From Thiomicrospira aerophila AL3 (GTDB taxonomy: Bacteria; Pseudomonadota; Gammaproteobacteria; Thiomicrospirales; Thiomicrospiraceae), in the NCBI RefSeq assembly GCF_000227665.2, contig NZ_CP007030.1:434001-498000 (forward strand): a DNA stretch of 64,000 bases. The letters run 5' to 3'. The notes beneath the pieces are model-generated. The model did not search any database. It was not told the origin of the DNA and saw only the letters and a program-made list of their open reading frames with translations. Of this stretch, positions 1 through 64,000 are shown piece after piece; the first letter of the stretch is position 1, and each line of letters starts with the position of its first letter. The translations under genes were made by a program, and so were the position numbers.

Positions 1-1163
1 GCCAACATATCGGATTGCGCAAAATCAAAGGCGCCATGATAACAAAAGGGTTCGCAGGCCTGCTTAAATAGCTCAATCACTGTGTCTTGTTGTGCCGGCA
101 AAATGTTTTGCTGGAAAAACCCAATTTGGCGGGCCGCATTCGCCATTTTGTCAGCACGGTTATCTTGAGCAGCGCTAATTAATTGGCGGTAACCTAACGC
201 TGTATCAGCACTAAATGAGCGGGTGGCGCCAAAATCGAGCAGTACAATTCGTTGGGTGTCGGCTTGGTATAAAAAGTTGGCAAAGTTCGGGTCAGTTTGC
301 ATCCGTTGCCAGTCAAACAGCTCGGTCAAAAGTAATCTAAACAGCGCGGTAACCAATTTATCCCGCGTGGCTTGGGGTGCGTTAGCCAGGGTTTCGATGG
401 GTTCGCCGGCCATAAAACTCATCGCCAAAATCGCTTGGTTAGACAAGGTTTGATCCACTTTTGGCAACACAAAATAGTCGTTCAGATCGTTTGCCTTAAG
501 AGCGGTCGCCATCGTATTTAAAGCTTCGGCTTCGTGCTGATAATTCGTTTCTAAAAGCAGTTGTTGTTTGGCTTCGGCAAGAATCGGTGCTAAATCGACG
601 TCTTTGGGTATTAATCGGGACCAGCGTAATAAACTGGCTAAATTATCAACATCACTGTCAATGCTATTTGCCACACCCGGGTATTGAATTTTGATGGCTA
701 AATCTTCACCGGCTAGGCTATGGGCGCGATGCACCTGACCAATGGATGCGGCGGCAATCGGGTAAAAACTAAATTGACTAAAGGCCTGCATCCAATTATT
801 ACCCCAATGCTGGTTGAGTTGGGCTTGCAGTTGCGAAATGGGCATAGAGGGCGCTTGATTGCGCAATTGCGCGAGGATGGTGGCGAGTTCATCGGGAATC
901 AGTTCACCGGCATCAAGGGATAAGAGTTGGCCCACTTTCATCGCGGCACCGCGCATTTTGGCCAGTTCATCGGTCAAGCGTTGAATGTTTTGGCTGCTCA
1001 ATACCAGTGATTGCTTGGTTGATTTTTCGCCTTGTAACCATTGTTTGGTACCTTGGTAAAGAATAGATCCGGCCATGCCCCCGGCCACCTTGCCTAAGCG
1101 TGCTAGGCGGTTAAGGCGGTGGCTAGGTAGTGGATAGCTGTTTGGCGGCGCGGATTTAGTCAT
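1..1163 (-). CDS. AarF/ABC1/UbiB family atypical kinase (C-terminus outside window)
   Basis: The gene starts at the ATG complementary to 1161-1163 and runs off the left edge, so about 387 residues are visible and the C-terminus is missing. ABC1-family landmarks are the KxGQ stretch MRGAAMKVGQLLSLD near residue 95, the AAASIGQVHRA loop, a lysine in LAIKIQYPG, and a metal-binding DFGATR-type segment (VLLDFGATRSF) further on. These are the hallmarks of the ADCK/UbiB atypical kinases, which support ubiquinone biosynthesis or lipid handling at the membrane. It is not in the usual ubiE-ubiJ-ubiB context, so it is more likely a generic AarF-type paralogue than UbiB itself. A copy of the window-wide CAGGCCTG palindrome lies at 55-62. 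Confidence 0.88.
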   Translation of the reverse strand, partial: MTKSAPPNSYPLPSHRLNRLARLGKVAGGMAGSILYQGTKQWLQGEKSTKQSLVLSSQNIQRLTDELAKMRGAAMKVGQLLSLDAGELIPDELATILAQLRNQAPSMPISQLQAQLNQHWGNNWMQAFSQFSFYPIAAASIGQVHRAHSLAGEDLAIKIQYPGVANSIDSDVDNLASLLRWSRLIPKDVDLAPILAEAKQQLLLETNYQHEAEALNTMATALKANDLNDYFVLPKVDQTLSNQAILAMSFMAGEPIETLANAPQATRDKLVTALFRLLLTELFDWQRMQTDPNFANFLYQADTQRIVLLDFGATRSFSADTALGYRQLISAAQDNRADKMANAARQIGFFQQNILPAQQDTVIELFKQACEPFCYHGAFDFAQSDML

Positions 1164-1213
1164 GAGGCAACCTTGGTCAAAAATGAAATTAACACGGCTA
1201 TTGATGCAGTGTA

Positions 1214-1241
1214 TTGCATAACTTTTGTACAACTTTATACT
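1214..1241 (+). promoter_or_regulatory. Candidate promoter with TTGTACAA palindrome ahead of the DUF2805-DUF3429 cluster
   Basis: The 144-base gap between the divergent kinase gene and the DUF2805 gene holds a TATACT -10-like element at 1236-1241. A weak TTGCAT -35-like element lies 16 bases upstream, and the perfect 8-base palindrome TTGTACAA sits between them at 1225-1232. A palindrome inside the promoter spacer is the arrangement used by MerR-type activators, and light clusters of this kind are often MerR/LitR-controlled. No such regulator is in the window, so the link is inference. Confidence 0.3.
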
Positions 1242-1307
1242 GTAAAACGAAGTAAATGCAAGACGAAACTTGGATAACAATTCGCAATAAGCACAGGACT
1301 AAGTAGC

Positions 1308-1577
1308 GTGACAGATTTAGTAGAGGGTGATTTGGATCGTATTATTGAAATGGCTTGGGAGGATCGTACTCCTTTTGAAGCCATTGAGTTGCAGTTTGGT
1401 TTAACAGAGCCGCAGGTGATTAAGCTGATGCGCAATAACCTAAAGCCGGGCTCTTTTAAGCGTTGGCGTGAGCGGGTCACCGGGCGTGCCACGAAACATT
1501 TGCAGTTGCGCGAGTTTACGGTGGGACGGGGCTATTGCGCGACGCAATACAAAGCGCCGCAGTATCGTCAACGTTAA
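1308..1577 (+). CDS. DUF2805 / TIGR03643 family small protein
   Basis: An 89-residue protein matching the TIGR03643 (DUF2805) family. The N-terminal half contains acidic helices (DLDRIIEMAWEDRTPFEAIE) followed by a helix-turn-helix-like stretch FGLTEPQVIKLMRNNLKPGSFKRWRERV, which is the conserved family core. The C-terminal 25 residues are basic and less conserved. The biochemical role is unknown. The family is often found near photolyase, SDR and DUF3429 genes in marine gammaproteobacteria, and that is the context here. It is the first gene of a plus-strand cluster and is followed after 16 bases by the SDR gene. Confidence 0.82.
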   Translation: MTDLVEGDLDRIIEMAWEDRTPFEAIELQFGLTEPQVIKLMRNNLKPGSFKRWRERVTGRATKHLQLREFTVGRGYCATQYKAPQYRQR

Positions 1578-1593
1578 TGATCGTGAGGATACG

Positions 1594-2361
1594 ATGAATC
1601 AAGACATACTCGTGGTGGGGGCCAGTGGCTCGATTGGTCATGCGTTAGTTAACCAGGCTTTGTTGCACTTACCGGCTCAGGCACGTTTAGTACGAATGGC
1701 ACGTCAACCGCAGCGTTTACCGTCATTGAATACGCCACATCAAGTCATTGATTTAGCGATGGATTTCAGTGATCCAGCGCACATTCCAGAGCTATTTGAG
1801 CAGGCTTACCAGGCCTGGTCGCAAGCAGCAGGGTTAGCGCAGCCTGCTGAACACCTAGCGCAAGTGTGGCTCGCCACAGGTTTGTTGCATGATGCGACGA
1901 TGCAACCGGAAAAGCGCTATCAATCACTTAATGCGACGGCAATGCAGCGCGCCTTTGCGGTTAATAGCATTGGACCAAGTTTGTTACTATCACAACTTAT
2001 CGATAGGTTACCCAGGCGTATAGCCCTTAAAATCGGGGTATTGTCTGCGCGCGTGGGCAGTATTAGTGATAATCGCATGGGTGGCTGGTATAGTTATCGT
2101 GCATCGAAAGCCGCGCTAAATATGTTGCTTAAGACTTTCGCTATTGAGTTGGCGCGAACCCACCCACAGCTTACCTTGATGGGGATGCAGCCGGGTACCA
2201 CTCGTAGTGATTTGTCGGCGCCGTTTAGTCGTCATGTTGCTGACAGTGATTTGCAGTCGCCCGAATTTACCGCCGCGCACTTATATCAGGTGCTCGCATC
2301 GTGTCAGCCCAGTGATTCCGGGAAGCTGATTGACTTTATGGGCGAATTTTTTGAGCCTTAA
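1594..2361 (+). CDS. Short-chain dehydrogenase/reductase (C-factor-like SDR)
   Basis: A 255-residue SDR. The Rossmann nucleotide-binding motif is GASGSIG at about residues 8-14. The catalytic region contains the S of LSARVGSISDN and the YRASKAALN motif (YxxxK). The ATG at 1594 is preferred over the upstream GTG at 1468, because 1468 lies inside the previous gene and GTGAGGAT precedes 1594 as a ribosome binding site. The sequence resembles the CsgA/C-factor-like SDRs found beside photolyase genes in several gammaproteobacteria. The substrate is not predictable. It carries one copy of the CAGGCCTG palindrome, encoding QAW. Confidence 0.9.
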   Translation: MNQDILVVGASGSIGHALVNQALLHLPAQARLVRMARQPQRLPSLNTPHQVIDLAMDFSDPAHIPELFEQAYQAWSQAAGLAQPAEHLAQVWLATGLLHDATMQPEKRYQSLNATAMQRAFAVNSIGPSLLLSQLIDRLPRRIALKIGVLSARVGSISDNRMGGWYSYRASKAALNMLLKTFAIELARTHPQLTLMGMQPGTTRSDLSAPFSRHVADSDLQSPEFTAAHLYQVLASCQPSDSGKLIDFMGEFFEP

Positions 2362-2394
2362 ATTCAGATCTATTTAATTAACTAGGAAAAGCTC

Positions 2395-2916
2395 ATGAAA
2401 CAACATCTAACCCCCACTGCAGAGCAAAGGCTCTTCCCAAACTTTAATCAAACGCCAGGCGAGCAGGCCTGGTATTTTGTTAGTGATCAGGTGATGGGCG
2501 GTGTATCCCATGGCGAGGTGCACACCTATGCCGAGCAGGGTCAAATCCAAACTTGTTTGCAGGGGCAGGTCAGCCTAGAAAATAATGGTGGTTTTATTCA
2601 AATGCAATGGGTGCTGGATCGAGGCGTGGATTTGTCCCAGTTCAATGGTTTTTATGTGGATTGGCGGGGCCAGACACCGGCCTTGGCGCTCCATCTAAAA
2701 ACTGACCAATTGATGCGACCCTGGCAATCTTATCGTTATGAAACCCAAGTCAGCGCGCAATGGCAGCGCCAATATATTGCTTTTACCGATTTTGCGCCTT
2801 ATCGTACGGATGCCCCGTTGGATTTGGCGCATGTGCGTCGTTTAGCGGTGATTGCGTTGGGTGAGGCCGGGCCGGTGCAGGTTTGCGTGCGAGAAATGGG
2901 GTTGTATCGCTCATGA
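2395..2916 (+). CDS. CIA30 family protein (NDUFAF1-like fold)
   Basis: A 173-residue protein with the CIA30 domain signature: WYFVSDQVMGGVSHGEV near the start, then a galactose-binding-like beta-sandwich including the FNGFYVDWRGQ and YETQVSAQWQRQYIAFTDF segments. Mitochondrial homologues help assemble complex I, but bacterial members are mostly uncharacterised and complex I assembly should not be assumed here. No signal peptide is visible, so it is probably cytoplasmic. Its stop overlaps the start of the next gene by ATGA, implying translational coupling with the photolyase FAD-domain gene. Confidence 0.85.
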   Translation: MKQHLTPTAEQRLFPNFNQTPGEQAWYFVSDQVMGGVSHGEVHTYAEQGQIQTCLQGQVSLENNGGFIQMQWVLDRGVDLSQFNGFYVDWRGQTPALALHLKTDQLMRPWQSYRYETQVSAQWQRQYIAFTDFAPYRTDAPLDLAHVRRLAVIALGEAGPVQVCVREMGLYRS

Positions 2917-3755
2917 CGCACCAAACATTATTGCTCACGCCGCTGCCATTGCAGTTTAGCCAGCGTGAAGATCTGGTGGCACAGGTACTTGCCTTGTCGC
3001 CTGACTTAATTGCCTTGAATGACGGTCCTGTTGCGAGCTGTGTGTCCGATGTTGTGGGTGGAGCCGATGAGGCCGCGATGGCACTACAGCTTTGGCCTGT
3101 TGCCGACTATGGTAAAACGCGCAATTATTTAAATGGTGCGGTGTCGGGTTTGTCACCCTATTTGCGCCATGGTGTGTTGACGCCAGCTGCCCTCAAGCAG
3201 GCCTGCTTGGCGCAGCAAAGCTTAGACGAAGCGCAAAAACTCTTGCAGCAACTAAGTTGGCGCGATTATTTTCACCATATTGCACAGCTCAATCCTGCCG
3301 ATTTATGGCAGGATATCGAACCTTATAAAACTGGTTTTGCGGCCAGCAATTATTTGGCCGAGCTTCCCTTCGATGTGATGCGCGCACAAACTCCGGACGC
3401 CTTTATTAACCAGTTGATTGAACAACTCTATTCGCAAGGTTATTTGCATAATCATGCGCGATTATATTTGGCCAGTTATTTGGTCCATTGGCGGCACGTG
3501 CGATGGCAGGCCGGCGCACAATGGATGCTGGGTCATTTGCTGGATGGCGACTTAGCCAGTAATAGTTTATCTTGGCAATGGGTGGCCTCCACCTTTAGCA
3601 GCAAACCCTATATTTTTAATCTTGATAATGTGGTGAAGTTTGCCGGTCAGTCTCATGCCTTTGATCTCTCCCCTGCACACAACCCCAGTTTAGCGGCCAG
3701 TTATGAGACGTTGCAGCGACAGTTGTTCCCAAAGTTAGGGAGTAATCATGACTAG
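2913..3755 (+). CDS. Stand-alone photolyase/cryptochrome FAD-binding domain
   Basis: A 280-residue protein made essentially of the C-terminal FAD_binding_7 domain of DNA photolyases. Recognisable pieces are YLNGAVSGLSPYLRHGVLTP, LSWRDYFHHI, YLHNHARLYLASYLVHW and LLDGDLASNSLSWQWVASTF, which form the FAD pocket and substrate face in the family. The first 60 residues do not form a complete photolyase antenna domain of about 130 residues. The ATG at 2913 overlaps the CIA30 stop and is preferred over the GTG at 2883. The next gene overlaps by 8 bases and may supply the missing N-terminal domain. Repair or signalling activity is inference. Confidence 0.85.
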   Translation: MTHQTLLLTPLPLQFSQREDLVAQVLALSPDLIALNDGPVASCVSDVVGGADEAAMALQLWPVADYGKTRNYLNGAVSGLSPYLRHGVLTPAALKQACLAQQSLDEAQKLLQQLSWRDYFHHIAQLNPADLWQDIEPYKTGFAASNYLAELPFDVMRAQTPDAFINQLIEQLYSQGYLHNHARLYLASYLVHWRHVRWQAGAQWMLGHLLDGDLASNSLSWQWVASTFSSKPYIFNLDNVVKFAGQSHAFDLSPAHNPSLAASYETLQRQLFPKLGSNHD

Positions 3756-4275
3756 CCTAAGTTCGAATGTTAATCTTAATCAAACTCCAGCTCGGCTGTT
3801 CTGGTTACATGACGAAGCCTTGGCTAAACCAGATGATTGGCGGGCGAGCGATAGATTGGTGTACCTTTGGGACGCGAATTATTTTGCCCAGCAGGCCTGG
3901 TCATTAAAAAGACGGGTGTTTATTTATGAATGTTTGGTCGCACTTAAGGCAGAAATTTACGTCGGAAAGCCGTCTGAGTTTTGGCCTGCATTTTTGGCGC
4001 AACAAGATCAGTCTTTAGGGCAAGAGTCAGAACCAGTTGTCTATGTTGCTGCGGCACTGGATCCTGTGTTGCAGGCCTGGTTAGCAAGCTGTTCGTCTAA
4101 GGTTAGGCTAGAAATACAATCCAACCCGAGTCATTTTTTGTTGTCCGAGCTGCAACCGACGCGGCTAAAACGCTTTAGTCATTTTTGGCCCGCGCAAGCT
4201 AAAGCCTTGGGTGTGCCCGCATTTGGACGGTCAAATGGATCATCAAAACGTCAATCCGCAAGGAAACATCAATGA
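3748..4275 (+). CDS. Small protein resembling a detached photolyase antenna (Rossmann) domain
   Basis: A 175-residue protein. Its pattern resembles the N-terminal photolyase-related domain: RLFWLHDEAL opens like the FRxDLRLxDNxAL strand, RLVYLWDANYF matches the second strand, KRRVFIYECLVALKAEIYVGKP matches the helix and strand that follow, and a later strand EPVVYVAAALDPVLQAWL is followed by a helix. The tail after residue 140 is basic and low in complexity. It overlaps the FAD-domain gene by 8 bases and the DUF3429 gene by 4, so the three are surely co-translated. The assignment rests on pattern and context, not on a strong motif; a structure prediction would settle it. Confidence 0.5.
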   Translation: MTSLSSNVNLNQTPARLFWLHDEALAKPDDWRASDRLVYLWDANYFAQQAWSLKRRVFIYECLVALKAEIYVGKPSEFWPAFLAQQDQSLGQESEPVVYVAAALDPVLQAWLASCSSKVRLEIQSNPSHFLLSELQPTRLKRFSHFWPAQAKALGVPAFGRSNGSSKRQSARKHQ

Positions 4276-4754
4276 GCGAGCAAAAGCAGGGGATTGTTAA
4301 GTCGCCCATGTATCAAACTCTGGCGAAAGTTTTTACCTATGCGGGAATGTTGCCGTTTATCTATGGTGCGCTAGCAGCATTGGGTTTTGCTCCTGGTTTA
4401 GAATTATGGCCAGACTGGATAAGCTGGCCGCAAGCGATGATTTTTTATGCCGCGGTGATTCTAAGTTTTTTAGCTGGGGTGCAATGGGGGCGAAGTTTGC
4501 AGTCGGGCTTGACCGAGTCGGCTAGTCTGGGTTTGCTGGTCACTGCCAACATCATTGCTGTAGCGGTATGGGTGCTATTGATGCTAAACGACAGCAGCTG
4601 GGCGGTGTTAGGTTTGATGTTAGGTTTTATGCTGGCCTTAGCGGTGGATTATGTGGCGTTACGTCAACAAGATCAGCAGGCCTGGTTTTTCAAGTTGCGC
4701 TGGCAAGCTACCCTAGTAGCTTTAGGTGCATTATTCACCACCTTGTTGGTTTGA
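4272..4754 (+). CDS. DUF3429 family inner-membrane protein
   Basis: A 160-residue integral membrane protein with five or so hydrophobic segments and the family hallmark AAVILSFLAGVQWGRSL around residues 57-71. The DUF3429 family has no established function but is recurrent in photolyase/SDR/DUF2805 clusters of aquatic proteobacteria. The start ATG overlaps the previous stop (ATGA). It is the last gene of the cluster, 87 bases before an independent chemoreceptor gene. It carries a copy of CAGGCCTG at 4677-4684, encoding QAW in a loop. Confidence 0.85.
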   Translation: MSEQKQGIVKSPMYQTLAKVFTYAGMLPFIYGALAALGFAPGLELWPDWISWPQAMIFYAAVILSFLAGVQWGRSLQSGLTESASLGLLVTANIIAVAVWVLLMLNDSSWAVLGLMLGFMLALAVDYVALRQQDQQAWFFKLRWQATLVALGALFTTLLV

Positions 4755-4841
4755 TGGATATTAATTATGCACGTTAGGCTTTTAAAATGATCACCATAGC
4801 GGCATAATTACAGTACATAAAACTTATAAGGTGGGACATTC

Positions 4842-7127
4842 ATGTCTGGTCAAGAATATATCCTTCCTAAGGATCTCGTCATTCTTTCAACGTCTGACCT
4901 TCGCGGTAACATTATTGATTACAATGCGGGGTTTAAAGAGGCGTCGGGTTACAACGATGCAGAATTGATTAATCAGCCTCACAATATTTTGCGCCATCCA
5001 GATATGCCTAAGGAGGCGTTTAAAGATTTTTGGGATACGATTCAAGCTGGCTTGCCATGGCAGGGCCTGGTTAAGAATAAGCGTAAAAATGGTGATTATT
5101 ATTGGGTAATGGCCAACGCAGCTCCTGTGTTTAAAGATGGTAAGATTACTAGTTATTTATCAGTCCGTTACCCTGCTACTGAAGAACAAAAGCAGTTTGC
5201 AACTAAGCTTTATGCTGATATTAAAGCTGGCAAGGTTGGTTTCCCTTGGACAGCTAGACCCTCAATTCATACTGAACGAGCAAAAGCCACCTTGCCGTTA
5301 TTGATTGGAGTAGCTGGTACAGTTGGCGCTGGTGTAAGCTTTGTCACAACCAGTTCACTTATTTACTTAGGTTTACTTGCTGTACCTGTTGTCGCTATGG
5401 GCTATATGGCTAGTCAGCTCTATAACAAACTTACGTTGAATAAGACTATCCTAAAAGGGATTGAGGATATCAACAACAGTGATTACCGCTTGCGGATTAA
5501 TGATAATTCTGAACTCGGCTTTATGATGAACCTAATTCGTTCGCGTAAGGCTGAAGCGGCCGCAAGAAATTATGATCAATTACGTGCTTCGCAGGAGCTA
5601 ACGACTGCCCTGAATGCTGCCAGCACTAATATCATGGTGGCGGACAAAGATTTTAATATCAAAAGTATCAATAAGTCTCTGCGCGAGATGTTTACCCGTA
5701 ATGAAGCACAACTCAAACAAGCTTTACCTAAGTTCGAGGCAGCCAAGATTGTGGGTTCGAATATGGATATTTTCCATAAGGACCCATCGCACCAGCGCGC
5801 GATGGTGAGCAAGATGACGGCACCTTGGACAGGTGAATTGCGTGTTGCTGGTTTAGTGCTGCGCTTAACGGTGGTGCCGATTATCCACCAAGGTGAAAAA
5901 GTGGGTTATGTGGTGGAGTGGCTAGATCGTACTCAGGAAGCCAATATTACCGACGATATTATCCGTGTTATGAAAGACATGAATGACGGTAGCTTTGATT
6001 CTAAAGTTAGCGCTGAGGCTGATGGTGTGCTGAAAATCATGAAAGATAACATAAACGGTGCACTCACTCAAATTGGTCATGCGGTGACTGATATTAGCCG
6101 TGTGTTAGAAGCGCAGGCGACGGGTGATTTAACCCATCAGTTAGCTCCAGGTGTTTATAAGGGCCAAATTCATGATTTAAAGAATGCGATTAATTATGCG
6201 ACAGACAAGCTAAAAGAAGTGGTTGCTTCAGCGGTTGAAGCAGCGCAGGTAGTGAGTGAAGCATCAGCACAGGTTTCACAGGGTGCTACGGATTTATCTG
6301 AGCGTGTGCAATCTCAAGCTGCGGCACTGGAGCAAACTAGCGCGACCATGCATCAGATGAGCTCGGCGATTGAAAATACCAGTCAAAATTCGCAAAAAGC
6401 GGCTAAGTTGTCATTGGAAGTTAAGTCGCAATCCATTGAGGGGGCTCAGGTAATGGAGCAAACCTTAGGTGCGATGAAAGCGATTGAAGAGTCGAGCCAT
6501 AAAATTGCCGATATCATCTCGTTAATTGATAGTATTGCTTTCCAAACTAACTTGCTGGCATTGAATGCGGCTGTTGAAGCAGCTAGAGCCGGTGAGCATG
6601 GGCGTGGTTTTGCCGTCGTGGCGGGTGAGGTTCGTGCGCTTGCGCAAAAATCTGCCGAGGCAGCCAAAGAAATACGTGGTTTGATTGATGTGAGTGTTGA
6701 CCGAGTTGGCAATGGTACACAGTTAGCGCAAAAATCAGGCGACTATTTAAATCAAATCACCCAGTCTATTCAAGAAATGGCGGATATGATCCAAGAAATA
6801 GCTAATGCGTCATTCGAGCAAAGCCAAGGCATTTCTCAGGTGCATGAAGCGATTACGCAGATTGATGCAGTGACTCAGCAAAACGCGGCCTTGGTTGAGG
6901 AAACGACAGCTGCAGCGGAAACCTTGGAAAATGAAGCCACTAATTTGCGCAATACAATGGCCTACTTTAAAACTGGCAATGAAATGTTGGGTCAGTCAGT
7001 GAAAAAGCCAAAGCCAGCTTTATTAGCAGCCACACCGAGCAGTAACCCAAAAGTCTTGGCAAAACCGGCCACCGAAAAAGTGACAAAACCCGCTAAAGCA
7101 AGCGCTGATGAGTGGACTACGTTTTAA
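4842..7127 (+). CDS. PAS-containing methyl-accepting chemotaxis protein (Aer-like)
   Basis: A 761-residue chemoreceptor. Residues 10-120 are a PAS domain of Aer type ([43 protein letters not shown]). Two membrane segments follow at about 150-195. A second PAS-like region ([16 protein letters not shown]) sits at about 265-370, then HAMP-like helices and the cytoplasmic signalling domain, whose hairpin tip is [23 protein letters not shown]. The very C-terminus is DEWTTF; EWTTF resembles the NWETF pentapeptide that tethers CheR in enterobacterial receptors. The Aer-like PAS suggests redox or oxygen sensing through FAD, but the ligand cannot be read. AAGGTGGG precedes the ATG. Confidence 0.93.
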
Positions 7128-7504
7128 TGAGCATGCCGAAATTGCACATTTTATTGGTGGATGACAAACTCAGCATGCTTAAAATTCAGCATGGTTTGTT
7201 AAACAGGTTCGGACATAGTGTAGTTGCGGTCAGCTCAGCATCTGAAGCCATTACGATTCTGACCAATCAGCTCCAAAAGGCGAATTTTGATCTTGTGTTA
7301 ATGGATATGCAGATGCCAGAGATAGACGGTTTAGAAGCGGCAAGAATGTTGCGAAGTCGAGGTGTCACTACGCCAATACTCGCTTTAACAGGGAATGATT
7401 GTGATGATCATCGTAAAGAAGCAGCTGAAGCAGGCATGAATGGCTATTTAACTAAGCCTTTGAATGAAACAAAGCTAAGTAGTGCTTGGGTGAGTATTAA
7501 TTGA
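7127..7504 (+). CDS. Single-domain response regulator (CheY-like receiver)
   Basis: A receiver domain of about 125 residues and nothing else. The acidic pair is D12-D13, the phosphorylation site is D60 in LVLMDMQMPEIDG, the switch threonine is in ALTGND and the conserved lysine is in LTKP. The sequence looks more like receivers of hybrid sensor kinases than like CheY. The ATG at 7127 overlaps the chemoreceptor stop (TAATG) and is chosen over the upstream in-frame start at 7112. Coupling to the receptor gene suggests a shared signalling pathway. No kinase is nearby. A strong terminator follows. Confidence 0.88.
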   Translation: MSMPKLHILLVDDKLSMLKIQHGLLNRFGHSVVAVSSASEAITILTNQLQKANFDLVLMDMQMPEIDGLEAARMLRSRGVTTPILALTGNDCDDHRKEAAEAGMNGYLTKPLNETKLSSAWVSIN

Positions 7505-7522
7505 GAGAGCCTTTATTTCGGC

Positions 7523-7550
7523 AAAAAAAAGGGGCTTATGCCCCTTTTTT
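7523..7550. terminator. Bidirectional rho-independent terminator
   Basis: An A-tract, the stem AGGGGC/GCCCCT with loop TTAT, and a T-tract give a symmetrical hairpin that can stop transcription from both the response regulator gene (plus) and the HU gene (minus), which converge here. Confidence 0.92.
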
Positions 7551-7561
7551 GTTGGTATAAA

Positions 7562-7834
7562 TTAGTTTACAGCGTCTTTTAGACCTTTACCAGGGGTAAA
7601 TTTGACTTGTTTGCGAGCAGCGATTTGAATTTCAGCGCCTGTCGATGGATTGCGTCCAGTACGTGCCGGCACGTCTTTAACACTGAATTTACCGAAACCG
7701 ATTAGGCTAATGTCCTGACCTTTGACCATAAGATCAGAGATAGCTTGGGTAACTTGACTAATTGCAGCGGTTGCGTCTTTTTTGGTAAGACCGGTGTTTG
7801 CAACGATTTGATCAACTAATGCTTCTTTTGACAT
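7562..7834 (-). CDS. hup: HU family nucleoid protein
   Basis: A 90-residue HU/IHF-family protein of typical length. It opens with MSKEALVDQIVANTGLTKKDA, has the GFGKFSV turn and the DNA-clasping arm with GRNPSTGAEIQIAARKQVKF, and ends with KGLKDAVN. These are HU rather than IHF features (ARTGRNPxTGxxI). HU bends and compacts DNA non-specifically. GGGAG lies upstream of the start codon as a ribosome binding site. The 265 bases upstream, shared with the divergent peroxiredoxin gene, are AT-rich and hold no further gene that I can see. Confidence 0.96.
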   Translation of the reverse strand: MSKEALVDQIVANTGLTKKDATAAISQVTQAISDLMVKGQDISLIGFGKFSVKDVPARTGRNPSTGAEIQIAARKQVKFTPGKGLKDAVN

Positions 7835-8099
7835 GAATACACTCCCGTTAAGCTTGAATAAAATGTGATATAAAACCAGCTAGTTAATTGAGTAGTAAGA
7901 TTAAACCATTAAAACGGGTTAAAGATGTTTTACTTAAGCAATAACTAGTTGTAAGTTGAAAACAGGTGAGCCTAAAAAATATGTGGCCTGCATGAATATT
8001 AGGTAAAAATCGCAAAGACTGCAACATTTATCGAGCTTATATCGTTAAATTAAGTGAACATTTAATCTTTTTGTAAATAAACATGCTTGGAGTGATGAA

Positions 8100-8624
8100 A
8101 TGAAATGGTTACGTAGCTTGTTTTTAGCTTTTTTACCCGTGTCTTCAGCCCTTGCTCTAGAGCCAGGTGATGTGGCACCTGATTTTAGTTTAATGAATCA
8201 ACACCAACAAATTGAATCCTTAGCGAATTATCGTGGGCAATGGGTGGTTGTGTATTTTTATCCCAAAAATGATACGCCTGGTTGTACGACCGAAGCCTGT
8301 AGTTTTAGAGATAATATCAACGGCATCATTGCCAAACAGGCCACAGTTTTTGGGATAAGTGTCGACAATGTAGCCAGTCATGCTGCCTTTGCCGAAAAGT
8401 ACCAGCTCCCGTTTAGCTTGTTGTCCGATGAACGTGGTGACGTCGCTAAGCAATACAACTCTTTATGGCAGCTAGGGCCGCTACGTTTTGCGCGTCGTAA
8501 CAGCTTTATAGTTGACCCAAATGGTCGAATTGCCAAGGTTTACAAGGGTGTGGATCCAGAAGCGCACGTAGCTGATGTATTACGTGATTTAAGTCAATTG
8601 CAGCAAGAAGCCGCGCGGTCTTAA
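8100..8624 (+). CDS. Exported Bcp-type (PrxQ) peroxiredoxin
   Basis: A 174-residue peroxiredoxin with an N-terminal signal peptide (MKWLRSLFLAFLPVSSALA, cleavage near residue 19), so it should act in the periplasm on peroxides. The active site is PKNDTPGCTTEAC: peroxidatic Cys62 and resolving Cys67 five residues later, which is the PrxQ/Bcp spacing. DFSL, YFYPK and the later NSFIVDP segment are also conserved. The reductant is unknown. The gene overlaps the YgjP gene by one base (TAATG). Confidence 0.92.
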   Translation: MKWLRSLFLAFLPVSSALALEPGDVAPDFSLMNQHQQIESLANYRGQWVVVYFYPKNDTPGCTTEACSFRDNINGIIAKQATVFGISVDNVASHAAFAEKYQLPFSLLSDERGDVAKQYNSLWQLGPLRFARRNSFIVDPNGRIAKVYKGVDPEAHVADVLRDLSQLQQEAARS

Positions 8625-9256
8625 TGTCGCAGCTATTATTATCGGTCGCCGGGCAAAGTTGGGTGTTAAAACGTGACAGCCGGCGTAAACGAGTCGCGTT
8701 GCGCGTTGATCCACAGGGGTGTTGGTGCTTAGCGCCCTTAGGTGTTTCGGACGCATGGCTAGCGCAGTTTATTGCCGAGCACCAGTCCTGGTGGCGTCAA
8801 CAATTGAAGCAGCTTCCTGTTATAGCTGGTCTAGTACCTAACCAACTATGGCCCTATCGTAATATAGGTCGAGTCATTACGCCACAAGACTCGCCCACAT
8901 CCCTCAAGCGTTGGTACTTAGAGCAAGCAGATGCTTATTTACCGCAACGCTTAGCCTATTGGGCTGATTTAATGCCGAAACAACCGCAAGGGTTGAAGAT
9001 TCGTTTTTATAGCGGTCGTTGGGGTAGTTGTAACCGTCGCCAAGAGTTGCAGCTTAATTGGGCATTAATCGCATGTCCTGACGCGGCTATTGATTATGTG
9101 ATCGTGCATGAATTAGCCCACCTCGTTCACTTCAACCACAGTCGAGCGTTTTGGCAGTTGGTTGAACACTATTTTCCCAATTACCATCAGCAGGCCTGCT
9201 GGTTGCGCCGAGAAGGCCATCATTATTTAACCCAATTAAAAAGCTTGAACTTTTAA
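8624..9256 (+). CDS. YgjP-type M48-like metallopeptidase (DUF45)
   Basis: A 210-residue protein of the YgjP/DUF45 family. The zinc site HELAHLVHFNH (HExxH plus a third histidine, followed by SRAFW) sits near residues 165-175, and the FYSGRWGSCNRRQELQLNW segment that precedes it is diagnostic. The N-terminal half is a beta-rich region of lower conservation. It is probably a cytosolic peptidase-like protein; natural substrates of the family are not established. The start codon overlaps the peroxiredoxin stop. One CAGGCCTG copy at 9191-9198 encodes QAC near the end. Confidence 0.88.
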   Translation: MSQLLLSVAGQSWVLKRDSRRKRVALRVDPQGCWCLAPLGVSDAWLAQFIAEHQSWWRQQLKQLPVIAGLVPNQLWPYRNIGRVITPQDSPTSLKRWYLEQADAYLPQRLAYWADLMPKQPQGLKIRFYSGRWGSCNRRQELQLNWALIACPDAAIDYVIVHELAHLVHFNHSRAFWQLVEHYFPNYHQQACWLRREGHHYLTQLKSLNF

Positions 9257-9304
9257 CCATTCTTGATAGGCTTGGTGGCATAAAAATAAACGCTACGAGG
9301 CATT

Positions 9305-10522
9305 ATGTTAGTTGATTGGTTAACGGGCTTATTAAGTCATTGGATTGCTTACCCTACGTTATTAAATATACTGGTGGCGATGACCAGTGTAGTCACGGTG
9401 TTGTTGTTTGTAGGGGTCAGTTTTTATCTCTCCAGGCAACTGGTGCGGCCTTGGGTTAATCATTTAATTGACTGGTTTGAGGGCGATACCCTGGATGCCA
9501 CTACTGAACAGCGTCCTGCGTTAGCCAGTCACATTGCACATTTAATCCCTGCGATTTTATTGGTTGAATTGGTCCCGTTTTTTTTTGGTAGTTGGCCTTG
9601 GTGGGAAAGTTTAGTTCACACGCTTACTTGGCTCTATCTCTATGCGTTTGTTGCCTTATTGCTGGCGGCACTTGCCGATGTGGTACAGGCGATGCTGGCG
9701 GCACGCCATCAAGATTCAAATATCCCGTTTAAAGTTATCTCACAGTTATCGAAACTGGTGATTTTTATCGTGCTGGCGATTATGACGGTGAGCCTATTAA
9801 TGGGCGCCTCGCCTGCTTATCTGCTCAGTGGTTTGGGGGCGCTAACGGCAGTTTTGCTGTTGGTATTCAGAGATGCCTTATTAGGTTTTGTGGCCAGTAT
9901 TCAAATTGCGGCCAATCGGATGGTGGCACGCGGTGATTGGATTGAGATGCCCAAGTATGGTGCAGATGGCAGTGTGATTGAGCTGGCGTTAACTACGGTT
10001 AAAGTGCGTAACTGGGATAATACCGTCACGACCCTGCCAACTTACGCGCTGATTTCCGATTCGTTTAAAAACTGGCGGGCGATGCAGGAATCTGGCGGAC
10101 GTCGGATTAAGCGCGCTATTTTGGTCGATATTCACTCTATTCGTTTTGTCGATGCCAAAGAAATGGCTAAGATCAAGCAGTCGCCCATGCTGGCTGATTT
10201 TTTTGCCGAGCAAACTTTGATTAACCTTGATACAGCGGACTTGACCAATACCGCGCTCTTTAGAGCTTATGTGGAGTGGCGTTTGCGTAAACATCCGTTA
10301 ATTAATCAAAATTTGATGGTGATGGTGCGTCAAATGCAGCCTAGCGAAGTGGGGCTGCCAATCGAAATTTACTGCTTTAGCGCCGATAAAAACTGGGCGA
10401 ATTATGAGCGCATTCAATCAGATATTTTTGATAATTTATTAGCCACCTTGCCCTTATTCGATTTACAGGCTTTCCAACGTATTGGGAGTCGCCGTGATGA
10501 GCATGACCTTGAACTAACCTAG
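9305..10522 (+). CDS. MscS-family mechanosensitive channel (YbdG-like)
   Basis: A 405-residue membrane protein with about five transmembrane helices in the first 200 residues, then the MscS pore helix and beta domain: LSGLGALTAVLLLVFRDALLGFVASIQIAANRMVARGDWIEMP, and TTVKVRNWDNTVTTLPTYALISDSFKNW. Length and the SDSFKNW signature match E. coli YbdG (a small-conductance, osmotically gated channel) better than MscS itself (286 residues). It would sit in the inner membrane and release solutes on hypo-osmotic shock. It is separated from ppsA by only 15 bases. Confidence 0.92.
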   Translation: MLVDWLTGLLSHWIAYPTLLNILVAMTSVVTVLLFVGVSFYLSRQLVRPWVNHLIDWFEGDTLDATTEQRPALASHIAHLIPAILLVELVPFFFGSWPWWESLVHTLTWLYLYAFVALLLAALADVVQAMLAARHQDSNIPFKVISQLSKLVIFIVLAIMTVSLLMGASPAYLLSGLGALTAVLLLVFRDALLGFVASIQIAANRMVARGDWIEMPKYGADGSVIELALTTVKVRNWDNTVTTLPTYALISDSFKNWRAMQESGGRRIKRAILVDIHSIRFVDAKEMAKIKQSPMLADFFAEQTLINLDTADLTNTALFRAYVEWRLRKHPLINQNLMVMVRQMQPSEVGLPIEIYCFSADKNWANYERIQSDIFDNLLATLPLFDLQAFQRIGSRRDEHDLELT

Positions 10523-10537
10523 CCTTGGAGGATAACG

Positions 10538-12949
10538 ATGTCAGTGAATTACATTCGGTTTTTTAGTGAGTTGACCCTGGATGATTTGCCGCTGGTGGGT
10601 GGCAAAAATGCCTCACTAGGCGAAATGGTGCAGGCTTTAGCTAGTCAAGGTGTGCCTGTGCCAGAGGGGTTTGCGGTGACGGCAGAGGCTTATCGCGAGT
10701 TGCTATCGGTAAACAAGCTGACTGGAAAAATTTCGGCTGAAATGCAAGCACTTAATCCAGATGATAAGGATGATTTAGCCACACGCGCTAAGCGGGTTAG
10801 AGGCTGGATTTATGATGCCAAGTGGCCGGCTGATATGATTAGTCAGTTGCATCAGGCTTATGGGCGTTTGCAAGCCGAGTCGGGTTTAGGTGACCAACTG
10901 AGTTTAGCGGTGCGTAGCTCCGCGACGGCGGAAGATTTGCCGAATGCCAGTTTTGCCGGTCAGCAAGATACTTACCTTAATATTCAAGGTGAAGCCGATT
11001 TGTTAGAAGCTTGCAAACGTTGTTTTGCGAGTTTATACACGGATCGTGCAATTCACTATCGTATTGATAAAGGCTTTGATCATGATCAGGTGGCCTTGTC
11101 GATTGGTGTGCAGCGTATGGTGCGTAGTGACTTAGCTTCATCTGGGGTGATTTTTACCCTGGATACAGAAACCGGGTTTGATCAGGTGGTGTTTATTACC
11201 GCCGCCTGGGGGCTGGGTGAAAATGTCGTGCAAGGTGCGGTTGACCCAGATGAATTTTATGTGCATAAACCGACTTTAGCACAAGGATTTGAGCAGGTAC
11301 TCAAACGCCATAAAGGCGCCAAAAAAATTAAGATGGTGTATGCCTCAGCCGCAGCCAAGTCCCCCGTGCGAAATGTGCCTACCTCGCGTGCTGAACGCGA
11401 GGTGTTCTGTTTGAGCGACGCCGATGTGGTGACGCTGGCACGCTATGCGATGATTATTGAGCAACATTATTCGGCGCAAGCCGGTTACACCAAGCCGATG
11501 GATATAGAGTGGGCTAAAGATGGTTTAACCGGCGAATTATTTATTGTTCAAGCGCGCCCAGAAACCGTTATTTCGCAAAAAAATAAAGCGATTCAGCGAG
11601 ACTATCGTTTAGCGGCGCCTCCTGAGTTTGCGCCGTTGGTGATTGGGCGAGCCGTCGGCGGTAAGATCGGTCAAGGGCAGGTGCGAGTGATTAAAGACCT
11701 GTCTGAGTTATCAAGTTTTAAACGCGGCGAAATTTTGGTGAGCGATACCACCAACCCTGATTGGGAGCCGATTATGAAAATGGCCGGTGCGATTGTCACC
11801 AATCGGGGCGGGCGTACCTGTCATGCAGCGATTATTGCGCGTGAGCTAGGGATTCCTGCTGTGGTGGGATGTGAACATGCCACAGAACATCTCACTAGCG
11901 GTATGGATGTGACGGTGAGTTGTGCCGAAGGTGAGCAGGGCAAGATTTATCCAGGACTGCTTGATATTGACATCACCGAAACCGACTTGAGTGACCTGCC
12001 GTTGCCTGCCACCCCGATTATGCTTAATCTTGGCAATCCTGAATTGGCTTTTGCCTATGCGCATTTGCCGGTAGCTGGCGTAGGTTTAGCCAGAATGGAA
12101 TTTATCATTAATGCTATAGGTGTTCATCCACAGGCGCTATTGGACTATGAGCAGTTGACTGATCAGCCCTTAAAAACCGCTATTGGCGAGCGCATTCGGG
12201 GTTATGAATCACCGCAATCTTATTATGTTCAATCCCTAGCGGAAGGAATTGCTACCTTAGCGGCGGCCTTTTATCCCAAACCCGTGTTGGTCCGCTTTTC
12301 GGATTTTAAATCCAATGAATATGCCAATTTATTAGGTGGCAGCCTGTATGAACCAGAGGAAGAGAATCCGATGATCGGTTATAGGGGTGCGGCGCGTTAC
12401 ATTGATGCTGATTTTGCACCGAGTTTTGCGCTGGAGTGCCAAGCCATTAAACAGGTGCGAGAAAAAATGGGTCTGACCAACGTTAATGTAATGGTGCCAT
12501 TTTGTCGTCGTGTGAATGAAGCGCAGGCGGTGGTAAGCTTGCTGAATCAATTAGGCATTCGGTCTGGTGATCAGGGGTTAAAAATCTATATGATGTGTGA
12601 AATCCCTAATAATGTCTTGATGATGTCCGCGTTCGCCGAGTATTTTGATGGTTTCTCCATTGGAAGTAATGACTTAACGCAACTGGTGTTAGGGGTGGAT
12701 CGAGATTCAGCTAAAGTGGCCGCTTCTTATGATGAACGAGACCCAGGCGTGAAAAAGATGTTGCAGATGGCGATTGAACAAGCGCAAACTTTGGGTAAAC
12801 CAATTGGTATTTGTGGTCAAGCGCCATCTGATTATCCAGAAATGGCTGAGTTTTTAGTGCATTTGGGGGTCAGTTCGATGAGCTTAAACCCCGACTCGGT
12901 GTTAACCAGCTTGCCGAAAATTTTAGCTGCTGAGCAGGTGAATGCTTAA
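10538..12949 (+). CDS. ppsA: Phosphoenolpyruvate synthase
   Basis: An 803-residue PpsA of standard length, converting pyruvate, ATP and water to PEP, AMP and phosphate for gluconeogenesis. The N-terminal ATP-grasp domain starts with LPLVGGKNASLGEMVQAL and contains AVRSSATAEDLPNASFAGQQ. The swivelling phosphohistidine domain has GGRTCHAAIIARELGIPAVVG, with the catalytic His after TC. The C-terminal PEP/pyruvate barrel ends with SIGSNDLTQLVLGVDRD and GICGQAPSDYPE. The usual regulator ppsR is not adjacent. GGAGGA precedes the ATG. The gene contains no copy of the CAGGCCTG palindrome despite its length. Confidence 0.97.
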   Translation: MSVNYIRFFSELTLDDLPLVGGKNASLGEMVQALASQGVPVPEGFAVTAEAYRELLSVNKLTGKISAEMQALNPDDKDDLATRAKRVRGWIYDAKWPADMISQLHQAYGRLQAESGLGDQLSLAVRSSATAEDLPNASFAGQQDTYLNIQGEADLLEACKRCFASLYTDRAIHYRIDKGFDHDQVALSIGVQRMVRSDLASSGVIFTLDTETGFDQVVFITAAWGLGENVVQGAVDPDEFYVHKPTLAQGFEQVLKRHKGAKKIKMVYASAAAKSPVRNVPTSRAEREVFCLSDADVVTLARYAMIIEQHYSAQAGYTKPMDIEWAKDGLTGELFIVQARPETVISQKNKAIQRDYRLAAPPEFAPLVIGRAVGGKIGQGQVRVIKDLSELSSFKRGEILVSDTTNPDWEPIMKMAGAIVTNRGGRTCHAAIIARELGIPAVVGCEHATEHLTSGMDVTVSCAEGEQGKIYPGLLDIDITETDLSDLPLPATPIMLNLGNPELAFAYAHLPVAGVGLARMEFIINAIGVHPQALLDYEQLTDQPLKTAIGERIRGYESPQSYYVQSLAEGIATLAAAFYPKPVLVRFSDFKSNEYANLLGGSLYEPEEENPMIGYRGAARYIDADFAPSFALECQAIKQVREKMGLTNVNVMVPFCRRVNEAQAVVSLLNQLGIRSGDQGLKIYMMCEIPNNVLMMSAFAEYFDGFSIGSNDLTQLVLGVDRDSAKVAASYDERDPGVKKMLQMAIEQAQTLGKPIGICGQAPSDYPEMAEFLVHLGVSSMSLNPDSVLTSLPKILAAEQVNA

Positions 12950-13040
12950 GTCCACGCAAGGGTAAGGTTTTATGGTAAGCTATGCGGCTATTTTTCTTGG
13001 CTGGTGCCTGTTAACCATCTGATTTATAAGGTAAAGCAAC

Positions 13041-14480
13041 ATGAGTGATCTATTAACAAAGCAAGGTTCGTCCTCCAATGATTCAATTGTTGGCGGCGGG
13101 TTATTGATAAAAACCTATGGCTGTCAAATGAATGAGTATGACTCAGAAAAGATGGCTAATCTGCTTGAGAACACTCATGGTTTGCGTTTGGTTGAAACCC
13201 CAGAAGAAGCCGATGTAGTGTTGATGAATACTTGTTCGGTGCGCGAAAAAGCGCAAGAAAAAGTATTTGATGAACTGGGTAAATGGAAAAAGTGGAAAGC
13301 TGAAAAGCCTAATCGGGTGATTGGCGTCGGTGGTTGTGTTGCCTCACAAGAGGGTAAGGTTATACGCCAGCGTGCGCCCTATGTGGATGTGATTTTTGGG
13401 CCACAAACACTGCACCGTTTACCGAATATGATTAACGATGCGTTAGGCGCGCGCGCGCGGGACGGTAAGGCTAAAGCAGTGATTGACATTTCTTTTCCAG
13501 AAATTGAAAAGTTTGATCATTTGCCTAAGCCAGAATCCACCGGCGTATCGGCCTTTGTGTCGATTATGGAAGGCTGTTCAAAATATTGTACCTTCTGTGT
13601 GGTGCCCTATACCCGTGGTGAAGAGGTCAGTCGCCCGTTTAACGATGTGTTGGCCGAGATTCGCACTCTAGCCGAACAGGGGGTGCGTGAAATCAATCTA
13701 CTGGGTCAGAATGTTAATGCCTATCGGGGTGTGATGTCCGATGGTGACATCGCCGATTTAGCGATTTTAATGCACGCAGTACGTTTAATCCCAGGGATTG
13801 ACCGGATTCGCTATACCACTTCGCACCCCAATGAAATGACCAGCAATATTATCAATGCGTTTGGTGAAATTCCCGAGTTGGTGTCTCATTTACACCTGCC
13901 AATTCAGTCTGGTTCAGATCGAATTTTGGCGTTGATGAAGCGTAATCACTTAGCGTTGGAATATAAGTCGATTATTCGCAAAGTGCGGGCGCATCGTCCA
14001 AATCTAAGTTTGTCGGGGGATTTTATTATTGGTTTCCCAGGTGAAACTCATGCAGATTTTGAAGCCACCATGAAGCTAGTCGAAGAGTTGAAATACGATC
14101 GTTCATTTAGTTTTATCTACAGTCCGCGTCCTGGCACGCCAGCATCGAGTTTGCCTGATGATGTGTCGATGGATGAAAAGAAACAGCGTTTGTATGCGTT
14201 GCAAGCTTTGTTGAATGAACAAACACAAGCGATCAGTGCCGCTATGATTGGTACCAAACAAAGAGTGTTGGTTGAGCGTTTATCGCGTCGTTCAACGGAT
14301 GAGATGGCTGGGCGAACCGAGAATAATCGGGTTGTTAATTTTCCAGGTCGCATTGATATGATTGGCCAGTTTGTGGAGGTGGAAATTCATGAAGCCTTAA
14401 CTAATTCCTTGCGAGGTGAGGTGGTTGATGAACCAGAAGCAGGCCTGCAACGCGATGCGGCGCGTTATTATGCGTTATAA
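13041..14480 (+). CDS. miaB: tRNA-2-methylthio-N6-dimethylallyladenosine synthase
   Basis: A 479-residue radical-SAM methylthiotransferase that adds the 2-methylthio group to i6A37 in tRNA. The N-terminal UPF0004 domain supplies the three auxiliary-cluster cysteines ([34 protein letters not shown]). The radical-SAM motif is [20 protein letters not shown], and the C-terminal third carries the TRAM domain. It starts the conserved gammaproteobacterial run miaB-ybeZ-ybeY-corC-lnt, and the next gene follows after 6 bases. The first 20 or so residues, before LIKTYGC, are an unconserved extension. Confidence 0.97.
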
Positions 14481-14486
14481 CGGCCT

Positions 14487-15476
14487 ATGAGTAACTCTAA
14501 TCAGTTGGATTCCATTCTATTTGATTTGGCGCCCGAGTCTAATGAGCAGCTACAAAACTTTTGTGGCTGGCACAATCAACATTTAAGTGATTTAGAGCTT
14601 AAGCTTGGCGTTGAAATTAATCATCTTGGGTTTAAATTTAAAATCACCGGTCATCCAAGTCGTCTGGTTATTGCTGAGCGTGCTGTGCGCGCTTGGTATG
14701 CGGAAGCTGAGCATAAAACGCTGTTGCCTGAAGACCTGCATTTGTTACTGAGTTCTACAGATATTCAACAGGGTTTAGTCCAGGCTTCTGCAGGTGGCGG
14801 TGAAGGTTTTGAAATTATTCGCGTCAAGCGCAAGCAAATTAAAACTCGTAATCCTAATCAAACCCAGTATGTTCGGGCGATGAAAAATAATGAAGTCAAT
14901 TTTGGCATAGGTCCAGCAGGTACGGGAAAAACTTACTTAGCGGTAGCTTCTGCGGTGGCGGCACTCGAAGCGGATCAAGTCAGACGGATCATTTTAACCA
15001 GGCCTGCGGTCGAGGCCGGTGAGAAGCTCGGGTTTTTACCAGGCGATTTAACCCAAAAGGTAGATCCCTATTTACGTCCTTTATACGATGCGTTATTTGA
15101 TATGCTCGGCTTTGAAGCCGTTGAACGCATGATTGAAAAAAACGTTATTGAAATTGCACCGCTTGCTTTTATGCGGGGCCGCACCCTCAATGAAGCCTTT
15201 ATTATTTTGGATGAAGCGCAAAACACCACCATTGAACAAATGAAAATGCTGTTGACGCGCATGGGCTTTAATTCACGCGTCGCCATTACGGGCGACATCA
15301 CCCAGTGTGACTTGCCTAAGCATCAAAAATCTGGATTGCGTGATGCGATTGAGGTTTTGGCTGAGGTAGATGAGGTAGGGTTTACCTTTTTCCAAGTTAA
15401 GGACGTGGTGCGCCATAAACTGGTACAACGCATTGTGCAGGCCTATGAACAGGCCGCGCCGATCAATCGCCAATAG
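14487..15476 (+). CDS. ybeZ: PhoH-like ATPase YbeZ
   Basis: A 329-residue PhoH/YbeZ protein. An N-terminal KH-like region leads into the ATPase core with Walker A GPAGTGKTYLAVA, the LTRPAVEAGEKLGFLPGD signature, Walker B AFIILDEAQN and the TGDITQCDLP sensor segment. It works with the endonuclease YbeY in RNA metabolism and ribosome quality control. It ends in a TAG whose G begins a tandem octanucleotide array that runs up to the ybeY start. One palindrome copy at 14999 is read as RPA, inside the conserved TRPAVEAG motif. Confidence 0.95.
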   Translation: MSNSNQLDSILFDLAPESNEQLQNFCGWHNQHLSDLELKLGVEINHLGFKFKITGHPSRLVIAERAVRAWYAEAEHKTLLPEDLHLLLSSTDIQQGLVQASAGGGEGFEIIRVKRKQIKTRNPNQTQYVRAMKNNEVNFGIGPAGTGKTYLAVASAVAALEADQVRRIILTRPAVEAGEKLGFLPGDLTQKVDPYLRPLYDALFDMLGFEAVERMIEKNVIEIAPLAFMRGRTLNEAFIILDEAQNTTIEQMKMLLTRMGFNSRVAITGDITQCDLPKHQKSGLRDAIEVLAEVDEVGFTFFQVKDVVRHKLVQRIVQAYEQAAPINRQ

Positions 15477-15507
15477 GGTAAAAGGGTAAAAGGGTAAAAG
15501 GGTAAAA
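15476..15507 (+). repeat. Four tandem GGGTAAAA octamers at the ybeY ribosome binding site
   Basis: Four perfect head-to-tail copies of GGGTAAAA fill the whole gap between the ybeZ stop and the ybeY ATG at 15510. Each unit contains AAGGG-like Shine-Dalgarno sequence, so copy number changes would alter the number and the distance of ribosome binding sites without touching either reading frame. Confidence 0.95.
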
Positions 15508-15509
15508 CC

Positions 15510-16031
15510 ATGTTTGAACTTGATATACAAGTTGTCCAAGATGATCCACAGTTACCGACTGAAGCACAATGTTTAAGCTGGTTAGCAGCGGCGCAGGCCG
15601 AATTAATAGCCTATGATGCCGATGAGTTTTCGGATCAAAACTATGCCATAACACTAAGATTTGTTGATGCCCTTGAAAGCCAGCAGCTTAATGAGACCTA
15701 TCGGGGTATTAATAAACCAACTAATGTGTTGTCTTTTCCCGTCGATGATTGGGATGAAGCCGGTTTGCCTGCTGAGCTATTGGCCGAACTGGGTACGCCG
15801 CATGTAGGGGATTTGGTGTTTTGTGTGCCAGTGATGTCAGCTGAAGCACAGGAGATGGCGATATCGCCTGAAGCCCACTGGGCCCATTTATTGGTGCACG
15901 GTTATTTGCATTTGCATGGTTTTGATCATCTTAAAGATGACGAAGCTGCATTAATGGAAGGGTTGGAATCAAAGATTATGTGCCAGCTTGGTTTTGCCGA
16001 TCCTTATAGCGAAGCGGAGCTTGCGGATTAA
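15510..16031 (+). CDS. ybeY: Endoribonuclease YbeY (rRNA maturation)
   Basis: A 173-residue YbeY with the zinc-binding signature HLLVHGYLHLHGFDH (HGxLHLxGxDH) at about residues 126-140, and the upstream NETYRGINKPTNVLSFP segment typical of the family. It is a single-strand-specific metalloendonuclease used in 16S rRNA 3' processing and ribosome quality control. Translation initiates directly behind a four-copy octamer repeat. A second small tandem repeat lies just downstream, so both sides of this gene carry simple repeats. Confidence 0.96.
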   Translation: MFELDIQVVQDDPQLPTEAQCLSWLAAAQAELIAYDADEFSDQNYAITLRFVDALESQQLNETYRGINKPTNVLSFPVDDWDEAGLPAELLAELGTPHVGDLVFCVPVMSAEAQEMAISPEAHWAHLLVHGYLHLHGFDHLKDDEAALMEGLESKIMCQLGFADPYSEAELAD

Positions 16032-16048
16032 GTCATGTAAACATGCCA

Positions 16049-16068
16049 ATTTGGTTAAATTTGGTTAA
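16049..16068 (+). repeat. Two tandem copies of ATTTGGTTAA
   Basis: A perfect 10-base duplication in the AT-rich 107-base gap between ybeY and corC. The remainder of that gap is T- and A-rich and could hold a secondary promoter for corC-lnt (TATATTAAT just before the corC Shine-Dalgarno), but nothing decisive is visible. Confidence 0.8.
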
Positions 16069-16138
16069 ATTGTCATACCGCTACAATTATTTTTTGTTAC
16101 ATTAAATTTTTTTATATTAATGGAGTTAAAGCCTCACC

Positions 16139-17014
16139 ATGAGTGACAGTGACAGTAGTAGCGGGTCGTCTTGGATAGATCGTATTGCCCGGGTGTTTTC
16201 AAATGAACCGGAAGATTTAGACGACCTCATTATCCTGCTAAAAGATGCCCAACAGCAAGGGCTGATAGACCATGATGCCTTTTATATGATAGAAGGCGTG
16301 TTGGATGTAAGTGAAATGCGTGTTCGCGATATTATGGTGCCGCGTCCACAAGTCGATGTGATTGATGAATCTGAATCGCTCGAATCTATCTTGCAAGAAA
16401 TTGCCCGTTCTGCCCACTCTCGTTATCCCGTTATTTCCGAGACCAAAGACCAAGTCTTGGGCATTTTATTAGCCAAAGACGTGCTTAAGTTGATGGTGCA
16501 GGGTGAATTAAATTCAATTGAAGACCTGCGCTCAATTTATCGTAAACCGGTGTTTATTCCCGAGAGTAAGCGGGTTAATGTATTGCTGCGTGAATTTAAG
16601 TCTAGTCACAATCATATGGCACTGGTGGTGGATGAATATGCCGGACTGGCCGGGGTAGTTACCATTGAAGATGTCCTTGAACAAATCGTCGGTGAAATTG
16701 AAGATGAGCATGACGAAGACGAAGAGGAATTAATAAAGCCGCACAATGGCGGCAGTTTTAGAGTGCAGGCAATCACACCGCTTGATATGTTTGCTGAGTC
16801 ATTTAATGTTGCTCTTGAGCATGACAGCAATATTGAAACCCTAGGTGGGTTGATTGCGACACATTTGGGTCATGTTCCGCAAAAGGATGAAGAAATCGTC
16901 TTGCAAGGCTTTAACTTTCGAGTGCTGAAAGCAGATAGTCGCCGCGTGCATTTGTTTTTAGTGAAGCCGGTCAAAAAACCATCAGATAAGCAGCTTGTTC
17001 CCACGAATGTCTAA
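16139..17014 (+). CDS. corC: CorC/YbeX CBS-domain protein
   Basis: A 291-residue CorC/YbeX protein. The order is a short N-terminal linker, a tandem CBS pair (VPRPQVDVIDESESLESILQ and KPVFIPESKRVNVLLREF up to VVDEYAGLAGVVTIEDVLEQIVG), an acidic DEHDEDEEE linker and the C-terminal CorC_HlyC domain. It has been linked to Mg/Co homeostasis and to ribosome assembly together with YbeY and YbeZ. It is cytoplasmic, with no membrane segments. The 3' end overlaps the lnt start by 8 bases. Confidence 0.94.
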   Translation: MSDSDSSSGSSWIDRIARVFSNEPEDLDDLIILLKDAQQQGLIDHDAFYMIEGVLDVSEMRVRDIMVPRPQVDVIDESESLESILQEIARSAHSRYPVISETKDQVLGILLAKDVLKLMVQGELNSIEDLRSIYRKPVFIPESKRVNVLLREFKSSHNHMALVVDEYAGLAGVVTIEDVLEQIVGEIEDEHDEDEEELIKPHNGGSFRVQAITPLDMFAESFNVALEHDSNIETLGGLIATHLGHVPQKDEEIVLQGFNFRVLKADSRRVHLFLVKPVKKPSDKQLVPTNV

Positions 17015-18566
17015 GTTTAAACGTGGCTTAAGTCATTTAGGCAGGGCGCTTGTGCCAAATCGTTGGGCAGGACTAGCACTGCTGTTTGGTGCCATGACTG
17101 TGCTGGGCTTTGCACCTTTTGAATTTTCCCCGCTTGCCTTAGTCGGCCTAACTGGTTTGTTTTGGTTGTGGATAGCTAAATCCACCGGCCTTGCCGATGG
17201 CGTTCGCTATGGCCTATGGTTTGGTATAGGGCAATTTGGCTTAGGCGTCAGCTGGCTATTTTCGAGTATTTATTTCTATTCAGAAGCCGGTCTGGTTGTT
17301 GCTATTTTGCTGGTGACGCTATTTGTTTTGCTGCTATCAAGCTTTGTCGCTTTAGCAGGCCTGGTTATTCGTAAATTAGCCTCGTCTAATTGGCCTGGTG
17401 CGGCATTATTGTGGCTGATGCCCGCGGTGTGGGTGTTGGTTGAATGGTTACGCAGTCATACCTTTGGCGGCTTACCCTTTTTGCTGATGGGTACCTCGCA
17501 CTTAGATACGTGGCTAGATGGTTATGCGCCCGTATTAGGTGTTTATGGTGTTAGTTTTGCGGTCGCCATGACAGCAGGCTTGCTGGTCTGGATGCTGCAG
17601 TACCGTCAGGTGTTGCCAGCCGCCTTGGTAATGATTTTTTTATGGCCAATTGGCGGCAGTCTACAAAAAGTAAACTGGGTTACGCCGATTGATGAGCCGG
17701 TTTCGGTTGCCCTGATTCAGGGTAACGTATCACAAGATATTAAGTGGGAGCGAGCTGAATTTGCCAATATGATGCGGCTCTATACGCGCCTGACCCGTGA
17801 GAATTTGGATGCCCAAATTGTGGTGTGGCCAGAAACGGCGATTCCAGGCTATTTTGATCAAGCCGCAGCAGGCTTGCTACGGCATTTTGTCGGTGATGCG
17901 CAATTACAATCTCGTGATATTGTGGTGGGGGCGATTACTCGACCCAGTCCAGATGCTAATCAATATTTTAATTCGATGATTAATTTGCGCCAGCCTGATC
18001 AAACTTACCATAAACGTAAGCTGGTATTATTTGGTGAGTACTATCCGATGTCAGGAATGGTTGAGTTAGTTGCTGATCACCTTAATCTTCCCTTTTCACA
18101 GTTTAGTGCCGGTCCAGCTCGACAACCTTTAATGGAGTTGGCGGGGCACCCAGTGGGTGTATCGATTTGTTTTGAAATGATGTTTGGCGGCTTAATCGCC
18201 CGTGATCTACCCCAAGCACGGTTTTTAATTACCGCCAGTAATGACGCTTGGTTTAGTCATACTTTTGAGCCTGCACAGTTGCGTCAAGAGGCACAAATGC
18301 GTGCGCGTGAAGTGGGGCGTGAAATAGCCCGCGTGACCAATACGGGCTATACAGTCATTATTGGCGTAGATGGCCAGATTAAACAGCAGATTCCGCCTTA
18401 TGAAATCGGCGTGTTGCGTGGTGAGGTTCAACCCTATGAAGGTGCAACGCCCTTTAGTCACTGGACCCATTGGCCTATTTTAATCTGGTCGTGGATGTTG
18501 CTAATGATGGCGGGTTATTTTACGCGATATAGTTTCAGTGAACTCATACAACGTTGGTTGCGATAA
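17007..18566 (+). CDS. lnt: Apolipoprotein N-acyltransferase
   Basis: A 519-residue Lnt, which adds the third acyl chain to periplasmic lipoproteins. About six N-terminal transmembrane helices are followed by the nitrilase-fold domain with the E-K-C triad visible: Glu in VVWPETAIPG, Lys in YHKRKLVLFGEYYP and Cys in GVSICFEMMFGG. A final membrane helix lies near the C-terminus. The ATG at 17007 overlaps the corC stop and is preferred over the in-frame TTG at 16995. It is the last gene of the miaB-lnt run and ends at a bidirectional terminator. Confidence 0.96.
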   Translation: MSKFKRGLSHLGRALVPNRWAGLALLFGAMTVLGFAPFEFSPLALVGLTGLFWLWIAKSTGLADGVRYGLWFGIGQFGLGVSWLFSSIYFYSEAGLVVAILLVTLFVLLLSSFVALAGLVIRKLASSNWPGAALLWLMPAVWVLVEWLRSHTFGGLPFLLMGTSHLDTWLDGYAPVLGVYGVSFAVAMTAGLLVWMLQYRQVLPAALVMIFLWPIGGSLQKVNWVTPIDEPVSVALIQGNVSQDIKWERAEFANMMRLYTRLTRENLDAQIVVWPETAIPGYFDQAAAGLLRHFVGDAQLQSRDIVVGAITRPSPDANQYFNSMINLRQPDQTYHKRKLVLFGEYYPMSGMVELVADHLNLPFSQFSAGPARQPLMELAGHPVGVSICFEMMFGGLIARDLPQARFLITASNDAWFSHTFEPAQLRQEAQMRAREVGREIARVTNTGYTVIIGVDGQIKQQIPPYEIGVLRGEVQPYEGATPFSHWTHWPILIWSWMLLMMAGYFTRYSFSELIQRWLR

Positions 18567-18597
18567 TAAAAAAACCCAGCTTAGAGCTGGGTTTTTT
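18566..18597. terminator. Bidirectional rho-independent terminator between lnt and glnA
   Basis: A-tract, stem ACCCAGCT/AGCTGGGT with loop TAG, and T-tract. It serves the two convergent genes. Confidence 0.93.
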
Positions 18598-18638
18598 GTG
18601 GATTAATGCTGCTCTGGAGATGGCTCTCCAGAAACACG

Positions 18639-20045
18639 TTAAGCTGAGTAGTACATATCAAATTCAATCGGATGGGTCGTTGCACGCATGCGTGTCACAT
18701 CTTCCATCTTCAGTTTGATGTAGGAATCAATCGCTTCATCAGTAAACACACCGCCCGCTTTTAGGAATTCACGATCTTCGTTCAATGCATCTAATGCTTC
18801 TTCTAAAGAGGCACAAACAGTTTTGAAGGTCGCTTCTTCTTCTGGTGGTAGGTCATATAGGTCTTTCTCAGCAGGCGCGCCTGGATCGATCTTATTGATA
18901 ATACCGTCTAAACCAGCCATTAATGAGGCTGCAAACGCCAAGTAAGGGTTAGCTGTTGGATCTGGGAAGCGTAATTCAACACGACGACCGCGCTCAGAAG
19001 CCGCATAAGGAATACGAATCGATGCCGAGCGGTTTGAGCCTGAGTAGGCCAACAAAATCGGCGCTTCAAAGCCAGGTACCAAGCGCTTGTAAGAATTAGT
19101 GCCTGGGTTAGTGAAGGCATTCAATGCACGTGCGTGTTTCATTAGGCCGCCAATGTACCAAAGCGCTTCTTGTGATAAACCAGAATACACATCACCAGCA
19201 AAAATATTTTTACCATTTTTTGATAATGACTGGTTAATGTGCATCCCTGAACCGTTGTCACCAACAATGGGCTTAGCCATAAAAGTAGCGGTTTTGCCTA
19301 ATTGATGGCAAGTATTGTGCACTGCATATTTAAGCATTTGCACTTCGTCAGCTTTAGCCGTTAAGGTGTTGCCAGCAATAGCTAGCTCACACTGACCGCT
19401 GTTCGCTACTTCATGGTGATGAGCTTCGATTTTTAAGCCAATCGCTTCAGCCATAGCGCAGATGTCGGCACGCACTTCATGGAGCTGATCAACGGGTGGA
19501 ACTGGGAAATAACCGCCTTTGGTTTTTGGACGGTGACCCATGTTGCCGCCATCATAAACTTTTTCTGTGTTCCATGAAGACTCATTACTGTCGATCTTAA
19601 CGAATGAGCCAGACATGTCTGCGCCCCAACGTACATCATCAAAGATAAAGAATTCTGGTTCTGGGCCAAAGAACGCAGTATCCGCTACACCGGTTGATTT
19701 TAGGTACATTTCTGCTTTTTTAGCAATTCCACGTGGATCTTTTTCGTAAGGCTCTAATGTTGACGGTTCAACGATCATACAACGAATAACAATAGTCGGA
19801 TCATTGGTGAATGGATCAACATAATATCCATCAGTTTGTGGCATTAGCAACATGTCAGAGTTTTGAATGCCTTTCCAACCACGAATAGAAGAACCGTCAA
19901 AGCTATGACCGTCTTCGAAAAACTCATCATCAACTTCAGTAGCCGGGATGGTTACATGCTGCTCTTTGCCAATGGTGTCAGTGAAACGTAAATCAGCCCA
20001 TTTAATCTCTTGTTCTTTAATCAGGTCAAAAATTGCTTGCGACAT
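18639..20045 (-). CDS. glnA: Glutamine synthetase, type I
   Basis: A 468-residue GSI. Recognisable parts are the N-terminal beta-grasp ([20 protein letters not shown]), the DGSSIRGW loop, [12 protein letters not shown], the ATP-site segment [34 protein letters not shown] and the adenylylation-loop tyrosine in YDLPPEE near residue 397. The ATG at 20045, preceded by AAGGAT, gives E. coli-like length; the longer in-frame start at 20102 is not supported. No glnL-glnG pair follows. The 294 bases between this gene and pstC hold the control sites of both divergent genes. Confidence 0.97.
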
Positions 20046-20212
20046 AATCTTATCCTTCGTTGTGGTTGTAATTGTTTTCAGTCGATTTAAAGCGTAAACC
20101 ATGCCAAGATTTTGTAAATACTAATCTCGCTTTATTAGGTGTTTGATTAATATTGAAATTTTTATAATTTCAATATTATTTTGATTCTTTTTAAGCGTGT
20201 AACGCTTGTTTA

Positions 20213-20242
20213 TTTTGGTGCAGATTGTTTCGGGTTGGTGCT
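20213..20242 (-). promoter_or_regulatory. Two NtrC-like half-sites upstream of glnA
   Basis: TTGGTGC occurs twice, at 20215 and 20235, exactly 20 bases apart. On the glnA strand the first reads TGCACCAAAATA, which equals one arm of the classical NtrC box. The opposite arms are absent and I could not find a convincing sigma-54 element nearer to the gene, so nitrogen control by NtrC is a weak inference. Confidence 0.25.
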
Positions 20243-20267
20243 TAAAATAAATCAGTTATGAACTGTT

Positions 20268-20301
20268 TTGACATCTAGCTGTCATATTCACTGGTTATAG
20301 T
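20268..20301 (+). promoter_or_regulatory. Pho box and -10 element driving pstCAB-phoU-phoBR
   Basis: TTGACAT-CTAG-CTGTCAT at 20268-20285 matches the 7-4-7 PhoB box (two CTGTCAT-like repeats 11 bases apart; the second is perfect, the first 5/7). A TATAGT -10 hexamer follows at 20296, ten bases after the box, which is the standard geometry of PhoB-activated promoters where the box replaces the -35. The pstC ATG is at 20340. Confidence 0.85.
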
Positions 20302-20339
20302 GGGCAGAAATTAATCTCTCAAGATGGAAGTCCGTTTAA

Positions 20340-22616
20340 ATGAGCCAGCTTATCAAAGAAAACCTCAATGAGGCCTTAACAGGAAAACGCTCTAAACGTC
20401 GTTTAGTGCGTCGTCGTATTGTTGATCATACCGCAAAATACGGCATCAGTACCGGGGGGATCGGGATTATTTTTGCCGTATTCCTAATTATGTTCTTCTT
20501 AATTTATGTTGTGCTGCCGATGTTTGTGTCGGCAGACATTGATAAGCGCACCGAGATGAGCGTGCCGGGTGGCTTGTCAGAACAAACCGTCCATTACGCT
20601 ATTGACGACTATAAAGCCGTTGGTGTTCGAATTACCGACGCAGGTCGGATTCTAGGTTTCTCAACTGACAACGCGGATGTGTTATTAGATAAGAAAGTGC
20701 CGGTACCAGAGGGTGTTCGCGTGACCAGCTTTACGCTAGTGGACGAACCAACCAATCGCTTTGCTTTTGGTTTGAGTGATGGTGGCGTTATTCTAGGACA
20801 GATTAAATTTAACCTGACCTTTCCAGGTGGTCAGCGTGTCATTACGCCGGTTATTGAATGGCCATTTGGTGAGGATGCCAAAGCCATCCATGATGGATCG
20901 GTAGATCGCTTAGCGGTGCGTGATGTCGATGAAAATATGATGATTATTGCACAATCTGATTTTTCAGATGCTTTGAGTATTCGCAACTATCGCAAGCGCA
21001 CCTCGTTTATCTCTGATGAAATCCAGTTGAATCCGGTTGCACAGTCACAGATTCGTACCGACTTCATTTCAGATTACATTATGTTAGCTAGCAACATGCG
21101 TGACCTGGTTTTGGTAACGCGCGAAGGAATGGCGCGTTATTATTCGATTGCAAATATTCAGCAGCCTGAAATGCTACAGCAGGTTCGGGTGGTGCGTCCA
21201 GATGAAACCATTACTTCGGCCAAGTACTTAAATGGTAATACTTCAATGCTGTTCGGGACAGATAAAGGCCGTATGGTGCAGTGGTTCCCGGTGCGCGATC
21301 GTAATAACGATTTTGCTTTGCAAGAAATTCGTGATTTTTCACGCGGTGATCAGCCGATTACTGCGATTGGTATTGAGGGTACGCGTCGTGGCTTTGCCTT
21401 GGGAGATAGTGCGGGGCAGTTTAACCTTTACTACTCAACTTCCCAGCGTCATCTTCGTGAAGTTTCAGCAGGCCCACAAGACCCTATTACCTTCATTCGT
21501 TTTGCACCACGCGAAGATGGCGCCTTAGTTGAAACCCAATCGGGTCGTCTAATCAGCTATGACATTCACAACCCGCATCCTGAGATTTCTTTCTCGTCCT
21601 TGTGGCAGAAAGTTTGGTATGAGGGCTATTCAGAGCCGACCTATACTTGGCAGTCCACTTCAGGTACTGATGACTTTGAAGGCAAGATGTCATTAACGCC
21701 TTTAACTTTCGGTACGATTAAGGCCGCGCTCTATTCAATGTTGTTTGCCGTGCCGATTGCGATCTTTGCCGCAATCTACACCGCTTTCTTTATGGACAAG
21801 AAAACACGACAGTGGATTAAACCGTCTGTCGAGCTTATTGAGGCGTTGCCAACCGTTATTCTAGGTTTCCTTGCGGGTCTTTGGTTAGCGCCCTATATGG
21901 AAGCGAATCTACCTGGCTTCTTTGCCATCGTCTTTGTCGTGCCCATAGGTATTTTGTTGTTTGGCTATGGTTGGTCTCGGTTGCCTGAAAAGATTCGTTT
22001 GATGGTGCCAATTGGTCGTAGAGCCGTATTGATGCTGCCGGTAGTTATATTCTTGGGCTGGTTTGCGCTAAGTATGAGTGTACCCATCGAAAAAATGTTC
22101 TTCAACGGTGATATGCGTGATTGGTTGACTAACAGTGCGGGGATTGATTTTGACCAACGTAATGCCATGGTAATCGGTTTTGCGATGGGCTTCGCTTTGA
22201 TTCCGACCATCTTTTCGGTGGCAGAAGATGCAATATACAGTGTGCCGCGTTATCTAGTAAACGGTTCTTATGCGCTGGGTGCGAGCGGTTGGCAAACCAT
22301 GGTTGGGGTGGTCCTACCGACTGCAAGTCCAGGTATCTTCTCGGCCGTGATGCTGGGCTTTGGTCGCGGTGTCGGTGAAACGATGATCGTATTGATGGCA
22401 TCAGGTAATACACCGCTAATGGATGTCAATATTTTTGAAGGGATGCGAACCTTGTCAGCCAACCTTGCGGTTGAAATGGCAGAAACAGAGGTCGATAGTA
22501 CTCATTATCGCGTGTTATTCCTATCTGGTTTAGTGTTGTTTATCTTTACCTTCTTCTTTAACACCCTTGCCGAAATAGTTCGTCAGCGTATGCGTAAAAA
22601 ATACGGCTCACTGTAA
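20340..22616 (+). CDS. pstC: Phosphate ABC transporter permease PstC (long form)
   Basis: A 758-residue permease, more than twice the length of E. coli PstC. After a first membrane helix at about 38-62 there is a roughly 400-residue extracytoplasmic insertion with repeated beta-strand patterns reminiscent of a propeller, and then the conserved permease core from about residue 455 with five or six helices and the coupling-loop EAA segment SYALGASGWQTMVGVVLPTASPGI. Long PstC/PstA forms occur in several marine and Pseudomonas-type gammaproteobacteria. It is the first gene of the Pho-box operon, partnering PstA, PstB and PstS in high-affinity phosphate import. Confidence 0.94.
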   Translation: MSQLIKENLNEALTGKRSKRRLVRRRIVDHTAKYGISTGGIGIIFAVFLIMFFLIYVVLPMFVSADIDKRTEMSVPGGLSEQTVHYAIDDYKAVGVRITDAGRILGFSTDNADVLLDKKVPVPEGVRVTSFTLVDEPTNRFAFGLSDGGVILGQIKFNLTFPGGQRVITPVIEWPFGEDAKAIHDGSVDRLAVRDVDENMMIIAQSDFSDALSIRNYRKRTSFISDEIQLNPVAQSQIRTDFISDYIMLASNMRDLVLVTREGMARYYSIANIQQPEMLQQVRVVRPDETITSAKYLNGNTSMLFGTDKGRMVQWFPVRDRNNDFALQEIRDFSRGDQPITAIGIEGTRRGFALGDSAGQFNLYYSTSQRHLREVSAGPQDPITFIRFAPREDGALVETQSGRLISYDIHNPHPEISFSSLWQKVWYEGYSEPTYTWQSTSGTDDFEGKMSLTPLTFGTIKAALYSMLFAVPIAIFAAIYTAFFMDKKTRQWIKPSVELIEALPTVILGFLAGLWLAPYMEANLPGFFAIVFVVPIGILLFGYGWSRLPEKIRLMVPIGRRAVLMLPVVIFLGWFALSMSVPIEKMFFNGDMRDWLTNSAGIDFDQRNAMVIGFAMGFALIPTIFSVAEDAIYSVPRYLVNGSYALGASGWQTMVGVVLPTASPGIFSAVMLGFGRGVGETMIVLMASGNTPLMDVNIFEGMRTLSANLAVEMAETEVDSTHYRVLFLSGLVLFIFTFFFNTLAEIVRQRMRKKYGSL

Positions 22617-22638
22617 CCCAAGATAAAAGGAATTAGAC

Positions 22639-24276
22639 ATGAAAACATGGATGAATAAAGGCGAACATTGGGTATGGTTTAGTGCTTCTGCCGTCAGTAT
22701 CGCTGTTGTATTAGTATTTGGTTTATTGCTGATGATCTCAGCACGCGGGTTGAGTCATTTTTGGCCGCACCAGATCTATGAGTTTAAAGTAGAACAGGCG
22801 GCCGGCCCTGCGGTTTATACCGCTGAAATTCATAACACACGTGTGCGTGTGTTTGAAGATCCGCAAAACTCGGGCATGAGCTTACGTGAAAATCAAATCT
22901 TGCTCAAAACCGCGAACCGCGATGTATTTGGTATCGATTTTCGTTGGATTAACGAAAGCAATATCACCGCTAAAGAAGTAGCGAAAGGCATTACGGTCTT
23001 TGAGCGTTACTCTCATGGCGATTTGTTTGGTTATATCAACGCCTTTGAAGTGAATGGTGAGCGGCTTGATGATTTGCAGGCGGTTAAAAATCGTATGCAT
23101 GCGCAACTAAAAGAAAGCCGTCAGATTCGTAAAGAACTGCGTCGTATTGAAAAAGGTCTTATCGGGGGCATTAACTACCAACTAGAACAAATCCGTTTTG
23201 AACAACGTCGTTTAGATCAGCGTGGTCAGCTTACTCAAGAAGCGATAGCTAATTTCGATGCTGAACGTGCGCGTTTAAATCAAGAGTTTAGTGAGTTAGA
23301 AACAGTTCGAGCTGAGCTTTACAACCGCTTACGAGCTTTAGGTACGGTCGTTGTGACGCTATCAGATGGCTCAGAACGACGTTTAGGACTTGATCAGGTA
23401 GTCGATTTTTGGCAACCGAACGATATGCATTTGGGTCAAAAAACCGCGTTCTTTTTAGGTTCAATTAAAAACTTCTTGTTAGACGATCCGCGTGAAGCCA
23501 ATACGGAGGGTGGGGTATTTCCTGCTATTGTCGGTACCTTCACGATGGTTATCCTTATGACATTGTTTGTAATGCCTATGGGTATTTTGGCTGCAATCTA
23601 TATGCGTGAATATGCTAAAGAGGGCCCAGTATTAAAGCTGGTGCGTATCTCGATTAATAACCTAGCCGGTGTACCCTCTATCGTATTCGGTATTTTTGGT
23701 TTGGGCTTCTTTGTTTACGTACTCGGTTATTCGATTGACCAAATGTTTTATAGCCATGTGTTACCTAACCCTACCTTTGGTACACCAGGCCTGCTATGGG
23801 CGGCCTTAACCATGGCGCTGTTGACCTTGCCTGTGGTGATTGTATCAACAGATGAAGGTTTATCCCGTATTCCACGCGCGCTTCGCGAAGGCGGCTTGGC
23901 CTTGGGTGCAACTAAGTTAGAAGTGATTTTGAGGATTATCTTACCCATGACAACACCCGCCATTATGACCGGTTTGATTTTAGCCATCGCGCGTGCTGCG
24001 GGTGAAGTGGCGCCATTGATGCTGGTTGGGGTCGTGAAGTTAGTGTCGGAGTTACCAGTGAATACGAATCCACCGTTCGTACATTTGGATCAGAAGTTTA
24101 TGCACCTAGGCTTCCATATTTATGATACCGGCTTCCAAAGCCCGAACGTTGAGGCTGCACAGCCACTAGTCTATGCCACTTCCTTGTTGTTGGTATTGGT
24201 CATCGTGAGCTTAAACTTGGGCGCGATTATGATCCGCAACCGCTTACGTGAAAAATATAAATCACTCGAACATTAA
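22639..24276 (+). CDS. pstA: Phosphate ABC transporter permease PstA (long form)
   Basis: A 545-residue permease. Helix 1 (about 13-37) is followed by an extended region of about 250 residues rich in charged coiled-coil-like helices (residues 150-235, KESRQIRKELRRIEKG onward). The conserved PstA core follows, with the EAA loop ALREGGLALGATKLEVILRIILPMTTPAIMTG. The extension parallels that of PstC next to it and presumably forms a joint extracytoplasmic structure, which is inference. AAAGGAATT precedes the ATG. One palindrome copy lies at 23786. Confidence 0.94.
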   Translation: MKTWMNKGEHWVWFSASAVSIAVVLVFGLLLMISARGLSHFWPHQIYEFKVEQAAGPAVYTAEIHNTRVRVFEDPQNSGMSLRENQILLKTANRDVFGIDFRWINESNITAKEVAKGITVFERYSHGDLFGYINAFEVNGERLDDLQAVKNRMHAQLKESRQIRKELRRIEKGLIGGINYQLEQIRFEQRRLDQRGQLTQEAIANFDAERARLNQEFSELETVRAELYNRLRALGTVVVTLSDGSERRLGLDQVVDFWQPNDMHLGQKTAFFLGSIKNFLLDDPREANTEGGVFPAIVGTFTMVILMTLFVMPMGILAAIYMREYAKEGPVLKLVRISINNLAGVPSIVFGIFGLGFFVYVLGYSIDQMFYSHVLPNPTFGTPGLLWAALTMALLTLPVVIVSTDEGLSRIPRALREGGLALGATKLEVILRIILPMTTPAIMTGLILAIARAAGEVAPLMLVGVVKLVSELPVNTNPPFVHLDQKFMHLGFHIYDTGFQSPNVEAAQPLVYATSLLLVLVIVSLNLGAIMIRNRLREKYKSLEH

Positions 24277-24307
24277 TTGACAGAATTTAGGTTAGAAGGA
24301 AAAAGTT

Positions 24308-25123
24308 ATGAGTCAGAACATTAGTGTAAATACGGGGCGTGATCACCGCAATATGAATCTTGCGGAAGAGAAAATCGCGATCCAGGTTAAAAATTGGGAT
24401 TTGTATTATGGCAATTCTCAGGCCTTAAAGAATGTCACCATGGATATTCCTGAAAAGCGCGTAACCGCGTTTATCGGGCCATCAGGTTGTGGTAAGTCAA
24501 CTTTACTGCGTTGCTTTAACCGTATGAACGATTTGATTGATATCGTTCGTGTCGATGGCAAGATGTATATTCATGGCCAGGATATGTATGCCAAAGAATT
24601 AGATGTGGCTGAAATTCGTCGCCGAATTGGTATGGTATTCCAAAAACCAAACCCCTTCCCAAAAAGTATCTATGAAAACGTCGCCTATGGTTTGCGTTTG
24701 CAGGGTGTCAACAATAAATCGACCCTTGATGATACCGTTGAGTGGGCGTTGCAAGGCGCGGGCTTGTGGAAAGAGGTTAAAGACCGTCTAAATGAAAATG
24801 CCTTGGGTATGTCGGGTGGTCAACAGCAGCGTTTGTGTATTGCGCGCGCGATTGCAATTCAGCCTGAGGTGATGTTACTAGACGAACCCACTTCAGCCTT
24901 AGACCCCATTTCAACTTTGGCAATTGAAGAATTGATTTTTGAATTGAAAAAAGACTTCACCATTCTGATTGTGACCCACAACATGCAACAAGCGGCTCGT
25001 GTGTCGGATTACACCGCGTTTATGTATATGGGTGAGCTGATTGAATATACCGATACGGATGGTTTATTTACCAACCCACAGGTTAAACGCACAGAAGATT
25101 ATATTACAGGCCGTTACGGTTAA
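24308..25123 (+). CDS. pstB: Phosphate ABC transporter ATP-binding protein
   Basis: A 271-residue PstB. Walker A is [13 protein letters not shown], the Q-loop is in [17 protein letters not shown] (the PNPFPKS sequence is diagnostic for PstB), the ABC signature is [16 protein letters not shown], Walker B is [13 protein letters not shown] and the switch histidine is in [14 protein letters not shown]. It energises phosphate uptake through PstC and PstA. The first 25 residues are an unconserved extension, so an internal start is possible. Confidence 0.97.
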
Positions 25124-25139
25124 AAGAAGGGTAGTCGAA

Positions 25140-25871
25140 ATGGAAAAACAAGAATTTGGTTCACATGTATCTGGTTCATTTAACCGTGCGCTTGAAGAGT
25201 TATTTAATCAAGTATTAGAAATGGGTGGTTTAGTAGAGCGTCAGTTGGCTAGCGCCATTCATGCTGTGCAAAACTACGACATAAATGAAGCAAAAGAGGT
25301 CATAAATCTTGATAAGTTGGTCAACCAACAAGAAATTGAAATTGACCGTTTAAGTGTGCGTCTATTAGCGCGTCAGCAACCGACCGCCTCTGATTTACGT
25401 TTGGTTATTGCGGCCATTCGCTTAGGTGTCGATTTAGAGCGCATGGGTGACGAGGTGGTTAAGATTGCCAATATGGTTGTGCATATCGCTGAAATGGATG
25501 ATGGGCGTTGCCAAGGCTTAAATGGTTATAAGCAATTGATTGAAATTGCTTCACGTGCTACCGAGATGTTACAAAAAGCCTTGAATGCGTTTGTGCGTTT
25601 AGATATCAAAGGTTGCGGCAGCATTATTGAGGAAGAAGAGCGTGTGGACGAACTCTTTAAAGTGACGACTGATGAAGTCATGGCGCTGTTTAAAGATTCG
25701 GATGTCGATGTGGTATGTTTGTTCGAATTGATTTATGCTTTACGGGCAAGTGAGCGCATTACCGATCATGCTCGAAATATGGCTGAAACCATCATTTATT
25801 TGGTGAATGGTCAGGAAATGCGTAATATTGACCCGAATCGTTTAGCTGAATTTTTAGAAAATATTAGTTAA
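25140..25871 (+). CDS. phoU: Phosphate signalling protein PhoU
   Basis: A 243-residue all-helical PhoU with the two three-helix repeats and the metal-site motifs: DKLVNQQEIEIDRLS with LRLVIAAIRLGVDLERMGDEVVKIA in the first, EEEERVDELFK with YALRASERITDHARNMAETIIYLVNG in the second. It links the Pst transporter to PhoR so that the regulon stays off when phosphate is plentiful. The ATG at 25140, preceded by AGAAGGG, is preferred over the ATG at 25041 inside pstB. Confidence 0.96.
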   Translation: MEKQEFGSHVSGSFNRALEELFNQVLEMGGLVERQLASAIHAVQNYDINEAKEVINLDKLVNQQEIEIDRLSVRLLARQQPTASDLRLVIAAIRLGVDLERMGDEVVKIANMVVHIAEMDDGRCQGLNGYKQLIEIASRATEMLQKALNAFVRLDIKGCGSIIEEEERVDELFKVTTDEVMALFKDSDVDVVCLFELIYALRASERITDHARNMAETIIYLVNGQEMRNIDPNRLAEFLENIS

Positions 25872-25874
25872 TCG

Positions 25875-26606
25875 ATGACCATGATGAGAGACTTTATGCC
25901 CCCTGCCAAAATACTTGTCGTAGAAGACGAATCCGCCATTCGTGATATGTTGCACTTTACCTTAAGTTCAGCAGGCTATGATGTGGTTTTGGCTGCTAAT
26001 GCTGAACAGGGTTGGCAGAAAATTCAAGATGACGCACCGGATTTGCTTATTCTGGATTGGATGTTACCCGGTATTAGTGGGGTAAAGCTTGCGCAACGTA
26101 TTCGACAGGATGAGAAAACGCGTAGTTTACCGATTGTGATGTTAACAGCGCGCGGTGAAGAAACCGATCAAGTGATGGGTTTTGATGCGGGCGCTGATGA
26201 TTATGTAGTCAAGCCGTTTTCTCCTCGTGCTTTAGTCGCGCGTATTCGTGCCTTGTTTCGTCGTCAGGATCCAGAAACTCAAACCACAGAAGTGTTGCAA
26301 CTAGGTGAGTTGAGAATGGATTTGGCCAGTTATCGTTTTTGGGCGAAGGAGCAGGAGGTCCGCATGGGACCGACTGAGTTTAAGCTGATGCAGTTTTTTA
26401 TGCAGCATCCTAATCGGGTCTATTCGCGGGGCCAACTATTGGATCAGGTCTGGGGGCAACAAGTGGTGGTTGAAGAGCGCACAGTCGATGTGCATATTCG
26501 CCGCTTACGCAAATTGCTTGAACCGCTACAATGTGAAGATTATATCCATACTATTCGTGGTGCCGGTTACCGTTTTTCGGAACCCGACCCACGCGCTGCT
26601 GATTAA
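25875..26606 (+). CDS. phoB: Phosphate regulon response regulator PhoB
   Basis: An OmpR/PhoB-class regulator of 243 residues from this start (236 from the internal ATG at 25896, which may be the real one). The receiver domain has EDE, the phosphorylated Asp in LLILDWMLPG, a Thr in MLTARGEE and the Lys in VKPFSPR. The C-terminal winged helix carries the PhoB-like segments GPTEFKLMQFFMQHPNRVYSRGQLLDQVWG and VDVHIRRLRKLLEP. The Pho boxes upstream of pstC and pstS are its expected targets, so the operon is autoregulated. Confidence 0.95.
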   Translation: MTMMRDFMPPAKILVVEDESAIRDMLHFTLSSAGYDVVLAANAEQGWQKIQDDAPDLLILDWMLPGISGVKLAQRIRQDEKTRSLPIVMLTARGEETDQVMGFDAGADDYVVKPFSPRALVARIRALFRRQDPETQTTEVLQLGELRMDLASYRFWAKEQEVRMGPTEFKLMQFFMQHPNRVYSRGQLLDQVWGQQVVVEERTVDVHIRRLRKLLEPLQCEDYIHTIRGAGYRFSEPDPRAAD

Positions 26607-26621
26607 TGTTGAGCAATCATT

Positions 26622-27977
26622 ATGCTTGGCATTAAGCCACTCTTTGACTTATCAAAACGCTTACGCTTCCATGAAGAAGTAATTGGCATTGCGGTGCTTA
26701 TTTTTTTAGCGACGATTGCCGGCTTAATTACCCAAGCCTGGGGCTGGTCTTTTTTATTGATTTTTTTGTTATATGTGTTGCGCAATATGTTTTATTTTGC
26801 GCGTTTTTTACGCATGGTGAAAAGTGCTGACTTGGAAGCCCACCAAGTGCCTTTTGGGGTTTGGGGTGATATTTTTGATAGTTATTTTGAAAAATCTTTT
26901 CAAGAAAAGCGTCAAATCAAGCGCTTAAAGTCGGAAACGGATCAAGTTCAACAGGCGATGAACCTCCTGCCTGATGCGCATATTTCGTTATCTAAAAATT
27001 TTAAAATTGAATGGATTAATCATGGTGCCGAAGCCTTGCTTGGATTAAATCAAAGCGATGTTGGGCAGTTGATTACCAACTTACTGCGTCAGCCGGAGAT
27101 TATTGCTTATTTTGAAGCGGGTGAGTTTGATCAAACGGTCGAGTTCTATCAAACCCATCAAAGCACGCAGCGCTTGAGTGCGTCGATGGTGCCTTACTTT
27201 CAGCATCATTTCTTATTTATTGTGCGCGATATTACTGCAGCCCATAACCTGGCACAGGTCCGTCGTGATTTTGTAGCCAATGCGTCACATGAGTTACGCA
27301 CACCCTTAACCGTGTTGAGCGGCTATTTAGAGTTAATGCAAGATGATCATGAGCGTTTACCGGTATTGTGGCAAAACCCGGTAGAGCAGATGAATAGTCA
27401 GGCACAGCGGATGCAAAATATCATCAATGATTTACTAACCTTGTCTGCAATTGAAGCAGATAGTTATAAAACCCCACCTGATTTGGTCGATATGCAAGAA
27501 GTCCTCACTGTTCTTGAGCAGGATATGCATCTACTGAGTCAAAATGAGCATCAGATTAAGTTTGAGATAGCGACCCATAAAAACCTGTTTGGCTTGGTGG
27601 AACCTCTACGCAGTGTGTTTGTAAATTTGGCCACTAATGCAGTTCGTTACACACCGCCGGGCGGCAAAATTACTGTACGTTGGCTTGAAAATGAGCAACA
27701 TCAACTCGTGTTTGAAGTTCAGGATACGGGCATTGGTATTTCCCGTGAGGATATTCCTCGTCTAACTGAACGCTTTTACCGCGTCGATACCGCTCGTTCA
27801 CGTAGTTCAGGCGGCACCGGGCTTGGCTTGGCAATTGTTAAACACATTATCGAACGTCATCATGCCAAGCTCGATATTCAAAGTCGTTTAAAAGTGGGTT
27901 CTACTTTCCGCGTTATTTTTCCCGCTGCCATGACGCGTGATCCCGTCATGCATCACGTCGTTGCGCAATTGTCATAA
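26622..27977 (+). CDS. phoR: Phosphate regulon sensor kinase PhoR
   Basis: A 451-residue PhoR-type histidine kinase. Two closely spaced hydrophobic segments (about 22-60) anchor it without a large periplasmic domain, as in E. coli PhoR. A PAS domain follows (residues 110-205), then HisKA with RRDFVANASHELRTPLTVLSGYLELM and HATPase with NLATNAVRYTPPGG, DTGIGI and GGTGLGLAIVKHIIERH. It phosphorylates PhoB. Its stop codon TAA lies inside the first Pho box of the downstream pstS promoter. Confidence 0.95.
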   Translation: MLGIKPLFDLSKRLRFHEEVIGIAVLIFLATIAGLITQAWGWSFLLIFLLYVLRNMFYFARFLRMVKSADLEAHQVPFGVWGDIFDSYFEKSFQEKRQIKRLKSETDQVQQAMNLLPDAHISLSKNFKIEWINHGAEALLGLNQSDVGQLITNLLRQPEIIAYFEAGEFDQTVEFYQTHQSTQRLSASMVPYFQHHFLFIVRDITAAHNLAQVRRDFVANASHELRTPLTVLSGYLELMQDDHERLPVLWQNPVEQMNSQAQRMQNIINDLLTLSAIEADSYKTPPDLVDMQEVLTVLEQDMHLLSQNEHQIKFEIATHKNLFGLVEPLRSVFVNLATNAVRYTPPGGKITVRWLENEQHQLVFEVQDTGIGISREDIPRLTERFYRVDTARSRSSGGTGLGLAIVKHIIERHHAKLDIQSRLKVGSTFRVIFPAAMTRDPVMHHVVAQLS

Positions 27978-28026
27978 AACTGTCAAATCTTGTTCATTAA
28001 GCTGTTACCTTGCAACACCATACTAT
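27969..28026 (+). promoter_or_regulatory. Two tandem Pho boxes and -10 element of pstS
   Basis: Four CTGTCAT-like heptamers repeat at an exact 11-base period: TTGTCAT-AAAA-CTGTCAA at 27969-27986, and, after ATCT, TGTTCAT-TAAG-CTGTTAC at 27991-28008. A TACTAT -10-like hexamer lies at 28021-28026, followed by AAGGAG before the pstS ATG. This is a strong double PhoB site and it overlaps the end of phoR. Confidence 0.88.
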
Positions 28027-28071
28027 GCAGGAAGTTTAAATTCACTTAACTCTCCTAAGGAGCTTTAAATT

Positions 28072-29040
28072 ATGCTACGTCGTAAACTTTTAGCCGCTAT
28101 GGGCTTTGCTGCTGCTACATTAACACTACAACCAGCTATCGCAGCTGTTGATCCAACCTTGCCAAATTATGAGCGTACCTCGGGTATTTCGGGTTCATTA
28201 AGCTCAGTGGGTTCTGATACCCTTAACAACCTAATGACTAAATGGGCTGAAGAATTCAACCGTTTGTACCCTAACGTAAACGTACAGATTCAAGGCGCGG
28301 GTTCTTCAACTGCACCGACTGCCTTGACTGAAGGTGTATCTCAGTTTGGTCCAATGAGCCGTGCGATGCGTGCTGGCGAAATCGCTGCTTTTGAAGCACG
28401 TTATGGTTATGCGCCAACAGAAATCGGTGTGGCCATTGATGCGTTAGCGGTATTTGTTCATAAGGATAACCCGATCGAAGGATTAACTTTGCCACAGGTT
28501 GATGCATTGTTCTCATCAACTCGTGCTTGTGGTGCGCGTCAAGATGCGACTTCTTGGGGTGATGTGGGTCTAACCGGTGAATGGGCGAATCGTCCAGTAC
28601 AGCTTTACGGCCGTAACTCAGTATCAGGTACCTATGGTTACTTCAAAAATATCGCGCTTTGCCGTGGTGACTTCAAGAACTCTGTAAACGAACAGCCAGG
28701 TTCTGCTTCTGTAGTACAGGGTGTATCTGCCTCTATTAACGGTATTGGTTATTCAGGTGTTGGTTACCTAACCTCAAGCGTACGTTCAGTGCCTTTAGCG
28801 CGTGCTGAAGGTGAGCCTTTCTATGAGTCATCACCAGAAAACGCGGCAAACGGTAACTTCCCATTAGCACGTCTATTGTACGTTTATGTGAACAATCCAC
28901 CTTCACAGGCTATGGAGCCAGCGGTTAAAGAATTTATGACTATGGTTCTTTCTCAGCAAGGTCAGCAGGTTGTACTAGATAGTGGTTATGTACCATTACC
29001 ACGTTCAGCTGCAGAGCGCGAGTTACGTAAACTAGATTAA
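28072..29040 (+). CDS. pstS: Phosphate-binding periplasmic protein PstS
   Basis: A 322-residue substrate-binding protein with a signal peptide ([25 protein letters not shown]). The PstS fold is recognisable from [21 protein letters not shown], the phosphate loop [30 protein letters not shown], the [13 protein letters not shown] segment and [12 protein letters not shown]. It belongs to the PstS subgroup with this Ser/Thr-rich loop found in marine proteobacteria. It is separated from the transporter operon by phoBR but has its own double Pho box, which allows much higher expression of the binding protein. Confidence 0.94.
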
Positions 29041-29070
29041 TTTGTTGTGAAAACACAGATTAATTGATTT

Positions 29071-29099
29071 AAAAGCCCAGCCTTGTGCTGGGTTTTTTT
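29071..29099 (+). terminator. Rho-independent terminator after pstS
   Basis: Stem CCCAGC/GCTGGG with a short loop and a run of seven T. It lies 20 bases before the olsF-like gene, which could be reached by read-through. Confidence 0.9.
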
Positions 29100-29119
29100 A
29101 TGCTTGAGGAGTTTTTAGC

Positions 29120-30835
29120 ATGATTAATATTGAGCGCACCCTAGTGAGTCATTATCCGCAGTTGCTGGCGCAACCGGGCGCCAAATGGCTCATTAAACTA
29201 CTGCGTGCCATTACCCACGAAGATGAAATTAATGAGTTTATTCAAGCTAATCAGCATCTGCGTGGGTTTCATTTTTTAGATAAGGTGCTTGAAACCTTTC
29301 AATTTGATTATCAAGTCGCCGCCAGCGAATTGAAACGCATTCCAGCCGAAGGACGGGTCATGATTGTGGCAAATCACCCCATAGGTTCCTTAGATGGCCT
29401 TGCTTTACTAAAGCTTGTGCGCTCGGTGCGACCCGATGTGCGCATTGTTGCCAATCAGTTGCTGAGTGAATTAGAGCCGATTCGCAGTTTATTTATCCCG
29501 ATTGATAATATGTCAGGCAAGGTTTCGCAAAAACAACAATATAAAGCCATGAAACAGGCGTTAGAAGACGATCAAGCCTTGATTATCTTTCCAGCTGGTG
29601 AAGTGTCGCGTATTCGTCCGAATGGCGTGCGTGATGGGAAATGGAAAGCAGGTTTTTTACGTCTGGCTTTGAAAACCGACGCCCCCATTTTACCTATTCG
29701 AATTGAAGCACGTAATTCGGCCTTGTTTTACAGCCTATCAGCGATTTATAAGCCCCTCGGTACCGCAATGTTGATTGAGGAAATGTTTAAGCAAGAACAG
29801 CGCGGCTTAGTATTTCATGTTGGTAAGTTGATTTTGCCCAAAACGCTGGTTGCACTTGACCTAGATCAGGACTTATTGGCAGCGCGTTTTAGAAAGCATA
29901 TATATCGTCTTGGTACGCCGAAGAAATTGCGTAAACCGCCATTGTTCGCAGAAGTGAATACCATTGCGCATCCTGTCGATGGCAAGGCGTTACGTAAAGC
30001 CTTACGAGCGGCAGAGTTGCTGGGTCAAACCTCCGATGGTAAACACATTTATCTTTATGACTTTCAAGAAAACTGTCCAGTGATGGACGAGATAGGTCGT
30101 TTAAGAGAACTGACCTTCCGCACCGTTGAAGAGGGCACCGGCCTACCCAGTGATATAGATGCGTATGACCGTTATTTTCGACATTTGGTGCTTTGGGATG
30201 ACGAGGCGTTGGATATAGTCGGTGCCTATCGCATTGGTGAAGGCGCTAGGATTGTCGCTGAAAAGGGATTGGCTGGGTTTTATAGCGCCAGTTTATTTGA
30301 GCTAGACGAGCCGTTACTTCCCAAGCTGCAACAGGGCATAGAGCTGGGACGTAGCTTTGTGCAACCCAAATACTGGGGTATGCGCTCGCTTGATTATTTG
30401 TGGTATGGCATAGGCGCCTATTTAAAAGCGCATCCAGAGGTGCAGTATTTATTTGGTCCGGTCAGTTTAAGTGCGGCTTATCCAGAACCAGCCAAACAGA
30501 AAATTTTGAGCTTTTACTGGCAGCAGTTTGGCGCGAAATTACCGGGGGTACAAGGTCATACGCCTTATCTGCTGTCTGAATCAACCTTGACAGCGGCTCA
30601 GGCTGATTATGCCCAGGATTATGCGACATCCTTTAAGCGCTTAAATTATCAACTTGAACAAGACGGGGTAAAAGTACCGACGCTATATAAGCAATACACC
30701 GAGCTTTGTGAGCCTGGAGGTTGTGAGTTTCATGGGTTTAATTTAGATGCGGATTTTGGCGGCTGTGTAGATAGTTTTATTCTGGTGTCGCTGGACAAGG
30801 TGAAGCCCAAAAAACGACAGCGTTATTTGGGCTAG
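29120..30835 (+). CDS. olsF: OlsF-type bifunctional ornithine lipid synthase
   Basis: A 571-residue two-domain acyltransferase. The N-terminal half is a PlsC/OlsA-like domain with the catalytic NHPIGSLDG (HxxxxD) near residues 86-93 and IIFPAGEVSR further on. The C-terminal half is an OlsB-like acyl-ACP-dependent N-acyltransferase (CPVMDEIGRLRELTFRTVEEGTG, YDRYFRHLVLWD, IVGAYRIG). This domain order and length match OlsF, which makes the phosphorus-free ornithine lipids in one polypeptide. Its position directly behind pstS fits membrane lipid replacement under phosphate limitation; that regulatory link is inference because only the pstS Pho boxes precede it. Another hemolysin-like lysophospholipid acyltransferase remains possible. 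Confidence 0.75.
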   Translation: MINIERTLVSHYPQLLAQPGAKWLIKLLRAITHEDEINEFIQANQHLRGFHFLDKVLETFQFDYQVAASELKRIPAEGRVMIVANHPIGSLDGLALLKLVRSVRPDVRIVANQLLSELEPIRSLFIPIDNMSGKVSQKQQYKAMKQALEDDQALIIFPAGEVSRIRPNGVRDGKWKAGFLRLALKTDAPILPIRIEARNSALFYSLSAIYKPLGTAMLIEEMFKQEQRGLVFHVGKLILPKTLVALDLDQDLLAARFRKHIYRLGTPKKLRKPPLFAEVNTIAHPVDGKALRKALRAAELLGQTSDGKHIYLYDFQENCPVMDEIGRLRELTFRTVEEGTGLPSDIDAYDRYFRHLVLWDDEALDIVGAYRIGEGARIVAEKGLAGFYSASLFELDEPLLPKLQQGIELGRSFVQPKYWGMRSLDYLWYGIGAYLKAHPEVQYLFGPVSLSAAYPEPAKQKILSFYWQQFGAKLPGVQGHTPYLLSESTLTAAQADYAQDYATSFKRLNYQLEQDGVKVPTLYKQYTELCEPGGCEFHGFNLDADFGGCVDSFILVSLDKVKPKKRQRYLG

Positions 30836-30861
30836 GGTTATTAAGCAATCAGGCGGGAGCG

Positions 30862-32814
30862 TTAAGTGCCGATGACCCCGCCGTCGGTTTTGGTAATCAC
30901 CACCGTGGCTGATCTAGGCACACCATAGCCCATGGGCCAGCGTGAACTAAATTGATTGCGTTTAAACGCGTCAGCCGTGGTGGTTGCGCCCGGGTGCTGC
31001 ACGTTGATAAAAAGCGTTTTGCCATCAGGTGTAGCGGTAATGCCGGTGATTTCTTGGCCAATTGGACCGACTAAGAACCGGCGTAAATCACCGCTAGCTG
31101 GATCGCAGGCTAACATTTGATTATTACCAAATTGGCTAAAATCACCCGTATTCAATACACGCTCACTCATATCGGTTTGAATCCACAAACGACCATCCTT
31201 ATCAAACCATAGGCCATCTGGGGCATTAAACTGGTTGGTATCATTGAGCGGCACACCAGCAAACTCTGAATCACTTTGATCGCCTGCCAACAAAAAAATA
31301 TCCCAGTTAAAGTGAGTTGGCAGGGTGGTGGATTCTTGCCAGCGGATGATATGACCATAAGGATTGCCTGCGCGCGGGTTGGCTGCATCTACCTGTTCGG
31401 CTTGGCGGCGGGTGTTATTGGTTAAGGTGAAATAAACCTCTCCAGAGTTTGGGTCAATCGCGCCCCATTCAGGGCGATCCATTTTAGTGGCGCCCATTAG
31501 ATCAGCGGCTAAGCGCGTGTTGATTAATACATCGCCTTGGCTATCAAAGCCATTTTCAGCGGTTAAAGGTCCTTGTCCAAAGACTAATGGTAACCACTCA
31601 CCTCGACCATCCTCATGGAATTTGGCTACATACAGCGTACCCTTGTCTAACAGGTTGGGCTGCGGCTTATTTTTGGAATAAGTGGTATCGCTTACATAAC
31701 GATAAATATATTCAAAACGGGCATCATCGCCCATATAGCACTCGATCGGTTGACCCTCAATAGCGGGTCTAAAAATCACGCCTTCATGAGCAAAACGACC
31801 TAATGCAGTACGTTTAATCGGTGTGCTATGCGGGTCGAGTGGATCAATTTCAACCACCCAGCCAAATTGATTCGGTTCATTAACAAATTCATCGTCGGCT
31901 TTAAAACGCTGGAATAGGTCAGCATGAGTCGCAGAGCCTTTAGCGCGCTCCCAAGCATAACGTCCTGACGTTTCGCTGCGCACGCCGTAACGTTGTTGTT
32001 CACGTGGTTGACTGGTGGGGTTATAAAAATAACCCGCCCAGTTTTCTTCACAGGTTAAGTAGGTACCCCAAGGGGTTACGCCATGCGCGCAGTTATTAAT
32101 TGTGCCGCGGGCTTGAGTACCCTCTGGACTAAATGGTGTGCGCATTTTTTCATGTCCACGCGCCGGACCGCTAATCTCCATCAGGGTGGTGGCATCGATG
32201 CGGCGATTGAGTGGACTGGTCGTTGGTAGCCATTCGCCTTGCTCATCACGTTTAATGTGCACGACAGTGACACCGTGCGCGGCCATTTCATCTAACACCT
32301 CTTTGGCGTCACGATGCCCTTCGGAATCAATGTACACCGCAGATGAGCTGAAGGTGCGTCCCTGATAACTGTTATGCAAAAAACGCGGCTCAATATATTC
32401 ATGATTGAGCACGAGTAAGCCTTCACCATTGCCGCCATAGATGGGGAAAAAATGCATCCCATCATGATGACTGCCAATAGTAAGTTCTTGGTCAGGGTGG
32501 GGCAGACGCGAGCCAAAAGGCAAAATGACCTGGTATTGATAGCCCTCAGGTAAGATGATTTTATCGGCTTCACTGACCATGACAGGGTTAAACCCCAGTC
32601 GAGAAGCAGGCCTGCTGACGGTTGATGGCGTACTTTCATTTGCCAAAGCCGCTCCTTTAGGAAGGGTTAAAAACGCCAAGCCTAAGCTGCCGATTAAAAA
32701 GTCGCGGCGCTTGAGCTTGGGTGCTAACACCTGGTAAAACTCAGTGTTATTGCTGGTATTACACAAGCGCTCATCCGCGTCTTGGTGATCAATACGATGG
32801 TTAGTTAAGGTCAT
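30862..32814 (-). CDS. phoX: Tat-exported alkaline phosphatase PhoX
   Basis: A 650-residue PhoX (DUF839) protein. A twin-arginine signal (KRRDFLIGSLGLAFLTLPKGAALA) begins about 38 residues in, as usual for Tat cofactor-containing enzymes. The body shows the PhoX landmarks LPFGSRLPHP-like opening, NHEYIEPRFLH, NNCAHGVTPWGTYLTCEENW, GRFAHEGVIF and a C-terminal FINVQHPG. PhoX enzymes are Ca/Fe-dependent phosphomonoesterases of the periplasm. The ATG at 32814, preceded by AAGGAGAAAG, is preferred over an upstream in-frame start at 32895 that lies inside the chemoreceptor gene. It sits 10 bases after the chemoreceptor stop and is probably co-transcribed with it. Confidence 0.93.
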   Translation of the reverse strand: MTLTNHRIDHQDADERLCNTSNNTEFYQVLAPKLKRRDFLIGSLGLAFLTLPKGAALANESTPSTVSRPASRLGFNPVMVSEADKIILPEGYQYQVILPFGSRLPHPDQELTIGSHHDGMHFFPIYGGNGEGLLVLNHEYIEPRFLHNSYQGRTFSSSAVYIDSEGHRDAKEVLDEMAAHGVTVVHIKRDEQGEWLPTTSPLNRRIDATTLMEISGPARGHEKMRTPFSPEGTQARGTINNCAHGVTPWGTYLTCEENWAGYFYNPTSQPREQQRYGVRSETSGRYAWERAKGSATHADLFQRFKADDEFVNEPNQFGWVVEIDPLDPHSTPIKRTALGRFAHEGVIFRPAIEGQPIECYMGDDARFEYIYRYVSDTTYSKNKPQPNLLDKGTLYVAKFHEDGRGEWLPLVFGQGPLTAENGFDSQGDVLINTRLAADLMGATKMDRPEWGAIDPNSGEVYFTLTNNTRRQAEQVDAANPRAGNPYGHIIRWQESTTLPTHFNWDIFLLAGDQSDSEFAGVPLNDTNQFNAPDGLWFDKDGRLWIQTDMSERVLNTGDFSQFGNNQMLACDPASGDLRRFLVGPIGQEITGITATPDGKTLFINVQHPGATTTADAFKRNQFSSRWPMGYGVPRSATVVITKTDGGVIGT

Positions 32815-32824
32815 TACTTTCTCC

Positions 32825-35377
32825 TTAAGCAGCAGGAAGCTGCACCAAATTAGCCTTATTGGAAGCAGGTAAAGCGTGGCGCTTGGAAGGTTCAATCAAT
32901 CTAAATTGACTGACCTTTTGTTCAAGACGCGTGACTTCATGAATAATGTTGGCTGAGGTGCTGGCAATTTGTTCAACCAAAGCAGCATTTTGCTGGGTGG
33001 TATGGTCAATAGCCGACAGCGCGTCATTAACCTCTTGAATGCCTTCATTTTGACGATTTAAGGCAGTATTCATTTTGCCAATTTTAGTGTTAATCTTCTG
33101 TACTCTTGCCAGGGTGTCAGCAAATATTTGTTGGGTTTGATGGCTGAGGGTCATGCCCTTACCAATTCGTTCAATATTCATGTTACTGGCTTGTCTAATT
33201 TGTTTGGAAACCTCAGCCGTACGTTGTGCTAGATTGCGTACCTCTGATGCCACCACTGCAAAGCCACGCCCAGCTTCACCGGCTCTGGCCGCTTCCACTG
33301 AGGCATTGAGTGCCAACAGATTGGTTTGGAAAGCGACTGAATCAATCGCGTCAGTCAAGGCACTGATATCATGGCTTGCTTCTTGAATAGCGGTCATCGC
33401 ATTAACCATTTCACTGACTGTTGCCGAGCCTGTAGTAGAGGCCTGGAACATTTGTTCTGTGCTTTGCGAGACATCTTGCGCATCCGCCATAGTTTGGTTG
33501 ACATCTACCACCATGTCGAGCATGCTTTGAGTGGTTTGTTGCAGTGCAGCAGCTTGTTTTTGGACACGATCATTGAGATCTTGATTGCCGCTACTAATCT
33601 CATGAATGCCGTGGGCGGCATGATCTGAGGCATCTCTTACTTCGGTCAGCATTTGGCTAATACTCTGTGCCATGCGCATCATGTGTTGGTTTAGCTCATG
33701 AAGCTTGCCATTGAATACAGCCTCAGACTGGTGGCTAAAATCCCCCTGACTAAATGCTTCAAGAGCCGCTGATTTAGCATCTAGTGCTTCCGCTAGGCGA
33801 TCTAAAGATTCATTTAGATAGCGTTTTAGATTAGCCAGATCTCCAGGCATCTTGAGGGTAACACGTTGGCTAAAGTCACCTTCTCGCATTGCATGGGTCA
33901 CATGACGAATATCTTCTATTGCTTGGTTTTGAATGTTCATCGCGTCTTTAATAGCTTGGGTGACGATTAAAAATCGACCTTGCTGATTTTGGCTGTCAAT
34001 GCTGAGTTTATAGTCCCCACCAGCCAAGGCCTGCGCGGCGGTTTCGACTTGGTTCAAAGTTTGTTCGATATTGGCCAAGCTCGCGTTCATTTCTGTAGCT
34101 AGCTTGGCTAAATCACCGCGGTAATCCCCGCTCATGCGTTGCGAGGTTTGCCCCTGCGCTAAATTTTGGCTAACCTGAGTTATTTGGTTAAACGCATCGG
34201 TAACTTGGGTGAGCAGTGTCATCATCGCTTGTTGCATTTCGACCAACTCATTGCGACCGGTTAAGGATGACATGGTAGAAAAGTTGGACGTTTCGTTGAG
34301 ATTTAACAGTTGTTTTTTAAGTTGATCAATTGGCGAAACAATCGAGCGACTAATCAGCAGATTGACTAACAATAAAACCAAAGCGGCTAAACTACTAATA
34401 ATAACGAGTTGGTTAGCCATTGTGTCAGCCTCTTGTGCTTGCTGTTGCAAACTAGTGGTATTGGCTGCTTGCAACAATGCGCTAGTGGTGACCAAAATGT
34501 CGTTGCCCTGTCCTGAAAGTTCTGCCAACGAATGATTGTTTTGGACTTGGGTAATGAGCGTATCGCGGATATCACCAAAGGCATCAAAGTAATTGCCCCA
34601 TGCTTCATCAAGCTGGCTAGCTAATTGGCGATTAAAAAAATCACCTCGTAATGCGTCTTGCACGCTTTGTACCAACGGACGTGCTGCAAAGCCAAGACCA
34701 ATTTCATCAAATTGAGATTTGATTTCAGGGTTTTTTGCAGCAATCATTTCAGCGGTTAGTCGTTGAGAAAGTACCAAGCGCTCTCTTAAGCTAGCAAGAA
34801 TACTGGCTAATTCAGCGTTGGCGGCTGTTTGATTATAGCGATTGAGTTCATCCAACGCGTTACGAAGACTTAAGCTAGACGCCTGAATACCAAAGTCCAA
34901 AGTCTGTAATATGCGTTGTTCCATAAACACACTAGAGTTGGTAGCGTTTTTTAGATTACGTAATATCCGGTCTAAACCATAAAGAGTGTTAATAAAATCA
35001 AGGTTTTCTTCGTTGTGGATATCAAGGATGAGTAAACTGCCTCCTTCGTCATAATCTAATTCAGCACCTAGCTCATTAAGCAGGCCTGCTAATGCGGCAA
35101 TTTGTTCATCCACTTTAAGGTTGAAATTTTGTCCAGTGTTAGCATCGCCCGTTAAAGTGTAGGCGTTTGAAAGTTGTAGGGTTTCAATAAAGTTTTGATT
35201 AAAGAACCGCAAGGGTTCGCCAAGTTGTAGATCGGTTTGAATTAAACGCTCCGCTTCGCGAGCGCTAGTGTTAGCGGTTTGCCAACCAAGTAGCACCAGG
35301 GTTGCAAGTGCCAGAAAGATCATTGCTAAATTTAAAAATAAGCGTGTTTTAATGGTTAGGTTATTCAAAAATGCCAT
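32825..35377 (-). CDS. Methyl-accepting chemotaxis protein upstream of phoX
   Basis: An 850-residue chemoreceptor. Transmembrane helix 1 (about 8-30) and helix 2 (about 325-345) bracket a 290-residue all-helical periplasmic sensor domain, larger than a four-helix bundle and similar in size to HBM-type double modules. Several HAMP-like repeats follow (350-600), then the signalling hairpin with [41 protein letters not shown]. No CheR-tethering pentapeptide is present; the protein ends in LVQLPAA. Being in an apparent operon with phoX, it is a candidate receptor for phosphate or phosphate esters, which is inference from context. Confidence 0.92.
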
Positions 35378-35444
35378 GGCTTAATCCTCAAAAATTTATG
35401 ATCTAAACAGTAATAAATTTTTTATGCAGCTAGGTTATGTTTTT

Positions 35445-35495
35445 ATGACGCTTCAGCGTCAAAAACTTGTCAAGCAAGCGTCATTAAACGGACAT
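35445..35495. promoter_or_regulatory. Repeated Pho-box-like heptamers between divergent chemoreceptor-phoX and phosphoesterase genes
   Basis: On the plus strand heptamers recur every 11 bases: GCGTCAA (35456), TTGTCAA (35467), GCGTCAT (35478), CGGACAT (35489), each separated by 4 bases as in tandem Pho boxes. Matches to CTGTCAT are 4 or 5 of 7. The first repeat is also the right arm of a TGACGC/GCGTCA inverted repeat starting at 35446. On the minus strand a TTGACAA-GTTT-TTGACGC pair faces the chemoreceptor gene. The orientation of control is ambiguous and the -10 elements are weak. Confidence 0.45.
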
Positions 35496-35537
35496 CTCGT
35501 TCGCGTAGCCTAAAAGTTTTATTTAATAGGAACGCGT

Positions 35538-36755
35538 ATGGCACTGCTACAAAATTGGCCGCTTCAATCCGCGCAAGCGCAGCCACCTCGTTCGGCCGCT
35601 TGGCCGCGTAATTTGGTGTTACATCATCCAAAAACCCATCGCCAACTTCATCGTCCATTAGCTTTTATTACCGATATCCACGGTGATGCGCCAGCCTTAG
35701 TGCGCTCATTAATGGCCGGTGGCTTAGTGACGCCCCAGTCTTGCGTGGCCCATCTTGAATGGACGGAATCAGGCAAGCAGCGTCAATTAGTTTTAGGCGG
35801 TGATTGTTTTGATAAAGGCCCAAGCACACTGGTGTTGTTGCGACTGTTAAAGCAGATTTGGCAGGCTAAACCCGATTCAATTTGGTTGGTGGGCAATCAT
35901 GATTTGCGTTTTATGTTGGGGATGCGCGCGCTCGAGCTAGACGCCCATCCGCTGCATAGTCATTTCTTCTCTCGAATGGGTAAAAAAGCCATAGGTTTGT
36001 TGGCAGAGATGCACGCAGAATGTCCGGCTGATTATCTCGTCACCCATCCTGCCTGTTGGGTTGATGCCTATTGGCCGCAAGCCTTTCGTCAGCAGGCGCA
36101 GTCGTTATTAGGCAAGCGATTAGTAAAAAAAGAAATTAAACAGTTGCACGCCAAGCAAGCCGATATGCAGCAGGCCTGCTTAAAGCGTTTTGATTCAGCA
36201 CAGGCATTTAACCAGGCCTGCAGTTGGGCCGTGGCGCAATTTTTAGCGCCGGGTGGCGAGTTCTCGGATTTAATTGATACTTGGCAGTTGCATTGGGTGG
36301 CGGGGCCTTATTGGTTTTGTCATGCTGGAGTGAATGATGCCGCCATTGCCTTGTGGCAAGCGGGACAACGACAAAATTGTAATGCGTTAGAGCAGCAGTA
36401 TCAGCAGGCCTGGCAAAGTGGCGATTTATTTAATTTGTACTATGGCCCGTTAGGGGCGTTGATGCGCACTAAATACCGCAAATATGACTGGCCGTTGACC
36501 GCGCAAGGCGCGCAACAGCTTAAAGCGGCGGGGATTATCGGCTTGGTAAATGGTCATCGTGATAGTGTGCAAGGGCAGCAGTTGTATGTGCGCCAAGGCT
36601 TGTGGAATTTTGATTGCGATACCCAAATGAATAGAAATTGTCGCGCACGTGATGGATTAGCTCATCCAGGGTGGGGCATAACCCTATTTGAAGCGTCGGG
36701 GGAGGTCGTGGCGTTAAGTAGCGATCATAGCGGCCGGCGCTGTTTTCAGTTGTAG
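35538..36755 (+). CDS. Calcineurin-like metallophosphoesterase
   Basis: A 405-residue protein with the metallophosphoesterase motifs in order: AFITDIHGD (DxH), LVLGGDCFDKGPS (GDxxDxG, with K where R is usual), WLVGNHDLRFMLG (GNHD), then later histidines in HAGVND and NGHRDSV. This arrangement is like the PPP/ApaH branch. No signal peptide is visible, so it is probably cytoplasmic. The substrate is unknown. It is transcribed away from the chemoreceptor-phoX pair and shares their control region, so it may belong to the phosphate-starvation response. Three copies of CAGGCCTG fall within 250 bases in this gene. Confidence 0.87.
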   Translation: MALLQNWPLQSAQAQPPRSAAWPRNLVLHHPKTHRQLHRPLAFITDIHGDAPALVRSLMAGGLVTPQSCVAHLEWTESGKQRQLVLGGDCFDKGPSTLVLLRLLKQIWQAKPDSIWLVGNHDLRFMLGMRALELDAHPLHSHFFSRMGKKAIGLLAEMHAECPADYLVTHPACWVDAYWPQAFRQQAQSLLGKRLVKKEIKQLHAKQADMQQACLKRFDSAQAFNQACSWAVAQFLAPGGEFSDLIDTWQLHWVAGPYWFCHAGVNDAAIALWQAGQRQNCNALEQQYQQAWQSGDLFNLYYGPLGALMRTKYRKYDWPLTAQGAQQLKAAGIIGLVNGHRDSVQGQQLYVRQGLWNFDCDTQMNRNCRARDGLAHPGWGITLFEASGEVVALSSDHSGRRCFQL

Positions 36756-36768
36756 AGCCAGTTTTAAA

Positions 36769-38091
36769 TTAGTCTTGGCCAAATAGATCACGGGTATAGA
36801 CTTTGTGTTGCACATCTTGCAGGTCGTCAACCAGGCGGTTGGCGATGATGACGTCGCTTTGCGCTTTGAAGTCGGCTAGGTCGCTGATGACTTTGGAGTG
36901 GAAGAAGTAAGTTTGGCCTTGTTCGGTTAAGACGGGTTCGTAAATGACCACTTCAATGCCTTTGGCTTTGATGCGTTTCATCACGCCTTGGATAGCACTG
37001 GCGCGGAAGTTGTCGCTGCCCTGCTTCATGACGAGGCGGTAGATGCCGACCTTGGGGGATTCAGGCTCCACTGCGTTAAGCGCTGACTTCGCTTGGGGCG
37101 AGATTGCCGCGTCGCTGTCGCTCCTCGCAATGACTTTTTTTGTTTCAGTCATCGCGAGGCCGGAGGCCGTGGCGATCTCCGATTGTTTTGCAATCGCATT
37201 TAGTTTCCTAATCACTTGGTCGGCGATAAAGTCTTTTCTTGTGGTGTTGGCATCGACAATTGCGGCAATCAGGTTCTGTGGTACGTCTTGGTAGTTGGCG
37301 AGCAGCTGCTTGGTATCTTTTGGCAGACAATAACCACCGTAGCCAAAACTCGGGTTGTTGTAGTGGTTGCCGATGCGTGGGTCTAAGCCGACCCCTTCAA
37401 TCACTTGGCGCGTACTGAGGCCGTGGGTTTCGCAGTAGGTGTCGAGTTCGTTGAAGTAGGCCACACGCAACGCCAAATAGGTGTTGGAAAACAGTTTTAT
37501 CGCTTCGGCTTCGGTGGAGTCGGTAAAGAGTACCGGAATGTCGTCTTTCGGTTTGGCCGCCCCTTCTAGTAGCAGGCCCGCAAAGACTTGCGCGCGTTCA
37601 GACTGTTCACCCATCACAATGCGAGATGGGTGTAGGTTATCACATAGTGCTTTGCCTTCACGGAGGAATTCTGGCGAGAAAATGATATTGTCGGTATTGA
37701 ATTTTTGTTTGACGGACTGGGTGTAGCCGACCGGGATGGTGCTTTTGATAATCATGGTGGTGTTGGGATTAATCGCCAGCACATCATTTATAACCGCTTC
37801 AACCGACTTGGTATTAAAAGTATTGGTTTCGGTGTCGTAGTCGGTTGGGGTGGCGATAACGACGAATTCTGCGTCTTTATAAGCCTGTTGTTTATCCAAG
37901 GTTGCGGTTAGATCTAGCGGTTTATTAGCCAGAAAATATTCGATTTCCTCATCAACAATCGGTGAGCGCTTGGCGTTTAACAGGTCAATTTTTGCGGGCA
38001 GAATATCCAATGCCACGACTTGATGATGTTGCGCAAGTAATACCGCCAAAGATAAGCCTACATAGCCGGTACCGGCCACCGCGATTTTCAT
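36769..38091 (-). CDS. ugd: UDP-glucose 6-dehydrogenase with in-frame palindromic insertion
   Basis: A 440-residue nucleotide-sugar dehydrogenase, about 50 residues longer than the usual form. The NAD motif [10 protein letters not shown] is at the start, the catalytic region [15 protein letters not shown] (Cys nucleophile) is near residue 255 and the C-terminal domain has [30 protein letters not shown]. Between [15 protein letters not shown] and [11 protein letters not shown] the protein carries an unrelated, low-similarity stretch encoded by an inverted repeat (37100-37180). The reading frame stays open. It oxidises UDP-glucose to UDP-glucuronate for polysaccharide or LPS synthesis. Whether the enzyme tolerates the insert is untested, but it lies in a surface linker before the C-terminal domain. 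Confidence 0.92.
37100..37180. repeat. Palindromic repeat element inserted in frame within ugd
   Basis: A left arm at 37100-37134 (GAGATTGCCGCG...CTCGCAATGAC) and a right arm at 37148-37179 (GTCATCGCGAGG...GGCGATCTC) are imperfect inverted copies around a T-rich spacer. The arms belong to the type of dispersed GTCATTGCGAGG...GCAATCTC repeat seen between genes of many bacteria. Here it codes for about residues 304-331 of Ugd. No second copy was noticed in the window. Confidence 0.85.
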
Positions 38092-38211
38092 CTAAATCCC
38101 CTTGAATAATTTTATTACTCCATGCTAGAGTCGATTTGTAACGGGCAGATGATGGTTTTATAGCGGTTTTATGAAGAGGGGATGATAGTGGTGGGAACAG
38201 GGCTGGTGGCA

Positions 38212-38242
38212 AAAAAAAGACCGCCCGAGGGGGCGGCCAAAA
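38212..38242 (-). terminator. Rho-independent terminator of the porin gene
   Basis: On the minus strand the stem GGCCGCCC/GGGCGGTC with loop CCTC is followed by eight T. A second small hairpin, ACGACTT/AAGTCGT, lies between it and the porin stop (38243-38268). The rest of the 224-base gap towards ugd shows nothing else. Confidence 0.9.
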
Positions 38243-38315
38243 CGACTTCGCGAGGACCCAAAGTCGTGACTAACTAACGAAAAAGGAAAACACAGCTTTA
38301 CGGCTTCAACGCAAC

Positions 38316-39434
38316 TTAGAAGTTGTAGATTAAGCCTAAAGAGAACGCAGATACATCTTTACCATTAACTGTTGTGATACGGGTATCACGACCACCACCT
38401 ACAGCAGAAAACTTGGCGTTATCTTGGTTGTTGGTCATAGCGTAAGCACCGTAAAGAGTTAAATCACGACCAAAGCGACGATCTAAGCCCACAGCAAACA
38501 TATCTGCACCAGTTTTTTTGGTGTCGCTTTCATTGCTGGCATTATAGTACTGACCACGTACAACATAATCACCCATGCGGTATGAAGCACCTACACCAAA
38601 TACATCGCGAGAGCCTATTTCATTATTAACAGTGCGATCGGCGTTGTAAGTTTTACGCTTGTTTGAGTTTTGGTAGAAAGCAGCCACTTTTAACTCTTTA
38701 GTAAAATCGTAAGTTAAACCCAAACGATACGCCACTGCATCATCATTTTGCTTAGTTGCTGTGTTAGATGCATAACCTTGACCTAAACTTTCTACTGCGG
38801 CTGACATACGTAAGCCATCTGCACGATAATTAAGTGCAGCACTAAATGCCTCACGACCATTGTCTAGGTTAGCATCGCGTCCACTACCGTTATCTTCATT
38901 AGTGGCTGAGTATTGAAGATCAAAATTAAAGCCATTGAAATTTGGTGTGGTATAGCCGATAGAGTTTTTGAAACGGTTGTCAAAGCTCAGGTTATCACCT
39001 GAAGTAATGTTACGCGCATCACCAATACGGTCACCGAACATGTCAGTGAAGCTACGGACTTTCTTTAGAGGCGTGTCAAAATAACCAATACGTACAGTAC
39101 CGAAATCACCCTTTAAACCAGCAAATGTGTCACGCGAGCCAAATGTTCCACCCTCACCTTGATCGAAACGAATCATAGATTCAAGTTGCATGATTGCGGT
39201 TAAGCCTTCAGTCACTTCTTTTGAGCCTGAAATACGAAGACGCGAAGAGTTTGAAGATGCAGTTAAACCAGATCTTTTTGCATCTGCTGCACCTCTAGCG
39301 CCTGAAGCACCATTATCAATATGATCAACTGATACATGCGCGCGGCCAGAGATTTTCAATTCTGCTGACATGGCCGGAACCGTTGCAGCCGTTAAAGCGG
39401 CACCAATAGAGAGTGCTAAAAGTTTCTTTTTCAT
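38316..39434 (-). CDS. Outer-membrane general porin
   Basis: A 372-residue porin of the gram-negative porin_4 type. The signal peptide is MKKKLLALSIGAALTAATVPAMSA; the mature protein starts ELKISGRAHVSVDHIDNG and alternates short beta-strands with glycine- and asparagine-rich loops, ending in the C-terminal Phe (LGLIYNF) needed for BAM recognition. Conserved pieces include SSNSSRLRISGSKEVTEGLTAIMQLE and TFAGLKGDFGTVRIGYFDTPLK. It is monocistronic, with its own terminator and a 184-base upstream region in which I see no clear Pho box. Solute preference is unknown. Confidence 0.93.
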   Translation of the reverse strand: MKKKLLALSIGAALTAATVPAMSAELKISGRAHVSVDHIDNGASGARGAADAKRSGLTASSNSSRLRISGSKEVTEGLTAIMQLESMIRFDQGEGGTFGSRDTFAGLKGDFGTVRIGYFDTPLKKVRSFTDMFGDRIGDARNITSGDNLSFDNRFKNSIGYTTPNFNGFNFDLQYSATNEDNGSGRDANLDNGREAFSAALNYRADGLRMSAAVESLGQGYASNTATKQNDDAVAYRLGLTYDFTKELKVAAFYQNSNKRKTYNADRTVNNEIGSRDVFGVGASYRMGDYVVRGQYYNASNESDTKKTGADMFAVGLDRRFGRDLTLYGAYAMTNNQDNAKFSAVGGGRDTRITTVNGKDVSAFSLGLIYNF

Positions 39435-39618
39435 TTGGGTTGTCCTTGTAAAGTAAAAAAAGGTGTGCCAACAAACACAGGCAACACTTTACTGATCCCA
39501 AGGATTGTGTAGGTGACGCTTTGGTTAAACAAAATGAAGGTTAGGTTACGGGATTTTTACAAACTTGACGCTTGATATATGGCTAGGTGGGGTTAAGTGA
39601 CGGAACGCAGGTGTGGCG

Positions 39619-41193
39619 CTACAGCGTCTGCCAATCCATTTGCACCAGGTTGCGTGCGTGCTTGTTAAACACTAGCCCCAGTTGGTGAACCTGTTTGCCT
39701 TCTTGCTGTTGGGCGAGGTATTGTTGCGCGTAGGCTTTGCTTTGGATTTGCGCTAGCGCGGGATTAGGCTGAGTCGGTTGATAGGCCTCGGTTTTATCCA
39801 GTTTAATTTCAGTCACATAAATATGCTCGCCGAGCATAATGGTCATGTCCGCTTGACCGTGGTTGTTAATGTCTTCTGGAATAATCACCGCGTTAATACT
39901 GGATAGCCAAGCAAACAGTACCGAGGCGTAATAGCCTTCGGCATCGGGCAGGTCGTTTTGAGTGAAATTGCGCCAAGGGATGCTCGCGAATAGCGATTCG
40001 ATTTGTTGCTGGATCGCCGGGAAGTTGGCTTGCGTTAGCGCATTGTAAAGCGATTTTTGATAGCCAACTTGATCGAACTGTTGGCTATAACCCGCAAAGA
40101 ATTGATTATTGAGTGCCAGCATAACTTCTTTATTCGGTATCCGCAGATGATAAATTTGCCCACCCCAAGCGGATTCTTCTACCTGATCAATTGTTAAATA
40201 GCCCGCTTGAAATAACAGGGTAATCGGATTGATGTGCTCAACATCAAATGAATCAAGAATTTCTTCACCAACTTCAATGTTGGCAAGGTCGGGTAAAAAA
40301 TAGCGCTGTTGGCGAAATAACTTGAGTAGAAAACTCGGGTTGCCGGTTTCAAACCAGTAGTTGCGATAGGTGTGTTGATTGGAGATAAACAGCAGAATAT
40401 CAAACGGGTTATAGACTGGCTCACCTAAGAACTGATAACCGTTGTACCAATCTTTGAGTTTAGCCCAATCAACGCCTTCAAGGTGATTGGCAAAGCTGGT
40501 TTCCAAATCCTGCTGGGTGTAACCACAGAGGGTCGCATAATTGGCATCCAGCGTAATGTCTTTAAGCTGGTTCATCCCGCTAAACAGGCTAACCTTGGAG
40601 AACTTGGTGACACCGGTCATAAACACGAATTGAATAAACGCATCTTGGCCTTTAAACACCGAATAGAGGTTTTTTAAGCCATCACGAATTGAGGCGGCCA
40701 GTTCCGGCTGGTCAATGTTGTCTAGAATCGGTTTGTCGTATTCATCGACCAATACCACCACTTGCTGTTGATAGTGTGCCGCTGCCATTTGAATTAGTTG
40801 CGCTAAACAACCTGCGGGGTCATGCAGTGAAAACTGATCACACATCAGGTTGAGCCGCTGCTGATTCTCTTTTAACAGGTTGTAAATTAGCTGGTCTAAA
40901 TCCTCACGGGATTCAATCACGCCATTGGCGAAATTTAAATGAATAACCGGATAGGTTGTTGACCAATCCCATTTGTCTTCAATGTACAAGCCTTTAAACA
41001 AGGCTTGGTTGCCTTCAAACAGTTCCTTAAAGGTATCGAGCAGCAAACTTTTACCGAAACGCCGTGGCCGCGATAGAAAAAACCGCCCAGCACTGTTGAC
41101 CATCTGATGCACCAGCGGGGTTTTGTCGATATAAACAAAATCACCTTCGCGGATTTTAGCGAAGGTTTGAATGCCAATTGGGAGCTTTTTCAT
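39619..41193 (-). CDS. AAA-ATPase-like / PD-(D/E)XK nuclease family protein (DUF1703)
   Basis: A 524-residue protein with an N-terminal AAA-ATPase_like domain (PF09820 type; MKKLPIGIQTFAKIREGDFVYIDKTPLV, Walker A-like SRPRRFGKSLLLDTF, Walker B VVVLVDEYDKPI) and a C-terminal PD-(D/E)XK nuclease-like domain (PDDEXK_9; GQADMTIMLG then VTEIKLDK). The family is widespread, multi-copy and horizontally mobile, with no firmly established function; defence or nuclease roles have been proposed. It stands alone between the porin and chrA genes with no partner gene. Confidence 0.85.
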   Translation of the reverse strand: MKKLPIGIQTFAKIREGDFVYIDKTPLVHQMVNSAGRFFLSRPRRFGKSLLLDTFKELFEGNQALFKGLYIEDKWDWSTTYPVIHLNFANGVIESREDLDQLIYNLLKENQQRLNLMCDQFSLHDPAGCLAQLIQMAAAHYQQQVVVLVDEYDKPILDNIDQPELAASIRDGLKNLYSVFKGQDAFIQFVFMTGVTKFSKVSLFSGMNQLKDITLDANYATLCGYTQQDLETSFANHLEGVDWAKLKDWYNGYQFLGEPVYNPFDILLFISNQHTYRNYWFETGNPSFLLKLFRQQRYFLPDLANIEVGEEILDSFDVEHINPITLLFQAGYLTIDQVEESAWGGQIYHLRIPNKEVMLALNNQFFAGYSQQFDQVGYQKSLYNALTQANFPAIQQQIESLFASIPWRNFTQNDLPDAEGYYASVLFAWLSSINAVIIPEDINNHGQADMTIMLGEHIYVTEIKLDKTEAYQPTQPNPALAQIQSKAYAQQYLAQQQEGKQVHQLGLVFNKHARNLVQMDWQTL

Positions 41194-41280
41194 AGGCTAC
41201 TGCTGATTTCATCGTGATTAATATGACCATTATCTTAGCACAACTCAGCTTGCTGCCTATTACCCATGATTTCAACTTAA

Positions 41281-42546
41281 TTAGGACAGTAGAAGACTAA
41301 ATAACCCCAGGTTTAGTGGTAGCAATAACAAACTGGGTAGGCGTTTAAATTGCAGTAAAGCAAGATTGAGTAGCGCGACAGCGATAGCGGCAGGGCTGGT
41401 GAGGGTGTGCAGGGCGAGTGGATTAATAATCATCGCAGCCAGTAAGCCGACCAGTGCCACTAATACCAGTGGTTGCGCACGTTGCCACCAGGCCTGCTTA
41501 AATAGGTTTTGTCCCAAACTTAAGCTGATCCAAGCCAGTAATAACCCGGGTAAGAAAATCATCAAGGTGGCCACCAGTGCGCCAATGGGTCCATGGGTCA
41601 GTGCGCCTAAATAACTGGCAAAAGCAAACATAGGTCCCGGCATAAATTGCGCATAGGCATAGCCAGCTAAAAAGTCTTCGGCACTGATCCAACCGTTATT
41701 GACCCATTGAATTTGTAAAAAGGGCAGCACCACTTGACCTCCGCCCATTACGAACAGGCCGGCATGATAGACCGCACTGCTGATTGCCCAAAGATTGGGG
41801 GAGGCATCGCTATTGAATAACCATGCCAGCAAGGGAAGCAGTAGAGCTAAGCCGAGTGTGCCACCCAGTAACCACCAGGCCTGCTGACGACTTGGACGAT
41901 GCGGGATATGCTGCGTGGTTTCGGGCGCGGTTGCGGCAGGCGATGGATTGAGCGTTTGCGCTGAAGCCGTTTGGGCTCGCCGAGATGCTAACCATGGCCG
42001 CAATTGCGCCAATAAGGTTAACATAACCAGCCATACTAGCAGGCCTGCTAGACTGTTTTGCCAGACTAGCCAACCAGTGCTGACCAAGGCCAGTGCCCAG
42101 AGTAGTAGTGTAGTACAAAACTTTTGCGCCATGTGCCAGGTCGCTTGGGTCACTAGTGCCAAGGCAAACACCAGTAAACTGGTTAAAATAATTGGTTGCC
42201 AATGGGCGGGCAGCGCGGTGAGATTGTAGTAGGCCAGCGTCAGCATGAGGAGCGCAGTGGGCCAGGTAAAGCCAATGAAAGCGGCGATGCCACCGGCTAA
42301 TCCGCCGCGATGGACGCCAATTAAAAAACCCAGTTGTGAACTCGCGGGACCGGGAAGGAGTTGGCTGATTAATAGATAGTGACCAAAGTCTTGTTCAGAT
42401 AACCAGGCCTGGCGATTAACTAACTGGCGTTGAAACAGGGCGATGTGCGCAGGTGGCCCGCCAAAAGCTTGCCAACCTAGCCGGGTAAATTGCCAAAAAA
42501 TACTAATGAACGTTGTGAAGCGGGAGGGCGCAACAGGGTGGTTCAT
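41281..42546 (-). CDS. chrA: Chromate efflux transporter ChrA
   Basis: A 421-residue two-domain CHR transporter with about 10-12 membrane segments. The N-half signature is RLGWQAFGGPPAHIALFQ...QLLPGPASSQLGFLIGVHRGG, and the C-half repeat is FVMGGGQVVLPFLQ with GPMFAFASYLGA. These proteins export chromate with the proton gradient. No chrB regulator is beside it. Four copies of the CAGGCCTG palindrome are packed into this gene (41489, 41876, 42040, 42404), one of the highest densities in the window. Confidence 0.93.
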   Translation of the reverse strand: MNHPVAPSRFTTFISIFWQFTRLGWQAFGGPPAHIALFQRQLVNRQAWLSEQDFGHYLLISQLLPGPASSQLGFLIGVHRGGLAGGIAAFIGFTWPTALLMLTLAYYNLTALPAHWQPIILTSLLVFALALVTQATWHMAQKFCTTLLLWALALVSTGWLVWQNSLAGLLVWLVMLTLLAQLRPWLASRRAQTASAQTLNPSPAATAPETTQHIPHRPSRQQAWWLLGGTLGLALLLPLLAWLFNSDASPNLWAISSAVYHAGLFVMGGGQVVLPFLQIQWVNNGWISAEDFLAGYAYAQFMPGPMFAFASYLGALTHGPIGALVATLMIFLPGLLLAWISLSLGQNLFKQAWWQRAQPLVLVALVGLLAAMIINPLALHTLTSPAAIAVALLNLALLQFKRLPSLLLLPLNLGLFSLLLS

Positions 42547-42612
42547 CGTCTATCCTTTATGAGTAGGCCTGCTGCGCCATGTTTTGCTATAGAAATTAGA
42601 AAGGCTTAGCAA

Positions 42613-42864
42613 TCACAGCAATTCTATTTCGACATCACCTACGGGAATCACGCTGCAGGTTAAAATATGGCCTTGTTCGGGTTCATAGATGGGGTCTTGA
42701 ATCAACTCGACTTCGCCGGAAATTAATTTGACTTCGCAAGCGCCACAGTTGCCGCCACGACACGAATAGGGCATATCAAATCCTTGTTCGTCAAGGGCTT
42801 CTAAAAGTGAAAATTCGCCGTTAAATTCGGCGGTTCCTTGACCGATGACTGTAATGGTGGCCAT
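42613..42864 (-). CDS. Plant-type 2Fe-2S ferredoxin (YfaE-like)
   Basis: An 83-residue ferredoxin. The cluster ligands are CRGGNCGAC (Cx4CxxC) at about residues 34-42 and the fourth Cys in HILTC near residue 70. Length and the SLLEALDEQGFDMPYSCRGGNCGACEVKL core match YfaE and related small electron carriers that maintain the diferric-tyrosyl cofactor of class I ribonucleotide reductase. No nrdAB genes are next to it, so the partner is open. GGAGTC lies before the ATG. Confidence 0.92.
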   Translation of the reverse strand: MATITVIGQGTAEFNGEFSLLEALDEQGFDMPYSCRGGNCGACEVKLISGEVELIQDPIYEPEQGHILTCSVIPVGDVEIELL

Positions 42865-42959
42865 GCTGACTCCTCTTGCGTTTTGAAAATAAAATCGTAT
42901 TCTAGCAAAAATAACTCAGCCGCAACGCCCAACACCTAATCGATAAATAAGGAAATCCT

Positions 42960-43259
42960 GTGAGTATAGCTGAACAGATTGAAGCCAAGATTAAACAAAA
43001 TTTACCTATTTATGACATGCAGCTGCACAATGATAGCCATTTGCACGCCGGGCCAGCGACGGAATCGCATTTTAAACTGGTGTTGGTGAGTGAGGCATTT
43101 AACGGCTTGAGCCGTGTCAAACGCCATCAGGCGGTCTATCAGGTGCTCGGCGACTTGATGTCGCAATTTCATGCACTGGCCTTGCACACCTATACGTTAG
43201 ATGAATGGCAGGCACGACAAACCGAATTACCAGCGTCAACCCCCTGCGCACATGGCTAA
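42960..43259 (+). CDS. BolA family protein
   Basis: A 99-residue BolA protein with the class II KH-like fold: IEAKIKQNLPIYDMQLHNDSHLHAGPATESHFKLVLVSEAFNGLSRVKRHQAVYQVLGDLM. The invariant His of the ESHFK segment and the RVKRHQAVY helix are present. BolA proteins bind monothiol glutaredoxins carrying 2Fe-2S clusters. The start is GTG at 42960 with AAGGAAATCC upstream; no closer ATG fits the conserved N-terminus. A terminator follows at 43331. Confidence 0.92.
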   Translation: MSIAEQIEAKIKQNLPIYDMQLHNDSHLHAGPATESHFKLVLVSEAFNGLSRVKRHQAVYQVLGDLMSQFHALALHTYTLDEWQARQTELPASTPCAHG

Positions 43260-43330
43260 TCCTAAGACGCCTCATTAAGCTGAGCGGATTTGACAAGTCG
43301 CTAGCCGGCATGGTTGAATAGACATGACTG

Positions 43331-43359
43331 TAAAGCTCCGGTATGGAGCTATTTTTTTA
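43331..43359 (+). terminator. Rho-independent terminator after bolA
   Basis: Stem AGCTCC/GGAGCT with loop GGTAT, followed by seven T. Confidence 0.88.
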
Positions 43360-43403
43360 TTAGCGGGTTTTGCAAGCCTGCTGAGCTATTAAAAGGATGT
43401 GTT

Positions 43404-43784
43404 ATGAAATTATGGATGGCCGCATTGGCTCTATCTGGCGGGATGATGACTACTCAGGTCGCCTTAGCACACAATCACACCGCACCTGTGTCAGCTGAAA
43501 CCTCGGCGATGCCTTCAGATGCGGATGTCGATTTGTTCGCGCAATCAATTATTAATGTTGAAAACCTAAAACAAAAATATCAAATGGACTTGATGCAAAT
43601 GCCTGAAGCGGAAGTGACTGAGCAGTTGCTAGAGGAAGTGAATGCCCGTTTTGAGCAGGAAGCGATTGCCTTGATTGAAAAAGAAGGTATGAGCGTAGAA
43701 AAATACGGCGAGATGATTGGTTTATTGCAGCAAAATCCTGAGTTTTTGGCGAAGGTGCAGCAGCGTGTTGATGCGTTGCAATAA
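43404..43784 (+). CDS. Exported DUF4168 protein
   Basis: A 126-residue protein. The ATG at 43404, with AAGGATGTG upstream, starts a clear signal peptide (MKLWMAALALSGGMMTTQVALA); the longer in-frame start at 43314 runs through the bolA terminator and is not credible. The mature part is helical and acidic and matches the DUF4168 pattern: DLFAQSIINVENLKQKYQ, an EEVNARFEQEAIALIEKEGMSVEKYGEM helix pair, and the ending NPEFLAKVQQRVDAL. The family is periplasmic, and its function is unknown. Confidence 0.82.
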   Translation: MKLWMAALALSGGMMTTQVALAHNHTAPVSAETSAMPSDADVDLFAQSIINVENLKQKYQMDLMQMPEAEVTEQLLEEVNARFEQEAIALIEKEGMSVEKYGEMIGLLQQNPEFLAKVQQRVDALQ

Positions 43785-43825
43785 ATTTATACTAGTTTAG
43801 ATTCGTTTTAACTTTGTTGTACCCA

Positions 43826-43881
43826 AACCGCCTGCCTCATTGATTGACTCGAGTTCAGTCATGGAGTCAGGCGGTTTTTTG
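43826..43881 (+). terminator. Rho-independent terminator after the DUF4168 gene
   Basis: AACCGCCTG pairs with CAGGCGGTT around a roughly 33-base loop that contains a smaller TGACT/AGTCA hairpin, followed by six T. The right arm overlaps the last codons of the convergent minus-strand gene. Confidence 0.8.
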
Positions 43882-44424
43882 TTGGCCAGTATTGGCATAG
43901 TCGTCAGTAGATTCATCGGATAACTCGGGATCCATTTCAGGATATTTGCTATGCCAATATTTTTTAAACCGAGCCTGGTCAAGACGTTTTTGTAACAAGG
44001 TCGCAGCTTGATAATACTGCAATACATAGCCATAACGTTGTTTACGCAAGGCTTGTAATAATGCACCATAGCGTTTAGGTAAAAACGCGCTAAAGTGAAT
44101 CAGTAAACCTTGTTCTCCTTCTATTCCTTTAATGATCTCTTCCAAACGCGCCTGCACTTGGCGTTGCGTGTCATGTTCATAACTTTCAAATAATTTACCC
44201 AAAAACCACACCACCAAGAGCGCGACTAAAAACCCATACAACATGTTGTTGACTAGCCAGGTGGCGAGCAGGGTAAAGATTGCCAAAATGCCAATCGTGA
44301 TTGGAAAGGTAAAGGTGTGCAGCCACACGCGTTTGCCGAGCACCTGCTGTTCGACTTCTTGCGGATTAAGCTGGGCAAGATCAATCGCCTGTAAGCGTTG
44401 TAACAGTTCGTCGGCCTTAATCAA
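43867..44424 (-). CDS. Hypothetical inner-membrane protein with two helices
   Basis: A 185-residue protein that I do not recognise. An N-terminal soluble helix (about 1-30) precedes two closely spaced transmembrane segments (about 37-75: TFPITIGILAIFTLLATWLV and MLYGFLVALLVVWFLG). The long C-terminal half is basic and helical (residues 80-165) and ends in an acidic, disordered-looking tail. The gene follows apaH by 9 bases on the same strand and is probably the last gene of the lptD-apaH run. Confidence 0.75.
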   Translation of the reverse strand: MIKADELLQRLQAIDLAQLNPQEVEQQVLGKRVWLHTFTFPITIGILAIFTLLATWLVNNMLYGFLVALLVVWFLGKLFESYEHDTQRQVQARLEEIIKGIEGEQGLLIHFSAFLPKRYGALLQALRKQRYGYVLQYYQAATLLQKRLDQARFKKYWHSKYPEMDPELSDESTDDYANTGQQKTA

Positions 44425-44433
44425 GAGCGCACC

Positions 44434-45282
44434 TCAACTTGAACTCGCTGGTTTGGGGTCGGCATAACAGGGGCAGCGCACGCTGTGGCGAATTTGGGTA
44501 TCCGCACAATAGGCGGTTAGCTCGCCGCCCCACAAACACCCGGTATCGGTGGCATGGACTTGGTAGGCGTCCATGGCACCGAGCGTTGACCAATGGCCAA
44601 AAAAGATTTGATGATCTTTATTGCGTCGGTTCGGATGCGCAAACCAGGGTAAATACTCAGGATGATTAAAGTGCTGCGGGTGTGATTTGGTTTTAAACTC
44701 TAATTTACCTTTGGCATCACAATAGCGCATCCGGGCAAAGGCATTGACAATATATCGATAACGCTCCCAACCTGTTAAGGTCGGATGCCAAGTGCGCGTT
44801 TTACTGCCGAACAGATGGTCGCGAATAAATGCTTCCCAGCGGGGCGAGCACATGACATCCTGAAGTTCTTGCGCATAGACCGCCGCCTCGCTAATAGTCC
44901 ATTGCGGTGGAATACCGGCATGAACCATTACCCAGGGATGCAGTGCGTCTTGGATCATTAGCGGTTGTTGGCGAAACCAATCAATCAACTCATCGGCATC
45001 ATCTGCTTCAAGAATCGGGTCGAGCGTATCGGATTTGGCGCGGTATTTTTCAACGCCGAGGTAGCTGGCTAACAAATGAAAGTCATGGTTGCCCAATACG
45101 GTTTTAGCCGCATCGCCCATGTTTTTGACATAGCGCAAGCATTCAAGTGATTGTGGGCCGCGATTAACAATATCACCAACAAACCAGGCCTGGTCATGGG
45201 CGGGATCAAACTGAATCTGTGCGAGTAACTCAATGAGTGGGTCTAAACAGCCTTGTAAGTCGCCAATGACATAGGTCGCCAT
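44434..45282 (-). CDS. apaH: Symmetrical bis(5'-nucleosyl)-tetraphosphatase
   Basis: A 282-residue ApaH that hydrolyses Ap4A to two ADP. The metallophosphoesterase motifs are GDLQGC at the start, WFVGDIVNRGPQSLECLRY (GDxVxRG) and VLGNHDFHLLA (GNHD), with later metal ligands in WVMVHAGIPPQW and FGHWSTLG. It lies in the classical lptD-surA-pdxA-rsmA-apaH order, two bases after rsmA. One palindrome copy encodes QAW directly before FVGDIVN. Confidence 0.96.
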   Translation of the reverse strand: MATYVIGDLQGCLDPLIELLAQIQFDPAHDQAWFVGDIVNRGPQSLECLRYVKNMGDAAKTVLGNHDFHLLASYLGVEKYRAKSDTLDPILEADDADELIDWFRQQPLMIQDALHPWVMVHAGIPPQWTISEAAVYAQELQDVMCSPRWEAFIRDHLFGSKTRTWHPTLTGWERYRYIVNAFARMRYCDAKGKLEFKTKSHPQHFNHPEYLPWFAHPNRRNKDHQIFFGHWSTLGAMDAYQVHATDTGCLWGGELTAYCADTQIRHSVRCPCYADPKPASSS

Positions 45283-45284
45283 GG

Positions 45285-46121
45285 TTAGGTGTCCTTTTGT
45301 TTTTGGGTGTAGTGGTTTGCGAGGGTTACAAAATCGGCCACGGCTAGTGCTTCAGCGCGCAGACTGGGGTCGATATCACACGCGGCATAATCGGCATCAT
45401 CGAGCCAGCCTTTTAAATTATTACGCAGGGTTTTGCGTTTCATTGCAAAGGATTGTTTTACCAGCGCGGCAAAGTCGGCCAAGTGGGTGGCTTGATAGGG
45501 CAAGGGGCGTCTTGGGGTGAGGCGCACAATCGCTGAATCAACTTTTGGCGGTGGGTCAAAGTGCTGTGGCCCGACAATAAATAGCAGTTCTGCCTCGCAA
45601 TAATATTGCACCATCACCGACAAGCGACCAAAAGCTTTATGGCCCGGTGTCGCGGTGAGGCGTTCAACCACCTCTTTTTGTAACATAAAATGCATGTCAG
45701 CAATAGAGTCAAGATAATTGAGCAGGTGAAAAATCAACGGGCTGGAAATATTGTAGGGCAGATTGCCCACTAGACGTAAGGGTTGGTTGTCGGTGACCAG
45801 CTGGGCATAATCAAAACTGAGCGCATCGGCTTGATGTAGAGCAAAAGCCGGGTAGTGCCCAAGTTTGTTACGCAAAGGTTGATGCAAGTCGCGATCGATT
45901 TCAATAATATCCAGGCGTTTAACCTGTTGTACCAAGGGGGTTGTCAGCGCGGCTTCACCTGGACCAATTTCTACCAAATGTTGGTCGGGCTGGGGATGAA
46001 TCGCGTTGACAATTTGGCGAATGATGCCATCGTTATTCAGAAAGTTTTGGCCAAATTGCTTTTTATGCTGATGGCCGCTAGCGCTATAACTGGGTTTGCC
46101 GTGGGTATTAGCGCGGCTCAT
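45285..46121 (-). CDS. rsmA: 16S rRNA dimethyladenosine transferase RsmA (KsgA)
   Basis: A 278-residue RsmA that dimethylates A1518 and A1519 of 16S r[14 protein letters not shown] opens the conserved part, SAM motif I is [14 protein letters not shown], and the catalytic motif IV is [16 protein letters not shown]. The C-terminal helical domain begins with [12 protein letters not shown]. The start overlaps the end of pdxA by 14 bases. The first 15 residues are an unconserved basic extension. Confidence 0.96.
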
Positions 46122-47109
46122 GTTGCGCCTCCAGCATTTCTAGTGCGACTTGAATAGCATAGCGAAAACTCCCTGCATCGGCTTGACCTGTACCGGCCAG
46201 CTCGAGTGCGGTGCCATGATCTACCGAAGTGCGCACAAACGGCAGACCTAGCGTGATATTGACAGCCTGGCCAAACCCTTTGTGTTTGAGTACCGGCAAG
46301 CCTTGATCATGATACATCGCTAAAAAGGCATCGGCCTGATTGAGTTTGGCCGGGGTAAACAGGGTGTCTGCCGGATAACTGCCCGAAACCGCCCAACCCT
46401 GTGCTTTGCGTTGCGCAATGATGGGGTTAATGATGTCGATTTCTTCGCGCCCCATGTGGCCATCTTCGCCCGCATGCGGATTTAAGCCGGCAACGAATAA
46501 GCGCGGTGTGGCTAGACCGAACTGAGTTTGCAAGGCGTGATAAGTAATATCCATCACGCGACCCACTAATTCGGGGGTAATCGCATCGGCCACTGCGCGC
46601 AAGGGGAGGTGGGTGGTCGCCAGTGCCACACGTAATCCGGGCGTAGCCAACATCATCACTACTTGATCTACCTGACTGAGTTCTGCCAGCATTTCAGTAT
46701 GACCACTAAAGGCGACACCGGCGTCATTAATCACGCCTTTATGCACCGGACCGGTAATCAATGCACTAAATTCCCCGGCCAAACAGCCTTGGGTAGCACG
46801 CGTGAGCATATTAAGGACATACTGGGCATTGGCAGGATTAAGCAGGCCTGCTTGACAGGGCGCCGCTAAGGGTTCGTGTAGTAGATAGAGTTCACCAGGA
46901 GGCAGTGCGGCTTGCGCCTCATCGGCTTGATAGTCATGTAGGGTCAACGGCAGGTTTAGTTGTTGCGCACGGTCTAGCAGGAGTTGGCGATCGCCTATCA
47001 CCACCATCGGCACCGGCCAATGGAGTTGGGCGAGCTCAACAATCAAATCTGGGCCAATGCCGGCAGGTTCGCCCGAGCTAATGACTAAACGACTAGGGTG
47101 ATAGGACAT
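46108..47109 (-). CDS. pdxA: 4-hydroxythreonine-4-phosphate dehydrogenase
   Basis: A PdxA of 333 residues from the ATG at 47109, which has GTGAGG seven bases upstream and is favoured over the GTG at 47121. Landmarks are [13 protein letters not shown], the substrate and metal residues in [55 protein letters not shown] and the closing [18 protein letters not shown]. It produces 3-amino-2-oxopropyl phosphate for pyridoxal phosphate synthesis. It is translated just after surA, with which its longer start would overlap. Confidence 0.95.
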
Positions 47110-47117
47110 ATTCAGCC

Positions 47118-48101
47118 TCACAACCGAATATCGATGACCGCATCATCGCGTAAACGGCGCATCCACAAATCAAAAGTTTCATTGCCTTTACGATTACGAA
47201 TCGCTTGAATCGCCTCTTGTTCTAAGTCCAAACCGGATTGGCTTTGATTACGGCGCGTTTCGAGCAAGGTCACAATATGAAACCCGTTCGAGCTTTCAAT
47301 AATTGGCGAAATATCACCCGGTTGTAAACTGCGCACCGTGTCGGCAAAAAATGACGGAATTTGATCATCGGTTAACCAGCCTAAATCGCCACCGTTTAGC
47401 GCTTGGCGTCCTTCAGAATGGGTAATAGCCATTTCAGCAAACGATGCCCCCTCTTGTAGCTGTTGGTAAATCCGATTAATGCGGGCTTGCAGTTCATTAC
47501 GCTGCGCTTGAGTCGCAGAATCGGGGCGGCTAATTAGGATATGTGCCAAGCGGTATTCGTTATTGGCCGCATCAAGTTTACGACGCTGGATAAACTGCTG
47601 TACTTCGTCTTCGGTGACCGCAATTTGGCTAATCACTTCAATTTCACGTAAACGCTGAATCAGGGTTTGATTCGCAATTTGTTGCCGAATTTTGTTGAAG
47701 CCGTCAGGTTGTTCGCGATTGAGCACATCGCGCAACTGGACTAACGTCAGGTTGTTTTCTTGCGCAATCTGAATCAATTGACGATTGATATCATCATCGG
47801 ATACCCGCAAACCCCGCTCACGTGCACGTTCTTCTTGCAGCTTTTGCATGATGATGGAATCTAATACGCGTTCTTGCATAATGTTGCGTGCTGGCGGGTT
47901 AATGCCGCGTTCGCGTAACTCAGCCAAAGATAAATCGGTTTGTTCATCAAGTTCGCTGAGCAAAATAATATCGTTATTCACCACCGCCGCAATGCGGTCT
48001 AAGGGGGTTTGGGCTTGTGCAAGACTGGCCACGGCCATAAGCAGGCCTGCTAATAGCCAAGTGGGTAATGAAGAGCCATTAAAGCGAGTTTGAGCGGTCA
48101 T
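47118..48101 (-). CDS. surA: SurA-type periplasmic chaperone with a single PPIase domain
   Basis: A SurA of 327 residues from the ATG at 48101, about 100 residues shorter than E. coli SurA. The signal peptide (to about residue 31, AQAQ) precedes the N-terminal chaperone region ([19 protein letters not shown] onward) and one parvulin domain ([18 protein letters not shown] ... [15 protein letters not shown] ... [11 protein letters not shown]). After it comes only a C-terminal helix, so one of the two PPIase modules is absent. It escorts outer-membrane proteins, including LptD, the product of the gene just upstream. Confidence 0.93.
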
Positions 48102-48111
48102 AGTGTGTCCT

Positions 48112-50499
48112 TTAAAAATCCAGTTCGCGACGTAGGGTATCAGCGAGGCGGTTACCCACATTGCTTAAACCTTTAAATTCGATGACATATTTAATGCTGG
48201 TATTATAACGGCCATCGAGCAATTCTGCTTGTTCTATAATCAGTTCGGATGCCCAGCAACAACTTTCATAGCGTAGCCCACCAGCGCGTTGCAGGGTGCG
48301 GTCGGTTTCTAGGTCCCATTGCGCATAGCCTGCTAGCTGCCAGTTTTGGCTAAGTTGATAGACACTACCTAAGCCTAGCGACTGTTGGCGGCGTACTTGA
48401 TCATTTAAATTGAACCCTTGGTGGGTAGCCAGCAAAGCCAGGCGTGGTTGCCAATAAGCCTCTAAACGGTTATTGATTTGTTTGAGCGCTAGAGTTTGTT
48501 CATCCCATTGACTGGTGCTGGTCGCGCTAAAAGGGTCAAAAAAACTACGTAAACGTACAAAATAATCGGAGCGAGGGTCTGTGTCTAAGGCTGAACCGGA
48601 TAAGGTCACTTGACGGTCTTGCAGATAATAAATTTGGCCGATTGCGGCATCGAGCTTGGGCGCGCCTTCTGGGTCAATAAAGCGGGTAGTGACGGCTAGC
48701 GTCACTTGTTCGGTGTCACCGATTCGGTCAACGCCACTAAAACGGTTAAGTTGAAACAAATTGCTAAAATCTAAACTGGCCCGTCCTGAGTCATAAACGG
48801 GCAAGCGACGTTGATCAACATACGGCACATACAAATATTGCACTTCAGGCTCAAGCGTTTGTTGCCAGGCCTGGTTAAATAGGTTGATATCGCGCTCAAA
48901 GATTAATCCTCCGCGAAGGGCAGTTTGCCACACCATATTGGATGATTGTGCATCGGTCTGCGCATAGGGATTGATCACTTGATACTGGCGCTGGTTGGCT
49001 TGCACTGTGGCATTAATAAAGCCATAGCTTTCGCTGATGCGATAATCTAGGCGTGGTTGCACTAACCAACGCTCGCCCATTTGCTCGCGATTAATCATGC
49101 CGCGCACTTGACCTTCGCGTTGAAAGTCGTTGAAACCACGATAACGAACAAATTCGGTGCGTTCAGTGTTCAGGCTCACGCGCCATTGACCCAGGTTTTG
49201 ACTGTAACCCAGGCGAAGTTCTGGCGCCTTCTCGAGATAGCCTTCATTAATACTGTTATTTTCACCATTACGCAATGGCAAATAGCCCAAATAATTTAAT
49301 TCCGCACGCCATGCCCCTTGGTTATAGCGCAATTCAGCGCGACGTTCCAGGCGGGTGTCACGAGTGCGTAAACTGCTGGTTTCATTAAAATTGGTCGGCA
49401 GGTCATTATAAAAGTCAGGATCAGACACTTCATGCCAAACGAGGTTAGAGCGCAGAGCGCGTGACCAGGCCTGCTGACCGGCAAAACTGACGCGCCAACG
49501 ATCGGCACTGGCATCCATATTTTGACTTTGGCCAGAGCGATCGACAAAACTAAGCCCTTGATCGTTCACTAGTTGATCATTTAGGAAACTGACACTGAGT
49601 TCGCCACGATGATGTGGCTGTAAATAACGCCACTCGTTATCCAGCATCAAGCCGCGTTGTTCAATGGCAATCAAAGTCAGCGTCGTGTCTAAGTTGGGCG
49701 CTAAATTGACATAATAGGGTTGTGCAAAAACGCCTAATGCCGCGCCTTGTGGCGCGTTGACACTGCCAAAATAGGGAAAGAGTAACCCGGTAGCACGGTC
49801 ATCGAGAGGAATATCTAAATAGGGGCTGTAAAAAATCGGCACCCCATAAAAATCTAGACGCGCATGCTTAACATAGAGCCGACGGGTGTTTTGATTCAGC
49901 TCCAGTTCGCGTCCGCTTAATGTCCAATCTGGGTTATCTAACGCACAGGTGGTGTAAGACGCTTGGGTTAAGTAGCTGATGTTTTGTTCAGGTTGTACAT
50001 CAATCTGGGTGGCAAATCCGTGGGCACGGGTGTCGGTAAATTGATAGCGAATATCCTGCGCCAAAAGCTGTTGCGGATTGGCAATATAATGCAAGTTTGG
50101 CGTATGTAAGATGAGATCTGCTTGTTGTAAACGCACTTGACCAAACAGCCGTGCAGTTTGTTGCTCACGCTGATAGATGGCTTGATCTGCCTGAATCCAC
50201 AGGCCATTTTCTTGCAGTTCAACTTGTCCGGTTAGCCAAAAGGTATTGGCATTGGGTTGGCTCAGGGATTGACCACTCAGACCTTGTTGATTAATGGGGA
50301 AACTTAAATCACGCGGCGGTTCGAGCCAGTCTACTGCACAGCGATCAGCCAGCGCATGTGAGCTGGTCAGGATTAAAGCGCCCATTAGTAACACAAGTGG
50401 CATTGAAAACCCATCCAGGCCAAGCCTCACCCCGTGCAGTAATAGTCTACTGGGTTGAGCGATAAATGAGGGCAATGGTTGACATTTAAAAACAGGCAT
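48112..50499 (-). CDS. lptD: LPS-assembly protein LptD
   Basis: A 795-residue LptD. After a signal region with hydrophobic stretch at about 33-50, an OstA/LptA-like beta-taco domain (about 80-230: ENGLWIQADQAIYQREQQTARLFGQVRLQQADL) leads into the large beta-barrel, opening with ARLDFYGVPIFYSPYLDIPLDDRATGLLFPYFG. A cysteine pair SCCWASE near the C-terminus and single cysteines near residues 54 and 187 could form the inter-domain disulfides. It inserts LPS in the outer leaflet with LptE. It is divergent from amgK, as in pseudomonads. Confidence 0.95.
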   Translation of the reverse strand: MPVFKCQPLPSFIAQPSRLLLHGVRLGLDGFSMPLVLLMGALILTSSHALADRCAVDWLEPPRDLSFPINQQGLSGQSLSQPNANTFWLTGQVELQENGLWIQADQAIYQREQQTARLFGQVRLQQADLILHTPNLHYIANPQQLLAQDIRYQFTDTRAHGFATQIDVQPEQNISYLTQASYTTCALDNPDWTLSGRELELNQNTRRLYVKHARLDFYGVPIFYSPYLDIPLDDRATGLLFPYFGSVNAPQGAALGVFAQPYYVNLAPNLDTTLTLIAIEQRGLMLDNEWRYLQPHHRGELSVSFLNDQLVNDQGLSFVDRSGQSQNMDASADRWRVSFAGQQAWSRALRSNLVWHEVSDPDFYNDLPTNFNETSSLRTRDTRLERRAELRYNQGAWRAELNYLGYLPLRNGENNSINEGYLEKAPELRLGYSQNLGQWRVSLNTERTEFVRYRGFNDFQREGQVRGMINREQMGERWLVQPRLDYRISESYGFINATVQANQRQYQVINPYAQTDAQSSNMVWQTALRGGLIFERDINLFNQAWQQTLEPEVQYLYVPYVDQRRLPVYDSGRASLDFSNLFQLNRFSGVDRIGDTEQVTLAVTTRFIDPEGAPKLDAAIGQIYYLQDRQVTLSGSALDTDPRSDYFVRLRSFFDPFSATSTSQWDEQTLALKQINNRLEAYWQPRLALLATHQGFNLNDQVRRQQSLGLGSVYQLSQNWQLAGYAQWDLETDRTLQRAGGLRYESCCWASELIIEQAELLDGRYNTSIKYVIEFKGLSNVGNRLADTLRRELDF

Positions 50500-50597
50500 T
50501 ATTAAATTCAGGTTTTGAAAAATTCTTTGCGCTCATTCTACCTGAGAATAGGCTGGGCGTCTTAGAAATGGGCGGGTGTTCCGCAAAAGGATAAGCC

Positions 50598-51764
50598 TTG
50601 CAGTCAGACAGTCAACTTACTAGTCAATTTAACAATTCCCTCAGCCATCAACCCGACCCGCGACTAGAACAGATGCAGGCCTGGTTAAGTCAGTTACCAC
50701 TGTTGCAAGACCAGGCCTGGTTGCCCTTGCAAGTGGCGTCTGCCGACGCCAGCTTTCGGCGTTATTTTCGGCTTATCCGCGCCGATCACGCGCAATCGTT
50801 TATTGTGATGGATGCGCCACCTGGGCTAGAGGATATGCAGCCGTTTGTGCGCTGGGCGCAGGCCTTAAGCGCCCTGGATTATCAGGTGCCACGGATTCAT
50901 GCCCAGGATGATCATTTTGGTTTTTTGGTATTGGATGATTTTGGCCACACCACCTTTTGGCAGGCGGTATCACAGGTTCAGCAGGATAAGGATGCCGTGA
51001 ATCGCTTTTATCAGCAGGCTTTATTGGATTTGGCACAAATTCAGTTAAATAGTTTTGAACAGGCGCAACAGGTTTGGCCTCAGTCAGGGCTGATAATGCC
51101 TTATTCGGCAAAAAAGCTGGCCGAAGAAATGAGTTTGTTTAGTGATTGGTTAGCGACTAAATTTTGCGCCCAATCATGGACGGCTAGTCAGCAGCAGGCC
51201 TGGTCAGCAGTAACCGAGAGTTTAACAAACCGTGCCTTGGCGCAACCTCAGGTCTGGGTGCATCGTGATTACCATAGTCGCAATTTAATGTCCTTGCCGA
51301 CCGCCGCAGACACGAAGCCCATTCTTGGCGTGCTAGATTTCCAAGATGCCGTGTTAGGACCGATTACCTATGATGCGGTATCGCTGATTCGTGACTGTTA
51401 TATTGATTGGCCAATGGCACAGCAGCAGGCCTGGTTGCAGCAGTATTATCAGCGTCTATTAGCCAGTGAGTTAGTGCAAGGTGGGCAGTTAGGTCTGCCG
51501 GACTGGCAAACCTTTCGGCAAGATTTTGATTGGATGGGAGTGCAGCGGCATTTAAAAGCGGCAGGGATTTTTGCGCGTTTATATCTGCGTGATGGCAAAG
51601 AGGGGTATTTAACGGCCTTGCCGCTTACATTGGGTTACCTTTTACAACAAGTTCAGGCTTACCCTGAGCTGGCAGCGCTGGAAGAATTGGTCAGCCCTGT
51701 TATGGTTTATTGCGAGGCATCACCCCTATGTAGTTTACCAAGCGCAACAGGATGCAACGAATGA
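50598..51764 (+). CDS. amgK: Anomeric MurNAc/GlcNAc kinase AmgK
   Basis: A 388-residue aminoglycoside-phosphotransferase-fold kinase. The nucleotide region starts ASADASFRRYFRL, the catalytic loop is VWVHRDYHSRNLM and the metal motif is GVLDFQDAVLGPITYDAVSL. Its position between divergent lptD and a downstream murU is the pattern of the AmgK-MurU peptidoglycan recycling route, in which AmgK makes MurNAc-1-phosphate. The conserved N-terminus calls for the TTG at 50598, preceded by AAAAGGATAAG. Four copies of CAGGCCTG lie here, including two only 36 bases apart (50676, 50712). Confidence 0.9.
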   Translation: MQSDSQLTSQFNNSLSHQPDPRLEQMQAWLSQLPLLQDQAWLPLQVASADASFRRYFRLIRADHAQSFIVMDAPPGLEDMQPFVRWAQALSALDYQVPRIHAQDDHFGFLVLDDFGHTTFWQAVSQVQQDKDAVNRFYQQALLDLAQIQLNSFEQAQQVWPQSGLIMPYSAKKLAEEMSLFSDWLATKFCAQSWTASQQQAWSAVTESLTNRALAQPQVWVHRDYHSRNLMSLPTAADTKPILGVLDFQDAVLGPITYDAVSLIRDCYIDWPMAQQQAWLQQYYQRLLASELVQGGQLGLPDWQTFRQDFDWMGVQRHLKAAGIFARLYLRDGKEGYLTALPLTLGYLLQQVQAYPELAALEELVSPVMVYCEASPLCSLPSATGCNE

Positions 51765-52453
51765 TGCAGGCGATGATTTTAGCGGCCGGTCGTGGCGAGC
51801 GCTTACGGCCCTTAACCGATAGTTGTCCCAAACCGCTGGTGGATGTCGGTGGGCAGAGTTTGCTATGGCGTCATTTAGTTGCGTTAGAACAAACACCGGT
51901 GACGCAAGTGGTGGTGAATGGCGCTTGGCTTGCTGAACAAGTGTTCGCTGAGGTGGCGCGTTATGCACAGCAGGCAAAGGCGCGTTTGCCGAGCCAGTGG
52001 CAGTGGCATGCCCAGTTGGAACCGGCCGGCGGATTAGAAACCGCCGGCGGCATTATCATGGCGTTACCCCAGTTAGGTGAGCAGCCGTTTTGGGTGGTCA
52101 ATGCCGATATCCTGACCGATTTTAATTGGTCGGTGATGCCGCAAACGCTCGCCGAGGGGATGTTGGCGCATTTGGTACTGGTTCCCACGCCGGCGTTTAA
52201 AACAGTTGGGGATTTTGGCTTGGACGAGCAGGGTTACGTGAGTGCAGAAGGCGGTTGGACCTTTAGCGGTATTAGTTTGTTATCACCAGACTTATTTAAA
52301 GGTTTAACCGTTTCGCGGTTAGGTTTAGCGCCCTTGTTACGCAATGCGATGGCGCAAGGACGCGTGACCGGCCAGGTTTATAACGGTTATTGGCAGGATG
52401 TCGGTACGTTGGAGCGCTTAGCCCAAGCGCGCCAAGATGTTCAAGCGAGATAG
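51761..52453 (+). CDS. murU: MurNAc-1-phosphate uridylyltransferase MurU
   Basis: A nucleotidyltransferase of about 230 residues. The pyrophosphorylase signature is MILAAGRGERLRPLTDSCPKPLVDVGG, with the G-x-G-x-R-x(n)-K pattern intact, followed by EPAGGLETAGGI, NADILTDFNW and DVGTLERL at the end. With AmgK it converts recycled MurNAc to UDP-MurNAc, bypassing de novo synthesis and the target of fosfomycin. The ATG at 51761 overlaps the amgK stop. The in-frame ATG at 51752 is an alternative. Confidence 0.93.
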   Translation: MMQAMILAAGRGERLRPLTDSCPKPLVDVGGQSLLWRHLVALEQTPVTQVVVNGAWLAEQVFAEVARYAQQAKARLPSQWQWHAQLEPAGGLETAGGIIMALPQLGEQPFWVVNADILTDFNWSVMPQTLAEGMLAHLVLVPTPAFKTVGDFGLDEQGYVSAEGGWTFSGISLLSPDLFKGLTVSRLGLAPLLRNAMAQGRVTGQVYNGYWQDVGTLERLAQARQDVQAR

Positions 52454-52552
52454 GATTTGAGTGGGTTTAGTGCTTAGCTTGGTGCTATACTGAAAAAGTA
52501 CAGGATTTAACAGTTTAACCTTGGATAGTTAACCCCAGATAAGGAGACGAAG

Positions 52553-52819
52553 ATGAGTAATAAACACGATGCGATGATAGCGAAAATTTTTGCCCACCCG
52601 ATTGCAGCGAATATTGATTGGAAGAAACTGACTCATGCCCTTGAGCATTATGGTGCGACAGTGGATATGTCCCATCATGGTCGTGCCAAGATTGTGCTAG
52701 ATGGTAATGAGTTAGTGATTCATACGCCGCACCATGGTCATGATATTGAAAACAAAGATGACATTATGGCCTTGCGTCATTTTTTAACCGAGTTAGGTAT
52801 CAAACCTGTTGAGGCTTAA
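52553..52819 (+). CDS. Solitary HicA-like (dsRBD-fold) protein
   Basis: An 88-residue protein matching the longer chromosomal HicA-like group: AMIAKIFAHPIAANIDWKKLTHALEHYGATV, a beta-strand with RAKIVLDGNELVIHTPHHG, and the terminal helix DIMALRHFLTELGIKP. HicA toxins are ribosome-independent mRNA interferases, normally paired with HicB. No hicB-like gene lies on either side (murU before, yaaA after), so it is more likely a non-toxin relative. GGAGACGAAG gives a good ribosome binding site, and yaaA begins 3 bases after the stop. Confidence 0.7.
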   Translation: MSNKHDAMIAKIFAHPIAANIDWKKLTHALEHYGATVDMSHHGRAKIVLDGNELVIHTPHHGHDIENKDDIMALRHFLTELGIKPVEA

Positions 52820-52822
52820 GCT

Positions 52823-53599
52823 ATGTTGATGTTGATTTCACCAGCGAAAGCGCTAGATGAAACCCCGCGCCCCACTGATTTAGCGATCACTGAAGGTCGC
52901 TTTATGACGCAGGCTCACGCCTTAATGCAAGCGCTACAACCGCTTGGACCGGTTGAGTTAAGTCAGTTGATGCATATTAGCGATGAATTGGCGGAATTGA
53001 ATTTTCAGCGCAACCAGACCTGGTCAGTGCCCAAAGCAGATGATGCGGCGGCAAAACAGGCCTTGCTGATGTTTAAGGGCGATGTCTATCAGGGTTTGGA
53101 CGCGTCGAGTTTGACTGAAAAAGGTTGGGCTTATGCGCAGCAACATCTGCGGATTTTGTCGGGTTTGTATGGCTTATTGCGCCCAACGGATTTGATGTTG
53201 CCTTATCGGTTAGAAATGGGCACTAAGTTTAACAATAGCCAGGGCAAGGATTTGTATGCCTTTTGGGGGGAACAGATTACCCAAGCCGTTAACGATGATT
53301 TGACCCAGGCGCAAGGCCCGTTGGTGAATTTGGCGTCGAACGAGTATTTTAAAGCGGTCAAGCCGAAAAAACTCACCGTGCCGGTGATTACGCCACAGTT
53401 TAAAGATTGGAAAAACGGTCAGTATAAGATGATTAGTTTTTATGCCAAAAAAGCGCGTGGCTTGATGGTGCGTTATGCGATTGACCATCAGCTGCAAGAC
53501 GTGGAAGGTTTAAAACATTTTGATTATGCCGGCTACCAATTTGCGCCGGCATTATCGAGTGAAAAAGATTGGTTGTTTACCCGCGATCAAGCCGTTTGA
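52823..53599 (+). CDS. yaaA: Peroxide stress protein YaaA (DUF328)
   Basis: A 258-residue YaaA. Family landmarks are [11 protein letters not shown], the [14 protein letters not shown] segment, [34 protein letters not shown] and the C-terminal [17 protein letters not shown]. YaaA lowers intracellular free iron under peroxide stress in E. coli and binds DNA. It converges with the GGDEF-EAL gene, and the two overlap by 13 bases at their ends. Confidence 0.94.
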
Positions 53600-56184
53600 T
53601 TTGCAAATAATGCGGTTAAAGCGTCAGATTTTAATGGTTTGGCATAATAGTAACCTTGAATAAAGTCACAGCCATGCGTGCGTAGAAACTCAGCTTGTTG
53701 CTGATTTTCTACGCCTTCGGCAATGGTCTGGTAACCTATCGCTTTTGCCAGTGAAATTATGGCTTTGCACACCGCCTCATCTTCCTCATCAATGCCAATT
53801 TCATCAACAAATGTCTTATCAATTTTTAATGTATTCAGCGGGTATCTTTTTAGATAGCTGAGTGATGAATAACCTGTGCCAAAATCATCCAGCGCTAAGC
53901 TTACTCCCAATCGACGCAATGATTGAAAAATCATTAATGCCTTTTGGGGCTGTTCCATTGCAATGCGCTCAGTGATTTCTAGTTCAAGCTGACAAGCATT
54001 GATAGTCGGATGCTTGGATAAATGTTGTCGAATTCGCTCTACAAAGTCAGAACGAATCAGTTCGCGCGCTGAAATATTGACCGATAGGGTTAGGTTTGGG
54101 TGTTCACCGCTCAGGGTTTGCAGGGTGGTAAGTGCTTGGCTTAAAACCCAGTCGGTGAGGTCGATGATAAAATCAGAACGCTCGGCTACCGGAATAAACA
54201 CTTCCGGTGATACAGTGCCCATTTCGGGGTGCTGCCAGCGAATCAGGGCTTCAAAGCCGGTGAATTGGTTCTGTTCAAGTGCATATTGAGGTTGAAACAC
54301 CAATACAAACTCATTGCGTTCAATCGCATAACGCAATTCAGTTTCAATGTTAACGGTGCGCGTTAGTTGAGTTTCGAGTTCATTTTTAAATACATACACA
54401 CTGTTGCGTCCAGATTGCTTGGCGTGATACATGGCGAGGTCGGCATGTTTTAATAGGGTGTTGTAATCCTGTGCATCGTCGGGAAATAACGCGATGCCAA
54501 TCGATGCTGAAATGTGAAGATTGGCGTCTTGGATTAGATAGGGTTCGGCGAGGGTCGTCACCAAGCGTTCACCTAAATCTAGACTGTTAAAAGGGTTGAG
54601 TCTGGGGAATAGGATGGCAAATTCGTCACCGCCTAAGCGCGCTAAGGTGTCCTGAGGTCGTATTAATTGGTTGATGCGCTGCGTGACTTGTTTGAGCAGT
54701 AAATCCCCCATATCGTGTCCATGCACATCGTTTACTTCTTTAAAGTGATCCAAGTCAATAAACATTAAACTAAAGGCAATCGGTTCGCGTGAGGCCTCGC
54801 TAATGAGTTGTTCAGTGCGTTCGCGCAATAACAGACGATTCGCTACGCCGGTTAAACCATCATAAAACGCGAGATGCAGAATTTCATCTTCAGCTTGCTT
54901 TTTGGCGGTAATATCATTGAACACACCCAGATAGTTAATCAGGTTACCCTGAGTGTCTTTGATCGCGGAAATGGAGAGCTCCTGCGGGTAAATCTCACCC
55001 GATTTACGTTTGTTCCAAATTTCGCCACGCCAATGACCAAAGCGCAGAAGGTTGTCCCAAAAGGTCTTGTAGAATTCAACTGAATGCCGACCTGAGGCTA
55101 AAAAACGCGGATTTTTTTTCCAGCATTCTTGTTCTGTGTAGCCGGTGATGTGCTCAAAGGATTTATTAACTGACAAAATGCACCCGTCCGGGTCACAGAT
55201 CATTATACCATCCTGGCCTTTTTTAAATATTTCATTCGAAATCGTAAGCTGTTTTTCGTGTTCGGTTTGCTCTGTGATGTCATAGGTAATGCCGCCGACT
55301 GCAAAGACCTGGTTGTTCGAATCAAACAGTGGAAATTTATCCGTCAAGAAATAGAAAATTTTGCCATCTCTAACCATGTCCTCTCTGAGTTGCAGGGGCT
55401 TTTGTGAACGAATTACTTCGATATCATTTTGAAAATGACGATTTGAGTCCTGCAAAGACATTAATTGTTCACGCGTTTGGCCGATGACGTCAGACGGGGT
55501 GGCTAAGCCGTACATGTTTGCAACCTTTTGATTAGCGAGTAAACACTTTCCATCAGAGTCAAAGGCATAAATCATCACCGAGCTATGATCCAAAATGCCT
55601 TGAAACATGTGCCAGTCTTTTTGGCGCTGATATTGGGCGGTTAAATCCATAATGGTGATGATGAATTGACGTTCATCAAGCTGATCAATCACTGGTTTGA
55701 TCGGCATAATACTGACTTTTACCGGAATGCGCTGGGCTTGTATTTCACACTCAAAATCAGCCGATAAGGCCTCCTGATTTTCGCGGTCGTTTAAGCGATT
55801 AAATAACCATTGACTGTTGTTTTTGCTTAAAAAGCGAAAGATTGAGTGATGGCTTAAATGGCGTGTCGTTCGGTGGGTAAAAAACAATTCAGCTTGATGG
55901 TTATTATCAAGAATAATGCCAGCTTGATCGAGCAATAAAGCCGGGATGGGTAAGTGCTCAAACAGTTTTTTATATTGGACCTGTTGGTGATCCAATTTGA
56001 GCTGGGTGTCTTGAAGTTGTTGATTTTGGACTTCCAGCTCGGCTAAATAGACCTGCATTTCTTCAACCAATGCCGACATATTCGCTTGCGAAAGCCGTTC
56101 GATATCGGTGAAATCGGGCCGGTCTTCTAACAATTGCTTCGCCCGTTGGCGTAAGGTGTCTTTATCTAGCGTGTTCATGGTCAT
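53587..56184 (-). CDS. PAS-GGDEF-EAL cyclic di-GMP protein
   Basis: An 865-residue signalling protein without membrane segments. After an N-terminal coiled coil come three PAS domains (about 70-185, 195-305 and 310-430, the last with [20 protein letters not shown]). The diguanylate cyclase domain has an intact [15 protein letters not shown] with the product-inhibition site RPQD five residues upstream. The phosphodiesterase domain has [45 protein letters not shown] and [11 protein letters not shown]. Both domains therefore look catalytically competent. Its ATG overlaps the CheB/CheR stop (TAATG), so it is translated together with the BLUF and CheB/CheR genes. Confidence 0.94.
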
Positions 56185-58700
56185 TATTGGTCACTAATAC
56201 CAGTTACATCGATAAAACTAGCCACAGCACCATGCTTGTCGCTTGAAGGTATTTTGTAAGGCAGAATCCGCAACAAGTAGCTCTTGTGGTTTTGGTGTAT
56301 CAATTCAGTTTCAAACGGAAGTGTGGTTTTTAAGGTTTGTTCAAAATAGTCGATTAAATGTTCGTTATCAAAACTGTGGTGCAAGTCGCTCAAAGGGCGT
56401 CCAAGGTCTGAATCACGTAACTTAAACAGCCCAACCGCATCGGGACTGAACCGGCTGATATTTAGATTGTGATCAACAAAGATGGTCGCTACGCCCACAG
56501 CCTTCGCCATGGTATCGAGGTCGGCATTTAATTGGTTAAGGCGTAGCACTTTTTCTTGGTATTCGGCATTGACCGTATTGAGCTCTTCGTTGACTGATTG
56601 CAGTTCTTCGTTTGAGCTTTGTAGTTCTTCGTTCGAGGCCATCAACTCTTCATTGGTGGCCTGCAGTTCTTCGTTAGAGGTTTCAAGCTCCTCAATCGTG
56701 GCTTGAAGGCTTTCACGGGTTGCCGCTAATTCTTGTTGTAACACCTCAATCCGTGCAGCGGTTTCATCATCGAGGTTAATGGTTTGGCTTTGCGGGTCAT
56801 TATCTTGCAAGGAAAGGGGTTCAAACAGCACCAAAGCAAATTTTTCGTCAGCATTGCTGCTAATCGGTCTGACGCAGACACGTAACAAGCAAGGATTTTC
56901 TGGTTCGAGTTCAAGTTTTAGGCGGTCAGAATAAAATATTTTTTGGTCTTTTAATGCTTTGAATAATAAAGCGGAAACCACGGAGATAAGCCCATCCGGT
57001 AAAATGCGGGTAATATCCATACTGGCTGCGCCGGCACGAATTTTATAAAAGGGTTTGACATCGCCGTACAGGTGAATGATTTCTTGATGATCGTTCACTA
57101 AAAAACCAGGCGGAGAATAGGCGCTAATCAATTGATGACTGGTTTCATCAAGTAGTGCGACTTCAGACGTTTCAAGTGCGTTCAGTTTGCTGAACTGCCT
57201 GGTTAGGCGAGGTTGGCGTTTCAGCGAGTTTTTACTATTGTCTAGGCCGATAAGTGGCATATTGACATAGTTTCTGCGGAAGATTTTGCTTTTTGCATGA
57301 ACCGTATCAAAGCCCTTGGCAATCGCGTTTATCGATTCACTCGAGCCTAAAAATAAATAGCCGCCGGGTTTTGTCGCGTATTGCAAGCTTTGCAAGGCTT
57401 TGTTTTGCGGTTCGGCTTGAAAGTAAATTAAAGTATTTCGACAGGTGACCAAATCCATTCGGGTAAAGGGCGGGTCTGCCAATAGGTTATGTTTGGCAAA
57501 TACCACGACTTGACGCAGCTCGGGTTTAACAATGTATTCACTACCGGATTTGCTAAAAAAACGTTGCAGACGTTCTGGGCTGACTTCAGCCGCAATCGAT
57601 TCAGGGTAATGACCGGCTGAGGCGAGTTCAATTGCTTGCGGATTGACATCGGTGGCGAATATTTTTAAATTCGGCCAGCGACGGGCACGTTCAAAGGCTT
57701 CAAAAAACAAAATCGCTATGGAGTAAACTTCTTCACCACTCGATATGCCTGCTGACCAGATACGAATGCCGTTGCCGTTATCAGCTTTGCTGACAATATC
57801 ATCTATCGCAATCGTTTGTAGGTCATCAAATGCAGGCGTGTCTCTGAAAAAACGGGTCACCGGTATAAAGAGTTCGCGTCTTAAATTTGCCAGTTCCGTG
57901 CGGTCTATCTCAAGTAGTTTGGCATAGTCTTTGACATCTGCTATGTGTTTAACTTGCATCCGCCGTTCAATCCGTCGGGTGACGGTGGCTTGTTTGTATT
58001 GGTGAAAATCAACGCCTGTGGTTTGCGCCAGATAGTGGAAAATTAAATGGGTGGGGTCTTCATAATCCAGGCCTGGTTGCGCCGTGTCTTGTTTAACAAT
58101 TTTTTGCGGATTTTTAATGTAGTCGAGGAGTCGGCTAGCAAGGTGTTCAGCATCTAACACGTCATCAATCAATCCGGTAGCAATTACGCTGTTTGGCATG
58201 CCGTTAAACTTGGCTTCTTTTGGTGATTGTGCCAATAAGAACCCGCCAGCTTCGTTAATCACATACGCACCGCGTGTGCCGTCTGAGCCTGTGCCTGAAA
58301 GAATAATGCCGATGGCCTTGTCGCTGTAATCTTCGGCCATCGAGGTGAAAAAGATATCAATTGGCAAGCTGAGTACATGCGGCGTTTTTTGGGTGAGTAC
58401 AAAATGACCGCTTACCACGCGCATAATCGTGCCAGCAGGAATCAAATAAACATGGTTGGGCTGAATCGGCATGCCTTCTTCAACCAGTTTAATTGGCATG
58501 ACGGTGTAGCGTCCGAGTAAATCGGCCATCATGCTTTTATGGTCTGGCGATAAATGTTGGATTACGATAAAGGGTAAACCGGTATCGGTTGGGCAAGCGG
58601 CAAAAAACTTTTCAAGCGCCTCAAGCCCGCCGGCGGAGGCGCCTAGGGCGACAACAAATCCACGGTATTTGGCGGGCTGGAGAGGATCGTTTGATTCCAT
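56184..58700 (-). CDS. CheB-CheR-PAS fusion (methylesterase/methyltransferase-like)
   Basis: An 838-residue fusion. The CheB methylesterase domain comes first ([44 protein letters not shown]). The CheR domain follows at about 210-470 ([42 protein letters not shown]). A long coiled coil built of NEELQ-type heptads (about 650-700) and a C-terminal PAS domain close it. No receiver domain precedes CheB. Such fusions are usually tied to non-canonical signalling and not to the classical flagellar adaptation system. The ATG at 58700 is preferred to the in-frame start at 58799 inside the BLUF gene. Confidence 0.92.
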
Positions 58701-58728
58701 AGATCTGTTCCTGATTATCGGGTGTATT

Positions 58729-59136
58729 TTATAAATGTTGGAATGCTTTGATGAGCATTTTTGCGGTGTTGGGCAGAATCCAGTCTTCGGTAAGATCAAG
58801 TTTATCTTTCAAGAGAATGTTGTGGGAGGATTGGCGCAGATGAGGGGATACATTGATAAATCGCATTGACCAACTACTAAAGCTTCGTTGATCTATCGGG
58901 CGGCTATATATTTGGCGAACATCATAGTGACGGAAGTCTTGTTTAATCCTGCTATATAAGGATTCAACATCGTGTTGTTCGCCTTCAAGAAGTTGTAAAA
59001 AAATCCCGTTGTTATAAAGTAGCAGTCCTGTTATCTGCTGCATAGAGTTAAAGTAAATAGCCTCATTGCGTAATTCTTCCAGTTCAATTTCCGTCATCAT
59101 GCTACTAGCACGACTAGTGTAAACAAGCTCAAACAT
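58729..59136 (-). CDS. BLUF-domain blue-light sensor
   Basis: A 135-residue BLUF (sensor of blue light using FAD) protein with no fused output domain. The photochemical residues fall at the canonical spacing: Tyr6 in FELVYTSRAS, Asn30, Gln48 in FLQLLEG, Trp89 and Met91 in SSWSMRF, corresponding to Tyr8, Asn32, Gln50, Trp91 and Met93 of the cyanobacterial PixD type. The C-terminal 40 residues supply the capping helices. The ATG at 59136 has AAGGA upstream. It heads an operon with the CheB/CheR fusion and the GGDEF-EAL protein, which are the likely output partners. Confidence 0.93.
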   Translation of the reverse strand: MFELVYTSRASSMMTEIELEELRNEAIYFNSMQQITGLLLYNNGIFLQLLEGEQHDVESLYSRIKQDFRHYDVRQIYSRPIDQRSFSSWSMRFINVSPHLRQSSHNILLKDKLDLTEDWILPNTAKMLIKAFQHL

Positions 59137-59189
59137 TATTTTTCCTTCTATGAACCAATTGGTCATATACTTTTGCTATTGACATGGTT

Positions 59190-59212
59190 ACTATTCATAA
59201 AATATGAATAGT
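59190..59212. promoter_or_regulatory. Perfect inverted repeat overlapping the start codon of the HTH gene
   Basis: ACTATTCATA and TATGAATAGT are perfect 10-base inverted arms around AAA. The right arm contains the ATG (59204) of the HTH gene, and the left arm lies in the region from which the BLUF operon must be transcribed. This looks like an operator for the adjacent repressor-like protein. Confidence 0.6.
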
Positions 59213-59587
59213 ATTTACGATATCAGGCGCCACAATGCGCAACTTCTTGTTAATTTTATAGGTAATAAAACGCTTTTTTCTGAAAGAATTGAGCGTTCGC
59301 CTACGCAGGTTAGCCGTATCTTGGGTTTGAATCCAACACGCAATATTGGAGAAAAATTTGCACGTCACATTGAGCACTGTTTTTGTTTGCCAAAATTTTG
59401 GTTGGACCAAACACACCAACAGCTTGAAACCGTTAAAGCAAATATTAATACCATAAATCAAGATCGCTATGAGCATCTACATCATGTGCTGTGCGAGCTT
59501 TACCAAGCGACGATTACTAAACATATAGACCAAACTACTTACAATATGCTCGTTGAAGTGTTTGAACATCATCAAAAAACAGTCTAA
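59204..59587 (+). CDS. Small phage-repressor-like HTH regulator
   Basis: A 127-residue protein. Residues 5-65 resemble the helix-turn-helix domain of lambdoid repressor-like regulators: IGNKTLFSERIERSPTQVSRILG as the HTH, then NPTRNIGEKFARHIEHCFCLPKFWLDQ, a conserved follow-on in this family. The C-terminal 60 residues are helical and lack the LexA-type peptidase domain, so autocleavage is not expected. It is divergent from the BLUF gene with 67 bases between the two start codons, and a perfect palindrome overlaps its own start codon. Repression of the BLUF operon and of itself is inferred. No strong Shine-Dalgarno is visible, so the transcript may be nearly leaderless. Confidence 0.7.
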   Translation: MNSIYDIRRHNAQLLVNFIGNKTLFSERIERSPTQVSRILGLNPTRNIGEKFARHIEHCFCLPKFWLDQTHQQLETVKANINTINQDRYEHLHHVLCELYQATITKHIDQTTYNMLVEVFEHHQKTV

Positions 59588-59684
59588 AAATTTACCAATT
59601 TGATACATATTCTATCGCTTAGGCCATCACTGTCAACCCATTTTTATTAATTGAGATTTATTTGTTTTTGCTTGTGGGCTAGGC

Positions 59685-59749
59685 GTTTACCCGCCAGTTG
59701 GCGGAGTAAACTTTCCAACTTGGGCGTCGGATGGTCGGATGACGCCCAG
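59685..59749. other. Two adjacent hairpins without T-tracts
   Basis: GTTTACCCGCC/GGCGGAGTAAAC with loop AGTT (59685-59711) and GGGCGTC/GACGCCC with a 12-base loop (59724-59749) lie between the convergent HTH and outer-membrane-protein genes. Neither is followed by a run of T on either strand, so they are not ordinary rho-independent terminators, though they may protect transcript ends. The rest of this 169-base gap shows nothing. Confidence 0.6.
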
Positions 59750-59756
59750 ATGGGAC

Positions 59757-60422
59757 TTAGAAGCGGTAGGTAACCGCAAGTTGTAAAATAGGAAGGAAGT
59801 CGAGTTTTGCCACTTCGTCTTTTAGTTTACGTTCTTCGTTTTTGAGGGCGTCGTTTAGTGCTTGTTGTCGTGAGTTGTCATTAATAGTGCCATTTAAATT
59901 CACATCGGCGGCACCGGTAAAAATCGCGCCGACTTCAAATAAAGCCCCCCAACCTTGCTTCGGGCTGTGGCCCCAACCAAGTGAAAGTGTCGGTGCGTTA
60001 TCCCATTTTAGTTTGCCGTTAATGGCTACAGTTCCATCAAAAGTATCATCACCAACAGTCACTGTTCCGGATTCTCTTGCATTCGCGGTCAGTTCAAATT
60101 GGTTAATTGCATAGCCGGCCGACAAGAAAAAGCTGCCCTGAAATGGATGATAATTTAAGCCCAAACGGTGAATACCGCCATCGGCTTTAATTCTGTAGTT
60201 GACGTCGTCAACGCGATTAGTTTGATTTAAACCCATGCCACTTGAAACTGAACCGCGCGCGACTAAATAACTGTTAATAGGGTAGTTAAGCTCCAGGGTC
60301 GGACCGGCCAATAGACCATAGCCTATGCCGACACCCAGACCGCCATCGGCTTGCACCTGGGTAGCCATCATGCCTAGGCCGATTGCGCTGGCTAAAAGAC
60401 TGTTTTTTAATGCGTTTTTCAT
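59757..60422 (-). CDS. Outer-membrane beta-barrel protein (small, about 8 strands)
   Basis: A 221-residue protein with a signal peptide (MKNALKNSLLASAIGLGMMATQVQA) and a beta-barrel pattern: glycine-rich N-terminal strands GLGVGIGYGLLAGPTLELNYP, strand-loop repeats such as RLGLNYHPFQGSFFLSAGYAIN and LSLGWGHSPKQGWGALFEVGAIF, and the C-terminal Tyr-Arg-Phe. A basic and acidic helical stretch lies at about residues 188-205. It resembles OprF/OmpW-sized barrels but I cannot assign a family with confidence. It is a single gene with its own upstream region. Confidence 0.7.
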   Translation of the reverse strand: MKNALKNSLLASAIGLGMMATQVQADGGLGVGIGYGLLAGPTLELNYPINSYLVARGSVSSGMGLNQTNRVDDVNYRIKADGGIHRLGLNYHPFQGSFFLSAGYAINQFELTANARESGTVTVGDDTFDGTVAINGKLKWDNAPTLSLGWGHSPKQGWGALFEVGAIFTGAADVNLNGTINDNSRQQALNDALKNEERKLKDEVAKLDFLPILQLAVTYRF

Positions 60423-60541
60423 GGTTCATACTCCAATGTTAGATTAAAAATACGGATTTACTAGCCAATTATGCCGTTTATGCTAGGGTAAAGCCATAAA
60501 TAATGCACAAAGTGGGTTTATTGGCCGCGATTGTTTTCAGG

Positions 60542-61387
60542 CTAAGCCGGTTTAAACAGTTGATCTAGATCGTCGGCATTAAAGCGTTCGTAGCGATTGC
60601 ACATATCATTGTGTACGACGATTTCCCCTTGTTCAGCTAGGATCGCGCGCGCCTCGGTTTCGCCAAGCGCCTTTATCATGGTCGCGACCTGTTCACGGTT
60701 GCCGGGGCAGTGATAGAGCGGCAGACGAGCCGGAAAGAGTTCAACCTGTTCTTCGTGGTATAAGCGCGTCAATAGCGTTGCGCTGTCGAGGTTTAATAAT
60801 TCTTCCGGTTTGACTGTGGCTGCTAAATGGCTGACGCGATCCCAAGCATCGGCATCATGGCCATCGGTTTCGGGCATTTTTTGTAAATAGAGCGCGCCAA
60901 TCGTCGTGTCGCTAACGGCAATAAATAAGCGTGATTCTAGTTGCTCTGATTGGGTAAGAAAGCCTTGTAAGTCCTGCACCAGGTCATCCGATTCGCGGCC
61001 AACATAAGACTGATAAAAATGATCCGTTTGGCGGTTTTCTAGGGTAACTAATATTTGCCCATCACCCAATAATGCCTGTGCGCCGGTTAAGTCGGTTAAG
61101 GGGGCTTGGGTTTTGGCTACCCCGCGTAATTGCAGAGCGTCGTCAATATCGACAACTAATAAATTAACCGGACCCTTGCCTTGCACTTGCAGGGTGAGGC
61201 GGCCTTCGTATTTCATACCGTTTGCCAGCAATACCGCAAAGGCGGTTAGCTCACCAAACAGCTGTTGCAGGTTAGTGGGGTAATGACGATCCTGCAGCAT
61301 GGCTTGCCAGGCCTGGTGCAGTTGCAGCACTTGGCCGCGCACGGCATGGTCTTGAAATAAAAAACGTTGAATCGAATCTTGAGCCAT
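60542..61387 (-). CDS. hslO: Hsp33-family chaperone with degenerate zinc/redox switch
   Basis: A 281-residue Hsp33. The N-terminal chaperone domain is well kept (RFLFQDHAVRGQVLQL, MKYEGRLTLQVQGKGPVNLLVVD). The C-terminal switch normally has CxC and CxxC ligands; here the positions read LYHCPGN and VVHNDMCNRYERF, so only two of the four cysteines remain, each preceded by a histidine. Oxidative activation by disulfide formation and zinc release may therefore be altered or lost. The gene overlaps the lipA stop by one base and is the distal gene of a lip operon. Confidence 0.9.
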   Translation of the reverse strand: MAQDSIQRFLFQDHAVRGQVLQLHQAWQAMLQDRHYPTNLQQLFGELTAFAVLLANGMKYEGRLTLQVQGKGPVNLLVVDIDDALQLRGVAKTQAPLTDLTGAQALLGDGQILVTLENRQTDHFYQSYVGRESDDLVQDLQGFLTQSEQLESRLFIAVSDTTIGALYLQKMPETDGHDADAWDRVSHLAATVKPEELLNLDSATLLTRLYHEEQVELFPARLPLYHCPGNREQVATMIKALGETEARAILAEQGEIVVHNDMCNRYERFNADDLDQLFKPA

Positions 61388-62376
61388 TAAAATTCACCTT
61401 TAGCTTGTAAATCAGCATGATAAGAGCTGCGCACCATCGGGCCACTGGCAACATGGCTAAAACCGAGCGCATAAGCATCGTTTTGTAATTGCTTAAACTC
61501 ATCGGGTGTCCAATAGCGTTCAACGGCTAGGTGATGAACACTCGGCTGGAGGTACTGTCCCACCGTTAGCATATCCACCTGATGAGCGCGTAAATCTTTA
61601 AGTACCTCGAGCATTTCGGCATAGCTTTCACCGAGTCCGACCATGAGGCCCGATTTGGTTTTGACCTGTGGATGCAGTGTTTTAAAGCGTTGCAGCAAAT
61701 CCAGTGACGCTTGGTAGTCAGCGCCTGGTCTGGCTTGTTCATAAAGGCGCGGTACGGTTTCTAAATTATGATTAAGCACATCGGGCGGGCACTGAGCGAG
61801 CAGATCTAGCGCGACGGTTAAGCGACCCCGAAAATCCGGTACTAGGGTTTCTATTTGGGTGTCGGGTGCGTGTTCGCGAATAGCTTGTACACAGGCTAAA
61901 AAGTGGCGCGCACCGCCATCGCGTAAATCATCGCGGTCAACAGAAGTAATCACCACATACTTAAGTTGCATGGCTTTGATGGTGGTCGCTAAGTGGTGAG
62001 GTTCTTGTTGGTCGAGTGCTTTTGGACGCCCATGTTTGACATCACAAAATGGGCATTTGCGAGTACAAATATCGCCCATAATCATAAAGGTCGCGGTGCC
62101 ATGACCAAAGCATTCGCCTAAATTAGGGCAAGAAGCTTCTTCACAAACCGTGTGCAGTTGATGCTCACGCAGGATTTGCTTGAGTTCGGTAATGCGATGA
62201 ATGTCCTTGGCCTTGGGCAGTTTGGCGCGAATCCAATTAGGTTTGGCCAAGCGTTCACGTTCAGGGTCGGGGCGGTGCTTGAGCGCTTTGGTTTTATATT
62301 CGCCTTTACTCATCGCTTGATTGCGAGCTTTAAGTCCGCCAATGGTATCGAGGCTGATTTCCTGATAGTTTTGCAT
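61387..62376 (-). CDS. lipA: Lipoyl synthase
   Basis: A 329-residue LipA that inserts two sulfurs into the protein-bound octanoyl group. The auxiliary cluster motif is [12 protein letters not shown], the radical-SAM motif is [10 protein letters not shown] and the terminal serine ligand is in VRSSYHAD. The first 30 residues are a variable extension. It follows lipB on the same strand after 28 bases, so lipoate is made by the endogenous LipB-LipA route. Confidence 0.97.
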
Positions 62377-62404
62377 GGTCTAATCTCTTTGGGTCGAGGG
62401 GCTA

Positions 62405-63067
62405 TTATAACGAAGATGCGCCATGTGCGTGAAGTGCGGCGATAAGATGGCTGAGTAACGCCTCGCCAAGCTGCTCAGAATCGTGGCTTGTATCGAAGTT
62501 AGGTAAATGGTTGCTGACTTGCGTCATCTGCATGCCTGTCAGCCCGCAAGGGGTAATCCACTGAAACGGACTAAGGTCCATTGCGACGTTTAGCGCCAGA
62601 CCATGATAGCTGCATTGGCGTTTAACCTTTAAGCCCAGTGAAGCAATTTTTTGACCGGCCACATAAAGGCCAGGCGCATCAGCGCGGGCGGTGGCGGTGA
62701 TGCCAAAATCAGCTAAAAGTTGAATGCCTGTCTGTTCAAGCAGATGAACGAGTGCTTTGACACCGAGCTGGCGACGTTTTAGGTTAAGCAGCGGATAGAC
62801 GATCCATTGTCCCGGCCCGTGATAGGTGATTTGGCCGCCACGGTCAGTTTGGATCAGTGGGATGTTTGCTGGGCGTTGCAAGAGATCTAGCAGGTTTTTG
62901 GTATCGCCGTTCAGACCCTGAGTAAATACCGGTGGATGCTGAACTAACCAAATTTCATCGTCGGTGTCAGAGTGGCGTGCTTGGGTGAAATTCTGCATCG
63001 CTTGGTAGCAGGCCTGGTAGTCAATTAATCCCAGGCGTTTAATATGAATGGGCAGACCAGCCGCCAT
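62405..63067 (-). CDS. lipB: Octanoyl-ACP:protein N-octanoyltransferase
   Basis: A LipB of about 220 residues from the ATG at 63067; a TTG start at 63091 is possible and would overlap ybeD. The acceptor-site sequence is TDRGGQITYHGPGQWIVYPLL, the catalytic lysine is in GQKIASLGLKV and the catalytic cysteine in ITPCGLTGMQMTQV. It transfers octanoate from ACP to apo-lipoyl domains before LipA acts. No strong Shine-Dalgarno precedes either start, which suggests translational coupling to ybeD. Confidence 0.95.
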   Translation of the reverse strand: MAAGLPIHIKRLGLIDYQACYQAMQNFTQARHSDTDDEIWLVQHPPVFTQGLNGDTKNLLDLLQRPANIPLIQTDRGGQITYHGPGQWIVYPLLNLKRRQLGVKALVHLLEQTGIQLLADFGITATARADAPGLYVAGQKIASLGLKVKRQCSYHGLALNVAMDLSPFQWITPCGLTGMQMTQVSNHLPNFDTSHDSEQLGEALLSHLIAALHAHGASSL

Positions 63068-63078
63068 AGTTACCGCGC

Positions 63079-63381
63079 TTAAAGCGTCCAAAGTACATCA
63101 GGGTGGGTATTAAGTTCACCATAGATGCCATGAATTTGTTGAATATGGGTGGCGTAAATGGTGATTTTTACTGATACATATTTGCCATTTTTAGAGGCTT
63201 GCAAGCGTATCGCATCGCGGCTGACGTCAGGCGCGTGTTTTTGGGTGGTTTGATAAACCAGCTCAACAAACTCGTCACAATGTTGTCCCATCGCTTTTAA
63301 TTCAAAGTGACAAGGAAATTCAATTAACGTGTCGGGCTGATTGGGCGCAGTTGTGTGAGTTGGGTACTTATTGTCTGTCAT
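63079..63381 (-). CDS. ybeD: YbeD family protein (DUF493)
   Basis: A 100-residue YbeD/DUF493 protein with the ferredoxin-like ACT-type fold: LIEFPCHFELKAMGQHCDEFVELVYQ, a basic central strand ASKNGKYVSVKITIYATHIQQIHGIYGEL, and the ending HPDVLWTL. The N-terminal 18 residues are variable. Its function is not established; it is commonly found next to lipB, as here. Confidence 0.93.
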   Translation of the reverse strand: MTDNKYPTHTTAPNQPDTLIEFPCHFELKAMGQHCDEFVELVYQTTQKHAPDVSRDAIRLQASKNGKYVSVKITIYATHIQQIHGIYGELNTHPDVLWTL

Positions 63382-63390
63382 GCCTATCCT

Positions 63391-64000
63391 TTAACGATTT
63401 TTATACGCTTGATACAGGTCAAACATCTGTGACCAAAGCCGACCAGCTTGGCCAGAGCCAACGGGCTGATGATTAAGCCGCACAATCGGAATAATCTCTT
63501 TGGTTGAACTGGCTAACCATAATTCATCGGCGGTACTTAGTTCAGCTTGATCAATATCGCGCTCAATAAATTCTATATGGTGTTGGCGACAAAGTTTTTC
63601 AACCACCAGTCGGGTAATGCCTGGCAATATAAATTCATTGAGCGGCGGGGTATGAATAGTGCCATCTTTAATTAAAAACATATTGCTCGCGCTACCTTCA
63701 GTTACGCGGCCGTCAGGTCTAACTAACAACGCATCTTGCGCTTCTGCGGCCTGTGCCGCTTGTTTAGCCATGACGTTGGCTAACAGAGTAATCGCTTTGA
63801 TATCACAATGTTGCCAACGTAAATCGGCATGAGTAATCGCCGCAATACCCTGGCTAACTTTTCGTTTGTCTATCGGCGCTAGGGGGTTGGTATAGGCAAG
63901 TAGCGTAGGGATTAATTCAGCGGCCGGCAAATGATCACGGGGTGTTTGTACACCTCGGGTGATTTGTAGATAAATAAACTGATGAGGCCAAGGGTGGCGT
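63391..64000 (-). CDS. D-amino acid transaminase (N-terminus outside window)
   Basis: The C-terminal 203 or so residues of a class IV aminotransferase; the gene continues past the right edge, so the in-frame ATG at 63930 is not its start. YLQITRGVQTPRDH at the edge is typical of D-amino acid transaminase. The catalytic PLP lysine is in LANVMAKQAAQAAEAQ, and EGSASNMFLIKDGTIHTPPLNEFILPGITR is the cofactor-binding segment. Together with ybeD-lipB-lipA this is the usual gammaproteobacterial order downstream of dacA. It would make D-glutamate or D-alanine for peptidoglycan. Confidence 0.88.
   Translation of the reverse strand, partial: RHPWPHQFIYLQITRGVQTPRDHLPAAELIPTLLAYTNPLAPIDKRKVSQGIAAITHADLRWQHCDIKAITLLANVMAKQAAQAAEAQDALLVRPDGRVTEGSASNMFLIKDGTIHTPPLNEFILPGITRLVVEKLCRQHHIEFIERDIDQAELSTADELWLASSTKEIIPIVRLNHQPVGSGQAGRLWSQMFDLYQAYKNR

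Follow-up and report, generated by a model that had tools for sequence, protein, structure and literature searches.

What does a short blue-light sensor act on when it is encoded with a chemotaxis-type methylesterase-methyltransferase fusion and a cyclic di-GMP (c-di-GMP) enzyme, and what is there for such a fusion to methylate? Both questions are raised by a locus of Thiomicrospira aerophila AL3 contained in a stretch of 64,000 nucleotides (hereafter the window) of the complete 2.16-Mb genome. By sequence and Pfam, three minus-strand genes, each coding for a protein with intact active sites, follow closely upon one another in the order BLUF, CheB-CheR-PAS and PAS-GGDEF-EAL; 28 bases separate the BLUF stop from the CheB-CheR-PAS start, and the following two genes meet in a TAATG junction in which the stop TAA and the start ATG have one base in common, which confirms the operon-like array described in the initial annotation. 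The locus has four genes once a divergent repressor on the plus strand, overlooked in that annotation, is counted: position 59212, at which the locus had been closed, lies past the intergenic region and within the first bases of this opposite-strand gene. The reading that we favor, with a probability of roughly 0.45 for the whole, has two modules: light would act on expression through BLUF and the repressor, and the CheB-CheR protein would write on its own coiled coil and so tune the GGDEF-EAL protein.

The BLUF gene (58729-59136, minus strand; Pfam BLUF, 101 bits) encodes 135 residues if the start is put at 59136, which has a GGA-rich ribosome site in front of it and is preferred to the upstream ATG at 59166. 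The photochemical residues had been described as in register, and this was borne out: Y6, S8, N30, Q48, W89 and M91 match AppA Y21, S23, N45, Q63, W104 and M106 at a constant offset of 15, and they are invariant among the seven family copies. By its fold and the Tyr, Ser, Asn, Gln and Trp/Met set around FAD, the protein is a short BLUF photoreceptor for which flavin binding and a red-shifted photocycle are predicted. Its nearest solved relatives are 6w6z, 1x0p and PixD, its nearest sequence relative found is that of Thiomicrospira sp. ALE5, and it ends in a conserved C-terminal helix (W..PS.AKVLI.AF). It accounts for the only BLUF domain in the genome. Other arrangements of the domain were seen elsewhere: a genome of the same family (G024, L024:10240-13566) encodes a single protein made of a periplasmic-binding-like domain, PAS, GGDEF, EAL and a C-terminal BLUF, and G083 has 3 BLUF genes in tandem (L027:8831-10711).

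The second gene (56184-58700, minus strand) encodes 838 residues, numbered here from the Met at 58700, which Pfam, PDB matches and a predicted model resolve into CheB, CheR, a PAS-like region, a coiled coil and PAS_10 (Pfam scores: CheB 186 bits, CheR 185, CheR_N 52, PAS_10 74; PDB matches to CheR and CheB; model pLDDT 80, with both folds). No receiver domain stands in front of CheB among the Pfam matches, in agreement with the earlier description of a receiver-less CheB-CheR-PAS fusion; the domain therefore works like CheB, yet is not the chemotaxis CheB. In the methylesterase domain (58128-58652), the triad is S22, H49 and D140, of which all 38 homologues have the Ser and the His and 37 have the Asp. 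The methyltransferase (57288-58046), an N-terminal helical domain followed by the SAM-binding domain, keeps R286, E323/E324, D351 and N422 in 37 to 38 of 38 homologues, and the substrate-side, receptor-facing arginines of its N-terminal domain (RRxxRR) are invariant. PAS_10 (56202-56519) ends the protein. A second C-terminal PAS of about 130 residues, present in G002, G004, G011 and G046, is missing from the window protein (at 56184-56220) and from that of G008. In relatives, a gap of 390 to 460 bp that seemed to separate the CheB-CheR and GGDEF-EAL genes raised the suspicion of an additional gene, which was rejected, since the gap is this second PAS.

The third gene (53587-56184, minus strand) encodes an 865-residue PAS-PAS-PAS-GGDEF-EAL protein, and its last 13 bases (53587-53599) overlap the convergent yaaA gene. 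Sequence and PDB alignments confirm what had been stated of its catalytic and inhibitory sites: GGDEF, the I-site RxxD (RPQD, five residues ahead of GGDEF) and the EAL catalytic motifs are all intact. It thus has the residues of a bifunctional GGDEF-EAL enzyme, and catalysis is predicted. Its association with CheB-CheR extends well beyond this locus. In 16 of 38 CheB-CheR-coil loci, the next same-strand gene is a GGDEF and/or EAL gene, usually with overlapping ends, against a background of 10 in 446 for the other genes of these loci, and in 3 of the 38 (G103, G390 and G173), CheB-CheR-PAS-PAS-GGDEF-EAL is a single chain; the 38-locus sample leans on relatives picked by similarity to the window protein, though it includes many families of the class. 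Moreover, an N-terminal helix of the GGDEF-EAL protein (ELEVQN; 56014-56064, minus strand), singled out by motif enrichment, is a candidate docking element for CheB-CheR-coil partners: the motif ELE.QN occurs in 10 of 72 CheB-CheR gene neighbors versus 1 of 506 other open reading frames, and the single exception, a hybrid kinase, itself belongs to a CheB-CheR cluster, that of the paralogue in the window genome. CheB-CheR and GGDEF-EAL very probably work together. From the adjacency, the fusions and the common helix, it follows that the two were probably partners before BLUF joined, and they probably form an older, widespread unit; since the pair occurs in many genomes without BLUF, BLUF is best seen as an add-on in one family.

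A search for the three-gene order in other genomes, proposed as a check in the initial annotation, found it in 6 of 59 genomes of the Thiomicrospira family, belonging to three genera, so the notion that it is unique to one strain was rejected. BLUF of the locus type is present in G000, G002, G004, G008 and G011 and in 2 copies in G046, and 6 of these 7 BLUF loci have CheB-CheR-PAS and then PAS-GGDEF-EAL downstream. Conservation in five further genomes, at protein identities that fall to 62% for CheB-CheR and 37% for BLUF (and to 45% for GGDEF-EAL), means that the order is not due to chance. Outside the family, the picture is different. Among 369 genomes of the class, 48 have BLUF and 43 a CheB-CheR protein of the locus type, and the two were adjacent in 0 of the 10 that have both (the window's own genome excluded), a count to be read with the qualification that several draft genomes have the two on separate contigs, where adjacency across contig ends can be judged only in part. 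In a phylum sample of 80 BLUF-bearing genomes, 26 also have CheB-CheR, none nearer than about 40 kb among the matches listed. In total, adjacency was seen in 0 of about 36 other proteobacterial genomes with both genes. A CheB/CheR fusion as a partner of BLUF is not known to have been described, and a search of the open-access literature gave no description.

The most constant neighbor of BLUF is the divergent gene (59204-59587, plus strand), which lies back to back with it at a distance of 67 bases and adjoins BLUF of the locus type in 7 of 7 copies, including the one G046 locus that is without CheB-CheR; this constancy suggests transcriptional control. It encodes a Rep-like helix-turn-helix (HTH) repressor of 127 residues with an extra C-terminal helical tail. 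Its profile matches PDB 5d50 with E=1.5e-11, and the top Foldseek matches of its AlphaFold model (pLDDT 84) are the Rep chains of 5d50, at 42% identity over 73 columns; no Pfam family was matched. The DNA-binding domain is, by profile and modeled fold, homologous to the phage Rep of the Rep-Ant complex (5d50), and operator binding is predicted. Phage Rep is taken apart by a tetrameric antirepressor (PMC9638917), and in E. coli BluF directly antagonises BluR, a repressor from the neighboring gene (PMC3509220). Because Rep is undone by Ant and BluR is antagonised by BluF, antirepressor is the role that we prefer for BLUF, and that BLUF binds the repressor in a light-dependent way seems to us an even bet. 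The pairing is not obligatory, since one other genus of the family (G013, G017, G020 and G024) has repressors of this family without BLUF, with metE, pgm, GGDEF and P-II genes as neighbors and no theme common to them. On the far side of the repressor, the window has a gene for an outer-membrane-like protein (59757-60422) with sub-threshold similarity to CarO, which is found in G002 and is absent from the same place in G008 and G004.

Two sequence elements could serve as operators. A perfect inverted repeat, ACTATTCATA-AAA-TATGAATAGT, spans the start of the repressor gene (59190-59212), but is a weak candidate because it is perfect in the window alone and decayed in relatives. A dyad between the repressor and BLUF genes, TGACCAATTGGTTCA (59151-59165, minus strand), is kept in G002, G004 and G008 and is recognisable in G011 and in the second G046 copy, and nowhere else does the genome contain it in exact form. 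The dyad TGACCAATTGGTNCA is a better operator candidate than the perfect palindrome, though a short one, and its matches with 2 mismatches are no more frequent in the genome than those of a control. A scan for sigma-70 promoters gave scores no better than shuffles.

Comparison with G008 bears on what BLUF touches. Some 5 kb comprising CheB-CheR and GGDEF-EAL (window 53650-58700 against L019 of G008) are 88 to 98% identical in DNA, with sharp edges, and the flanking genes are 60 to 70% identical; at the protein level, CheB-CheR is 97% and GGDEF-EAL 95% identical, and BLUF only 66%. G002 and G008 have the first part of CheB-CheR in common at 94 to 100%. The signalling cassette of these two genes is, on the pattern of identities, the subject of a recent in-place exchange between species. 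An alternative to the repressor route is that lit BLUF binds CheB-CheR and/or GGDEF-EAL directly and switches their activity, the repressor merely autoregulating the locus. The togetherness of the three genes, in an order kept in six genomes, fits direct contact too, as do the C-terminal helix of BLUF conserved at the locus and the fusion of BLUF to PAS-GGDEF-EAL in G024; and BLUF action on EAL proteins in trans is known, as the initial annotation had stated, with PapB-PapA as a precedent in which signalling runs via the C-terminal helices of the short BLUF (PMC8846402). We nevertheless consider this unlikely. The exchange of the cassette beside a 66%-identical BLUF, in which a finely matched interface is not evident, is a mild argument against a tightly coevolved BLUF contact; G046 has a BLUF-repressor pair (L021) without CheB-CheR; and, among the matches listed, none of the roughly 36 other genomes with both genes places them together. 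The BLUF step is more likely to run via the repressor than via CheB-CheR. The pathway from light to methylation to c-di-GMP put forward in the initial annotation is thus supported in part: the linkage of the three genes is conserved in one family, and the evidence that CheB-CheR works with GGDEF-EAL is strong (16/38 adjacent, 3/38 fused); a step in which BLUF acts on CheB-CheR is the less likely part. That the BLUF core and the cassette downstream of it have recombined differently, and that a BLUF-repressor pair stands alone in L021, could also be taken to mean that BLUF and the repressor are an independent light pair and the two downstream genes a separate, accidentally co-transcribed unit, but the packing is tight and the order is kept in three genera, with BLUF identity as low as 37%, which makes that improbable.

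As to what is methylated, the coil of the CheB-CheR protein offers a candidate that the initial annotation had overlooked. Conservation and the model point to a glutamate ladder at residues 670-706 (56583-56693, minus strand) as a possible methyl-accepting segment: six Glu-Glu pairs, invariant or nearly so, stand exactly 7 residues apart on a predicted 93-residue helix, as Glu pairs do on the long helices of methyl-accepting proteins. Among 33 distant homologues, conservation is 45% in CheB, 44% in CheR, 18% in the middle PAS-like region, 29% in PAS_10 and 52% in the coil, whose core, at 80%, is the most conserved stretch of the protein. The protein has 58 Glu residues; 18 are conserved in at least 85% of homologues, and 13 of these fall in the ladder stretch. 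A ladder of at least 3 pairs is present in 39 of 39 CheB-CheR proteins versus 3 of 630 other open reading frames, all 3 from CheB-CheR neighborhoods. In the window ladder, EELQAT and EELMAS are exact matches to the E. coli methylation consensus E-E-x-x-A-S/T; the Glu pair is followed by Ser rather than Ala in most homologues, and the sites show almost none of the Glu/Gln exchange typical for chemoreceptor sites. The signalling tip of methyl-accepting chemotaxis proteins (MCPs; PF00015) is not among the Pfam matches of the protein. Taken together, the ladder and the invariant RRxxRR of CheR suggest that CheB and CheR have the coil of their own chain as substrate, a proposal that we advance tentatively and rate as somewhat short of even; the ladder could instead be conserved for coiled-coil assembly alone. 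No description of self-methylation by CheB-CheR fusions was found in the open-access literature. That CheB-CheR serves as an accessory adaptation enzyme for 12 chemoreceptors, bringing light into taxis with the nearness of GGDEF-EAL an incidental co-regulation, would account for the 12 MCP-signal matches in the genome and the retained receptor-facing arginines, but is quite improbable: the genome also encodes CheR and CheB separately, as a stand-alone pair whose CheB match is followed about 0.6 kb downstream by one for the MCP signal, and CheB-CheR-coil genes pair with GGDEF-EAL much more often than the background and form single chains with it in three cases.

Ladders also occur outside CheB-CheR proteins. 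At L045:8536-12937 (G000:C1:1494535-1498936), near a CheB-CheR paralogue, a gene for a 445-residue coil-PAS-PAS protein with a five-pair ladder and neither CheB nor CheR lies directly upstream of a hybrid kinase with an ELEIQN helix; this looks like the CheB-CheR/GGDEF-EAL unit, but with a kinase output and the substrate in trans. Two further reading frames that directly adjoin CheB-CheR genes (L076:8287-9570 and L081:4432-5919) have three-pair ladders of their own.

In the two-module reading, the repressor would hold down its own promoter and that of the BLUF operon; blue light would change BLUF, which would then bind the repressor and lift repression, as BluF does with BluR in E. coli. In the second module, CheR would add and CheB remove methyl groups on the glutamate ladder of their own coiled coil, with the PAS domains as further inputs, and the state of the coil would be relayed to the GGDEF-EAL protein at its N-terminal helix (ELEVQN) and shift that protein between making and breaking c-di-GMP. 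With BLUF and the repressor controlling expression and the coil tuning GGDEF-EAL, light would set the dose of an adapting c-di-GMP switch.

Receptor-less CheB-CheR-coil-PAS proteins are present in many proteobacteria. No paper on what they methylate was found in the open literature. The ladder, spaced like chemoreceptor methylation sites, is a specific candidate substrate; if it is one, c-di-GMP would be fed by a form of adaptation memory that resides elsewhere than in chemoreceptors. The locus ties the CheB-CheR module to blue light in non-photosynthetic chemolithoautotrophs, and the switch is likely to be the phage-type repressor. The wider generalization, that CheB-CheR-coil-PAS proteins are self-contained methylation memories that drive a docked GGDEF-EAL protein or kinase via ELE.QN and that in Thiomicrospira have come under BLUF antirepressor control, is possible but doubtful.

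Several known systems resemble the locus in part. Like E. coli BluR-BluF (YcgE/YcgF; PMC3509220), it has a BLUF gene beside an antagonisable repressor and an output link of the c-di-GMP type; BluR is MerR-like, however, and the Thiomicrospira repressor is a phage Rep-like HTH protein, and BluF is a BLUF-EAL protein with a dead EAL, whereas here a lone BLUF is accompanied by a separate, intact GGDEF-EAL. With the phage Rep-Ant pair of Salmonella (5d50; PMC9638917), it has in common the homologous N-terminal domain of the repressor (about 42% over 73 residues), but the Thiomicrospira protein is shorter and has another C-terminal tail, and in place of an Ant gene there is BLUF. PapB-PapA of Rhodopseudomonas palustris (PMC8846402) likewise combines a short BLUF with a separately encoded EAL protein, but PapA consists of EAL alone, whereas the Thiomicrospira locus has a triple-PAS GGDEF-EAL, a repressor and a CheB-CheR fusion. 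In domain order and active sites, the CheB-CheR protein of the window agrees with other CheB-CheR-PAS fusions; it differs from them in having BLUF and a repressor upstream and in the loss of the second C-terminal PAS. As in MCPs such as Tsr (PMC1079850), Glu pairs stand at 7 residues on a long helix, two of them in the exact E. coli consensus; unlike MCPs, there is no kinase-control hairpin, and the candidate ladder and the two enzymes, CheB and CheR, are parts of one polypeptide. Finally, CheR is tied to c-di-GMP in Pseudomonas CheR1-MapZ (5xly, a solved structure) as well, but there c-di-GMP-bound MapZ binds CheR1, whereas in Thiomicrospira the gene that includes CheR adjoins that of the enzyme which makes or breaks c-di-GMP.
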